A stretch of 64,000 nt of DNA, from contig OX485808.1 of assembly GCA_950295325.1 (NCBI GenBank), positions 20,480,527-20,544,526 of the forward strand, given 5' to 3'. The translations under genes and the position numbers were made by a program. The notes beneath the pieces were generated by a model. It saw nothing but the letters and a program-made list of their open reading frames with translations. It did no database searches and had not been told where the DNA came from. This DNA comes from Polytrichum commune (lineage: Eukaryota > Streptophyta > Polytrichopsida > Polytrichales > Polytrichaceae). Within the stretch, counting starts at the first letter, position 1; the number at the start of each line of letters is the position of its first letter. Shown in pieces: positions 1 through 64,000 of the stretch.

Positions 1-1333
1 CATATAGATGTTTAAAGAACTTGTTTATTAGTATGCATACCAATTTTGAGACCAAGATTGCATAAGAGTTGTGAGATTCAAACAAGAGAAATGTATACAT
101 TCTTTTTTTTGTATGCCGCCCCTCCCCACAATGTTGGTATGATTTGCTCATAAGTGTTTTTAGGAGTTTGAGGTGACACGAACAACTCCAACATGTGAAA
201 GAATACGAAAATGTGATTCCAAAGACCCTATGTATGCATATAGAGCTATCCCAATCATTTCGCAATCCTCCTTGCAATTCTTGAAATGCATTTTCTTTAT
301 TTTAACACTTGACAATTTGATATTGCAAATTACTTCACATTGGTAATTGTGAATACTAATATTCGACGGTCAAAAATACGGAATATTTTTACTCTTTCCA
401 CTACGACACTTTTCAAAAGAAATGAATAATGAGAACTCTTTGGATGTCAAAAACAAGTACAATAGTCCAATTAGCTAAAACATTAAGGAAATAGTAAAGC
501 ACTTTCTCCACCCATTCCCTACATCACGGACATATATGCCTTTGCGACCCTCTCTCAAAATCGAATATTTACTATTTTTGGTCAAAAATGCCTCAATCCA
601 AAAGTTGCCCTTCCATACTGCCCGCCAAAAAAATTTACGCGGTCAAAGGAATTTACCTGCCCACACACAAACGAGCCGAAATTTTTGGTCAACCATATAT
701 GGTTGCTCGGGCACTTAGGGGTTAAGTTTGATTGGGTATTGTCACATTGGTTCCCAACAAGGAGGAATTCCCACGCATGTGCGGACAGGAAGACCGGACA
801 ATGAAAGAGGCATGGAAAAGGGACAGGCCCAGCCGAATGAAGATGTGATCTAGCCTAGGGCGTAGTTCTTGGTATTGTGTCACGTGACGAAAAAAATGCG
901 ACTCTTACATAGAACGGAATACTGAAATTGAATAACCTTTTGGATAGTAGTTTGCCTAAAAACCGCTTTGGAAGTACAGTACTTGTTCTGTTATTACAAC
1001 CATGCCTTTGCAAAAGTTTCACACAAAGGAGCTATAAACTTCCACACAGTTATGGTATGTGATCAGGTGAATCATAGCTTCCCACACGTGCTGAGAAATT
1101 GGACTTGCTTTCCATGAGGCAATGAGTTGACGTACAAGAGCTTCACTGACTTTGGACACTATGGATCACCATAGTACTAATCTTCTTGCCTACTTTCAAG
1201 GTCTCCTACCTTCAAGTATACAACCGGTGCCTTCTCTCCTCCTATTTCTCACATGATACTATTAAGAAGGGCTATTGTAGCTCTCTAGCAGCTTGGGCAC
1301 CTTTCTACCTAATAATTAATTAAAGTGCGAAAG
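1..1333. other. AT-rich intergenic DNA, nothing recognised
   Basis: No reading frame with a recognisable domain, no RNA gene and no repeat shared with the rest of the window was seen. The short open frame at 536-718 has no features of a real protein. Confidence 0.5.
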
Positions 1334-1504
1334 TACATAACATTATTCAGATCTATAACAATGTTCTGTGGGACTGAAAGTATTCCACAAAATTGTCTCG
1401 GATGTTCTCCACATTCAAACTAGATGTGGAAAATGTTTGGGAATCTTCTATGGAATACTTTCAGTCCCACAAAACATTGTTGTGGAATTGAATGATGTTA
1501 TGTA
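1334..1504. mobile_element. 171-bp inverted-repeat MITE, family A, copy 1
   Basis: The two ends are near-perfect inverted repeats of about 50 bp starting TACATAACATYATTCA and running through GTGGGACTGAAAGTATTCCA. It has no coding capacity. A second member of the family, with the same terminal motif and the same TGGGAC block, lies at 31008-31159. The superfamily is not clear because no convincing target duplication longer than TA is visible. Confidence 0.8.
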
Positions 1505-2899
1505 AGTTAGGCATACCAAAAAATAATATTCTAAAATTGGGTAGATCAAAAAGTAATTCAAAATAAGTTAGACATTCATCCAAGTCATTTCTATAGTTCA
1601 TGGATAGTTTTCTTAATTTCATCTATTGCGCTTCGATTAACCTAAACACCTCCCTTAACGAACATTCCTTACCCTAAAGTTTGTCTTTTACTTGTATGTC
1701 AGGGCTTTGCTTGGAAACATATTTTTCTTTTTGTGAGAGTTATACGGAATGGTCTTTGTGAGAAACTATGCTGCTATGGTGTTTGTGAGAGATTAAGCTT
1801 GAGAAGAGTGACAATGGCAAGGCAAAAGACATTGCGATGTATGCTTAAATCCATTGATAGAAAGGAAATGCATGTACATGTGGAGCATAAATTTGAGAGC
1901 TTAGGCAAAAGATTGGAGCTGGAGAAAGTTATGGAGAAGGAGCATTATTGTGATTTTAGGCATTGTTTGAATGTTATTTCTCTTTATTTGGGACACCCAA
2001 CAAAATTAATTTCCCATAAATTCAAGCACCTTGATTTATTTTTTAAATTTTTTGCCCAAGCTGCTAGAGAGCTACAATATCATACTAATTTTTGGGGGTA
2101 CTCTTGTAAAATATTATGAAGAGGAACCAAAATATGTGATATCCGGGTTCTCCTCATATGCTTTTATAGTGAATGTTGTCACAACCTTGCCATAAATACA
2201 CCCGAAGAAATGTGAAGTAGGAGGAGGCCTTGCATTGCACACATGCGTGTGTTTGGATGCATTGTATATGTTATGATGTCTTTTGAAGAAAAATCAACTC
2301 TGATGCAAAAGACACCAAATGTTTATTTTTTGGGTTATTGCAAAGGCATCAAAACATATAGACTCGTGTGTTTGAAGAAAAATAATTAAAAAAAATAGAG
2401 ATATTGTATTAATGGAATATAATACGAGTGTTGGGAAATATTTGAAGATGAGTCCAAGTGGGAGAAACGAGGCTCTCATGGTAGTTATTGTAGGTGAATT
2501 TTCCAAATTACATTTATTTGATGACAACAAAGATTTGAAGAACATGAAAAGCAAGTGAGAGATAACCAAGTTACATTTTAAGAAGCACGAGAAAGACCAA
2601 CAAACACATGATGTTTTCCAACACCTTTGTCCTGCAACAATTGTAATGAGGGCATGCAACCCACTCCAGATGTTTGTGGAGAGGGCAATCTTTAGAGGGG
2701 CAAAGATATCCCCACAAGGAAGTGCCAATTACTTGGATGTAGAGCTCAACTACCTCCACTTGTTTCTAGGGTTAACCGTATCGTAGTGACTTGGAGTGTC
2801 GTCCGGATAAAGATGATCAAACAACCTATCTTTCTCCTTGATCACTATCATTCACGTTGATGGCCTCTTTTTGTTGGTGACCTATAACTCCTTCAGAAA
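1505..2899. other. Intergenic DNA with one anonymous open frame
   Basis: A 128-codon open frame at 1733-2119 (+) starts in poor context and contains no domain, repeat or splice structure that I recognise. An overlapping frame at 2294-2728 (-) is Leu/Phe-rich and looks random. I do not call either a gene. Confidence 0.4.
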
Positions 2900-3760
2900 C
2901 TCCTATACTTGTAATTCTAATGATGGAACTTCCCATACTACTTAAAGGTTCCTTGTATTGATATCTCTTCAAGTAGTTCGTAACGAACTCCTTTCATGTT
3001 GCGGAGGTCTTCATGTGTCGTAGTTGTCTTTTAGTAAGTATTACCACTTAGTGTTGATTGAGGTTACAATTACTTCTTCGAGGGTATCACATCTCTTCAT
3101 ATGTCGTAGTTGTCTTATTCTCTACTTTCATATTTAAATTGTAGTGATATAGGTCTTCTCTACTTGATTGTTTGGACTCCTCTTAATTTGTATCGTAGTT
3201 TCTTTCTTTTAGCTCAAGTGTTATTTCAATCTCCTTGTGGTAGAAACCAAGTAACCAAGTAACCTTAAGCAAGCTTGTTTGTCTTTGTAGTTCCAAGTAG
3301 CTACAATAGACTAAATATATGTTGTCATTGTAGACCAAGTAGCTCCAATAAGCTAAGTATCTCATCATCCATGTTATATCAAGTGGCCTCTTCTTTCCAA
3401 GTGGTAAGTTAACTTTTCCTCCTGTTAGCTATTAAATATCCGAGTATTAAGTAACAAGTAACCAAGTAGCAAGTAACCAAGTTACCAAGTTACCAAGCAA
3501 CAAACTCCCTTTTCTTTTCTAAATAGCAAGTTAACTTTTCTTCCATGTAGATAAGTAGCCAAGTAGTTATCCCCAGGTAGCAAGTAACCAAGGAACAAGC
3601 TCCCTCTTCTTTCCCAAGTACCAAGTTAACTTTTCCTCCATGTAGCTAAGTAGCCAAGTGATAAGTAGCTCCTTTGTAAATAGCCAAGTAGCTAAATAGT
3701 TAAATAACTAAGTAGCTCTTTTATAAGTAGCCAAGTAACCAAATATCTTTTGTATAGGTA
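2900..3760. repeat. Degenerate AAGTAGC/CAAGTAAC satellite-like tract
   Basis: From about 3180 to 3760 the plus strand is built of variants of AAGTAGC, AAGTAACC and CCAAGTT in imperfect tandem, with pyrimidine-rich spacers (CTCCTTTTCTTT, AACTTTTCCTCC) that recur three or four times. Upstream, 2990-3200, a TCGTAGTTGTCTT block recurs. Together this looks like a decayed tandem array of an approximately 100-bp higher-order unit rather than coding DNA. Confidence 0.6.
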
Positions 3761-4428
3761 GCCAATATTTATAGCCAATATTATCCCCAATATTTGTACA
3801 TTGAGGATAATGACCTTGCATTTTACAAGGATTAAAAATCTTCGGCAAGGAAGATGGATGTTTTGGTTTTGGATTGGCTTTTCATGAGCTACCAAGAGGA
3901 GATTGTTAAGGGGGGAGAGAACCCATTGGACATGACGAAGCACAATCTACTTGCATAAACCATTCAAAGGCCCCCATCATCATCCATCATCCTCTCAATG
4001 CAGTGCATCTTGGAAATCCATCTTGAAGGGCAGAGGAGGAGGAGACGAGGGATGTGGGGGTGACTGCATGGTTGAGTGGCTCAGTTTTTTTGTCACACTG
4101 CAGTTTTCAGGAAGTACTTTGTATTTCAAGATCAAATAGACATAGAATACTCACTTCATTGCTTGTAAATTTTTTTATATACATACTCAACTTGATTTTG
4201 TTGAAGATTTTGCTTGATTTTTTAAAATCTCATCTTAAATTATAGAAGTTATGAACTTTTGAAGTTGCAATATGGACTTCGGCATACAGGTGGTGTAATT
4301 TTGTTTGAGGTTTTTTTATGAAGAAAAAAAACATATTATTGTTATACCAACTTACTACATGTTGTATTCCAGATTAAGAGGCCTAGAATTGATCTCCTTT
4401 TAAGTAGAATCGGTTGTAAAAGTGTAGT
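3761..4428. other. Intergenic DNA upstream of the transposase
   Basis: No gene recognised. The 3' part (4180-4330) is T-rich. Motifs of the type ATGGACTT recur at about 4273, 4431 and, inverted, at 4471, which could be subterminal repeats of the transposon whose genes follow. Confidence 0.3.
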
Positions 4429-4477
4429 TATGGACTTTTAAAAGGTCTGATTTGAGTCTTTATTTCAAAAGTCCATA
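4429..4477. repeat. Inverted repeat, 11-bp arms
   Basis: TATGGACTTTT at 4429-4439 is repeated inverted as AAAAGTCCATA at 4467-4477, with a 27-nt loop. It lies about 700 bp before the transposase start and could be a subterminal transposase-binding site, but no matching copy was found beyond the RING gene. Confidence 0.5.
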
Positions 4478-5148
4478 CAAGCGTCAAAAAAAGGTGTTCT
4501 TTCCAAAAAAATTGGAGAAGCCCACATGAACAGGAAATGTTTAGGTGGGCGTCATGTTGGAAATCCAAATTGCATTGATTACAACAATCTTTGGATTCAG
4601 GGCAGTTGCGGGCAAGCTGCAGGGAGGATGACGTGTCATGCCCGTTCGTAGGGTTAGGGTTTGGTTGGGCGGGGGGTGGGAAGCGGCTGTGCTGGCCAGT
4701 TCTCCTCTGGCTATGGCGATTGAGGTCTGCTCGTGTGGGTGCTCCGCACCGCTCCTCCTGTGAGTGCGGCCGCTCTGGCAGATTGAGCATTGTTGGGCAC
4801 TTCTCCTCCTGTGTGCACATGGACTCCGCCCAAACATGTTTTGGTTCCTTCTTACATATTGCTCCCGTTGAATTGCTTGAGTGTGCTTCAAAGTCTGTAG
4901 GGTTTTTGGGGTAACGGCATTCTAGCGTGTTTAATGGGCTGCATTCTTTGTAGCAGCTTAGGGGTGAGGGACTGTATGGATGTAGGGTTTGTCGAACAAG
5001 TTTGAGGTGTTTGTTTGCATAGTTCTTCATTTTGCAAATTTTAAGTCCTCTTCTGGAGTTTTGGTGTAGTCTTCGTCAGGTTTGGGGTTGTTGTGGGGCA
5101 ACGTATATAGGGGTGTTCTGCAAATCGTCCTCTATTTCTTCTAAAGGG
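4478..5148 (+). promoter_or_regulatory. Presumed promoter and 5' leader of the transposase gene
   Basis: GC-richer than its surroundings from 4590 to 4900 and containing a telo-box-like AGGGTTAGGGTTTGG at about 4654. No TATA box could be assigned with confidence. The region ends at the first in-frame ATG of the transposase. Confidence 0.35.
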
Positions 5149-7976
5149 ATGGGGAGTGCAAGAGCAGCCAATAGAAGAAGTGGGATTATACGTCCTGGTC
5201 CCGAAGAAAGGGTTTGTAATGCCAGAAAAAGAGAGAGGGACCGAGTACGGCAACAAGAGTGTAGAAATAGAAAAAGGGTTGCCATTGAGTTGCAAAAACG
5301 GGCTGTTGAGGAAGAGATTAGGGAGAGGCAAAACTCCATTAGAGTTGGGGCTAGAGTGAATCAAAGGAATGTGCGGCGTGATGCAAATGCCATCATAGAT
5401 GTCGTCTACTCCACTTTGAATAAGTCTGTAGACTTCCATCACCAAGAAGCCGTTTTGCATGCAGTTTGGTCAGATCGCCTTGCAGCCGTTGTTTTGCCGG
5501 AGTCTCGCAGGCTTGCAGCACAACTTGAGGCACAGAAGGAAATTATAGCTGGTTTGGTGCAGTCATTGTCGGAGGTAAAGAATGCAAGGTGCAGGGCCGA
5601 TCTTGTGACGAAGCATGCGATCTTGACGGCGGCAGTAACTTCAGGAGCTTCCACATCCAAGAGGCAGAAGGCGCGCTTGTTGGGAGTTCACCCTCGCAAT
5701 GTAAGAGTGGCAATCCAACGGCGGAGTTCAATAGAGAGCACAGACCAAATTGTGTGGACACTCTCCGTAAGAAAAATGAGGAAAGATGCCACCAGCGAGT
5801 CTGTGAAGGCTGCAGTGATTGCTTGGTGGGTTGCTGAAACTCGGGCGAGTCCAAATCGCAAAGAAGTTGTGAAGCATTGGATTGCCCCTGGTGTTAGAGA
5901 GAAACACCACTGCCAGTACTTGCTTGAATCACAGGTATGGGTTTTCAACTCCATGTAAACCCCTATGTGCACAATTGTGTTTAACTTTGTCTGAAATTAA
6001 GAAGACTTCTAATGGTTGTATAAGGGTTTAGGGTTTATAGATATTGTTGGTTAGTCATATAGAGTAACAAGAACGTTGGGGCACTCCAATGGAGTCGTGT
6101 TCATTACTGAAGTAAGTTGGTACCATGTATGTTTTCTAGGGTTCAGTTGCTAGCTTGTATGCCGTTTCGGATATGGGAAGTGACAGTGATTGAGTCTGTG
6201 GTAAGTCATAGAGAATAACAAGATCTTCCGGGCAGTCCAATGGAATCCTGTTGAAGGGTGATGTAGGTTGGTACCATGTACATGTATTCGAGGGGTCAAT
6301 CGGTAACTTATATGCCATTTTGGTGGACTGATGGTGACTTCAGGTGTATACCAAGGTCTTCAACTTTCTTTATGAACAATAGTTGAACTTGTACATATGA
6401 ATTGTGAAAGCGTAGTGGATTCGGGTATCTGCTCAAACTTGCTATGGACTCATATTGAATCCCATGGAACACGTGATGAAGAATTAGTGACTATGATTGG
6501 CGGATCCTGAGTATTTCTAGTTTCAGAATTCAACAACAGTTACATGTGGTGTCTTGCTGGCAGATGGAGTTCTACTTACGATTCCAAGCAGCGAATCCAA
6601 AAGTAATTATAGGTAAGCGCATGTTTGATTCCTTCCAACCCTGGTTTGTCAAGAAACTAAAAGAACGAAATGTTTGTTGTTGTATATATCATGTCGAAAT
6701 GGAAGAGTTGAGGGTGGGTTTTAATCATATGAGAACCAAGGCTGATTTGCACCCTGAGAAGGCCTGTGACTGTGATTGTGAAGACGTCTGTCAATCTACT
6801 GGTGAGAATCAGTGTTGTGCTCGTTTGTGTACTTTTTCTGGGGTTACAGCCATGGTTGATTCCATACTGTGCCCTAAGAAGGATGACAGTCAGTGGCATG
6901 CAAGGGAATGTGTGTTTGGAGAGTGTGTTAATTGTGGTGTTGATTTTTTACCCATCTGTCCAATTGAAGAAGAAGGACCATCTACTAAGCTTGTGAAGTG
7001 GAAGCATTTCTCTCTACAGACTATTACTACTAAGAAGGGACTAGAGAGAAAGAAGTTGCAACTGGTTTATAAAGAAACCACCTCGGATCAGCTGCTAAGC
7101 TATCTAAAACCGAAGCTTCAAGTTTTTTCACGTCACTCTTTTGTGGCAAAGTGGGAAGATGAACAGTTTCAGATGTGCCTTGCTAATTTCCCGGCAGATA
7201 CGATGGTCTCTGTCATAGATTTTGCAGAAAACTATTCCTTTGAGGTCCAGAATGAAGTGCAGTCCATGCATTGGCACAGTTATCAAGTGAGTATCCTTGT
7301 GCACATCTCATGGGTAAGAAATGCACACCCCGATCCTGAAGATGAGAGTACTAGGAATATTATGCAATATCACTTCTATATAAGCGATGATAGGAAGCAT
7401 GATAGCTATTTCGTGCAACATTGTCTACAAATGCATTGGGACTCTATAGTTGAAGGAGGTTTTACTCCTAAAAATCATTGGATATGGAGTGACGGATGTG
7501 CTGGGCAATTCAAAAGCAGAATTCCCTGGTACTTCGTCAGTCGATATCCAGAGATTACTAACGGCTGTGTTTGTGTTTGGTCCTTCTTTGGATCTGGTCA
7601 TGGCAAAGGACCCCATGATGGCACAGGGGCTGTGCTTAAGCGGTACATGCACAATGCCCAATTGGATGTTCATGGGCCTAAGCTCCAAGATGCTGAGACT
7701 GTAGTGCGTTTTTTAAGGGAAAAGTTGAGTATAAGGCCTAAATCCTGCTACTCAAGTGAGAGAACCCCTGTAGACAGAACGTTTTGGCACGTTCTTGAAG
7801 AGGACGTCGATAGAGAGACAGAGTATGATTGTGAACCCATTAAGGGATGCCGAGATGTGCATCAAATTCGGTCGGTGGGCAAGTTGGATGTGCACAAGCT
7901 GCTAAAAAGGAGTTTGGCATGCTTCTGCCCTCCTTGTGTTGACTCCAATTGGGAGGCTTGTGAAAATAAGGCCTAG
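5149..7976 (+). CDS. DDE-type DNA transposase, two exons
   Basis: Two exons, 5149-5934 and 6564-7976, joined by a phase-0 GT-AG intron (CACAG/GTATGG ... GGCAG/ATGGAG), give 732 residues. Start chosen at the first ATG in frame. The first exon has a basic coiled-coil N-terminus and then a helical region ending HHCQYLLESQ, which continues naturally into exon 2. Exon 2 opens with a Cys-rich, probably zinc-binding part (CCC-x-YH, CDCDCEDVC, further CxxC pairs). The core carries VIDFAENYSF (D codon 7218-7220), a WSDGCAGQFK block (D at 7491-7493) and GSGHGKGPHDGTG (D at 7617-7619); these conserved acidic blocks are the likely RNase H-fold catalytic residues. The pattern matches an under-annotated group of transposases found in invertebrates and non-seed plants; a Sola-type affiliation is possible but unproven. 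It lies convergent to the RING gene at 10266-13235. Confidence 0.8.
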
Positions 7977-8468
7977 ACTGGGCCATGGGAAGTGGAGGTC
8001 CTTGTTGTCCATCAGCCTGGCTATGTCCGAGGGGTTATCACTGAAAAATTTGCTGGGGACAACTGGGACGAGTTTGGCATGAATGGTACGTATTTAGCCT
8101 CCGTCCTTGAGTTAGGGGACAATTTTGCTGTTTCAGCTGCTGCCGATAATGAAGAAAACGTTGAGTTCCATCTTCTTGTATGTACTAGAAAGATGTTTAC
8201 TTGTACTGAGCCATTTCAATGCAAGTGGGGTGAATCATTTGACGTAGGTGACAAGGTAATTCAAGGAAGGTACTACCAAAGGTATGGATTAGGGGCTCAA
8301 TCCTACATTTTCTTGAGAAAATCACATTTGGCTCATCACAATGTTGATTACATTAGAGCTATCAAGTTCCCTATGCTTCAATGTAACCACCGTGTTTCTG
8401 GGAATGATGTTGTTTATAAGTTGCCTCTCACAGTTGAGCAGGCAATTGATGAGTATGCGCAGTACTGA
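7977..8468 (+). pseudogene. In-frame C-terminal module of the transposase, behind a TAG stop
   Basis: Directly after the TAG at 7974-7976 the same frame stays open for 163 codons to TGA at 8466-8468. The peptide has protein-like composition (GPWEVEVLVVHQPGY, WGESFDVGDKVIQGRYYQ) and resembles a BAH-like or chromatin-reader fold in its WG/GD/YY spacing, though I would not assign it. The simplest reading is that one substitution split a longer transposase of about 896 residues; stop readthrough or a very short unspliced intron are alternatives. The 3' end is followed by two direct copies of GTGTTCTAGTCTATG at about 8582 and 8642. Confidence 0.65.
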
Positions 8469-8776
8469 AGGAGGAGGGGGTGACGCATCGTGGGGGTGGC
8501 TGCGATTTAGAGGGTCAAATCCTCTATGCGCATCATCAAAAATATTGGGCTCATTATAACTCGCCACCAGCTGCGACTTAGTGTGTTCTAGTCTATGTAG
8601 TTACAAATTTTCAGATTTGCAAGATTTTGTGTAATACAGAAGTGTTCTAGTCTATGGAGTTACATGTTTTTTGTATAGGACCGCCTTGTTGATTGGCAGA
8701 CTTTGTTACAACTCTGGAGAACCAATCAATGACAGTTTCAGGATTGGGTTTGAGATGAAAAAGTTATAATCTATGA

Positions 8777-8811
8777 AAGGTTAATCAACCTGGTATTCGG
8801 CACTTGAGTCC
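8777..8811. repeat. 35-bp exact copy of RING-gene coding sequence
   Basis: This segment is identical, base for base and in the same orientation, to 12843-12877, which on the minus strand encodes residues 120-131 of the RING protein. Here it lies in non-coding DNA about 300 bp past the transposase stop, flanked by an inverted repeat (ATGAAAGG before, CCTTTTTCAT after). A transcript running off the transposase gene would therefore be antisense to the RING mRNA over 35 nt. Confidence 0.9.
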
Positions 8812-9590
8812 TTTTTCATGAGTAACCTTATACCCTTTTCATTTCAATTGTCATTTATATGCGTTCAATTCAAAATTTGGTTCTGGAATTAGCATAAAGG
8901 ACCTTCTGTTAGTCTAAAAATGAATCGTTGATTGTAGTGGACCCTCAACATAACTGCCACTGATCCTAAGCCCCTAGGCCTTGAGAAAAATGACTTGACA
9001 CCCATTGCAAATAGAATGATAAGATTTTTGTACAGTGAATCCCCAATCTTATATGCATAAAGAACTTATGTTCTCCTTGCAACTTTATAATGAGAGTTTG
9101 AAATGTACCATACTTGCTATGTTGTGAAATGAAAACTCAAATAACATAATTAGGTTGAGTATGCATATGTGTAATATAAGTGTAATGATAATTGTGTAAT
9201 TAGGAGAATTGTTCCTCAAAAAATAGACACAGTACTTGACCCTATTGGTTTATGAATTCACTTTGATAAATTTTCCCATGTAAGTCAAAATGTGTTCAAA
9301 ACCTTTGTGTTTGTAGCAATAGTTATTTTTGAGGTCAAGAAGGTGCTCAGGAAGTGCCAATAAATATACGATTAGCAAGATTATCAATATGGTAATTGTT
9401 TTCCATGACCGGCTCTGTTCTTAAGTTCGAGTGATTTACACAAATCTTTGAGTCATACTTGTTAATAATTCACCACTTCAACTAGTTTCCTAAATTTAGA
9501 CATGTCAACATCAACTTATATTCTCAATTCTATATTACATGTTCATAACAAGGTGAAATCTTACGTCCATATTGTCTGTGCACTTTACAA

Positions 9591-9680
9591 GGAAACCAAG
9601 AAAACCATACATCAAGAAAACCATGCATCAAGAAAACTATGCATCAATTCAACCATGCATGAAGAAAACCATGCACTTTA
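9591..9680. repeat. Short tandem repeat, about 16-bp unit
   Basis: Five imperfect units of AAGAAAACCATGCATC in tandem, the last ones degenerating to GAAGAAAACCATGCAC. Confidence 0.75.
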
Positions 9681-10265
9681 CAAGGATGGAGTGTTCAGAA
9701 AAAACTTCAACTACCATGTCCAGTTGTTCGCCACATGACTTGTTGACTACACTCCTATTGTGATACTACAGGAATGACCCAATATACCCCTCAAGGCAAA
9801 AGATCTGCAAGAAATGTTTGTTGAGCATCAAAACTGTTGAGATCTATAACAAACACCTATAAGAGTTTGCAAGACCTCTACATGGAGAATTGGGAACAGA
9901 CCCAAAAACCTCTGGCTAACCTACTGTATATGAACTCATCCACCCCATCTCGGCATCCCTTAATGGGTTCACACAGCTTCTCAATCTTTACAGTCTAACA
10001 GCTAGACTTTACTTGGCTTGATCTTACTCTTCTTCACTACATGAATTCAGCAAAAGTACCCGCAAAAATATACTTAAGAAAGAAGTGGTCATAAGCATAT
10101 GACCATGGCAGTGAATTCAACGTTCATAATTGAACTACATAAGACGTTACCTAATCCGCAAACATCTTGGAACCACAGCAGTTCAAGAAAGTTTCTACCC
10201 ACTCATGTACAATGCGCAACCACTAAATACCAAAAATGAAGTACACCTTTCTGTACACTCCACAC

Positions 10266-13235
10266 CTACTTTGGTGTGGCTCCCTTGGCCGCTCTTGTCA
10301 CCCTTGACACACTCAGTCGTTCTGCAATTGGCTTCTTGCCAACCCTTCCAAGTCGCCCTTTCTTTCCAGGTCCTTTTGCGGCCGTAGGACTTCTCTCCTC
10401 ACCCTCGCCCGGGTCCATTCCACCGTGTTGCTCACTTTCCTCACCTCCTTCCGCCCTTCCACTGTCGCTCCCTGTGCCCTCTTCATCGCTGCCATCCTCA
10501 AATTCGTCCAATTTTTTGGACTCCCTCGGATTGCCTTGTATCTCCTCCGCAGGCATTATCTTGTGGACTCCCCTCCTACGTTTTGGTGAAGGCTTATCCA
10601 CCCCAACCTCTGTGACCACACCTCTTCTATGCTTGGGAGAGCGAGAGCCCTTTGCAGCTCCCGTGTCAACGCTCTTCCCCTTGCTACGTTGACTGCTTCC
10701 TCTCTCATGACTGCTGGCTTTCCCAACTACAGCCTCCATACCCTGCCCCTCTGGTGAATTGGTGGCGTTGCCATAAGTTTTCTTCAGGTTGTCTGTAGAT
10801 GTTGGTGTGACAACCTGCTCATCTACGTTTTCAAAATCTGCAATTTTCTGGGGGACTTTCTTGCGTTTGGGAGAGTTGTGTCCTCCTACGTCCATGCCAT
10901 CGTCCTGGACATCTACCTGCCCTCGCTGAGAGGATTGAGTCAACACTTTAAGCCTCGGGTCTGTGGGAAATTCCAATTGCCGCGAAAAAACCTGAAAGCT
11001 TCCCACTGATGGGCTGTGTGCATTCGAATGTGTTCGACGGTTGTCATTTGTCGACAATGACCGCGAGGTTCGGCCTACATTTGCAGTCACCAAAAAGAGT
11101 CATAAGGTAAGCATTTTGTGAACTACTGAGATGAAAGCGGTGAAATATAATCCTACTTGGATTAACACAAACTGAAATGCGAGGAAACCTCATTATAGAA
11201 CATCCACTCCTAGAGAAAACTATACAAACCAACTTGCATTGTTTGGACATCCAGCAAAACTGTATGAACATATATGCGCCTCCACCCATGCACTATGAAT
11301 CCAAGGAACTTGGGATGCATTACAGTGAGGAATTCTACGTGTTGTAGAACTACAATGTACAAGTATGACCTCATACTGAATGATAATGACCAAACCTGAA
11401 CATCTCCATTGCACAGTGACTCTTCTATAGTACACTACAACACACATGACCTTTTGTTCAGGTAACCTTGACTTAAAAGCATCTTTGTAAGCCTACAGTG
11501 ACAATGGAGTAGGCTCTATGGACCTCTCTTACCCATATGATCAGTGGACAGTATAAGTTTCTCGAATACTCCCTAAACCCTAAACTACTCCCAAACCTTT
11601 AAACCCATTCACTGCACACCCTAAGCCTTGTCAAACAATTCCGACACCTCCACCTGGAACGATAAATCTCACAAACCCTATACTTAAGCATACACGAAGC
11701 ACTACAAGTCCTTGTAGTGCATGAATCTTACCTTGGAAGGATGTGCCCACATTTGCAGACTTGCACAAGTCCCATGATTCTACCGGGGGCTCCACCCTGT
11801 CTCCCTGAGGATTTGGAATCCCAGCCATAACCCACCAGTCTTCATGAGGCTCCAGGTTGCAACCCTCAAACATACACTTTGACTCTCTTGAAAAATGAGT
11901 ATATGCACACCAAGTATGGTAAGCATGGCAGCATGACGACAGCCTGCAGTCCCACGCAGGCTCGAATCCTCTTGTGCAAAACGGACAAGCAACAATTTCT
12001 AGCCCTACAACCGGTACATTTATAGTATCACAATCTACATACAAAAATGGCAGGGGGGATGGGTGTAGGGCTGGGCGGTGATAGCCGGTCTTCATGGTTA
12101 TCAGTTGCTCACTGAGAGCAACTCTATGCAACTTCCATAGGGAGAGTTTCTTCACTGCATTGCTCCACAATGCTTCTGCGTCCTTGCTACGCACAGCAGC
12201 CACCTCCTCATCCACGCTCCCTGATCCAAACGAATCCTGGAACTGCTCAATAAACCCTTGTTGAGCCTCCACTTTCCTCACGACGTCCATGAGCTCCACC
12301 GAAGCAGCATCGACGTCACCTTCATTCCTTGCCTCAGCACTCTTCAGTGCCGCCAATTTCCCCGCACACTGCTTTCGTTCTTCCTGCAATGCTGCCAACT
12401 TCGACAACGAATTGTTGAGAAGTGTTTGCCCATACTGCACCTGCGAAGACACCCTCACTAGCTCCATCCTCGCAGCATCCTTTTCTGTAGACATGCGGCT
12501 AACAAACGCCTCCAATGTGGGGGTTTCTCGTTCTAAAAGGAGTAGATACTCTTGCCACTGCCCAATCGCCATTTTTCGGACGTCTACATGCGACCCTAAC
12601 ACAGTGGCAGGTGGGGTCTGAAACACAGTTGCGGCCTTTGATCCTGGTTGGCATGCAATGGCGCCCTCATCCTCTTGCTCATCGCCGCTCACCTCCACCA
12701 TGACATTTTTGCCAACTTTGGTGGCGTCCTTCTCCTGGTTAATCCTCCGCAGTTGATCGCGGCAAGTCCACTCGGCATGGACGCACCAGTTGACTGCTTT
12801 CTTGCCCTTCTTGTTCTCGTATACGAGACCCTTAGCTTCTGCAAGGTTAATCAACCTGGTATTCGGCACTTGAGTCCGTTGATGAGTGATCATCCATAGC
12901 CGTTCTACCCTCTTCACAAACTCCGTATCCTCTGAATATGAGTAACTGTAGCCATTAGTGCCCACCCTTGGACCAAACACCGCATCGACTTCAACTTCCT
13001 CCAAATGCACTCCAAATTTCAATCGCTTTGGCGGTATCCCTTGGTTGTTCAAACCATACGCCTTCTCAAACGCTCCTCGTGAAACTGGATCTACCCTGTT
13101 CCAACAAAGAGAGGGTGGTTCTGCATACAATGGTTCGACCCAGGAAAGCGATGGAGCTCCTTCCACCTTTACTTTCTTCCTCTTCCCTAAACCAATCTCA
13201 CCACTACCTAAGCTTAAACCCTCCGTAATACTCAT
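10266..13235 (-). CDS. Coiled-coil RING-H2 protein, two exons
   Basis: Exon 1 is 13235-11732 and exon 2 is 11074-10266; the 657-nt intron has a clean donor (CCAAG/GTAAGATT) and acceptor (AAATGTAG/GC), splits a Gly codon, and restores one frame of 770 residues. Start is the only early ATG. Domains: basic patch near residue 18-24; SGDEQEDE acidic stretch near 183; a long heptad-rich coiled coil at about 230-340; a RING-H2-like finger at 417-459 with ligands C417, C420, C435, H437, H440, C443, C454 and C459 (last pair C-x4-C instead of C-x2-C); then a Trp-rich segment (EDWWVMAGIPNPQG). Exon 2 is low-complexity, Ser/Lys/Glu-rich, with repeated SPK(H/R)RRG motifs that would serve as nuclear-localisation or DNA-contact signals. 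A nuclear E3-ligase-like or regulatory partner of the convergent transposase is inferred, not shown. Confidence 0.75.
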
Positions 13236-13600
13236 TGCAAAAACCCAGCTAAGCTTACTATAGTAGAAGCTCCGAAACTACTGCCGTAGAAGGCAGGCGC
13301 ACTTGAGTTGCTACGTGGTCAAAGTACTAAGTTAAACTTGGCATCTCCACAGAGCTCCCGCGTCACGTTGCAAGCAGCCACGAAAACACCGGGTTGCAGC
13401 AGCTTGAGCCAGACCCCGCGGGAACACGCGCCACCCTCGTCCTTGCAATCTCAACCGCAGATCTGCTGCCCACGGACGTCCCCGATGCAGTCGCACCCTC
13501 CTCCGAATACCCTAAACCCTACAGTCCCGCCAACGCGCCGGCTGCAGCCACGTAGCAGGTGGGTTTGAACTACAGTAGTCCCATAAACCAGACCAATCCT
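13236..13600 (-). promoter_or_regulatory. Presumed promoter of the RING gene
   Basis: GC-rich relative to the flanks. A telo box (minus strand AGGGTTTAGGGT) lies at about 13507-13518 and a second telomere-like CCCTAAACCCTAAA is inside the gene's intron near 11573. Telo boxes are common in plant promoters of growth-related genes. Short inverted pieces of ACTACAGTAG type occur at 13262-13290 and 13570. No TATA box is assigned. Confidence 0.35.
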
Positions 13601-14790
13601 AGCTGTAAACTCACGCTCGGGCATTGAAGGTTGCCCAGCCCCCCAATTAATTACACTAATCCCTCATAGGTGTATGAACATCCATTAACTCATACATGGT
13701 CGTCCGTGAGCCACCCAACCATGCATCTACCCGTGGAGGAAAACATTGAAGAGGAGCCTACGAGGGCTGAAGGGAAGGAGGAGGAGGTTGGGGGTGATTG
13801 GCTACACCTAGCAAATTGAAGCACCTCACCATAAGAAAACAATGTGGACCTGAACTCCTTGGAGCAAACTGGTCCTTAACCTCACCGTGGATGACTTTAG
13901 GAACATATATTTCAGGGATGCCACGGTTGCATTTGGAGAATGAAGAAGGGGAAGGGGAAGAAGTTGTATAACAAATATGTATGGACAAGGCCATCGCAAT
14001 CTCTAGTAGGGATGAGGATGACATGGAGTTTGCAAAGAGAAATAGGTCAGAACCCCTTCTCCTGTAGCATTCGTTGGTATAGTGAAGGTGAAGCCCGAGG
14101 TCTTGACCATGGAGGAAACTAGTGAGCACATGCCCAAGGAAGAGGAACAACATGCTTATTTACAAAGAACAACGGTCAAAGAACCTTCGGTGTGGAATGA
14201 AGTCTTAGAATCGAGAGCTCTATTCCTTAATCAAGAACAAGAGTTGGCCATGGCCCAACCACCATCAAGCGCACATGTGGGCACAAGGCTTGGTGGTGGT
14301 TTTGTTGAGTTCATTCCCTTACCTACCCCTTGGGTTCCCAACACATCAAATTTTGCAACAACCCTTTTCGCATCAGCCATTGGTATTCTTTTAATCAATG
14401 CGGCCCCACCATTTTGCGCACACCCCCATCTAGCAAATGGACAACCTCAGCATGTGGGGAGCACCCGGGAGCCCCACCACTTTTGGCCCCCTCCCTCTTC
14501 AAAGCTTACCACATTTCCCCCTTCTTACCAATGGGATGGCCCCACCATATTTGGGTCAGGCGTCCCAACTCCCCCGCTCTTGACGTTCCTCTCGGTGCCC
14601 TTGACACCCCTCTTGTTGCCAAACACATTGGCTTGGTTGATCCAAACCCACCACCACCTTTGGGTGGTCAAGAGGAGGTTCAAGATAGTTGCAAAGCCCA
14701 AATGTTGGATATTGAAGGCCTGCAAGGACTTGATGATATTTTTACTCCTATGCAAAATATAATAAAATTATATGAGATTTTTTTTGGCTA
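13601..14790 (+). other. Degenerate, possibly once-coding Pro-rich region
   Basis: A 226-codon open frame (14082-14762) and an overlapping 155-codon frame have a biased, Pro/His/Thr-rich composition but no domain. The sequence is less AT-rich than neighbouring intergenic DNA and reads like the decayed gag- or ORF1-type part of a retroelement. No reverse transcriptase is adjacent, so this remains a guess. Confidence 0.25.
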
Positions 14791-15419
14791 TGTGTAACTG
14801 TGTTTTGAACGTATATTAGTTTTCACATATCCTCACCTCCCCCTCCTCCCTATGTTTTGGTTTTTTTTTCTTGTCAACTAGCTATTTGAGGACTCCGTCC
14901 AAGCAGTCAACGACTCCAACTTCCAAAGCCTCTTCTACAAAACAGCCTACGACAAAACGTCCACGATCGACTACTTTAAAGAGCCCTTGGATGCTAGTGA
15001 TGTGGACAACCCCTTGCCAAGGAAATCTTCCGTTCCTTGCCAATCCTGTCACTATTGGAACTCAATAGGACTAGAGATGAGATTGTGGCGATTGTTTGCT
15101 ACTTGATTTCTTTGACTAGACCTTGTATATTTTTTATTTCCCCTAACACAAATATGTCCTTTCTCCTTCAACATTGTCTCCTATTTGGGTTGTCCTACGA
15201 AAACCATCTTAATTTGAGATCTTATTCGAGTTGTGCCTTTCATTTGTGCATGTATTGATGTAGATCGTAACTCTTTAAATGTTCGTATGTTTGAGTTTCA
15301 CACACCATTCCCTAACGTTTATGTGATTTTTTTCTATGTTCCTATATATGTGAATGTCTTAAAATGCCAAAAATGTCTCAAATGATCTTTGTTTAATATT
15401 ACAATGCCACAATCCATCT
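14791..15419. other. AT-rich DNA, nothing recognised
   Basis: T-rich tracts and a short open frame (14871-15068, Ser/Thr-rich) without domain support. Confidence 0.4.
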
Positions 15420-15645
15420 TCCCAAAGTTGGGAATTATAGATTGATTACATATAATCAAGCTTAATTAGTTTGAATGCGTATGAATACTTCTGAAGGTAG
15501 AAGGCATTATCTAAACTATTATAAAATATACATACTAATTCAACACATTAATTTAAGTTTCATTTTAGAATGACAAAGACAATTTCAAATTATAAGACAC
15601 GAAAATTTAACCTTAACTTTAATGAGGGTTTTGTAATATTGAAGT
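15420..15645. repeat. Dispersed repeat B, copy 1
   Basis: About 225 bp that matches 63420-63645 in the same orientation, sharing blocks such as TTAGTTTGAATGCGTATGAATA, GAAGGTAGAAGGCATTA, TTTCATTTTAGAATGACAAA and TAATGAGGGTTTTGT. No coding capacity; function unknown. Confidence 0.7.
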
Positions 15646-15781
15646 GCACTCAAGAATGCAAGGGCAACAGTTTTTTCGAAGTCGGGTGGGGCGAGCAATA
15701 GTTTTTGGTCGGGTTCATAAATTTTGAAAAAAACTCTGGGGAACTGCCCCAACCTGAATATGACACCCCCTGAAAGTTCGT

Positions 15782-15832
15782 TGGGGGGGGGGGGGAGGGG
15801 GGAGGGGTGTTTAACCCCCCCCCCCCCCCCCC
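15782..15832. repeat. Facing G-run and C-run
   Basis: A G-rich run (14 G, then GGGGGG and GGGG separated by single A) is followed after TGTTTAA by a run of about 19 C. The two can pair as a hairpin and the G side could form a quadruplex. Run lengths in an assembly should be treated as approximate. Confidence 0.8.
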
Positions 15833-15844
15833 AACTTCTTCCTC

Positions 15845-15980
15845 TCTGTGGATTGAACATGACCAGTCTATACCTAAGCATGAGTTGTAAGTTGAACTCC
15901 CCCGGTTCCATTGCCTTGACGATACATTGCGAGTTGATTCCCAACTCCAACTTATGGGGCAGACATCTTGCAAAACGAAT
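15845..15980 (-). pseudogene. L1-like LINE fragment
   Basis: The minus strand encodes a stretch (KAMEPGEFNLQLMLRYRL followed by FNPQ) nearly the same as part of the L1-like LINE at 24885-24980. Only about 45 codons remain. It is a scrap of the same LINE family. Confidence 0.7.
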
Positions 15981-16770
15981 CGGCATCAAATCAGCCGGGG
16001 CAGATGTAGCCAAAGTTGAGAAGCGACATCACGGATGATGCTTGAGATGCATTTGAGGAGAACAATTTTGATTCACTGGCTGTTGACGTTGAGATGCTGC
16101 TTGCTGCAAAGAGGTACCCTAAGTATCTTATTAAAGGGAGGGCTGTGGTCGGCATGAAGAAGATGATGTCACAAACTTCAGAGGTATCATAAAATAGAAA
16201 TGCCTTAAGTGGATACTTTTCTCTCTGCACCCATGACTTGTCGTAGGATTGAAACAAGTAAGTTAGATTATCGTACATAGGCCACTTACCGCTCACAACC
16301 ACTAAGAGCATCCCCACTAGACCGGGCACCACCCCGGGCATAATTGCACCGGTGGCACCCCGGGCATAGTGTGGGTTTACCCGACATATTGTTGGAGCCC
16401 ACTAGCTCGGGTACATGCCCCTCTTCGAGGCCGGCCCCCGCCCGGTATTACCCCCTTGCCCGATTCCATTAGCCTTGCCCGATGCCTTGCCCGGATACCG
16501 ATTCCGTGCCCGTTGTGTTGCCCGATTCCCTACCCGATCCCTTTCGGTTCTCCGCCCGGAAATATACTAAAATCCCTCGTTAACTAATTCACTAATTAAC
16601 TAATTCACTAATCATACTAGATTTTCATCAATCACGAAATAAAACATTACACTAATATCACTATATGAGTTAATTTGAGACTTTCTATTGTCACCCATTA
16701 ATATATGGACCACAACAACATGGTCTAATGTTTGAGTCGTCCTACCTAAACCATCTTGAAATGGGTTCTT

Positions 16771-16940
16771 AAAGACTGCAGATTTGTTTTCTTGGTTTTC
16801 CAGCTGCAATTTCAAGACTTTGGGGGCATGTTATATACCGCTGGAAAGATATTTTCAATACCTTTCCAACGGTATATAACATGCCCCCAAATTCTTAAAA
16901 TTTCAGCTGTAAAACCCACAAAACAAATCTGCAGTCTTTT
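16771..16940. mobile_element. Fold-back repeat, family C, copy 1
   Basis: An almost complete palindrome: AAAGACTGCAGATTTGTTTT at the left is matched by its complement ending at 16940, and the inner parts (GGGGGCATGTTATATACCG) also pair. The 3' flank AGATCAGGGTGGTCAAAAG recurs in a diverged relative at 40645-40822. It is nested in the PIF/Harbinger element. Confidence 0.85.
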
Positions 16941-16989
16941 AGTGACTGCAGATCAGGGTGGTCAAAAGCTCATGGTCCCATAACCGTCG

Positions 16990-17343
16990 TCAAAACCCCA
17001 AGTTGCAGGTATAAAGGAAAAAATTCATGGAGCTCCAGGGAGCTGGAGCGTGGCGTGGTTTGTGTTTGAGTTTGAGTTTGTTGACGCCGCGTTTGAAGAG
17101 ACGTTGCATAACATTGCACATTGGAATCCAATTAAGACAAATGAATCCCTCGGGTTTGTGTCTAGCATAGTGCGTTGCTACATTGATCCAAAATTGTGCA
17201 TTCTTCTGCCCTATCCCTCTCCTGGCATCGGTGGAAGTATGCATAAAACTTCGGCAACACTGTTCTTCCTCCTCCGGGCAGAAGTTCCTGCCCTTCTTGG
17301 TCCTCCCACCCGTTGCATGCACACCCCCCCCCCTTCCTGACAT
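16990..17343 (-). pseudogene. PIF/Harbinger ORF1-like Myb/SANT remnant
   Basis: About 117 codons. The peptide has the layout of the plant ORF1/NAM-associated Myb-SANT domain: GRNFCPEEEEQCCRSF, then S-x-D-x3-G-x-GQ, FWINVATHYA, and a third helix with W and a following QRLFKRGVN. In autonomous PIF/Harbinger transposons ORF1 binds DNA and helps the DDE protein enter the nucleus. There is no clear start, the third helix is diverged and the tail is unrelated, so it is broken. Its position between matching ends supports the assignment. Confidence 0.6.
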
Positions 17344-17651
17344 GGTGGAATAAGTCCAAAGTTGGGCTAACTGCCAGATGGCGTTGGCGGGCAGAACACG
17401 GTACCCAAGGCCAATATACCCGAAGAGCTCCTCCCAAATGCCCGGTCTGGCACCCTTTATGGCGTTAGCGTCGACTGGTGGACGTTAGAACTTGGCGTCC
17501 TGGGCACCGGATTTCCAGGAGTGCCGTTCAACTGACTTATACCTTTGCTGGTGGGGACGCTCTAACCATGCACTTTACCGTGCACTTCACCGTTCACTTT
17601 TAATCTCGACCGTCCAATCTCCGTGCTTCCATGGTAATTTTGAATCTTTTT

Positions 17652-18336
17652 ATGATTGAACAGTTAAGGAAATTGAAGTGGGAGCTCAAAAATGTTACAT
17701 TTCAAGATTTAGAAGCAAATGCAAAGAGAATAAGCATCAAACAAACAATATTGATGCTCCAAGGTGGATCAATTTTCTCGTCAAATTCCAATGACAAGTA
17801 AGACAATATTTTCAATTTGATTATGTAAACTTGATTTTTGCTTCATTGTATGTCATGTATGTTAGTATGTCAACCTCTCAATTTTTACAAGAATTATTGA
17901 TTTTCAAATATTCGATTTTGTATGTTGTTACAGGAACAATGTCCATCAACAAGAAGACCTTTCCAACATCTTGAAGATTCCTTCATTCCCTAAAGCTTAT
18001 AGAAGAAAACCTAAGAATCCTAAAAGATTGAATCCTCATGGAAAATGCTTAACTTCACAAACATATACTTTGGAAAGGCAAAGAGTTGCTAACGAGTTGG
18101 AAGATGAGTTTAACAAGCAAGAAGAGAAGAAGCAAAGAAGAGCAAACCTTGCAAAAGCGAAGAATGATGAAAAAATCTGGAAGCAGCTTGAAAGGGAGAA
18201 GGTAGCAAAATTGAAGAAGAAAGAAAAACAAAAATGCCCAACAAAAAATAAGGTTGAGAAAAAACAAGAAATGAGGCTTAAAAGCCAACAACGTCCAACA
18301 GTCGTGTTTGCCAAAAAAAAAGAGCTTATTTTGTAA
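17652..18336 (+). pseudogene. 3' exons of a probable pogo-type (DDE_1) transposase
   Basis: Exon 17652-17797 joins exon 17934-18336 across a 136-nt GT-AG intron (GACAA/GTAAGA ... TTACAG/GAAC) and the frame is restored. The first exon may instead start at 17662 after a plausible acceptor (GATTGAACAG). The product has a PKRLNPHGKCLTSQ motif followed by a long Lys/Glu/Gln-rich helix. That KR-rich linker, then LTS and a charged coiled coil is how many pogo/Tigger/Jerky-like DDE_1 proteins end. The catalytic domain is missing. A host coiled-coil protein is the main alternative. Confidence 0.4.
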
Positions 18337-18899
18337 TGCCTCTAGCAAAAGTTGAATGAACATTGATAGTGCACGGTTAGTGGTTAAGGTAGTTAATTTC
18401 CAATGCCCAATACAGTTGTATAAAGAACTATGAAAAGGTCATGATTTTTCAATAAAAATTTCCATTTTACTTTTCAACACTAATATTAAGTGAACCATTA
18501 ATTTAATTCAAATTCCAAATTTGGAAAATTTTGCTACCCACCTCAAAAAATAAAACATAAAAGTCAAATGTGCACGGTTAGTAGCATGCCTACGATAGTG
18601 TGAGATGAGATGATTAGAAAATCCGAATTGTGCCCGTTGCCATGTTGCCTCACAATTATCGGAGTTCATATGCATATCTGATTCATCATCAAGGTGAAGA
18701 TTCTGTTGTTTAATAAGTTGTCATTGGTCAGATAGGTTTTCCCAATCATATTGACTACTACGTATGGATCGGCTAGCATGTTTTGAGCATGTAGTCCAAT
18801 TTTTTTTTGAAGATGTGTCTTTTTGGTGTTGTTTTCTTAAATCACACCTAACCACGTATCATTTGAATTTTGGTGTCCAAATTTTTGTTTTGTTGGATT
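18337..18899. other. Intergenic DNA, nothing recognised
   Basis: The sequence TGCACGGTTAGT occurs at 18371 and 18572, the only local repetition noted. Confidence 0.4.
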
Positions 18900-19060
18900 T
18901 AGAGATGTACACCTTATTAGGTTTGTACATTGCTGAATATGAAACACATTTGGACGAGGTCGATGGGGATTCTCCGTGCCTATTTGACACAATGGTTGCC
19001 ATTCTTCTTTATGTTGATGATATTGTTCTACTCTCTAGATCAGTCCCAAGCCTAGAAAGA
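18900..19060 (+). pseudogene. AT-tailed LINE, copy 1, reverse transcriptase part
   Basis: Encodes the palm of a non-LTR reverse transcriptase: LLGLYIAEYE, then SPCLF and the catalytic block LLYVDDIVLLS (YVDD where YADD or FADD is usual). The frame is cut at SLERK by the insertion of the minus-strand element 19061-21687 and resumes at 21688. The 5' end of the LINE is missing. Confidence 0.75.
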
Positions 19061-21687
19061 AAAGAAAAAATAACGCCCGTATTTTCACACGAGCATGACT
19101 GCAAGCCCGTTGGCCTCATACTAATCACAGATTCCGTGATGTAGTATGTGGTTATATGCCTCCGTTAGGAGGTGGGCTCTGGGGGTTCTCTAGAAGTCCA
19201 ATTTTGGTTAAGGTGGGGGTACGGGTGGTTGTTTATTGTCGAGTTTTCTTTTATTAAGTACTAAGTACGTGAGGTTTTTAATAGCGTTTTGGTGTATATC
19301 TTTCATGAATTTTTTGATGTTGGATTTAGGGATTTTTAAGTCCGTTAGTTTTTGGATGGAGTGTTCGTGTATGGCTCCTCGTACTCCTACAGTGATTGTT
19401 ATAACAGGGTTGGTTTTCCAACCCTTGTTGTGGATGGCGTGATTTAGTGGATCGTATTTGGCGTGTTTCTGTGCAATGGCTTGTTCGGGGAATCTGTCGT
19501 GGCAGTAAGTGAATTCGATAAATTGTACTGTGTGGTTGGATGATGGTAATACAGGTAGGGTGGTGTGATTTGGGGCACCGATCATGCATAAGATGTCAGG
19601 TCTAAGTTTAGCTTGACATTGGCATGGCGTTTGGGGACATGTGCATGCTAATAACCATTCTGGGACTGTGGTTTCTTGTGGCCTGTTGTTGAGATGTCCG
19701 GCATTGGCTTTTGTGAGGAACCGTGTGTGTTTGTTAGCTTGTAGTGTTTGTGTGATCAGATGTACTGCTTTGTTATGTCTTGCGATTCGGAGACCTTTTA
19801 AGTATGGGTGTTCGCATGTTGATAGTAGGTGCGGCCACGTGTCTCTCTCATTTCTGTGGCAAAGTGTGCAGTTGGGTTTTGGATGTGTGAGGGGCCAAAA
19901 TATACTTTTTCTATGGTTGCCCATATATTGAGCGTATCGAAATTTTAATGTTTGGGTGATTTGGGTATCTGGTATTTGATCATTATTCCAAAAGTGATTA
20001 GAGAGTTTTTGGTTTATTTGGGTGTTTGAGAGCCATTTATCTACGTATGGGAATTTATTTATGGCTAAGGTTGTTTCTAAGTTGTCGTGTGCTTTTGTTA
20101 TGAATGTGCGTAAGTTACGGATGGCTCCGTCGTGTGTGCCTGTGGGGCAGCTGGCAAGCCAGTAGGGGGTGGGGCGGGCGATGTGGATGTGTGGAGTTTG
20201 TTCTGGTTTTTCTAAGTTGTTCCCTTCATTGGCTAGGTCATCGGCTAGTTCATTTCCGGTGATGCCCGTATGCGCTCGGACTTTATGTATGTAGATTTTG
20301 TGGGGGGTCCAGTAAATCTTCCTTACTATGGCGGCTATAAGTAGTTTGTCAGGGTGGTGGTGTTGTGATGTTGGGTGTTGTATGTGGTTATTTATGAGGT
20401 ATATGCTGTTGAGGCTGTCGGTAAATATGTGTGTTTCTGTTTGTGTGATTTTTATGTTTTTGATGGCGAGGAGTATGGCATATAGTTCGGCTCTAAGTAT
20501 ATTTTGATAGCCTGGTAGTCGTTTTTCTATACGGGTGTTATTATTGGGGCTATATCCCGATCCTGCCGTATTGCCCACAATTTGTTCCTCGGAGTATTTT
20601 GTTGGGGGGATGAAGGAGCCGTCTGTGTATACGCATTGATGTGGGGGGAATTTTGGGGGGGGGGTGGGTGTATGTATAAGTATTAGGTATTGGTATGGTG
20701 GTGTGATTATTAGTGTGTAGTATATTTACTTGGGGGTATTTTTCCATATATTGGAGAGTTTAACTTTATACTGTGTGAGAATGGGCTTAATGGGGTGGGT
20801 GTCTATATGTGTGTTAGTTAGTTGTTGCAAGATTTGTTTTAATGTGTGCGGGGTTCGGACGTTTGGACTTAATGTTACTTGGTTGTGTACACAAATGATT
20901 GATGTGAGTGCCGGTTCGTCGTATTGGTAGTATGTTGGCCATTCGGGTGTAGGTTTATATTTTATGGTGTATGGTGGTATGGTTGCCATGACGTGTACGT
21001 CGGGTTTTGTGGCGAGTGGGAGGTTTTGTGTTGTCCAATCTTTATGGTTGGCGATGAGAATGGTAACTGTTTTGGGGTCTTCCTTGGCGGCCATTCTGGC
21101 CCAGTGGATGGCTTCTAACGTTGTGTTGTAGTCCGTGGGGAAAGCTAGTCCTATTCCTGTCCATTTAGAGGATTTGGCGTGACCTAGTGAGCTGAATATT
21201 ATGTCTCGGTTATGTGGGGAGTGGTATTGTGTTATTTGAATGGGGCAAGTGAGGGGGGATGAATAGTAAGTGTGTGTGATTTGGAATGTTGTGATTAGTG
21301 TTTTGATGATTTCGGGGTGGAGTGTTTGATGTAGGTTTTGTGGTTGAATTATCTTTGGTTTTTTCTTGGGAAGTATAGTGACATATTTTTGTAGGAGCCA
21401 TAGTACTGCGGTTTCAAAGTCTTGGGGTGGTGGGTGAAGGAAGTTAGTTAAATGTTGTTGTTTATTATGTGTGAATTGGCTCCAAAGCCATTGTAGTCTA
21501 TCTATATTAATGGTGGCGATGTGGTTTCCATTTTGGTCATATACGTTGGCTACTAAGGTATTTATTTGGATAGTTGGTTTATTGACTAGGATGTCTTTGT
21601 CCGGATTACATTCCTGGGTGGAGGTTGTAAGGTTGGTGATTTTTAGTGGTGGTTGGATGAATTTCTTATCCTTAGTTTGGACATGTG
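19061..21687 (-). pseudogene. Non-LTR retrotransposon with RNase H, CCHC finger and restriction-like endonuclease
   Basis: One minus-strand frame is open from the 5' truncation near 21685 to the stop at 19208, broken only by TAA at 20726-20728. In order: about 300 residues I cannot assign (TCPIQITQYHSPHNRDIIFS, WTGIGLAFPTD); RNase HI with YTDGS (D codon 20621-20623), AELYA, IFTDSLNS, VRAHTG and GNELADDLAN, i.e. the full DEDD set; a CCHC finger C-x2-C-x9-H-x4-C at about 19870-19811; then a PD-(D/E)XK nuclease with RPD, 27 residues later FIEFTY, then QKHAKYDPL. RNase H before a C-terminal restriction-like endonuclease is characteristic of Dualen/RandI-type elements. The reverse transcriptase is lost by truncation. 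The 3' UTR runs 19207-19061. It lies inside an older LINE, with imperfect 12-bp flanking repeats (AGCCTAGAAAGA, GACTTACAAAGA). Confidence 0.7.
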
Positions 21688-22599
21688 AGACTTACAAAGA
21701 CTTCAAACAAGCTATATGAGTTTTGCACTTCGTCTGGCCTTGAAACCGATCTAGCGAAGACTAAAATCATGATATTTGGCCGCAACAAAAGGAAAGTAAA
21801 CCAAGAGGCATTTTACCCACATAAGGACCAAATTGAGATCACCTCTGAATACAAATACCTTGGGATTGATTTTTATTCACATGTTTACTTTGAGCCACCT
21901 AGCAAAAGGTGAGGAATCGTACGTATGAAAGTGTTTGGTGGGAACTTTAAGAAAAGAAGTTGTAGTGAGTGTCACATGTTGGGAACTTTAAGGAAAGAAG
22001 TGGTAGTTAGCGTTACATGTTGGGAACTCAAATTTTACCTATTCAAGGCTTTAGTGCTTCCTACTTGCACGTATGCACCAAAATTTGGGGAGGCGGCTTG
22101 AAAAACTCTCATTGGAAAGTCTTTGAGAAGGGCATGAAGATGCATATGATGTCATGTGTCAAAGTATATTCATCAAGTACTTATAATATCTTATTGGCCG
22201 AATTCATAGAACTTCCCATAGATTGTATGCTCGCAAGCTTACTATGGGCTTTGAACAACATCTCGCCCACCTACCCCCCTCTTGGCTAGTCAATAAAGCA
22301 ACCTCACTATCCCAACCTAGCCGAACAAGGATTTAACACTTGGTACAAATGGACAACCATGTGGAAGACATCATGGGGTTTATCTCATTGGGAAACTCAA
22401 GACAACCCAACCATATAAAAGACAACATATGTTGATATCAAGGAGGTTTTTCTTGCTAGAGAGTGGAACTCTTTCCATCTCTCTCCAAAGAAACTAGATT
22501 ACCTCCATGTGGTGCTAACTTTTTTGGTTATGTTAGCCTCCAGGGGTTTGTACTGGGTGGCCAATATTTTGTAACATCTTGATATATATATATATATAT
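21688..22599 (+). pseudogene. AT-tailed LINE, copy 1, 3' part
   Basis: Continues the reverse transcriptase interrupted at 19060: YEFCTSSGLE, AKTKIMIFGRNKRK, YKYLGIDFY, then the thumb/connection region (ALVLPTCTYAPKIWGG, SHWKVFEKGMKMHMM, ILLAEF). Several frameshifts and stops. Compared with copy 2 the zinc-finger region is deleted after KKLDY. It ends in an (AT)n run at 22582-22599, not in poly(A). Confidence 0.75.
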
Positions 22600-23162
22600 G
22601 AATTTCATTATGATCTAATGTAATGCCTTGTCAATGATTCATCCCTCTATTATGACTAATTGATTCGTATTGTGTGTGGAATCTTTTTCTTACCAATTCA
22701 TAAGAGGACGGTCTAATGGTAGCATATGATAAATGCCACAAAGAGAGAGAATTTAATGAGTATCATTGTTTGTCAAAATGAGGATTTGTGGTATGAAAAT
22801 CAATTGCCTTGTATTCTATATCAAAGCCAAAGTGATTGGAATGGTAGCATAAGGACTGACAATGTCGAGGTTTGATTTCTCGAATTTGGAGAATTAACAT
22901 TTGAACATGTTTGACGAGTTAGCAACATGTTGAGGCCATAGACTCGTTGGGTTATGAAATGTATACGTAGTATGTGTGTTCTCGCTATTGTTTGCAGATC
23001 GGTGAGTGGATTATGAATAAACTTACTTAAAGTATCAGAGGGCGGGTGTTGATCTTCTGAAGTCCATACTAATATTGAGGAGGGAGTCCTTCAACATGAT
23101 AAGTCAATAGTATGGCTATGGATCTAAACTTGGCAGACAATAAGCCCAAAATTATGAATTTT
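22600..23162. other. Intergenic DNA, nothing recognised
   Basis: AT-rich; no open frame or repeat of note between two retroelements. Confidence 0.4.
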
Positions 23163-26100
23163 TTTATAAAAATATATTAAAAAAAAAAAAAAAAACAGAA
23201 GGCCAAACCAACCAGCGCCAAAATGAATACCACAAAAGAAAAGACGCGCCCTTCACCGAGGGGAGGCGGAACCCCTTGGGCGCGAAACACCGCCACTTAA
23301 AAGAAACAAGGACCGACCGCAATCAAGGACAACCCACCAGGGCCACCGAGCCAAGGACCACCCCCACCCCACCAACCAAAGACAACCCCCAAGCCACCTA
23401 AAACGCCAACAAAGAGGCCGTGACAACCTACCTACGTTGCCTTTTCCAGTTCCACTCAATATGCAGGTTGTGTCTTCTACAAAGAACATTCCTAGCCCCC
23501 CATGTTTTGTCAAACTTTTGAAGCATTGCAACTGCAAAGAAGCTACTAATCTTAATCATTGCCAACACTCTTCGCCATGCCAATTTGGCATAGATGACGA
23601 GTTCATCCCAAATCTGGTGCTTGAGCTTAGACTCATGCCATTGTGTTTGATTGAAGACTTTGTCATTCCTTTCGATCTAGATAGTCCAAAGAGTAATGCC
23701 CCTGAGGAGGTGCCAAACTTTGATCATTTTACCATATCTCTTTGGGATTCTTTCCCCGAACAAGGCTTGCTTCCAATTGAAGCCATCATAGTTGTTAGAT
23801 CTAACACCACGGAGTTTTGCATAATGAAGGTGGCCCATCTCCACGCCCTCCTAGCTTGAATGCAATCCCAAAATTTATGCTTGATTGATTCGCTCGTATT
23901 AGGGAGGCAAAAAATGCATTGCTTAGAGATTGAGGTTGGTGCGATCCTGGCCCTCCATTCATTGACTGCAACCGCTTTATGCCAAATTGACCAGATGAAC
24001 ACAACTTCTTTACTGGCTCTAAGTGGGTCCCATATTTGCGACCAGTAAAATATGTAATTACTCGGGAGGTAACCTTGCCATTTATCTATTGCACAGGTGA
24101 TTCCCGGGTTTCTCTTGATGATAGGGTCACGGCCATCCTTGGTGGTGTAGTCAAGGAACCGTCCCCCGTCCATCCATCGCCACCTATCCGGGTCCCATCC
24201 AAGGGATGCCAATTTCCTCTCTTTTCCCTTCCCTTTTAGGTCCCCTATTGGTGTGAATGACTTTTACTTTATGAAAGAAGCCTTCTATCTCCCCTAGAGG
24301 ATGTTCCCAAACTCTAAGGCAACGTGAGTGTGTACCCACCATGTAGCATTGCACCGGGAGAGGTAACGTTGTATCGTACCACTGCAGACATTCGGGAGTG
24401 AAGTTCGTATCACATTGGAAGACAAATGCCGGGTCTTCTTCTCCAACAACATAATACCCCAGCCATTGACCGGCATAGGCAATGTCTTCATCCGTTTCCA
24501 AGAGTTGACGCCATTGGTCATAGATTTTATTAATCAAATCCTCCCAGCCTCCAAGCTCGGTGTTGGTGAACCTAAACTTCTCACGCGCTCTTTCCCATGA
24601 GAGAAAATCTTGTGGTGTACTATCCCAAATGTTATCAATTTGCCTATTTCTTTGGCGGTAGAGGTGGAGGCCTTTAGGGTAGGCAAATTCTTTGTTAAGT
24701 AGGTCCACTCCATCCGACCACCAAATATTTGAGTGCAAGAGTTCCATCCGTGTGCGTGGCGGAACTTGATACACCCCTTTAACCATGACCTTCCATACTT
24801 TGCTAATGTGACCCCATACTTTTGATCCTGTGAAGCCAATGTGTTATTTATTGGTGAACCAATCAAGGCTAACTCCCCATTTTTTCCCCTTTTGGGGGTT
24901 GAATCTTACTAGCCTATATCTTAGCATAAGTTGAAGAGTAGACTCTCCTGGTTCCATAGCTCTAACAATCCATTTGCACATAAGTCTAGTCTTAGCCGCT
25001 TCCGGGTCTACCAACCCGAGTCCTCCCTCTTTCTTCTTCATGCAACACTCTTGCCAGCTCACCCTGGTGCGGGTAAGTTGTTCTTTTCCAGACCACTAAT
25101 AGTTATGAATGGCCCCTCTAATGTTCCTAAGAATTTTGTTTGACCTTCCCCACACCGTAATGAAGAACCATAGTGTGGATAGGAGAACTTGATTGCATAT
25201 GACCACCCTACTTGCAAGAGAGAGTTTCATGGTGCTCCAGTATTTCAGTCTCTTAGAAATTTTATTAAATAAAAAGTCATCAACACCCTCCGTGTGTAGG
25301 TTAAGGCCGAAGGGAATCCCGAGTAATTTGGAGAGGTCCCCTTTTTCCACCCATTGCTAATTATACCCTGCTAGCCACTCCAGCTTGTGCGTATCAAACC
25401 AATAGGCGCAAGACTTTTCCCAATTGATTTCCATTCTTGATAGATTACTGAATACCTTAAGCAACCGCACTAATTCGACTGCATATCGCTTTTCTCCTCT
25501 AACCATGAAGGAGGAATCGTCCGCATATTGTGAGATGCTCTATTGTTTTCTTCCCTATGGGAGGGAAATTCTCTTTAGTCTCCCTTCGGTGATTGCTTTC
25601 TTAATCATGTGTATGAGTGTTTCTCCAACTATAAGGAATAGATATGGTGCCAAAGGGCACCCTTGTCTAACTCCTTTTCTATCTTGAAGCTCTCACCCGG
25701 GGTGCCATTGAGGTTAACAACTGCGGATGCATTGCCAAAGAGTAGTTTAACCCATCTAGTGAATTTTGGACCTATGCCTATGTTTTCTATAGCATGGAAA
25801 AGAAACCGCCAAGAGACTTTGTCATATGCTTTAGAGAAATCTAATTTCACGAAAACTGTTGGTTATCTAGACGACTTTGCCCAATGTAGAGATTCATGTG
25901 TCAAGACAATGTTGTCTAAAATGAAGCGGAGGGGTAGAAATGCAGTTTGCTATGGGCTGATGATGTTTCTAAGTATGGGTTGCAGTCTTAGTTGTAAGGT
26001 TTTGACAAATATTTTATATGATGTTGTAAGTAAGATGATAGGCCGCTAGTAGTTAAGGTCTTTTGGGTCACCTTCTTTAGGGATGAGGCTAATAAGCCCT

Positions 26101-26843
26101 TTCGTCATCCCTTCATGTAATGCCCCGTCTTCTATACCTCTAAGTATCATTTTATGGAAAATCTGCCCTATTGTTGGCCATAACTTTTGGAAAAAACTCC
26201 ACTAGAATCCCATCATGTCTAGGGGCTTTCCCTTTTGCCATGTATGTTACCGATGTTAATAATTCCTTCTCTGTGATGTCTCTCATGAGGGGTTTGTACA
26301 TCGCTTGTGTAATCATGTCTGAGAATCCCTCAAATACCTCCCTAAGTGCCCCCTCATTAATTTCTTTATGTTGGTAGAGTTTCTTATAGAAATCATGACA
26401 TATCCTATCTAGGTCATCCCTCCTTGTAAAGCTACGGCCATGATTATGCTTAAGTTTTGAAATGACTGCATTTTGGTTTTTTGCCTGACGGACTTGAAAA
26501 ACTCCGTTGAGCATTTGTTCCCAAGTTTCTGCCATCTGACTCTTGCTCGGATGGTGGTTGCTCTAGCCTTCCTAAGCTCTATATCCTCTAGGCTTTGTTT
26601 TAGTTGGTTTACTACCCCTTGTTTGTCTACATTGTAGATGTCGTCATGTAGGGTAGCCACAACTACCTCTAGCTTAGCCCTCGTATCTAGCTCCTCTTTT
26701 TTGTAGTCTCTTTCTTTTTGTTTGTTGAGTTGCCTATACATTCTAGAGATGTGTCTTATCTTGTTGAAAGAAGGAGTTGTTTCTGGAAGTTTCCTCCAAC
26801 ATTCCCTCAAGATTTCACATGTTTCCCCTCGTAGGTGAGCTAC
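23163..26843 (-). pseudogene. Decayed L1-like LINE, ORF2 remnant
   Basis: Read on the minus strand from 26830 to 23163. A pre-RT helical region (26810-26409) leads to the reverse transcriptase: KGKAPRHDGI at about 26235, KLDFSKAYDKVSW at 25850, NLNGTPGESF, then QYADDSSFMV (YADD motif near 25520). Downstream are LGIPFGLNL, KRLKYWSTMKLSLASRV and KKEGGLGLVDP, and a CCHC finger at about 23930-23860 (CIFC ... KHKFWDC). Multiple stops and frameshifts break it. The 3' UTR ends in a T-run then an ATATATTTTTATAAAAAA tail, seen on the plus strand at 23163-23192. The endonuclease and ORF1 are missing; the 5' side ends where the long-TIR element begins. Confidence 0.85.
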
Positions 26844-28972
26844 GTGTAGTTAGCTTTTTGGTTACAAACAAACCCAGGGAAACAATCAAGGAAGACTTAA
26901 AAGGTGACTTTTATCTCATCTAGGTGTCTCAGATAAGTTTTGTTATGGAAAACACAAGGGTATTTCACTTTATTTTAAGGTAGGGCTGACAATTGGTTCA
27001 TGGTTAAGGGATAAAGACTTCTAGAAAACTCTCCATCTCGGTACATACAAATGTGACAGTCTCTCACCTCACTTTAATTTCCCAAGCAATAGTCTGGCAG
27101 TGAGTTTATTTTAATTGGACCAAGTGCGGTGCTCAATCATAGGCACAACCATAGGCAATAATCTTGCATAAGTAGCGCATTAGAGTCTTGTTGTACCAAA
27201 GCCAAGGGCACTTTGGTATAGGCAATAGGCTTTCATTACTTAATATTTCTGAATATAGCAAGAACAACATAAATATTAATCTTTACATGGCACAACCTCT
27301 TTATTAATTGGTAATACAACATTATCTAGAGTCTATCACCTTTAATTATCCTTTAAGTTTATATCTGCAATTCACTCCAAAGTAGACACTTAGTTCGTGA
27401 TATTAAATTCTTGTTTTGCTCAATATCTCACTACTCGTCTCTCCTACCTCTCCAATTTGCATGCTACATTACTCTATCAAGGCATCAATCTCAAGGTTCT
27501 CATGATCGGTAGGGCTCCGCCTACGCTTTCTAGAGCCCATCTCCATCTTCACTCCTTGATCTCATGATTGGAGTTCTTCGTTTGTTTGAAGTTATATTGT
27601 ATGTCGCATAGAAATTGAAAGTTCGAGTATACACAAATATGGCTATTGACTTAAGAAAAAACTTGAGAGAAAACCAAAAGATTCCATACTTGAGGAGTTT
27701 GCATCTGCCTAAGATTGATTGATGGTAATAATGTTCTTTACGCAAATAATCTTGACCTTGTAACTAAATAGACTGCAGACATTAAGATGCTTGATTGGCT
27801 AAAAGAGTATTAGCAAGACCATGGTCTATGTCTGTATGTGAATCATTTGTTCATAAGGATTGAATTAAGCAAGTCATTTTCTTCCTATCTCATGGGATGT
27901 CAGAGATTAAGAGACTTAAAGAAGGAGATTGAATTACCATTGACAAACCGAGCCATTTGTATAATTTTGTTATAATATGATTTGAGAAATCCACGTCTGA
28001 ATGGAGAAGAAGGGGAAGATGATATGGAGGTTGAAGAGGCTACCGTCTCAACAATTTCAAGCCTTCCATATCTTATCCTACTAACCCTTAGCAAAAAATG
28101 AAAGGTCAAGATTGTTAAGACGATTGGTTGTAAAAAGAGAGAAGACAACCAAACTAGTTCATTGGAACTTTAGTAAGTATTGTGATATTGTAAAATATAC
28201 TAAGGTGCTTTTGCTTTCAAGATGCTAAAGTGTTAACCTTGAAATCAATCAAGACATGGTAATTAAACCCATTAGCCAATAATCTTGCAATATAATATAT
28301 GGGATGAATATCTAATTGATTAATGAACAAGAGATTAAGAATATAAATCGAATTCAAAATAGGAAGGGGATAAAGATATGAACCATGCCATGAACTATTA
28401 ACCCACATCTGTGGTTTGGCCTATTGTTGCAATTCGTAGACATAATGGCTACTTTGGTCATAACCAAGTAGAAGACCATGGTCAGACCATATAATTAAAA
28501 TCAAGAAGTAATTAAGGAAAACAAAATAACATGTAAGATGATTGCACTGTCTTTTCAAGTTACATCAAAAGGGCTTAATTAATAAAGACTATGGACAACA
28601 CAAAAGTGCCCTTGGCTTTGGTAAAGAGACTAAAATGGGATACTACATGCAAGGCTATTGGCTATGGTTGTGCCTATGCTTGAGCACTGTACTTGGTCCA
28701 ATTAAAATGAACTCATTGCCAAACTATTGCTTGGGTAACTAATGTGAGATTGAATGATTGTTACAATTACATGTACTGACATTGAGAGATTTTGAAGTGC
28801 TTAACCTCAAATCATCACCTAATTGTTGGTTCAAACCTGAAATAATGTGGAAAAACTTTGTGTTTTCCCTATACAAACTCATTTGAGACACCAAGATGGG
28901 TACACATATCATCTTTTAAGTCTTCCCTAAGTGTTCCCCTCGGTTTGTTTGTAACCAAAATCTAAACTACAC
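26844..28972. mobile_element. 2.1-kb element with very long terminal inverted repeats
   Basis: The ends GTGTAGTTAG / CTAAACTACAC and the following block TTGGTTACAAACAAACC are inverted. Inverted similarity then continues for roughly 400 bp per arm: AAGACTTAAAAG, GGAAAACACAA, TTTTAATTGGACCAAGT, ATAGGCACAACCATAG and ACCAAAGCCAAGGGC all recur in order, inverted, between 28610 and 28972. The centre (27300-28550) is AT-rich without a convincing gene. Long-TIR Mutator-like or fold-back elements look like this, but no target duplication was identified. Confidence 0.75.
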
Positions 28973-29021
28973 TCCACCTCAAGGATTTTCTTAAATATGA
29001 ATGTGAATTATACTTGAAGCA

Positions 29022-29487
29022 ATCATTGACTTCCACCACAACGCAAGGTCATTGTTGCCTACCGCACCTCGAACCATAGATTTTCCATTGTAATTGGACA
29101 GTGGATGAGTAACTCTATTACTAGAGATACAAAACAATGCCACTTTTGCTCCTATAATATAATTGAAAATGAGGCACATTTCGTGTTGGAATGTCCCCTA
29201 TACAACCCCATTAGAGATAAGTTTTCATCGTTATTTGAGAACGTAGTTCTAGAGAGCCTCAAGTCTTTCTTTCAAATAAACCAACAAGTGAACATTAACC
29301 TCTATTTCATGGAGGCTACCGCACTCTGCCACTCTAAAAAATCAATTGATTTGAAACCATCATGATGCACTTTTAGTCCTATTAGCCTTTACGGCTTCTT
29401 GGACTTTAAGATCAATTTCATTAGGTCCCAGGAGGTGGGTGGTGAACCATGGTCTTATAAAGATTATATATATATATATATATATAT
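29022..29487 (+). pseudogene. AT-tailed LINE, copy 2, 3' end
   Basis: Carries the C-terminal end of the LINE family seen at 18900-22599. A CCHC finger CHFC-x10-HFVLEC is followed by PLYNPIRDKF, LKSFFQINQQVNINLYF and EATALCHS; short upstream codons (DFHHNARSLLPTAPRT) are in another frame. 5'-truncated at about 29022. The 3' end is an (AT)n run at 29465-29487 followed by 11 G. Confidence 0.75.
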
Positions 29488-31007
29488 TGGGGGGGGGGGG
29501 CAATGATTGAGATATTCATATGAACTTAAAAGGATATAATGAGAAAAATGTCTATGTAATGGCTATGGATCTTGTATCCACCACCATTACACCATCGAAT
29601 TATAGTTTAGAAAGCTTTCATCTAGTGTTCTATGTGTAGCTCATAGATCCCCGCCATGTGCCCATGGGTATTAGCTTCTTTGACAAAGAGGTTATGTTGG
29701 CACACACATATGCTATGTGACACCTACCATGGAAAGGGTGAAAATGTAGAGAAACATTATTGTATAGCCCGGAATCACAATAATTACACTGCAACTTAAT
29801 ATATAAGCATCAGTTCAATATTGCAGTTTGATGTGATCGAATTAATTTGAGCCTTTTTCACTATGAAAATACTTCATCTCACAAGACCTAAAGCGTCAAA
29901 ATGATCCGAAGGTTAAGATTCATGTTTGTATGTTGACATGACAATATTGACAACAAAGGTATGCGGCTCGATTCTAGGCAATGAATCCGACTCCACATAC
30001 AATTTCAGTTGTTGGATCCATACCGAGAATTGTCTCATCCGGTTGACAAATGCAAGTCATGAAGATGAGAAGTTTAGAACTGAAATTGACTTGAAATTGA
30101 AATGCAGAACTTAGATGAGATCAAAGTAAAGATTCTTATCCTCTCAAAAATATCACATAAACCCCTCCTAATTGTGGTAAAATATTGAACCTAGAAGAAT
30201 GTTTGAGTACATATTCCAATCTCATCTTGTCTTTGTAGTGTCCATTTGCACCTACAAGCCTTGCCATATACCACTCAATTGTAGGTGTCCGATTAGGAAG
30301 AGTGACTATGGAAGGCCCGCCATACCTCAACATCTCTGTCATATCCAAATTCCGAAGGGTGGAAAAACACCCAACTTTTTCCGACCAATGCATTGGGTTT
30401 TAGGGTTTTAATGCAAAAAACCCAAGTTCTGCAAATAAAACCATGGTTTTATTCCAACACTTAACACTCGACATTCAGCACCACCATTGGCGGACATTGG
30501 ACCCTCTGTCCTATAATCTCAACTTATCTGCAATAAAACTGAATAAAACCGGATTTTTCTGGACCTCAGATAATTGAGTTTTTTTTATATAAAAAAAAGA
30601 CTATGAAAAACCCAACTGTAAAAAAAACCTCGTGGTGCCAGCCTTACAAATTCCACACCCGCCCGGAACGCCAAATCTCCTTAGATATGGAAAATTCCAA
30701 CGATGATTCAAAATACAAATAATCTCACATCATCTAACTGAGCCGCATCTGGTGACAAGAGACATGTTGAATCGACTTGTTTGTTAGGCACAAATTCTTT
30801 GTCGGTTGGGCATCGCTTCATGAGATCTCAAGATGCTGAAGGCACCATCTGCAACCTTACATGATGTGAGATGCTCGATGTCAAAAGATGGCAGACCTAC
30901 CTTAAAGGTTTTTGTGGAAACCTGTGAAAAAACTTTGCTAATTCAGCCACCACAAAGATTGGCTTAAACTCTATGCACTATTTCTCAAAGACGAAGTAGA
31001 GGGAATG
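29488..31007. other. Intergenic DNA, nothing recognised
   Basis: Small open frames at 29926-30114 (+) and 30136-30393 (-) lack any domain. Poly-A/T-rich sections at 30560-30640. Confidence 0.4.
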
Positions 31008-31159
31008 ATCATGACATTATTCAGATCCATAACAATATTCTATGGGACGCACAATATTCCACCTAATATTAACGGATATTCTCCACATTCACTTTGAATA
31101 TTCCATGGAATATTGTGAGTCCCATAGATCTTTGTTATGGATCTGAATAATGTTATGAT
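31008..31159. mobile_element. 152-bp inverted-repeat MITE, family A, copy 2
   Basis: Terminal inverted repeats of 41 bp with few mismatches, starting ATCATRACATTATTCAGATC and including CTATGGGAC. The motif CATTATTCAGATCYATAACA is shared with copy 1 at 1334-1504. Confidence 0.85.
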
Positions 31160-32621
31160 AAGAAATGCAAGTTGTTTTGAAATTGTGTTCCATGTTACAT
31201 TATTCCAAAGAGGCAAGTAAGACAACCATCCTACTTGTATCCCACATGGCACCCGAATACAAGGGATTCAATTCGCATTATATATGTAGAGTTTTCTGAA
31301 TTTGAGCATTGAATATCCTACTTTGCATACGAATGCACACAAAACGGTTAACTCAATGGCACCCAAAAGTGATCCGAAGTGGTATGAAACATGACCTATC
31401 TGACCAATCACTACATCCTTTTCATGTCACCACTTTTACAATTAGTCAATTCAGTCCACACAAGGATCATTCTATTCCTAGTATGGTGCACCGATTCTTG
31501 TGCAATATGGTTTTTGGAAAGTTTGGGTAGAAGTGCCTAACATCTTTCATGCATGGTTTAACTTTTAATGGACCAAGGGCCTCAATGCATGACCTATATA
31601 CACAATTTCTCCAAATGTGATCAATCCCTGAATCACCGTTTTTTTAGTGTTCATTTAATCTGTGGGTTTGAATCTTTAATTTGTTTGTTATTTTATGGCA
31701 ATGATAAATTAGTAATATACTCATATGTGAGATTGATCAAAATATGATGTATTTGCATCCAAGGGCATCCATATTATGTATTTGGACTAGTTCTACAATA
31801 ATATTAACTTATTCGGCCAATTTGCAGAGTACAATCAAAGAAATTTAAGTTCATTTTTTTTGATAGAGTTGTGTTTAATATAAGTAGCAAAAATTGAAAG
31901 TACGTAGCTCAAAAAACATATTTGTGCATGTTGAGGCATGTGTTGGGAGTTTGATACTTGGAGTTGACGAGATATAATCCAAAGTTTAATTCTTAAAAGC
32001 TTGATGAGTTGGAACTCAAGATCTCAATAGTTTGAGCAGATGCAAATTGACACAAGTGTCCATAGTGAGATATGAAGTGACAAATGATGGCAAACAAAGG
32101 AGAATTTACAACAAGCCGAAGCATGCTTATAAGCTCATTGACTTGGGACCCACAAACCCAAGAGTTTGAATCCTTAACATTCCCAAACAACTTTTGATAG
32201 GGTGTTTTTTAAAGATTCTGATCAAGAGCTTGTCAAGAATAACCAAAAGATTGGTGTTCTACACATTGAGAGCAATCAAGGCGCCATGTACTTAAGCATT
32301 GTAAAGCTTGGTTTAGAGTTCAAGCTCTCAAGTTCAAATCTCCAAATCTCCAATATGAAGTGATAGATTTTGCATAAATTTTTATTGTACAAGTTGTGTA
32401 CTCTCCGAGAAATGCTCTTCCCTATTTATCCCCTTCTCACTACACTAATTTACACACCAAACCTCAACTAACTACCCAAAAACTCATTCCCCCTAGGCCA
32501 CCCTCTAATTGTGGACCCAAATCCCCTAATGCCCTTGGCCCTACCTGGCCCATACCCGGTTTATACCCGGCTTTCCACCTAGTTCCCTAACTGGTCCTCG
32601 GCCCCGCAACTTAAGACTCAC
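31160..32621. other. Intergenic DNA, nothing recognised
   Basis: AT-rich up to about 32380, then C-rich on the plus strand (32396-32620). The latter could be the outer part of the retroelement that includes the tandem array and the gypsy gene, but no long terminal repeat was identified. Confidence 0.35.
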
Positions 32622-33475
32622 CAATCAGCAGCTTAAATCCTAACCAGCAACAAGGTTGAGCTTGGCCTTTGGCCCACAATTCAGCAGCTTAAATCCTAAC
32701 CCAACAGCCAGGTTAAGTTCAGGCCTTCGGCCAGGATCCTTTAGCTTCAATCCCAACCAGCAACCAGGTTGAGTTCAGGCCTTTGGCCAAAATCCCTTCG
32801 CTTCAATCCCAACCAACAACTAGGTGGAGCTCGGCCTTCGGCCACAGATCAGCAGCTTAAATCCCAACCCAGCAGCCAGGTTGAGTTCAGGCCTTCGGCC
32901 AGAATTAGTAGCTTCAACCAGTAGCAAAGTCGAGCTCGGCCTTTGGTCAAAATCCCTTAGCTTCAATATCAACCAGCAACCAGATTGAGTTCAGGCCTTC
33001 GGCCAAAGTCCCTTAACTTCAATCCCAACCAGCAACCAGGTTGAGCTCGGCCTTCGGCCACAATTCATCAGCTTAAATCCTAACCCAGCAGCCAGGTTGA
33101 GTTCAGGCCTTCGGCCAAAATCCCTTAGCTTCAATCCCAACCAGCAACCAGATTGAGTTCAGGCCTTCGGCCAAAATGAGCAGCTTAAATCCTAACCCGC
33201 AACAAGGTTGAGCTCGGCCTTCGGCCCACAATTCAGCAGCTTAAATCCTAACCCAGCAGCCAGGTTGAGTTCAGGCCTTCGGCCAAAATCCCTTAGCTTC
33301 AATCCCAACCAGCAACCAGGTTGAGTTCAGGCCTTCGGCCAAAATCCCTTCGCTTCAATCCCAACCAGCAACCAGGTGGAGCTCGGCCTTCGGCCACAGA
33401 TCAACAACTTAAATCCTAACCCAACAGCCAGGTTGAGTTCAGGCCTTCGGCCCACAATTCCGTAGCTAAGTGGAG
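32622..33475. repeat. Tandem array, about 15 units of 56 bp
   Basis: Consensus unit: AATCCCAACCAGCAACCAGG, then TTGAGTTCAGGCCTTCGGCC and a variable linker, AAAATCCCTTAGCTTC or ACAATTCAGCAGCTTAA. The two linker types alternate in a partly regular order, suggesting amplification of multi-unit blocks. Each unit holds the palindrome-with-loop GGCC-TTC-GGCC. The array sits just beyond the 3' end of the minus-strand gypsy polyprotein. Confidence 0.9.
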
Positions 33476-33771
33476 CTCCTTGAGCTCCCCCCTTGCTCCA
33501 CAAAAAAAAAAAAAAACCACAAAAGAGCCAAGAAACTTAACCCCTCACCTCTCTCCTACTTAGTAGGAACTTATCTTATCCACTAAACCCTCACCCCCTA
33601 AACCAACAAGAACATGTTCTAAATCAAACGTTTAAACCCAAGGCCCCTCCCCTTGCTTCATCAAATACTACTCACTTAACCAAAACACTCCTTAATGCCA
33701 CTAAGCTTCTAATTACCACACAAAATAGGCTTAAGGCCTAAAACATAAATCCACACCAAACCTCACTCTTT
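33476..33771. other. Spacer between tandem array and gypsy tail
   Basis: On the minus strand a purine-rich stretch (GGAGCAAGGGGGGAG at about 33480-33500) could be a polypurine tract of the gypsy element; a 14-A run lies next to it. No long terminal repeat start could be confirmed. Confidence 0.3.
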
Positions 33772-34032
33772 TTATACTTTTTGATATTTCAATAATGACC
33801 TCAAATGCAATTCTAAATAGATTCCAAACATAAAACAAATATGAGCAACCATTCTGTGCTCATAAAAACCCTTTGCTACAATAGCCAATTTAGGATGAAA
33901 TGTACCCTCAATGGATAGATGACATGGGGCACAATTTTTAGAATGCTCGTGACATTCCATGCCATCATTGCCTTCCAACAACAACACACCACTCGGCAAC
34001 ACCTCCTTCACCCGAAGGATAGTGTGCCCCAA
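33772..34032 (-). pseudogene. Ty3/gypsy polyprotein, C-terminal tail
   Basis: Encodes ILRVKEVLPSGVLLLEGNDG followed by EHSKNCAPCHL, a tail I recognise from Ty3/gypsy polyproteins of non-seed plants, downstream of the integrase. It is separated from the integrase part by about 930 bp that include a plus-strand hAT-like fragment. Confidence 0.6.
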
Positions 34033-34297
34033 TGAACGGGTAGTGCCGGTAGTTAGTTACAAGCTAGCCGGTTGATTTTGAGAATTTCCGAATGCAATTG
34101 GAAAGTTTAGGAAGGGGTTCCGGAAGAAAATCAAGGTTTACGGAAATGGGCCGATTAGAAAAAAAAAATGCCGGCATTAAGGCAAGCTGCCCTAGAGTAT
34201 CTACGGCAAATTACCGATTGAAAAATTATTTTCACGGCGGGCAGCCAACCAAATATATATATATTTTTAGGTAATTTTTTCAATACTATGCATAGTT

Positions 34298-34545
34298 GGA
34301 GACTATGCCTTGTTGGGTAGTAAGAATCTCGATGCAATGCTGCGAATTGCCTTGGAAGGGCCAAATGAGGAGGTAGATGACATAATTGGTGACGCTATCC
34401 CACTTTGGAAGAAGGAGAGTAAGTACCTTTTTTGTATGCTAATCCCTCTTCTTATTTGAATTCTCCTAATACAGTGAGTGTGAATGATGTGTCTTGTTCG
34501 TTTGGGGCAGTTGATACTAACGGCAATGGTGCGCAATTTTTTTGA
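34298..34545 (+). pseudogene. C-terminal fragment of an hAT-like transposase
   Basis: Reads GDYALLGSKNLDAMLRIALE then GP and AIPLWKKES; after a single-base shift near 34427 it continues as FLYANPSSYLNSPNT to a stop at 34545. The NLDAMLRI-x-LEGP layout is like the C-terminal dimerisation part of hAT-family transposases (NLxxLMRI). It is on the opposite strand to the gypsy gene it interrupts. The assignment to hAT is from memory of this motif only. Confidence 0.4.
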
Positions 34546-34603
34546 TTTTTCAATACTAACTAGCCTCCGGATAATACTTGGACCCTTTTGTGGTGCTTGT
34601 ATT

Positions 34604-34700
34604 TTCCGAAGGCTAAATCCTTAGCCCTAATATGGTAGGGGCTTTGCCAGGTTCAACTCCTGCTAAGGATACTATTTACACGAAAAAAAATGGAGAGTGA
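34604..34700 (+). repeat. Possible tRNA-like SINE tail
   Basis: A B-box-like GGTTCAACTCC at about 34649 is followed within 40 bp by an A-run (34681-34689). No A box at the expected distance was convincing, so this is only a candidate. Confidence 0.15.
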
Positions 34701-34965
34701 ATGCCCACATTATTTAATCCTAAACATTTGGAAAAAAAGAAAGATCAAATGACAATGACACATCCACCACCAAAATATAAAACCGGCCCCACTTTAGACC
34801 TTTCGGAAATTGCATAAATGAAAAAACAAATGTCGGCTAATTGCCTAAATACATTAGGAAATGGGGGCTATCAACCGATAAATTTTGCACTCTCTAGGTC
34901 CATTTCTGGGTAAAATTTGAAAAATCCGAGCCACCTCCAGAAAGCTCGGCAATTAGCCGTTTTCT

Positions 34966-35980
34966 CTATAGAACTCCCCGGACTCTGGTGCGCCCCGCCC
35001 TAATATCCAATGTCGTAGGCGCCTCATGGTGGAGATAAATATAATCCCCATGCCGGAATCTTTGCAACTGAAGTTGGTAAGCACCACTGCAAATGCGTGT
35101 ATAACGCAACGTGTCACGGTACTGAGTAATGGATAAATTTTCCATGGCCATAGGCATGGCCCTCTGGAAAATTGAGCTCGCTCCTACGATCACTCTACCT
35201 AAATGTTTGGGTCATCCAAATCCAATAGGAGCTAGTTTTTCCCAAATAGAACTTGGGGTTATAGGCTCACATCCATACAACAACTAGTATGGGTTGTAGG
35301 ACACTAAAAAAGCATGCCTATTAAATCAATAGCCCATAGCAATCCAAGGCAACGTAAGGTCCCAATCCCCATGGCTTCCCCAAAGTAATCCATACTTCCT
35401 CAAACCACGTTTGGTTGTCTGAACAACCATTCAGCCAAGCCATCCGCCTCTGGATGATCCTGCAAGATGGTACGGTGATTTATGAGAACCTTAGTGCACA
35501 ACTTCTTAAAAGCATTAAGGAATTCCCTCCCCCTGGTCCGTCATTACCTCAGCTGGTGTTCCAAAACGTGCCAACACACGATCTAAAAAGGCTGCTGGTT
35601 TAGGGGGTCTGTCATGTTGTTCTACAGAGTTTTGTAGTAGAACAACAAGCTCAATCCACTTACTAAAATGCTCCACCATCACCAATACGTACTTTGGTCT
35701 ACATAGTGTGACAACCAACGGTCCTGTAAAGTCCAGCGACCAGCGGTAGCCCAATCCCATGATAGGTAAGGGCTACAGTTGAAGTGACAAGGTGTTAAAG
35801 CTAGACCTGACCCGGTTACAAACTTCACACCTCCCGACATAAGCAGCAACCTGCTAATACATGTCAATGTACCAATATTGGCTATACGACATCGAATGTG
35901 TCCTGCGTATGTAAAAATGGCCAAATTCCTTATACACTTGCCGTACCAAGGAGGCCCTCTAATCCGGTCTAGGAACAATA
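34966..35980 (-). pseudogene. Ty3/gypsy integrase region
   Basis: Minus-strand pieces in more than one frame. The first (35978-35679) has the region before the core; the second (35760-35515) has the core start RWSLDFTGPL, VMVEHFSKWIEL and, at its end, RFGTPAEVMTDQG, which hold two of the three catalytic acids (D in DFTGP, D in TDQG). The expected Glu region is not intact. The third piece (35193-34966) is the post-core segment (RYTRICSGAYQLQLQRF, GDYIYL). Stops and frameshifts throughout. Confidence 0.8.
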
Positions 35981-36169
35981 CCCCTATTCCATCCGATCAC
36001 AATAAAAATATTGTTCTCCCAACAAAACTATGTTATTTGATGTCCAATCCTATCCCTGTCCATCGCCGAGATAGACAAGGGAAAGGTCCCCTGTTGAAGC
36101 ATATGCAATACGGGAAAATCCTCCCATATATTCACAATAGTTTGAATTCGATCAGTCTCATCATCCGAG

Positions 36170-37570
36170 CCCTATATCGGAACCTCAACAGTAGAGCCAG
36201 AAAACAAAATGAGGTAGGTTATTGCGTGCCAACTTGGAACCGTCTTTTGATCACAATCGCCATGCCACCTGGCTCCAGTCAAGTTCTTGTCTGAAGGACT
36301 TGGATTGTGGGAGAGTCCATTTGCATCCAAGTTGGTAATACTGGCACGGTGTACCACCTCAAAGTCGTGTTCTTGGAGCAATAAAGCTTACTTGGCGAGC
36401 TTGCCAATAAGCTTATCCGACTCCATGAGCCATCGTAAATGCTAATGGTCAGTCACCAAAGTAAAGCGCTGACCATAGAAATATGGCTGGAAATGGGCAA
36501 TAGTCCAAACCTCTACCAACGCTTTTTCCTCGTAGGACGAATAATTGGCCTCCGTAGTGTTGTTGCTTTGCGAAGCAAAAACAACAACATACTCTCGGCT
36601 ACAGTCATTATTTTGACCGAGAACTGCTTCCAAATTCAAAAAACTCCAGTCCGTATGCAACTAGAAATATTTGGAGATATCTAGACGTTGAAGCATTAGA
36701 GCCACACCTAGTCTCTGCTTCAATATCTCAAATGCATGTTACTGCTCATGATCCCAAGTCCATGGTTGGTCCTTGCTTGTGAAAATGGTGAGAGGTTTGG
36801 CAATCAAGTTAAAGTTCTTGACGAATCAACAGTAGTAATTCGTCAAACCCAAACAAATACAAAATCTCGACACATTGACTGGTGTCATGATCTTCTGCAA
36901 AGCGTCCACCTTAGCTTGTTGCACCCCAAGACCTCATGGGATAATCAACTGACCTAGATTTGCACTGCCCATGGTACAAACGCAATCCCCACCGCTGCAA
37001 CCATTCAAAAACGACTTGCATATGCCTCACATGTTTATGTGGTGTCTTGGTGCAGATGATCACGTCGAGCAAAGAGTAAGCTAGAGAGGACTTGGTCCAT
37101 CATTTTGTGAAATTTAACAATTGCATTCTTCATGCCAAATGGAAATTTTTTCCAATAGTACAGTTGATCCTTCCAATCTTGATCAACTCCCCATAATGCA
37201 GTTTTCACTCGATCTCCCTCAAGTAATGGGAGTTGGTGATAGCTAAATCTCAAGTCTAGGGTCCTAAAGACTCAAGTAAATCCATTGACATCAAACAACT
37301 CCTCCGAGATTGGCATGGTATAACGATCCGACTTGGTCTTCCGGTTAACTAGACGGTACTCCCCACACATCCACTTTTCCGTCCAATTGCCAAATATATT
37401 ATTATTCGATGGCATAATCTTAGCACAAGCATACTCCCCATTGGAGAGTTTGATCAACCTTGCTGCCAAGAGCTCTCGGCAACTAGTTTGGACACCAATC
37501 TTCTCGAAGACACTAAGCCTATAAGGTCTCCAAAAAATAAAATGATCATCCTTCAGCTGAATGTACATTT
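36170..37570 (-). pseudogene. Ty3/gypsy reverse transcriptase and RNase H
   Basis: Minus strand, in order: EYRLVNRKTKSDRYTMPI (RT start, 37568-37272), RFSYHQLPLLEGDRVKTALW and WKKFPFGMKNA (37253-37035), then RNase H pieces LHTDWSFLNLEAVLGQ (36660-36442) with YSSYEEKALVEVW and FTLVTDH, and EVVHRASITNLDANGLS (36381-36172). The Tyr-x-Asp-Asp active-site motif expected directly after FAR at about 37070 is deleted, so this copy cannot encode an active polymerase. Several stops and shifts besides. Confidence 0.85.
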
Positions 37571-38400
37571 TTATAGATAGAGATGTGTGGGACAGAGGGC
37601 TCGTAGTACCTGCCTGCCCTTCGCTTCGAGGACCTTGTAGATGGGTTTTCCCTTGTAGCCTATAATATCCTGAAGGCTAAAAGCAAATCACCTACAGTAC
37701 AAACGAATGAACGCTTGTACCTTCTGTGTCTCAACACCAGTGAGATAAGGGCCTAATTTCAATGGCCAACTATCAAGTTCTGTGGTCTCCCTCTCCACCA
37801 AAGGAGAACCACTTGATGTTGGCACAGACTTTAATTGCTACTGAGAAGAGGGGACATTAACCATGCCCCCAATCTCAGTGCCAACAGTAGATTCTGGCCT
37901 CTCTTCATCACCACCAACATGTCATGACGAAGCCATCACCGGAGGTGGAGAATCAAATGAAACCATTAATGGAAATATTCTCCGTGCCTCACTCCTCTCA
38001 AACTCGGAAGCCAAAGCACCGTTAACCCATTGAGCTCGAAGCTCCTCCATCACCTACTACTCTAATGAAGAAATTCGTTCGGCTTCTACAACCATGGTTT
38101 GACGGCCTCTTCCATGGATGTGGACCGTTGTGCCCCTTGACCAGAGTCCTCTACCCCTAAAGACAACAATTTCTCACCACGATGCCTTTGCAATGCAAGG
38201 CATAAACCAACAGCCCACACCATGGTGTTAAGATCCGTGGCTTGGCCCAATACAAACCGTTGTTGACCCTCAAAAAAATTTGAATTTGATGTAGTTTCAG
38301 TCCGGAATCCCATGGCACGCTCTCGTTCATCGGCAAATGGTTCACAATGAGTTTAGTGTAAGCATCCCAAACCATACCAGACCCCCAATTATGGAATGTG
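37571..38400 (-). pseudogene. Ty3/gypsy gag-like N-terminal region
   Basis: Minus strand from the ATG at 38375. Pieces VLGQATDLNTMVWAVGL and LALQRHRGEKLLSLG (38313-38086), then an EELRAQWVNGALASEFERS coiled-coil-like block (about 38050-37990). Before the RT is a linker with LGPYLTGVETQKVQAFIR. The order matches the short gag-like head of this gypsy family; a CCHC knuckle and the protease motif were not seen. No long terminal repeats were found by eye on either side. Confidence 0.55.
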
Positions 38401-40644
38401 AATGACTATGGAAAAGTCATAAAGGTGGTGTCATGCACTGCTTCATGAGGAGTGAAGATTGGGATTTTGTGAAGATTTCACACTATGTGAAATAGATGAG
38501 GTGCATGTCATTTTGAAGGTCACCTTCTTTGAAACTCATATGATAGATGTAAGGCGCAAGCCGGTGCGCTTGCGGTGCATTTGTGATGCCATGATGGCAA
38601 AAAATTTAGTTTGAAATTGACAAAGACTCCTATGGTAGGTGGAACCAAGTTGAATTTGGTCTTAAAGGACCAAATGAAAAATGAACAAATAATGGTTGTA
38701 GTTCAATTGGAACAACTCTAAGGAACTCGTGGGGAATTCGCCATGACTTGTGCCGCCGTTGGTGAGGGCCCTGTGCATTGGGAACGCCTCCCATCCATGG
38801 AGATTAGGAAACACAAGGATAAGGCCATCAAATACCAGTAGCTTATGGTGTGTGGATTCTAGAATTCTCAAGAACGCCTTAATCGAAGGTGTGAGCTAAG
38901 AGATATGGCAATTTGAATGGGGCGTTGTCCCGAGACAGTGCCATGGGAGTGGCTCCTGGGACTGCTAAGGTTTGAACATGCATAACTTCCTCAATACGTG
39001 TCCAAATGGGGCAAGTGAAGAGTCCATCGGCATTTACGTGAAGCGTAGATGATGATGGAGTGGTTGCTTGTTAGCATCAAATATCATACAAGGAAGTTAT
39101 GGTGTTTTGAAACTGCTAGGGGTTACTAGGCCTTGTGGCTAAAGGAAAATGTTTATTTGGCCCCAACTCTTGGTAGAGAGATAAAAAATTTCTTGACGGT
39201 GGGGTAGGGGCCTTACCAAAAGTCCAAGAGGCCCATATGGGTGAGGTAGTATGGCCAAACTCATTTGAGGCCGAACGGCACTGCCTTCAGGGACATTGGC
39301 CCAATGTGATGACATAGTTGTTTATTATGGTTCGGGTTGTTGTAGTGTTGTTTTGGCAACGCAATGATCAACATAAGATTGGACTTCCATGAATGGAAGT
39401 CCACATCTAAGAATTGGTTACCGGTTAAAAGATGAGTCCAGAGAGCAAAATATGAGGGTTGGTTCACCTCTTTTGAATTATAATGTATTCGGTATGGGAA
39501 GTTAACCATGAGCATGGCAGAATGCGAATGGTTAGCACTCGTGACCTTTGCTAAAAGTGAAAATGGACAAGATTGTTAAGGGGACTAGCAAGGGTTGCGA
39601 TATACCAAGTGAGAGAGAATTCCACGAATTATTCAACAATTTCTCACCACAATTCACCTTGATGTGCCATTCACAAGCAAATATTTGGTTTTTTCTTGTT
39701 TTGCCAATCCGCAGTATTCTTTGTTCCAACACTCCGCAACTTCTTTACTCCTTATCCTTACACTCTTCCTTGCGTATTATATCTCAAGAATGAAGAAGAA
39801 AATAGGGAAAATAATTTTTTTCCAAGTGAGAAGGAAAATAGTCAAACTCTAGCAAAAGCTTTAATTCTCTCTTCAAATACACACAATGAGTCAAATTATC
39901 TCTCACTCCACCATGGGAGAATCCAAGAGTGTAAATAAGGGGAGAAGAACTCAAGATTTTATTACAAAAACTTGCAATCTTCACCTCACACAAACTCTCT
40001 CCACACACTCATTCACGAGGCTTTGACTTGATAAGAATGCGAAGCCAAGAAGGAGGCTCCTCACTTAAGAATATCTCTCCAACTCCTAGGTTCATCAATC
40101 CAATTCTAAATGGATGAAATCCCTGTGGATGCGGTGTGGCCGCCGATGCCGCATACCATAACAAGAGTCTAATGCACCCCAAATGGTAGTTGTGAAAATG
40201 TGGGTTCTACGAGCTTCTTTTAAGTTGCTCTAGGAAATTAAAGTACATATGTAATTTAATAAGACCAAAATGCAGTGAACATAGTACATATGCAACAAAA
40301 CCAATGACCCCCCTCTTTTCTTCACATGTACTAAAATAAGAGGCATTCATATTTACTTTTGCAAAGGCACAATTTTAGGAGAGAATCAACATGTCCAAAT
40401 TGCATGTCTATTGCACGTCATATGATAAGATGTTGAGCCCAAAACTAGGATTCAAGTATATTTGGATTTATGCATGAATTATGGATAATTCCAACAACCC
40501 ATATGACAAGGACTAGATTGCAAAACTATACAAATATGGTGGTTGGTGAACATGAAATATAAACATTCGAGGTTATGGTTATTGTGGTGTTGCTTTTGTT
40601 GTTGTTGTTTGATGTTTTCGTCCCCACAAGTGTATATCCCTCAT
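38401..40644. other. Intergenic DNA or outer part of the gypsy element
   Basis: Would contain the upstream long terminal repeat if the gypsy element were complete; no matching copy was found at the other side. A small inverted repeat ATGACT/AGTCAT lies at 38401-38425. Otherwise nothing recognised. Confidence 0.3.
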
Positions 40645-40822
40645 TATTTTTAGACAAAATTTGAAGGCATGTAATATATCGTTGGAGAGGAATTTTCAAG
40701 ACATTTCCAAAGGTGTATTACATGCTCCCGAATTCCTAAAGTTTCAGTCGCTAAACACAAAAAAAAGAAAAAATTGCAATCGTTTAGCGATTGCATATCA
40801 GGTTGGTCAAAAGAACCGCGGT
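40645..40822. mobile_element. Fold-back repeat, family C, copy 2
   Basis: Diverged relative of 16771-16975. It shares GGCATGTAATATATCG/TTACATGC inverted arms and the right flank TTTAGCGATTGCATATCAGG followed by TTGGTCAAAAG. Confidence 0.65.
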
Positions 40823-42121
40823 CGATATATGCTGCGGTTTTTTTTGGCATAGTTTTCTACAAGTGACATAAGATAGAAAAGTGAAGATTATTTTACTTTG
40901 GAAGAGGCTACGTGCACTAGGTCCTCCTAAGTTTTGTTCACTATTGAGCCACCTTGAATGGTGCCTTAATTCATAGTTCATAGTCCAACCCATCATGGCG
41001 CTTCTTGTTTTGACGTTCATTGTTGATTACAACTTGCCTTCCCATAAAGTAGGTGCGCCTTAAAGCAAGAAGTTAAGGTATTCGGCATACATGCATAGCC
41101 ATAAGAAATGAAAAGAATTATTTCTAAGTAGAAAAAAAGACTAGGTGTATTGTTATACAAATGTATTCAATTACATTGAAACAAATACAAATTATTGAAG
41201 TGAAAATTGTGTTGTTACCAAAAATTGGTGTGTGTGTGTGTGTGTGTGTGGGGGGGGGGTGAGGAGGGTGTTGCTCACATGGTGAACATTCTCATAATCG
41301 ATATGTACTTATTATACAAGATTTTGAGGATGTTAGTTTTGGGGGTTGTCTTGGTTTAAGGTGCCTTACCACTCAAAAACATATGTCCGTTTAAGAAAAG
41401 TGACCACATATATGATTGACATACTTTACCTTGTTTTCTTCAAAGATCGCAAAGACCCCCCCCCCCCCCCCAATTGTGTTGACACTCAAACCAAGACTGA
41501 TAAGTTTATTTGAACTCTTGATCCAATCTCACCATGCTACGTGTCTTTATGGTGCATAATCTTAACTACTAGAAGCCTTTCCATATACCATTTCATATAG
41601 GTCTCGGATTCAAAAAAGTGACCATGTAAGAGCCACTTACCTTAAGTGATATGGTAGATGAATGCGTTGATTTGTATGACAAGTTGAATGCTTGACGCAT
41701 TGCATCTCAAAACCCATGCAAGATCTTGAGAGTCCAATGATCCGACGGGTCATTCTAAAACCTTGAAGGGGAATGGTGGAAGTGACATGATGTTTGCACA
41801 TATAACTAACGTACAACTTTGTTACCGTTGGACATCCATCACTTTTTCTTTAAAGTTTGAACTTTGAAGAAAATTTTGAACTTTGAATTTTCTTTGGAGC
41901 AAATTGACAAACCACTTCTTGACAATAGAAGAATTACGACCAAGGACCGTCGGTGGCTTCAAAATTACATCCTCTTGTGCTCGTCCGAAGATGCGAGGGA
42001 CATTTGAAATGACCGTAACTCAACTATGACTTTCATTTACTAAGCCTTTTGAGCAGTGTCCGGGGAGATTTTTGGGCATAATCGGTCGCAATCCGGAGTG
42101 TTTCCAACTCCATATGGTTAC
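40823..42121. other. Intergenic DNA with two simple repeats
   Basis: A (TG)n tract at 41228-41250 runs into 10 G, and a run of about 17 C lies at 41456-41472. No gene recognised. Confidence 0.5.
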
Positions 42122-42300
42122 GTAACCGGTTGGCCGCTTTGTTTCGCCGAGGTGGCACTACACGATTGGCTCTGAGCACACAGGTTTGCAGACGATAACC
42201 TCGACATCCCAGCCGGTTATGATCATCTAAATCTGTTATGGTGACAGGTGACCCACTGTTTAGGTCACCTGTGCGGCTCAACAAAGCGGCCAACCGGTTA
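42122..42300. mobile_element. 179-bp MITE with 22-bp perfect terminal inverted repeats
   Basis: GTAACCGGTTGGCCGCTTTG at 42122 is the start of a perfect 22-bp inverted repeat whose partner ends at 42300. An inner hairpin ACAGGTGACC/GGTCACCTGT lies at about 42244-42273. No coding capacity. Confidence 0.8.
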
Positions 42301-42306
42301 CGTCCA

Positions 42307-42382
42307 GTAATCGTTTTATTGGAACCGGTTATCGGTGCAGAACCGGTTCTGCACCGATAACCGGTTCCAATAAAACGATTAC
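42307..42382. repeat. Perfect 76-bp palindrome
   Basis: 38-bp arms without spacer or mismatch, centre between 42344 and 42345, containing three ACCGGTT cores. It starts six bases after the adjacent MITE. Confidence 0.95.
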
Positions 42383-42736
42383 CTAATACATATTGTGATC
42401 TTTCCGACTTTCTTTATTAATTTAAAGAATATTGCACATATGCCTTTAAAAGGGATCGGTCGGTATGTGAAGTCTTGAATTTCAACACATTTCTTTCTCA
42501 AACTCAACCGGTCCATGTGGAACTATATAGCGGACGGTCCTCTCCATTTATTGTGTTTGAAGTCGCGGCCATGATGACATCTCGTGATATCTTATTATTG
42601 TCATCAGACCCTCGAGATTCAAAGGATGTCAGATACAGATACCGAACTCTTCACTCGGGCCTGACAAATATATTTATATAAGCTTACATCGGTATCAATC
42701 AATCCCTTTGTTTTCCATCATCCTTTTGTACTTAAC
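42383..42736. other. Intergenic DNA, nothing recognised
   Basis: A 68-codon open frame at 42475-42681 without domain; not called a gene. Confidence 0.4.
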
Positions 42737-42739
42737 TTA

Positions 42740-43270
42740 GGGCCGCTTTACACCTAGAGGCCGGGTCAATTCGTTGTGTAAGAGGCTTGAAATCCTCACT
42801 TGTGATTGGCCAAAAGGCTGAAATTGGCCCCAACCCCTTTACACCTAAAGGCCGGACCGATCTGGTGGTATAAAAAAATTTAATGAAAAAATGTATGGTA
42901 TGACACGGCCCGAGCTCGTTGAATTGGGTGCACCCGAAATGGAGGGCCAATTCTTGGCCTCGGGGCCAATGTCACATTTCAATAAATATATTATATATAT
43001 ATATGATTTTTTCAGCGAACTATATTCATTGGATTATGTGGAAATATGAACGGCTGTATGCTAGATTATGCTAGATCCGTTGGATTATGCTAGATTTATT
43101 GAATTGGCCTAGCTTCTTGGCCCTAAGGCCTTTACATATGAAAAAATTGGCCCCCATGATAATCTTATTATAATGTGTAGTTGAGGCCGGCCTCCAACCC
43201 AAAAGGGGCTGAAAATTCATGCAATCGTCCTCAAGGGGAATTGGCCCGGCCTCTAGGTGTAAAGCGGCCC
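42740..43270. mobile_element. 531-bp PIF/Harbinger-like MITE
   Basis: Terminal inverted repeat GGGCCGCTTTACACCTAGAG, about 30 bp, with TTA duplicated on both sides (42737-42739 and 43271-43273). The target and ends fit a Tourist/PIF-Harbinger MITE. The interior is non-coding and has an (AT)n stretch at 42989-43000. An inverted, shorter relative follows at 43684. Confidence 0.85.
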
Positions 43271-43683
43271 TTAGATTGTTGTGTTGGTTGTGGTTGTGGC
43301 ACCCTCTACCTTAAGACAAGATTCTTCTTCAAACACTGGATGGTTGTCCCCAATTTTTTTAGGGTAACTTCATCAAGATAAGCATATCCTAAATGGACGC
43401 TTGTAGTTTTTCACTCACTTCTTGTAAGATGCAAAACGTACGTTTAGTGCAAGATGGTTGCTGATTCCAAATTGTGTCCGTAGCCATTTTCCTCATGGTT
43501 TTTGAAAGTGGCATGAATATCTTGTTCATTAGCAAAGTGACTATTCTCATGAACCTATTGAATGGTCATATAAGTTGGACCTCAAATTATGTTGACTATT
43601 GAACCTAAAAATGTTTGCACAAGCACAAGCCAAGAAAATTCTAGGTAGAAACACACAGAAGACCTTGCAACTCTTGCCGGCCC
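43271..43683. other. Spacer between two related MITEs
   Basis: No feature recognised. Confidence 0.4.
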
Positions 43684-44067
43684 ATATGTAAAGGCCTTAG
43701 GGTCAAGAAGCCAGGCCGATTTAATAAATCTAGCATAATCCAACGGATCTAGCATAATCTAGCATAGAGCTGTTCATATTTCTACATAATCCAATGGATT
43801 TAATTCGTTGAAAAAAATCTTTTTTTATTTTTTATTTTTATTTATTGAAATCTGACATTGGCCCTCCATTTTGGGTGCGCCCAATTCAACGAGCTCAGGT
43901 CATGTCAGATCATGCATTTTTTGATTAAAATTTTCATATCACCAAATCGGGACAACCTCTACGTGTTAAGGGGTTAGGGCCGATTTCAACCTTTTGGCCA
44001 ATCACAAGTGAGGATTTCAAGCCTCTTACACAACGAATTGGCCCGGCCTCCAGGTGTAAAGCGGCCC
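43684..44067. mobile_element. Truncated, inverted copy of the 531-bp MITE
   Basis: Matches 42740-43130 in inverse orientation (AAGTGAGGATTTCAAGCCTC, TCTAGCATAATCCAACGGAT, CAATTCAACGAGCTC) and ends with the same GTGTAAAGCGGCCC terminus before TAA. The other end is missing. Confidence 0.85.
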
Positions 44068-45141
44068 TAATGTGCAAGCAATTGATGATAATCCTCACCG
44101 ACGCAACGAAATGTGATCCTCAATCCGACTAGGTTGCCATCACTGAGTACCTCCCACGCCCTTTTGCAACAATTGTGATTACATCACGTGGGGTGTTTTA
44201 TGAAATTGAGGGCAAAATATAGTTGGGTTTGTCCACATCTTAGAAATGGTATGCCGGTGGTGCACTTCGGGTGAGGCATGACAAAATAATTGATTTCTAG
44301 AAAAAAAGATCGGTCCAACTTTCGCAAAGTCATGTAATCTAGGTAGAAACACAAAGTTTTTCTTGTGAATTCCATACACAAAGAAATTTCATAAGCTTTC
44401 TTCATACCAAGGCGAATCACATCCTACAACCACTACGTGGGTTTCCAACATACATGATTCTTGGATCAAACTCCCAACAAATTCAAGCCCACTTTATACT
44501 TGGGGACGGATTGAGGGCCGGCTTGAACTCTAAAAATTTGGAATGATAGGATCACTCGGTTTCATCAAACCCAGCCCAAGGGCTTTATGCTAGGGTTGGG
44601 CCCGAACACTCACTCATCCCATGTGCTGCCATAGGTGGCACAATTTTGGCACCAAACTTTTCAAGCTGGCTTGAAGAAATTAGGATGAGTTTTCCTCAGC
44701 CCAAAATCTTAACATGGGTTGGATTGAGCTCATATGTTGAATAATGGTCATCTCTACCATCAGTTCATGAAGGGTTGATTCTCTTCACTACACTTTCCCC
44801 CCAAGGACATTGGGACCTAAAATTGGGCCTTATCACTTTATATGTGACAAGGTTGGGCCTGCAAAAAGTTGATAAAGTTGGGCTGGATTGAAGGCTTAAT
44901 GCATATGAATAAGGCCGGTGCTTGGATTGGACTCAAGCCGTGTATAAAGTGGGCCTCAATCTCCTTCAATTTATGAAAAATAAGCAGGTTTGCATCAAGG
45001 GCAAAAGAATTCTAGCAAATGAATTATGAGCAGTAGCCTGACATGACCAAACATCTCATCCTCACTACAATTTTGCATTATTCAAAGTTTGAGAAGCTTG
45101 TATTCTACACTATTTTTGCAAAGTTATGTCCTAAAAATACG
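44068..45141. other. Intergenic DNA, nothing recognised
   Basis: Overlapping open frames at 44179-44420 (-) have no recognisable domain. Confidence 0.4.
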
Positions 45142-45365
45142 TGATGGAATATTGTCATGGTAGATTGAAATTTGGATAAAATAATCCCTTAGTAAGTGAT
45201 TGTAATTGCAACATTGTAAATCTATAATCCCCCAAAAAAATTACAAGGAATGACAAATAATGTTGGGTTGACAATTAGTGTCACCAACACTACATCAGGA
45301 TTTACAATCAGTACTGATGAAGACAATTAGAATTGGTGACACTAAATATCATATTTAGTGTAGTT
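45142..45365. repeat. Dispersed repeat D, copy 1 (left part missing)
   Basis: Shares ATTACAAGGAATGACAAATA, TGTTGGGTT, GACAATTAGAATTGGTGACA and the palindromic end ACTAAATATCATATTTAGTG with three copies at 50675, 51305 and 52201. Confidence 0.8.
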
Positions 45366-46156
45366 CCATCCTCTAAATGTCTCCTTCCTTCCTTATCCTT
45401 GCATTCCTTGGGTCTTCCCTAGCCCTTGCTATCATATGAATTGTGTTCAAGTAAGCTCTTAGACTAGTAAGTTCAAAACAATGACCATTTGTTGCAAGAA
45501 AAAAACAAATTGGCATATTACGAAAAACAATGAAATAACCAAGGAATGGAACTTCTATACTCATTAATGCCATTAATATTACATTGACGGCCTCATTTGT
45601 CCTTTTTTCCTACTTTACGCATTTCTTGGGTTGTCCCTTGTTCACGGTGGCAACTCTCCCTTTTTGAACATTTATTTCTTAATTACTTCTAATGCTTCTA
45701 ATACTGGTGATTTGTTCTTTCACAAGGAGAAACATGCCTGAAAGAGGGCATTGGGAGGAATGCACTGATATGATTTGTGACTAAATTAGAAAAGCTTTTC
45801 ACTTTCAAATGTTAGTTTAGAAGCAATTAGAAGCAATTCTTCTAGAATTTGGGTCTTTATTCAACCTCCTAGGTGTTGAATTTCACTTCTAAGAGAACTA
45901 TAAAAAAATTTAGCATCTTTTGATTATAACATGAAAGTAACTCCTAAATCATACTTCCTAAAAACGGTTTAGCAACTCCACACCAAGTTCTAAAGATGGC
46001 ACCCCAACGAGTGTTACAATTGATTGACACCCTAGGGTCCCTTGCCCTCATATACATTGTGTTCAAGCAAGCTCTACTAAATTCCAAGATTATGAATAAA
46101 AGAAAGGGAAAAGATATAGATGCTCTAATCTGTCCTAGTACTATAGTGTAGTCTAC
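45366..46156. other. Intergenic DNA, nothing recognised
   Basis: The sequences around 45405-45450 and 46020-46075 (YCCYTRGGGTC, ATATGAATTGTGTTCAAG) resemble each other, suggesting a further diverged duplication. Confidence 0.35.
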
Positions 46157-46312
46157 ACTCAACTTTAGTTAACTAGATATAACTATAGTTAACTAGATTT
46201 TTTGACAGACAGAAATTAAAACAACTATAGTTAACTACATTTTTTGGCAGGTCAAACCGCAAACAACTATAGTTATGAAAGGCAACTAGTTAACTAATAG
46301 TTGAATTAGTGG
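46157..46312. repeat. Short interspersed AACTATAGTTAACTA repeats
   Basis: The self-complementary block AACTATAGTTAACTA occurs three to four times with ATTTTTTGRCAG spacers. Confidence 0.7.
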
Positions 46313-47828
46313 GTCAGTTGTCCAAGGTCTGGAATCATGTTAGATTAGAGAGAGGAGAGAGAATTGTGAGAAAGGCTGTCAAGAGTAGGAAGGTGCAGGA
46401 GTTGAACTTCCTCTCACCCCTGAGCCTCTTTCATTTTTATGTATGTTTACACTTGGAATTCTCTTGACACTTCATGCAAGAGTCTCGAATACCGATCACT
46501 TGGTTGTTCATCTGCGGCTTCCCCATCTAGAATGCATGGGATTACTTGATACCTTTTGGTCATTGAGCTAAATTAGAGTCTTTGAATTCCAACAGATCAA
46601 GAACTCATGCTTATAATCCTGAGGGCTCTTCATGCCAAAAGATTGTGGTTATCCTTAAAGATTGCACTTGTTGAGGGTGAATGTGCAAGGAGCAAAAACT
46701 CCAGAGACAAATGATCGAATGTCAAACAAAGTTGGTGCAGTGAAGAGAATGGACTTTATGGATATGAATGAGCTCCATATGGAATCTCTAGCGATGTGTC
46801 ATCTTGTAGTAGATCGCGAGAGAGCCTCTTTTAACATAGATGTAGGAAACGCGATGATCTAAGAAACTTAGTTGTTAGCATTAATTGAAAAGGCATTTCA
46901 GCAGGTCGCACAAAGCACTTGGGGCATTTGTAGAGTTCCATTCCTTGTTTGGTTCGCATATACCTTGGAACTCAAAGATGACAGTTCAATTGATGCGCTT
47001 TCATTTTCTATTCAGTTATCCTAATTACAAGATAATCGGCAAGAGCACACATGGCCCTCTTCACTGGAGAACCTTTGCAACATGAGTGCTATTCTTTTGT
47101 AGTATCGTTATGTTTTTCAGATTGCTAAGTTTATGAAGAGATCATCAGACAATCAAGATATGGTGTGGCCATGAAATTGAGCTCTAAATTCAAGTGGAAC
47201 GATGCCACTCTCCCCGTATGCATGCACTCTAAATCTGGGTTCAGCTCAATGTCGATATGCATTTTTCCTACCCTAGGGCAGGAGTGATCTTCAGAGGCTT
47301 TAACACATTTTAAAATTTATAACTGTTCAACATGAACACTCAACTTTGAATCATTACCACAAGAGCAGGACATACTGAATCGATTGCGGGGAATGGAGAA
47401 ATGTCCAAAGCTGACACGCAAACCTAATCAATGCGAGAAAAAGGTAGACCTTATTACAAGCAAAAGGTGTACATTGACTATTAAGAAAATAAAAAAGGTA
47501 GACTCGCTCTTCATATTGAGTCTCTTAAACAGCATTTCTGAAGTGTACGAGTAGGTCTGTTGTAATGACCCCTTGATATTCGTGCTCACCTATGGGCAAA
47601 TATCAGCTCTGTAATTTACAGTTGTTTGATAGTCCCTCGACCTTAATCTGTTGTTTGCGAATCCCTCGATATTAGTGCATTGCAATAGGTAATCTCTGTA
47701 ATCAAAGCGCACGATAAATGGTAAGGATCCTTGAAACCATCGATGAAGAACAAAGATTGACCGGTGCATTTGACATTTCAAACACACACGATTCTGCACA
47801 TTGACTCACCTGATTGAAGTTTTCACAC
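46313..47828. other. Intergenic DNA downstream of the CHORD-like gene
   Basis: Small open frames (46662-46862, 46885-47085) without domain support. The part next to 47828 should hold the 3' UTR of the CHORD-like gene; no poly(A) signal was assigned. Confidence 0.35.
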
Positions 47829-48508
47829 TCAATCATCATCATAAGAAACGTGGACAGATGTTTTGCAGCCTTCAGCTTGAGGATCTTCGGAGCCACAACA
47901 ATCCCAAAATTTGGCTGCATAAGGTGGATCATCTGGGCCCAACTCATAGTACCTGAACACATTGCTCAGAGAGAGATATCAATGTAATGGCAACTTCTTG
48001 TGCCTTGAGAATTAGGCCTTTCTAGAATGACAATCAACCTACACTTGCATCAACAATTAATGAGTTGCCAAGTACCTGCACTGGAAAATCTACTTTTATC
48101 CTCTGTGCTGATTGCTTTTGCTATGTATAAAAACAGGTTCTATGTGTCTTTTGTGTTTCATGCTTACTACTTTCGAGGTTAACACTCATACTCTTGAACT
48201 GCTCAAGAAAGTGTAACCAGTTACCAGTCTCATTTTCAAAGCCATATCCAAGACTGTCCCTTTTGGAGGAATTTTTTTATGGACCATGCTTAGAGTCCGT
48301 CAGCATCATGACACAAATGCAATGTGATGCAGGAGAGTGATGTAAACAATGTATCCCTAATAGTTTCGCACCTCTTTTGATCGTCATGGCGTCGGGAGAC
48401 AAAGTAAGTTGGATGAAACCGGCAAGCTGTACTTGGATTGGACTTGGTTGAGAAGCTGCTCTTACATCGCTTGCAAGTCTTGGTCTCTGACTCTACTTTG
48501 CCCGCCAT
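47829..48508 (-). CDS. Small CHORD-like zinc-binding protein, two exons
   Basis: Exon 1 is 48508-48372 and exon 2 is 47952-47829. The 419-nt intron (AAAAGAG/GTGCGA ... TGTTCAG/GTAC) splits an Arg codon and gives one 86-residue frame from ATG to TGA. The protein starts MAGKVESETKTCKRCKSSF and carries C12, C15, C29, H32-P, H41, then FWDCCG, a further Cys after an acidic loop (EGC) and a His (SVHVSYDDD). That order of Cys/His and the HP and CC pairs fits a CHORD-type zinc fold, in a short stand-alone form that I recognise as conserved in land plants but whose function I do not know. The frame is intact and codon use is clean, so this is the best candidate host gene here. Confidence 0.85.
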
Positions 48509-48830
48509 AGCTGCTACTTCGACTCGACAGATCTAACCCCTGGAATTGAACACTCCAAAATCTCATAGCCACTCAGACCATATTGGCTGCCATTTGGTCA
48601 CTTGTCTACGACTCTTGACTAAGCTGGAAAACTCCCCCATCATAAAACACCAACAAAATTCAAATTGTATGAAATGTTTGCATCTCCTGAGAAAAATCGA
48701 TCCTACGGTCATGCCATTCTGATGAACTAACGAGCCTAGTCCCCAGAATGAATGTTCAGAGTAACGGCCCAAGCATTACTTTTCAATCAAGGACCATTAG
48801 CGTCGCCAGAATTGTTTAGGTTTGTAGTGG

Positions 48831-48872
<42 letters not shown>

Positions 48873-49410
48873 CCCAGGGTTTGTGAGGAATTCTCGGGGT
48901 TTTACGAACTCAAATCTTTCTTAAACGATCCCTATTACAAGAATAAGGCAGAGGAGCTGCGACCCTTAACCTCAGAACAAGTATTTGCACAGGCAATTCT
49001 TCGCCACGATCTGAGCTCCAGAAGTTGGCCTTCGTGGGCTATCAGATTGATTCTTTTGACCCAAAACTGGGCATATCGTCCCCACCTTACCGATTTGTAC
49101 ATAACACCAACCGCAGCTTATTGGACGCGAGGGAATTTGAACAGACTCCCGTTTCCAGACCCTGCGAGCACTACACAACAACTTGCCGAGCCTACGAAGA
49201 CGAAGCACGCATTGCACACGGGTAGCACAAAATTCTCACTCTTGTGTGAGCAAATCGGAAGGAACTGCGGACGGGAGGATGGTACCTGTGGAACTCCGAC
49301 GCCGAAAAGCGACGCCTCTCGCTTTCCCAGAAGGTGAAAGCACTCGCATGGAATAGGATAGATAGGGTATAACTAGCACAACCCACAACTCTATTAATAA
49401 GAATGAGACT
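48509..49410 (-). promoter_or_regulatory. Upstream region of the CHORD-like gene with (CT)18
   Basis: A (CT)18 run at 48833-48868, read as (GA)n on the gene's strand, lies 325 bp before the ATG. GA/CT tracts are frequent in plant core promoters and 5' leaders. The DNA between 48970 and 49340 is GC-richer but its open frames show no domain. Confidence 0.4.
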
Positions 49411-49470
49411 CGTCTTCCTGGGTAATCCCGAATACCCGGAAGACGTTCCGAGTTCGAATCCGCATGCGGA
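49411..49470. repeat. Hairpin followed by a B-box-like motif
   Basis: CGTCTTCC-T-GGGTA pairs with TACCC-GGAAGACG (49411-49445); it is followed by GAGTTCGAATC, a fit to the Pol III B box. A related, decayed stretch (TCGGAATGCACACACAACAAGG) is at 50347. Probably a SINE remnant. Confidence 0.3.
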
Positions 49471-49578
49471 CACAACAAGGCGATGAACAAACTAAGGCGC
49501 ATCAGAAGGGCAGACCTGCTCCTCGCCATCTGTTTCAGATGAGAAGCGCGCCTCATGAGCCTTTTGTGGGGTTTTAAA

Positions 49579-49868
49579 TATTCGGACTTGAATCTTCCTT
49601 ATATGTAAATGGAAATGAGCATTTGATTGTTCCTTAAATGTAAATGGACAAAACCATGTATGCGTTTTGGAAACCCAAGGCAATGGACCAATGGTGGGTG
49701 GGCACTCTTCTAAAGTTCCAAAATGGTATTCGGACTTGAATCTTCCTCATATGTAAATGGAAATGAGCATTTGATTGTTCTTTAAATGTAGATGGAAAAA
49801 ATCATGTATGTGTTTTGGAAACCTACGGCAATGGAGGGTGGGCACTCTTCTAAAGTTCCAAAATGGTG
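49579..49868. repeat. Tandem duplication, about 150-bp unit, two copies
   Basis: 49579-49731 and 49731-49868 are both built as ATTCGGACTTGAATCTTCCT ... GTGGGCACTCTTCTAAAGTT CCAAAATGG with few differences. A third, decayed copy is at about 50463-50590. Confidence 0.85.
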
Positions 49869-50344
49869 GTTGACAATGGCATGTTGAGCAGGTGGTTTGA
49901 GGATGGGGTAGGGTGAGTTAGTGCACTAGATTCTCAATAATAGTGAGTTGGAGGTGGTCTCATATAGATAAGCAAGAGTTGCCAACCAACCACATTTTGG
50001 CAGCATACTAGAATGTGGAGGGTTGTGGACATGAGCTGCTAGATTTCCATGTGTCCGCTAAAGCACTCTGTAACTTACAAGTGCTAGTACTTGAAGGATT
50101 GAAGATTGGTTTTAGGAGGAGGAGGTTAGTAAGTGGGCCGCATTTGAGAAGATGAGTGTAGCTAGCTGGCCCATATGAACCCTACCCCACTAGATTCCAT
50201 CTACATTTGGGCAAGTTAATCCTTATGCCCACAAGAATCTAGTGGACGAGCGACCTAGATGGAAACTCACCCATGCGACATTGATTCATACACACATGTG
50301 CAATGGGTCAGGATGGCATGGGTTGAAACTAGACGAATGTTTGT

Positions 50345-50600
50345 ATCGGAATGCACACACAACAAGGTGACGGCCAAAACCAAGGCACAATAGAAGGGGT
50401 AGATTTGCCCCTCACCAATTGTTTTAAATGAGAAGTGTGCCTCATATGAGCCTTTTGTCTAAATTCCATTTGATTGTTCCTTAGCATAATTGAAAAATTC
50501 ATGTACTTATTTTGGCAACCTATGGCAAGGGTGGGTAGGCGTCAATGCAGTCTTTGCTCAAAAGTTCCAAAGCGGTTGTTGGTCAATGGCAACATATTGA
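50345..50600. repeat. Diverged duplicate of 49465-49870
   Basis: ACAACAAGG, AAGGCRCAWYAGAAGG, GAGAAGYGYGCCTCAT, GAGCCTTTTGT and TTCCAAARYGG occur in the same order in both places. Confidence 0.65.
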
Positions 50601-50674
50601 GCGGACAATTTGGGGATGGCCTAGGACATTGATTCATATGCACAAGTGCAATGGACCATTAGGACATAGGTCCA

Positions 50675-51043
50675 AACTACACTCAATATGATTACTTAGT
50701 GTCATATGGTCTTTAATGTCACTATGGTAACTTCCGGATGACACTTCTTGTGAATAAGTTTACAAATATTGCCATGGATGATGGATGAGTTCATCATTGG
50801 CCAAAACCATACCTTCTCTTGTCAGCAACTTTTGTTGAAATATTATCATGGATGTTTAAAAATTTAGATGAATAATCACTTGGTAAGTGACAGTAACTGC
50901 AAACACTGTGAATCCATAATCCTCCAAAAGAATTACAAGGAATGACAAATAATGTTGGGTTACCATTTAGTGTTGGTGACACTATATTGTGGTTTACAAT
51001 AAGTATTGAGAAAGACAATTAGAATATCATATTTAGTGTAGTT
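50675..51043. mobile_element. Dispersed repeat D, copy 2
   Basis: Begins AACTACACTCAATATG and ends ATCATATTTAGTGTAGTT, a terminal inverted repeat with a palindromic core. Non-coding, about 370 bp. Confidence 0.75.
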
Positions 51044-51304
51044 GTCTTACAAGGTGAGAGGATGGACTTTATTTTAAAAGGAATATAATGAAAACATGCC
51101 ACCTATAGGTGGTGTTGTTGATTCATCCAACATTATAATGTTTGCTAAAATAAATTTTGACTCTGATTTAGCTAAATTAACAATATTATAAATAGAAAAC
51201 ATGGACTCTACTTTAGTAACATGTGTTTTCACCTTGCCAAGGGAAATGGTCTAGGATATCAATTCATATGCATAGGTGCAAAGGGCCAGGATGACATGGG
51301 TTTA

Positions 51305-51704
51305 AACTACATTATAGATTGTATTTAATATCATGTGGTATTTATGTCATTGTGGTAACTATCCTAGTGATACTTCTCATGAATAACTTTATAGGTACTC
51401 TCATCCCAACTCAATTTTAGTTCCTCCAAATGCCAACTATTGAAAGAAAAAAAGTGGTATCTTTTGCATCCTAACAAATTTGTAATGAAATTTTGTCATG
51501 GATGATGAAAGTTTGGATGAAAAAGCCTTCATAAATGACAGTAATTGCAACATGGTAAATCTATAATGCCCCCAAAAATTACATGGAATGACAAAGAATG
51601 TTAAGTCTACATTTAGTGTTGGTGACACTACGCATGCAAGTTATAGTTAATATTGAGCAAGACAAATAGAATTGGTGACACTAAATACAATATTTAGAGT
51701 AGTT
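51305..51704. mobile_element. Dispersed repeat D, copy 3
   Basis: The most decayed copy; left end AACTACATTATAG, right end ACTAAATACAATATTTAGAG. Part of the second 630-bp tandem unit. Confidence 0.7.
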
Positions 51705-51899
51705 GGCTTACATGGTGAGAAGATAGATTTCACAAGTTTAAAGGGAATAGTAAAAACATGCCCTCTATAGGTGTCGTTGTTGATCAATCCAATAGTATAA
51801 AGTTCACTAGACTAATCTTTGCCCCTAATTTAGATCAATTAATGTGACTAGAAAGAGCAATCCATGGCCTCTACAATAATAATAAGTATTTCCACACTC

Positions 51900-52200
51900 C
51901 CCCTCGGTGTTGTGAATGTTTACCCAAGCATTTTAGACCATAATTTCTAATCATCCAGAACATTATTTAGCCATGTGGATCGATTTTATGATTCCAAAAT
52001 ATGTTAATTATATTCTATGGGGCCTATGAATAAATTAAAAATATGAAATTATAATTCTTACATTCAAGTTGACACTTGAAAATTTGGGTGGAGCTAGGGT
52101 GAGTTTTCATGTAGATCACTTGCCCACCAGATTCTAGTGTGAATTAAGGAAAAACCCTCCCAAATGTAGAAGGAATATGGCGGGGTAGGTTTGTATGTGC
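51900..52200. other. Spacer, nothing recognised
   Basis: AT-rich DNA between copies of repeat D. Confidence 0.4.
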
Positions 52201-52565
52201 CAACTACACTAAATATGATATTTAGTGTCATTATGGTAACTTTTCAGATAACACTTCTTATGAATAAGTTTACAAATACGGTCATGGATGATGAATGAGT
52301 TCATCCATTTGCCAAAACCATACCTTCTCTTGTTAGCAGCTTGTGATGAAATATTGTCATGGATGATTGAAAATTGGATGACAGATCACTTGGTAAGGGA
52401 CAATAATTGCAACACTGTAAATCTCTAATCCCACCAAAAATTACAAGGAATGACAACTAATGTTGGGAAAAAATTTAGTGTTGGTGACACTATACCACGT
52501 CTCACAATTAGTATTGACCAAGATGATTAGAATTGGTGACACTAAATATCATATTTAGTGTAGCT
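52201..52565. mobile_element. Dispersed repeat D, copy 4 (best preserved)
   Basis: Left end ACACTAAATATGATATTTAG and right end CTAAATATCATATTTAGTGT are each nearly perfect 23-bp palindromes and also inverted copies of one another. Internal blocks include ACTTCTTATGAATAAGTTTA, CAAAACCATACCTTCTCTTG and GAAATATTGTCATGGATG. Confidence 0.85.
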
Positions 52566-55500
52566 ATTCTCATCTTCTCAAATTTGGGCCCACGTACTAA
52601 CCTCCTATTCCAAGTTAAAACTTCCTCTTCTTGAAAGCAGTCTTTAATCTTTCGGTTACTGGCACTTGAAAGTGTAAGATTCTTTAGTGAGCGCATGGAA
52701 ATCTAGTGGCATGTGTCCATGACCCTCTACATTCTAGCAGACCACCATAATGTGGTAAGATGGCAGCTTCAACTACATGCAAACACCTCCACACCACTAT
52801 CTAGTGGGCGAGCAACCTACATGGAAACTCACCCTTATACTCCCGGCATTATTTACAGGAGTCAATGTTCATCCCAATACGATTCATTATTCATATCAAC
52901 ATCAATATTTCTTCCTATTTTTTGAGTTTCTTCCCATGATGTTAATATAGGCCGGACACTAAGTGTTTTGCGCAAAGGGCGGCATGGTAAAGTACACAAC
53001 TTCATTACCCTACACATGTCAAGCGAAAATGATTCAAAATTATATACTGAATTTGAATTTATGAAGAAAAAACATCATAAACATTTGAAAAATACATTGA
53101 TCTACAAAGACAAGCAATTTATGTTGAGTTTTTTTTCAAGAAAAACCTACATATTTTAGACGATATTGCAAATAATGTGCAAGTAGACATATTGTACACA
53201 TAATTTTTTAATTTTTTTTAAAATACGATAAAATTCAAATTAAATTGATATTTTTCTATATATTTTTGTAATGGTACCCTCAAGTTTATTACAACATTTT
53301 CTGCATGACACTTTATGTAGGACAGTTTGTGCATGACAATTTCTACATGCTAGAAAAAGCGGATTGATACAAATTAGATTAATTTTTAAAAGAAAATTTT
53401 ATTTCATGACCAAACATCAACTATACTTGACATAATTAATTAAGTGCATAATTCTAATAGTTAATCTATTTTGCAAATGTCATAGCTAAGGTCTCTCCTA
53501 AAATCATTTCTTATAATCAAAGTTGCTATTTCCGTGGTTCGGTAATATGCCTTGCCTTTGAACAAAAAAGATGATTATGTCACTAGCTTGTTGGCCATTC
53601 CAAGATGAGAGCACATGTAAAATGCCAGAGTAAGGCAACTAGATTAGGTCTAGCATCTTTGTTGTTTGTCACGCTCGGGGGGATCACACCCCTTACGTTT
53701 TGTAACCACGTGCGAGAATGGGCTCCCTATTTATAGATATAAAGCTACTTTGACATTTTTTTAGCACCCTACATTTATTTGTAATTATTTAGAGAGGCTA
53801 TTTTTTTGGCACCATATATGTTTTCAATAAATCGTACAAGTACCAAATAGTGGACAAAATATTATAGCATTGCAAAATCGACTATGTGAGTAACAAACGT
53901 TCCACACCATCCATGTCATTCAATCGGTTTTAATTAGTTATACCAATGCTAAACCATTCAAAGTCCCATCCAAAACAAAATCAATAACACTTGGATACTA
54001 ATTAAAAGGTTACCAATATACATGGAGATAACAAAATGTACAAGCTAACATAGACAAGTTGTAAACACAGATTGAACAAAACAAGAAATACAATCAATTG
54101 TCACAAGACATGAAATTTTGCACAACTAAATATTTCAAAAACAAAATATTGCATTCAAATGAAAAAAAAAACTAAATACAAAAATTGAAAATGTTCACTT
54201 TAATTGTGTTCACAAACACATTCAACCTTGTACCAACTATTTACAATGTGAAGGATTGGGATATAACTATGCACCTTCCATTATATGTCAAGGTACATGT
54301 CAATATCTTCTACAATGTCATAATAAGATTAAAAAATTTAGAGAGATTTAACACCAATGATGAGAAATAACTAAAACTAATTATTGGCATGAGGCGGACA
54401 ACCTTCAAAGTCTCCAACCACTCCACCACGTCTTTCTTCAAGGCAAAGCATAATCCTCCAAGTCTACCACGGCGAGGTTGTCAAATGTTGTAGCACACGA
54501 TCAATCACCTACAAAAGGTTGTTGTAACAGAAGGGCAATCAATAGAATGTTGGCATATCGGACAGTACTAACTAGACAAGTAAGAGCCACAACAAAAACT
54601 GATGAAGAATGAACCACAAGCCAATCTTAATTCTCATAATTTCATGGCTTGAAAACTAGGTTTTTAGATTTAGAGAATTAATCATGCTCATTTAAAAATC
54701 TATTCAAGACCAAACAACAAGAAAATGTGCAAATTCAAGGTTTAGGAGAACACAATACCCAACTTCTTTGGAATTTTCATTGAAAGTTAATTCATCATCT
54801 TCATGCATTTGAAAAGTCGAATACATGCTTAATATTACTTCAACCATCCAATGCTCATTAATAAATGACATCTTTAAATGAAGCAAAAGAATTTCATAGA
54901 TTAAATAACACCTACTAACTTAGAGTACATTTTCTACAACAATCATTCATAATTTGTACATTACAAAGAAAATAAGTTATTTTGTGGTATGGGTATGGGG
55001 TCACAACCAATATCCTAGAGGGCTATCGATTTCATGTAGATTTTTCAACAAACTCATTCAAGGAGTTCTTATCAACTGGATCAAACTCAAAGACATTCCT
55101 CTCTACATCAAATGACATACTCATTGTGCAAATTATTCTATCTACGTCAACCCAAATAAAATCCGACTCGTCATATTTGAAGTTGAAGTGTCTAGGGACT
55201 TTTCTAAACTAATTAAGATAGACCATAAAACCGGTTTCGGTAATACTTGTTTGCTTACCTTTGGTCACCTCCCGATTGAGACGGTCAATGGGATGCTTGC
55301 AACTTCCCCACCTTGTACCTACCTTCCGTCTCATTTTTTGAACTCGTCATATACACCACGTGCCCTGGTCAACTCTATTGAGGACACATGTAGGTTTCAA
55401 ATTTTTGGAAGGTTTTTCCCTAGTCCCCCTAACAATTGATTTAACTATAGATGAGATAGTTGTTCTACTTCTCTGCATAAAATACACTGCATAATTCCAA

Positions 55501-55980
55501 GAATCAACAATATTCTCTTTGTAGAAGATGAAACATTGATGTAATCATCAACATCTCATCTCTCTATGCCCACATTCATGTCTTGTAACTCTTCATCTTT
55601 CTACATCTCACATTTAGGAGGGTGTCGGAAATCAATAGTATGTCATAAAAAACGGGCAGTGGAAGGGGACAATCAAAGAGCTGAAGTTTGAAATCGACTC
55701 TTACCGCATGAGAGCGGAGCAAGCCAAATCTTCGGCACTCATGAAACACCATGTGTGAATGCTATGGAGCAAAGAAAAAAACTCCAAAAAATGTATCTTA
55801 CGTACCGCCTTTGCGCTACACTTCACCGCTTCACTGCTTCACACTTCACAAACGCAAGACCTCCTACCCGAACGCTTCACCGCCTTCACGCTACTATGCT
55901 TGCCCAAACCCTAAGGAAGCCCAAGGGCCGTTGAGAAGTCACAACATTCCTTCCCCAAAAAAATCCACAACATTTTCTTC
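52566..55980. other. AT-rich intergenic DNA
   Basis: Short open frames at 52968-53159, 54185-54370, 54982-55212 and 55188-55439 (+) and 54704-54886 (-) show no domain. The pair 54982-55439 has protein-like composition and could be a retroelement scrap, without proof. Confidence 0.4.
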
Positions 55981-56470
55981 CATATTAACTTGTTTGTTCA
56001 AATTTGGACAAAATCACGGGGGGGGGGGGGGGGGGGGGTCACTCCATTGTCAAGTTGAACACCATGTGCGACCAAAACAAATCTTCTTTTAGTAAGTTGC
56101 ACCACCAAAATGGGTCAAAATTTTATCAATTTTTTTTCATGAGTAGATATACACAGTACCTATGACATAGTTAAAAGTGGTAACTAAATTTGATGATATG
56201 TTTTTTTCATAAAACATACCGTTTCTAACTAGAATGACACAGAATTGAACTAAAAAAATTACTAAAAAAAATAAAGATGACTAAAAATTTCAAAAAAATA
56301 TACAAAAGATACTATCAATGGTTATGTATATGTAGAAAAAATATCATAAATTTTAAAATTATATATGGCATATAATATAGGGGTAGCAAACTTTGTCCGC
56401 ACGTGGTGTCAACTTGACAATGAAGTGACCTCCCCGTGGACAAAATTTAAACAATATTCATCCCAGTAGT
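55981..56470. mobile_element. 490-bp element with about 80-bp terminal inverted repeats
   Basis: Left arm TTGTTTGTTCAAATTTGGAC ... CATTGTCAAGTTGAACACC is matched inverted by 56385-56465 (GGTGTCAACTTGACAATG, GGACAAAATTTAAACAA). The left arm holds a run of 21 G (56018-56038) where the right arm has only GGGGAGG. The interior is AT-rich and non-coding. Confidence 0.8.
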
Positions 56471-59400
56471 CAAACCCATAATTATTTTATTAATCCTAGT
56501 ACACACATTTGGGGGGATCCAATATTTGTGACCCTAGTTTTTTTTACTGATTACTAAAATGAAGGAATTATTCACCACCCTATTTTACATATAATCATAT
56601 AGGGGACATATTTCCAATGCTATGGTAGATCTAACGAATTTATTAAATTTACCCTCAATGAATTAAATTGACCCTATGTTTTATCTCACGTGGTTTCTAA
56701 AATTCCGATAGTTACCTCCCTGAGTTGTCACGTAGTTGGGTTTGAGGTCCATGAAGTTGACTCTCATGTAATGAGAATTGTAAGTGTTTTGTGCATACTA
56801 CAACATGTTTCCAACCATGTATTGATTAATTGTACTACAACCGCAAAACTTAGCAAATCAATATGTTATGTGCAGATATATATATGTTATTAGATCAACA
56901 AATCCATGTTATTAAACCATCAAGATATACTAACCAATTAGAGACTCATAAATTCGTAAGTGATGATCCAATCAAACGAATACATAACAATGATGGATTT
57001 ACATTGATATGAACAGTAGATTGTTTTGAATCAACATAATCATCAAATAGCAAAATCTCATAACACCACATTGGCTATAAATACAATACATTAGTCTAAA
57101 TACTATATAAAATATATTACTCTAAATACTAATCCATCTTTTATTTTTGTCTTTACCTACTAACATTGCTTTTATGTAGCTTAATTTTTGTTTAGCTAGG
57201 TTTTGTTACATTACAATTTTTATTATGTTTTTGTCTTTCGTAGGTGTTAACACTTTGATCAAATTGTAGATTCGATGAGTGCCTGTAATAAAAGGTATTA
57301 ATTTTTCTTAGTTATCATGCCAAAAAATACATCAATTTTCAAAGATTACATGACAAATAAGAAGACTTAGAAAATTTCAAGATTTGCTAGAAAATAAGAA
57401 TTTAAGTGGTTTCAAGAAATTAACAAATAGCATGAAAGCAGGGCAAGTGTGTCTAAACAAATTTCAGCAATTGCTACAAAATTTTGAGAAGAATATGTTA
57501 TTTCATTTACACTTACATCATGTCAAAGAACTACAGTTACACCACCAACAACTATTGGATTAGAAAAGAAAAGAAATTTTCATGAGAATATTGAAAGTCT
57601 ATTAGAACAAGTTGTCGATAGTTATGGATTTCTTCTTGCATCATTTTAGCAATCTACAACTTTTTTGAAAAACAAGGACAAGGTTTTTTTTGCTACTCTC
57701 TGTGAGCAAGAATCCCCAACCACCCTTAATTGCGTCCTAGTCCGGGTGGAGGGTACTTGTCACATCACTCATTCACCAAGCACATGTGCAACAATATTCC
57801 AAATAATGTGGGAGAGGTGGTGTGCATGACACCTTTTTTTTTTATTACTCATGCAAGCATTCACAAATGCTTGATTGTCCTACAATGTTAGAGCACGTCC
57901 ATCAACCCAATTGACCACCTTCAAATCCAACACAAGTGGTCCTAACTCTTCCCCCACTAGTTCGCTTAGTTCTTCCTAGTTCTTCCCCTGTGCTTCCGCC
58001 TCATCTAACTCCATAGCCCATGCAATTCATATGTACTCACCTAGCCACGGGTTTTCAAGCAATTCCCAACAATCCTTCAAAGAACTAATTTAAAGTATGG
58101 TCTAGCCAACTCCCTAAGGCTGCAGTCTTGAAAGGCATGCGGCTTCACTGCGGGTTGCCTGCCCAATCTGCTACTCACTCAATTTCAGTCCAACCAAATG
58201 CCTCCCCCATGTGCAGCTCTCCTCGAACTCACCGCCGATTTGGCACCTCCGGAAGCATGGACCTCGTTGTCACCTCCAGTGTAGGCAGCTGCTTGCATTT
58301 GGCCAATGGTCTAGGTGACCCAAACGTAATCATCCCCCGTCGCACTAGTCTTCCCCATGGCCGACAAGAGTGCAGGTGAAGAAGGGTAGATGGGCCATGA
58401 AGACTGAAGGGTGTGATCACACAACATTTGGTGCACCCGCTCCACACTCCGGGAGGCCTGTCAGTTGTTGCCCGTGCTGCAACATCGGACATCTGCCACC
58501 TAAACCCAACAAAACAATTCGGACAAGCAATTCCTCATTTATTTTTAGAGCTCAATATCCAAGCCAGTTCCTGAGTGTGAATTAAATTGCTGATAGTAAG
58601 GTCACCAACAGCATTGCACTGAACCAGGGTTGTTCCAAGAGCGGACAAGGTTGGCTCTGACATGCCTGGGAGTGACATTGTGATGGCCGTCACAGCCACA
58701 AGGGTTGGGCAGCGGAGAAGAATGTCGGGACCACAATCGATATCAACCACTGAGGGGTAGACAGAGTGGCTCCACAAATCAAGAATGACATTGATCACTC
58801 TTACGCCACAATCGGTGAATTTGCCGAATTCTGCATCACACTTGGCCGATAACCATCTCTAACGACTCTAATCAATTCCACATCACAAGGGGAGCTCCAT
58901 CGCAACAATTGACCATGACAACCAATTAAGGTAGAGGGTGCTTAAACCAACACTTTAAGCTATTGCACATACATATGGCTATGTGGTTGATATGTAAAAT
59001 ATATATTCATATTAGCCTTTGGGCTAAACATAGGTATCAAGAAAGAAAAAATATTTTTAATCTCAATTGAATATTTGATGAATATTCAAAGTCAAAACTA
59101 CTAGCTTCCTTATACCAATCCATAGGCCCCGTGTATGGCAACCTCGCATATGATGAGGACCCCCACCTTCATTGCCTAGAACCAACACAACATAGCTGGG
59201 TACTAGACCCAAACTACATCAAAGCCCAAGTAGTAATGGTATGCAAAGCCACACGGCTACCTCCATGATCCCGCCCGGTTCGCTTGCGAAACCATCACCT
59301 TGCATCCCGGGAACCGACCCCCTTTGCATCCTGGGAAATGACCCTTTTGTGCTTTGTGGGCCTACCTCCTTGGCGTTGTGAATAGAATGACTAGAATAGG

Positions 59401-59950
59401 CATTGAAAAGCCACCCTAATCCCACCTTGAACCAACCCGAGATAGAGTGGAGCCCGTTACATACCCTACATGAAGGTCATGGAGGCCGCTATGAGGTGGC
59501 AGTGTGGCACCACTAATGGCACCTAAAACCGTCACTTCGTGGGCCCATACACTCCTACACCGCCGGGTATGATTCAAGGTTGTAGAGTGTTGGCAATTGG
59601 GAGGCGTTTGTAGGTGTTGGTTTTGGATGGCCCTCTACCTTAGTATCCTGCGCTTGAAAGAGACAATTTCTCTCTCCCAATGACGCTCTCATTGATACAT
59701 TCAAAACCGGGAATGCATACAACTGCACCCTTGGCGGTGTCAACCTAGGAGTCGGATTCCAGTATCGGTTCGTTGTCATGTGCAGCAACTCGCACAGCCA
59801 GTAGCGACCTATCAATCTCCTAGATAGTCAATCATCACCCTGAATCAAAGAAGCAGATCTACTCGAACCTTCCTACCACCCTTAACTAAGCGACTACTCA
59901 GCTCCACTGCCCCTGGAGTCCAACACGATTCCGTGAAGCTAGAACATGAA
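56471..59950. other. Intergenic DNA, nothing recognised
   Basis: Open frames at 58128-58379 (+), 58229-58492 (-), 58535-58798 (-) and 59555-59815 (-) are anonymous. GC content rises from about 57900 onward. Confidence 0.4.
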
Positions 59951-60576
59951 CCTCTAAAAACTCAAAAATTTGTTGTGCTGACTTCACCAGCACCCTGGCT
60001 GCATCGCCACCCTTAACTCCATCCTTTCCAGCACAAACCTTGACACCCGATCATCCCCCGTTGTACGTCGCTCCAAAATATCAAACTCACATTTCTTCCC
60101 CCCTTGCCCATCAATCGCCGCCCGGCCAGACGCAGCGACAGTGATCCTCCCCGATCTAACTCTGGCTGATTCCTCTCCTTCTTCGTCGTTGTAGGAACTC
60201 GCCGAAGCCACGAGCGGCCCACCCAAGGTCACCCCAAACCAACACTCTTTGGGAAACAACGAACGCTCCCAGGGCGCATGACTTCGCTTTAGAGGAAGCT
60301 TACCTCCGGCCAGCTGGTGCGGTGAGCATGGATCTCCGGCCTGTCCCGCCGAGAATTGGGCTGCCGCGTTCCTCCGCTATTGATGTTGCTGCGGCTACTC
60401 CTCCTCTTTCCTTTCCTCCTCGCTCTGGCCTCCCTTGGCTGTCGCTCGCTAGGTGCACTGATCCCAGGGGGTGGTATGCGTCACAGCCCTCTCCCCATTC
60501 TCCTAGACTCATTGTGCCACCGTCACCGATCGTTATGCCGCCACCCTCCATCAAGTTTCTCCTACGATCTTGATTC
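59951..60576. other. GC-rich patch with long open frames on both strands
   Basis: Open frames at 59984-60259 (-), 60300-60617 (-) and 60322-60573 (+) exist mostly because stop codons are rare in GC-rich DNA. None shows a domain. A promoter or first exon of a neighbouring gene is possible. Confidence 0.3.
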
Positions 60577-60740
60577 AACACCATATTTGAAATTTTGAGA
60601 GATTTCCAGTCTCCCAATTTGATGACAGTTTAGGTGGAGTCGACCTAAAATGTACCCAGTGGGTACATTTTAGGTCGACTCCACCTAAACTGTATTTTCC
60701 CAAAATCATGGAATTTTCCTAAAATTTTGAATATGGTGTT
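60577..60740. mobile_element. 164-bp fold-back MITE with a perfect palindromic core
   Basis: Outer inverted repeat AACACCATATT ... AATATGGTGTT (about 30 bp, imperfect) encloses a perfect palindrome at 60625-60693 with 34-bp arms around one base; it includes GGTGGAGTCGACC. Confidence 0.85.
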
Positions 60741-62850
60741 ATTCCCTCTCATGCGCTGCGATGCATGCTCCCTTCTCGCATTCTTGGTCACCTCCCCTTG
60801 TCGCCCTCTGGATTCTTCCGTCATTGCTCGTCCTCCCACAACACTCTCTCCATGGCTACTCCCTGAGGCAGGGCTCCCGCATGATCCCCCTCTCTCCTCC
60901 TTCTCCTAGCATAATGAGCCATCTCCTCCTTGCCTCCCGAGACCCCTCCAACTTCCTCCTTTTTTCTCGCGTTGCCCAGCATCTTCCGGGCCGCCCGAAA
61001 AGAAAAACGGGTTTGGCCTCTTCCTTGGCCTTTTCCTTTGAGACTCCCCTTGCCCACACGCCTAATTGCTCTTCCCTCTTTCTCTTTTAGTTTAATTTAT
61101 TTTACCTCTTCCCAAAGGCAAAGTTGACCTTATTAAAATTGTTTTTCATTCCCCGCCTTTATGTTAAAGTTAACAACCATGGGGGCACAACTTTGGGCTC
61201 ACACTCTCCTAGATAAATTCTAATTATTTTTTAATTATATCGGTCTTGTTATCGTTGTTTGATTATGATATGTTGAATTTATTTTGTAGTTTGTACTATC
61301 ACAAATTTTCTACTAGTAGATTATGCATCATTGTAGATTATGCATTCACGGAGAAGATCATTTTTTTCTCATTTTTTTCCTAGTAAAAATAAATGTGTTT
61401 CGTCATCATTTACTCCATCTACAATTAGAGCATATTCCTCAACTAAAATTCTTCATACTATTATTCAAAATTTTCTCCCTATAATTCAACATTATCTCGT
61501 ATTTTTTCTTTACTTATCTTTCTAATTAATTTTTTCTACTTCAATAATCCATTTTACTTTAATCATTTCATTATTTATCATGCATAAATCAGGCATAAAT
61601 TGTGTAGTACTATGCATGTTGGTACAACGTTGGTCATATACCTCAAAGATTCTTTGGATCGCTTCGTTATCATGCTCCATCTATTCTTCAAAATTTCAAA
61701 TGTCATTTCTAGACACATTTTGGTTGAAGACCAGATAAAATTCCAATTTTTCACCTACTTGGATAATGCAATCTTTTTGCCCTTAAATGGATAGTACATC
61801 CAAGGCCTCAACGGATATGTAGCGTTTCCCATAAGTTTATATAGCTGAATTTTGCTTTATATACATGCATGTCCAATCCTTGTAACCTAAAAAATAACTT
61901 GATCGTGAAGGTTTTTATTCATCCGAATTCATAATATATGAACATACAATATGGTTTGACAATTCTATGTAAAATTGTTAAATAAGAAGACTTATAGTAG
62001 TGGTATTCTCTACCAACTACCAGAGCTTAAATATGAATATGTAATCCATTTCTTGCCCCTATATATAAGGTATATCATGCAACTGCTCAAATCTTGAAGC
62101 TAAAACCCTAAATTACGATTAACTTGGAATTGAACAAAAACTAGTAAGAGATAACTCTATATAATTCATTTATTGTTTTTAACAATATGCTTTTGTAAAT
62201 TCAATACAAGTTTCCTATGCTTTGCAATCCATCACCACTATTCAGTACATGCAATGACATTGCTATCATCTTTTGTACCAACACAATAACTCTAAAATGG
62301 GTATTTTCTTTCTGAAAATGCGGGTCCAATTTCTCACATAAAAAATTGAATGTAATGTATGTTACTCAAGTTTGTTTCCTAAACTTTTTTTTTCCATCCA
62401 CGAACCCAACAACAAGCGGTCTACAAATCCGTACATCTGTTTTTGACTCCACATGTTCCTATCTCTATGCCCTATACTCTCATGGACCAAGCTTAAAATT
62501 GCAAACCTCTCTCATTTTCCTTGCAAAAAAAATGTTTGGATGTCCACAACATGTTTAACAAGCATGTACAAAAACATGTATAATCCTAAGAGCAAAATAA
62601 GTCTCATCATGCTCTTCTTCATTGCAGCCATGCAAGATGAAGTTCAAGGTGAAAACAAACGAAACAAGAAGTGAAGCCAAGAGAATGGTTAAATTTGAAT
62701 TTTTTTCTCAAAACTACCCTTTTCGGACATATATTAAAAAATTAGCACATTCACATTTTGGTGCATGGCCAGTCCTCTTGGTCCACATTCGGTATACACC
62801 TAATGAAGGGCCCAAAGACTTTGTAAATTGATTTTTTAAGAAGTCAGACC
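60741..62850. other. Intergenic DNA, nothing recognised
   Basis: C/T-rich on the plus strand to about 61130, AT-rich beyond. Open frames at 60761-61127 are low-complexity and on both strands. Confidence 0.4.
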
Positions 62851-62937
62851 ACGGAAGTCGGACCATGAAGTCGGACCATGAAAAAATGCATTCTTCCATG
62901 GTCCGACTTCATGGTCCATGGTGTAAACCGGCCCTCA
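62851..62937. repeat. Hairpin with 21-bp perfect arms and a MITE-like terminus
   Basis: GGACCATGAAGTCGGACCATG at 62860-62880 pairs with 62897-62917. Directly after it, GTGTAAACCGGCCCT is close to the terminus of the 531-bp MITE (GTGTAAAGCGGCCC). A left end was not found. Confidence 0.65.
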
Positions 62938-63419
62938 GCAACTGGTGTAAGATAGTGGAGGCCCACATTAGATGCTAAATATAGAATGGAACATGACAAT
63001 GCAGTTGAATAACGTTTGTGTCATTAAGTATATTATTCCTCAAATGCATGGAGGGCTATTAAGCTCTACAAAGAAGATGTGATGTAGAATATGAGCTGGA
63101 GACGTTTTTGGAAGTTGGCATACAAAAGTATTAAAAAATTGCACACTATTAAACAATATATTACAAATGTGGTAAGACTTTGATCTGACGTCATGGTGAC
63201 ACCAAGCTTGAATGCTTTGCAACTAGGAGGTCTTCTCATTACCAAGATTAGAGATGTAACCCAACTCCACATCATGGATGCCGACCCCCTAAAAAACGTC
63301 GCAACAAGTCCTCCTTGAATCTTGCTCATTCTTATGGGAGGATGATATCCTACCCTCTACGAGCCTTTCGGGGGAGGTAGATTCGGGCAGGGGTAGCTGC
63401 CCCACAAAGAAACCGAGAT
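62938..63419. other. Intergenic DNA, nothing recognised
   Basis: Open frames at 63040-63329 (-) lack a domain. Small inverted repeat GGGGCAG/CTGCCCC type at about 63389-63406. Confidence 0.4.
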
Positions 63420-63645
63420 TTCTTGGATTTTCAAAGACTTAATTACACATAACCACACTTAATTAATTTGAGTGTGTATGAATATTTTGTGAAAGTAGAA
63501 GGTATTAACTAAAATATCATAAAAAATACAAAAAAGTTGAAACTAGTTTTAGTTTCATTTTAGAATGACAAAGACCCTTCCAATGGTAAGTCACAAAATT
63601 ATAACCTCAGTGCTAATGAGGGTTTTGTTATAATTTTTACTTCCA
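63420..63645. repeat. Dispersed repeat B, copy 2
   Basis: Same-orientation match to 15420-15645, sharing TTAATTTGAGTGTGTATGAATA, AGTAGAAGGTATTA and TTTCATTTTAGAATGACAAA. Confidence 0.7.
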
Positions 63646-63650
63646 AGTTA

Positions 63651-64000
63651 CAGTCTAACCTTGTTAGTACGACACTCGTTTATATGACACCCTCGATATT
63701 ACGACACATTTTTGCGCGACCAAACTCTTTAGTTCTAAACTCCCTCTTTTATACGGCACTCGATAATACGGCATTTAGAATCTCTATTTTGTCATATTAT
63801 AGAGGTAATTTAAGGCTAAAATTCCTTTCATCTATGTTATGTACATCTAAAATACATCCATTTTCACTTGGGAACTTCACTTATCATTGGGAACTCAATG
63901 ATAATTAGGGTTACTAGTGTAGAATGGACGTGGTTAGGGCTAGAATGGCCTCTTGCGCGCCTAGTATGTTGCCTTGTACATGGATGATATAGTATAATCA
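63651..64000 (+). mobile_element. Left end of a pogo/Tigger-like element, running off the window
   Basis: Starts CAGTCTAACCTTGTTAGTAC after TA and continues with repeated ACGACACTCG / TATGACACCCTCG / ACGACACATTT subterminal units. Pogo/Tigger transposons insert at TA, begin CAGT and carry such ACGAC repeats. No right end in the window; inside are only short open frames. Confidence 0.6.

Follow-up and report, generated by a model that had tools for sequence, protein, structure and literature searches.

The window, a 64,000-nucleotide stretch of DNA from Polytrichum commune, carries what is very probably a dead, 5'-truncated copy of an abundant land-plant non-LTR retrotransposon of a Dualen/RandI-like kind, this being the best explanation of the element as a whole. 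Fuller copies in the same genome display an ORF2 with the order APE, reverse transcriptase (RT), chromodomain-like segment, PCIF1-like domain, RNase H, CCHC, and restriction-like endonuclease (RLE), of which the chromodomain-like segment, with a strand-strand-strand-helix arrangement after the RT, is suggested only by modeling.

A truncated copy nested in an older LINE

The window copy retains the 3' UTR and the C-terminal part of ORF2, and it interrupts an older LINE within the RT region. Its boundaries were judged by alignment to two uninterrupted relatives of this host LINE (L078 and L079). The features are:

18923..19060, plus strand: older LINE hosting the insertion, left part (RT region)
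19051..19060, no strand: probable target-site duplication, left copy CCTAGAAAGA, from comparison with the uninterrupted relatives
19061..21690, minus strand: 5'-truncated copy of the Dualen/RandI-like non-LTR retrotransposon (3' UTR and C-terminal part of ORF2), 2,630 bp
19061..19072, minus strand: T-rich 3' tail, (TTTTC)n in sister copies
19073..19179, minus strand: structured 3' UTR RNA, with 4 helices and 35 pairs in the family alignment
19208..21691, minus strand: ORF2 fragment, 828 codons including one internal TAA (20726-20728) and the final stop
19211..19780, minus strand: predicted RLE, from motifs and a fold search
19451-19471, minus strand: RLE motif KHAKY
19502-19525, minus strand: RLE motif IEFTY
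19589-19606, minus strand: RLE motif RPD
19763-19780, minus strand: RLE motif RHNKAV
19814..19870, minus strand: CCHC zinc finger of the RLE module, C-x2-C-x9-H-x4-C
20222..20635, minus strand: RNase H domain (Pfam PF00075, E 3.7e-16)
21131-21151, minus strand: GLAFPTD, where PCIF1 has NPPF
21170..21430, minus strand: PCIF1/CAPAM-like core (PF12237; 27.4 bits, E 2.9e-6, against a cut-off of 31.1)
21691..21700, no strand: probable target-site duplication, right copy CTTACAAAGA, from comparison with the uninterrupted relatives
21691..22100, plus strand: older LINE hosting the insertion, right part

The flanking 10-mers CCTAGAAAGA and CTTACAAAGA agree at 8 of 10 positions, with two mismatches, and this 8-10 bp repeat is probably a target-site duplication. 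An earlier note on this DNA had described a nearly unbroken frame with RNase H, CCHC, RPD, IEFTY, and KHAKY, all of which are present on the minus strand where it had placed them, as are the RNase H catalytic-acid motifs YTDGS, AELYA, FTDS, and NELADD. It had also called the copy young. A comparison of a 1,188-base query with the genome (40 copies scored of 486 candidates) recovered nine copies, the window included, at 94-100% identity, three at 84%, and 28 at 73-79%; the closest other copies among those scored are 96% identical to the window copy over the 1,188 bases. The description as young is only partly right: the copy is fairly recent, but it is 5'-truncated and non-autonomous. An Rfam search at the gathering threshold gave no match anywhere in the window.

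The C-terminal zinc finger and predicted nuclease

Of 27 matching loci, 21 were aligned (A1), leaving out five that are broken or incomplete and L008, which nearly duplicates L010. All 21 have the four CCHC residues, IEFTY, and KHxKY without change, and 19 retain (R/K)PD; L004 has PG there and L011 has PN. A phmmer search with the CCHC-RLE segment against the PDB returned silkmoth R2 as its sole match (E 0.45), aligning RDTWPHLLSTC and RIARHNKAV of the element with RETTAHILQQC and RILRHNKIV of silkmoth R2; a profile of the 21 RLE copies searched against PDB sequences found no nuclease. The AlphaFold model of the CCHC-RLE region is of low confidence (mean pLDDT 41.6, about 50-68 in the nuclease core). 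In a Foldseek search with the RLE model, R2Tg ranked first (E 1.2e-3, prob 0.96) and again fifth (0.92), turtle R2 second (0.92), and silkmoth R2 33rd (0.57), with no match at E 0.001. Most of the other 46 matches listed are bunya- and arenavirus cap-snatching endonucleases, which share the PD-(D/E)XK fold. Given these R2 ranks and the motifs kept in the aligned copies, we take the C-terminal domain to be an RLE, as established at the level of the predicted fold only; its nuclease activity is inferred.

The family in the host genome

With the C-terminal protein as the query, 103 matches were scored of 7,458 candidates, the lowest at 74% identity, and none of the seven large contigs C1-C7 (about 406 Mb in total) is without copies, which rules out contamination. 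Two copies on different chromosomes are 98.6% identical across 11,892 aligned bases, from which we derive an element length of about 11.9 kb; the 5' truncation points vary among family copies. Across the fuller copies ORF2 spans 2,300-2,900 codons: stop-free frames extend over 2,422 codons in L007, 2,372 in L008, and 2,305 in L009, and a second subfamily (L059 and L060) has a single open frame of 2,924 codons, with an RT 52-61% identical to that of the first. L007 is nevertheless not intact, since it is without about 49 RT codons that L008 and L009 have (311 versus 360). Upstream of ORF2, an ORF1 frame of about 1,300 codons is found in two of three copies compared and is interrupted by a stop in the third. 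Low complexity in the N-terminal half, together with an A/C-rich coding strand, leaves the start of ORF1 uncertain, and the frame gave no Pfam match of substance and only chance-level PDB matches.

The domain architecture of L009 was recovered in one protein by Pfam: APE (PF03372 at 5e-7, PF14529 at 2.4e-7), RT (8.1e-32), PCIF1_WW (1.1e-5, below its cut-off), and RNase H (4e-15), with the C-terminal RLE in the same open frame as the APE and RT. L007 shows the same four domains in its ORF2. Because L004 is a broken copy, its APE and RT occupy separate stretches; PCIF1_WW and RNase H also appear in its pieces. In the first 2,300 codons of L059, Pfam detects the RT and PCIF1, the latter above cut-off at 41.8 bits; the APE models are absent there at E 0.01, and the region matching the first subfamily's APE is 46-48% identical to it. 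RNase H was found in L039, another locus of the L059 and L060 subfamily. The RNase H lies between the RT and the RLE, as in Dualen/RandI, and with the APE of the fuller copies the layout has two endonucleases, again as in Dualen/RandI.

Among L007, L008, and L009, dN/dS is 0.13-0.16 for the APE, 0.05-0.08 for RNase H, 0.06-0.11 for CCHC plus RLE, and 0.05 for the RT (computable for one of three pairs). Between subfamilies, against L059, it is 0.2-0.4 in most domains and 0.52-0.77 in the chromodomain-like segment. dS is near saturation throughout.

As for the host genome, its four LEAFY matches (PF01698) and about 14 NAC genes, the latter inferred from 28 exon matches, indicate a land plant or a near streptophyte relative. 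Two LEAFY paralogues read KMRHYVHCYALH and KMRDYVHCYALH; the D form of LEAFY is moss-like, and on these data a moss is likely.

A structured 3' UTR and a repeat tail

We collected 22 3' ends of family copies, 21 of which contain the shared segment, whole or in part; L006 is covered by 25 bases only. In 19 of the 22 the sequence extends to a T-rich, mostly (TTTTC)n tail followed by unrelated flanks, and in these 19 flanks no target specificity was seen by eye. The tail of L059 and L060 is (CTAT)n. RNAalifold predicts 35 pairs, 16 with double changes, on an alignment of 17 of the 22 ends (A4, without the incomplete L003, L004, and L006 and the near-copies L008 and L016). Over the 17 copies, 96.1% of the cells are paired, and there are 48 double-change cells against a shuffled mean of 13.0; values as high arose in 0 of 500 shuffles on four of five measures, the paired share and the count of pairs with double changes among them, and in 2 of 500 on the fifth, and sliding the partners gave at most six pairs with double changes. 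Two caveats apply: relatedness among the copies makes the shuffle result look stronger than it is, and the structure came from the very alignment on which it was scored.

We also considered a SINE partner sharing this 3' UTR. Among 40 scored of 325 3' UTR matches, five without a listed C-terminal match were read; they match the window copy over 175, 178, 382, 509, and 582 bases and are all 5'-truncated copies of the element, and on these five the candidate was rejected.

Placement of the reverse transcriptase

Searched against the PDB, the family RT matches turtle R2 (4.6e-36) and silkmoth R2 (3.3e-22) ahead of human L1 (3.1e-18), whereas a host L1 RT gives the opposite order (L1 3e-44, R2 1.7e-22). 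In a tree of 15 RTs, the four RTs of the dual-endonuclease family (dual RTs) group together with support of 100/100, the five host L1 RTs with 98/98, and the three R2 RTs with 98/97. Trees that place the dual RTs within one or the other host L1 lineage are rejected (p-AU 2.9e-6 and 4.3e-6). A sister relationship to L1 as a whole is not rejected (p-AU 0.178), and the best tree unites them, weakly (40/78), with R2. Their exact place is unresolved because of long branches and uneven composition, both of which were flagged, and no algal Dualen RT was included. In this tree the dual RTs form a branch of their own among non-LTR RTs.

These results bear on two simpler identities for the element. The first takes it for a normal plant L1 LINE that has RNase H and, at its C-terminus, a zinc-finger region merely resembling an RLE; this draws on the RNase H that plant L1 elements carry according to the accessible part of PMC4640811 and on the L1-like elements with zf-RVT present in the window itself. 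It is hard to reconcile with the rejected nesting in both host L1 lineages, with a C-terminus whose best fold match is the R2 RLE, and with the near-complete retention of its motifs (IEFTY and KHxKY invariant, (R/K)PD in 19 of 21 copies); we regard it as very improbable. The second holds that an RLE-only element of the R2/NeSL/HERO kind gained RNase H and never had an APE, as the absence of APE from the window copy and the proximity of the family RT to R2 among PDB sequences might intimate. However, L004, L007, and L009 carry an APE, whose dN/dS is 0.13-0.16; L009 has APE, RT, and RNase H in one frame with a C-terminus that aligns with the RLE copies; and the 3' flanks (19 of 22) betray no site-specific insertion. 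Hence this identity, too, has next to no likelihood in our estimation.

We thus retain the Dualen/RandI-like reading. The earlier note had proposed that order and had named an RT grouping with L1, or a C-terminus not matching the nuclease fold, as outcomes that would refute it. Neither was seen: both L1 nestings are rejected and the RT is nearer to R2 than to human L1, the best fold matches of the C-terminus are R2 RLEs (on a low-confidence model), and the fuller copies bear out the order itself with APE, RT, RNase H, CCHC, and RLE, albeit without an algal Dualen in the tree.

A PCIF1/CAPAM-like domain between RT and RNase H

The region between the RT and RNase H contains a domain related to PCIF1/CAPAM. 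Its PF12237 score falls just below the cut-off in the window's subfamily and exceeds it in related loci: in a genome search, 150 of 150 scored loci (of 697 candidates) were above the cut-off, with a best score of 55.6 bits. We read 21 of these loci individually; that all of them belong to elements is unchecked. Foldseek, run on an AlphaFold model of low confidence (mean pLDDT 46.7), gave four matches with E no higher than 0.001; these head its list, and all are PCIF1, from human and zebrafish (E 1.4e-6 to 7.6e-5, prob 1.00). When the two subfamilies were combined in one profile of 15 sequences (alignment A5, 15 of 18 rows, with L047 left out for a stop and L044 and L051 left out without a check), every PDB match up to E 1 was a PCIF1 chain (0.0013 for zebrafish, 0.096 for human); a profile of the window's (first) subfamily alone gave no PCIF1 match there. 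For alignment A2, 19 of 28 rows were used.

NPPF is the catalytic motif of PCIF1. The both-subfamily profile places it opposite the AFPT/AHPH stretch of the family, and it is absent from all 40 family sequences read (19 + 21), which have (A/G)(F/Y/H)P followed by T, M, P, H, or Y at this place. The dN/dS of the domain is 0.14-0.25 among L007, L008, and L009 and 0.23-0.35 against L059, values from which we infer that it is under purifying selection. An active adenosine methyltransferase marking the element's own RNA or cDNA could be envisaged from the match to PCIF1 in fold and sequence and from this apparent selection; with NPPF missing from 40 of 40 sequences, however, we consider such an activity improbable. 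Because the fold is kept while the catalytic motif is lost, we suggest a binding role instead: the domain has lost the catalytic motif and, by inference, probably binds RNA, for which the template's capped 5' end is one candidate site.

A StopGo/2A-like motif upstream of the APE

Scanning 11 loci, we found eight 2A-like sites in six of them, each behind a hydrophobic stretch and upstream of the APE; the other five have none within the stretch inspected. The forms are GDI(E/H/Q)xNPGP, GDVKPNPGP in L009, and GDIHPNSGP in L004, so that the 2A core D(V/I)ExNPGP, or a variant active elsewhere, is found in the family, its activity here being inferred. The motif shares the APE-RT frame in L007 and, at one of two sites, in L008; in L009 it is out of frame with them, and in L059 GDIKPNPGP lies within the long open frame. 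The route of translation to the motif in L007 is unresolved because the first in-frame ATG lies downstream of it.

Genome-wide, the DNA pattern for GDIxPNPGP has 178 matches and its reversed control none. At least 43 of 100 listed sites have a family PCIF1 or RLE match at the expected distance and strand, compared with none for the control with PCIF1 matches on the opposite strand. The listed sites include at least nine pairs 160-463 bases apart, at least seven of which are 461-463 apart, and these close pairs indicate that some elements bear the motif twice.

Whether the motif acts is less certain. Many copies have H, Q, or K rather than E at motif position 14, and the L009 motif is in a different frame from the APE-RT; both points speak for an absence of StopGo recoding. 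Against this, the canonical GDIEPNPGP is frequent among the genomic matches, the motif of L059 and L060 sits within a 2,924-codon open frame, and the accessible text of PMC12846837 gives the p14=H variant as >95% active in vitro and E14Q as 56% or 26% active; the K variant is not among the variants seen tested in that part of the paper. We therefore hold the absence of recoding to be unlikely, without being able to dismiss it, and proceed with a motif that may function.

Proposed mechanism

The domains and their order, selection, covariation in the RNA, truncation at the 5' end, and the probable target-site duplication are observations, and the biochemical steps that follow are all inferred. 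We propose, as the most likely course, that the RT would bind its own mRNA at the structured 3' UTR and start cDNA from the repeat tail at a low-specificity nick (target-primed reverse transcription), with RNase H removing the RNA. The RLE and APE would supply nicks on the two strands; which enzyme cuts which strand is unassigned. The 2A-like motif might let ribosomes release the N-terminal part from the APE-RT-RLE part, and the PCIF1-like domain might bind RNA, perhaps at the capped 5' end of the template. A bolder version, in which a captured PCIF1/CAPAM domain is now a non-catalytic cap binder, the protein holds both ends of the template RNA during insertion, the cap through this domain and the structured 3' UTR through the RT, and the element is a natural user of StopGo, is speculative and, taken whole, rather doubtful.

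Comparison with known systems

Dualen/RandI non-LTR retrotransposons were reportedly described by Kojima and Fujiwara in 2005. As far as the available parts of PMC4640811, PMC3636483, and PMC8226300 go, each such element carries both endonucleases, APE and RLE, alongside RT and RNase H, and so does the present family. Both end in short tandem repeats: (TTTTC)n and (CTAT)n in the family, and (ATT)n and (CTATTT)n in green-algal RandI, per a table in the accessible portion of PMC3747384. They differ in host, green algae as against a land plant: table 3 of the 2015 survey PMC4438587, as far as available, lists Dualen/RandI under protists, from green algae only, and the portion of PMC8226300 at hand places Dualen in Chlamydomonas relatives. 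The passages available on Dualen/RandI do not mention a PCIF1-like domain or 2A-like motif, both of which the family has. Within an open-licence and partly incomplete coverage of the literature, we found no report of Dualen/RandI from land plants and no paper linking PCIF1 with a LINE; the available text of PMC7466625 on Physcomitrium has two LINEs, without the words "endonuclease" or "RNase H". We accordingly file the family as a land-plant variant of the Dualen/RandI kind, its formal clade membership being untested; what is new is the host and, as far as the literature search goes, the PCIF1-like domain and the 2A-like motif.

R2-type elements (silkmoth, zebra finch, turtle) have the RLE fold, CCHC, and RHN motif in common with the family, and their RTs are the nearest to the family RT among PDB sequences. 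R2 inserts in rDNA and, to our knowledge, has neither APE nor RNase H, whereas both are present in the family, whose copies have differing flanks. Like the family, plant L1 LINEs have APE, RT, and RNase H, but they lack its additional RLE and PCIF1-like domain, and nesting of its RT in the host L1 lineages is rejected. The cap-specific adenosine methyltransferase PCIF1/CAPAM agrees with the family domain in fold and sequence, including SP-x-x-C and FGS-x-G; in the family, however, the domain lies inside a retrotransposon polyprotein and has NPPF in 0 of 40 sequences. In RNA viruses and in certain animal LINEs of the APE type, StopGo/2A sequences have the octapeptide D(V/I)ExNPGP or near variants behind an upstream hydrophobic stretch, as does the family, which is a plant mobile element; the 2026 survey PMC12846837, in the part available, reports no evidence of natural StopGo use by plant viruses.

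The accessible part of PMC4640811 treats Dualen as a sign that APE-type LINEs arose by RLE replacement. How two endonucleases divide the two DNA cuts between them could be studied in a second system, a land-plant lineage that is abundant and has long open frames. Among LINEs, the PCIF1-like domain would add a new kind of accessory module, and the 178 2A-pattern matches raise the possibility that a mobile element of plants uses StopGo naturally.

ORF1 and the doubled 2A-like motif of the Dualen/RandI-like family

The copies of this family in the host genome provide the following features:

L013:1978-5000 with L008:1-1383, and L014:2142-5500: ORF1, about 1,300 codons
L004:7061-7210: chromodomain-like segment (YLCQW...WRKEEDLL), between the RT and the PCIF1-like domain
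L010, 1883 and 2345 (reverse complement of the locus): 2A-like motif pair
L008, 1811 and 2247: 2A-like motif pair
Host genome, C1:44784505/44784967, plus six more genomic pairs: 2A-like motif pairs

The N-terminal half of ORF1 is of low complexity, and its C-terminal half is alike across copies, with no fold assigned. The segment in L004 is predicted by modeling to adopt a chromodomain-like fold. Some copies carry two 2A-like motifs per element, mostly spaced by 461-463 bases; in L008 the spacing is 436 and the frames differ.

Further observations

The host LEAFY paralogs L080 and L081 differ by H/D within KMR(H/D)YVHCYALH. Separately, an RTE-like LINE RT with stops occupies positions 401-1459 of locus L033, the Alicyclobacillus plasmid record NZ_CP104070.1, and is probably eukaryotic contamination of that assembly.

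Other LINE remains in the window

18923-19060 and 21691-22100: RT region (YVDDIVLLS) of an older LINE, split by the Dualen/RandI-like element
23724-24263 and 24184-25095, reverse strand: plant L1-type LINE remains, zf-RVT (PF13966, E 1.9e-6) and adjoining frames

For the interrupted LINE, the best 40 of 330 candidate genomic copies were scored. The frames next to the zf-RVT domain in 23724-25095 resemble, by visual inspection, host L1 copies such as L066.
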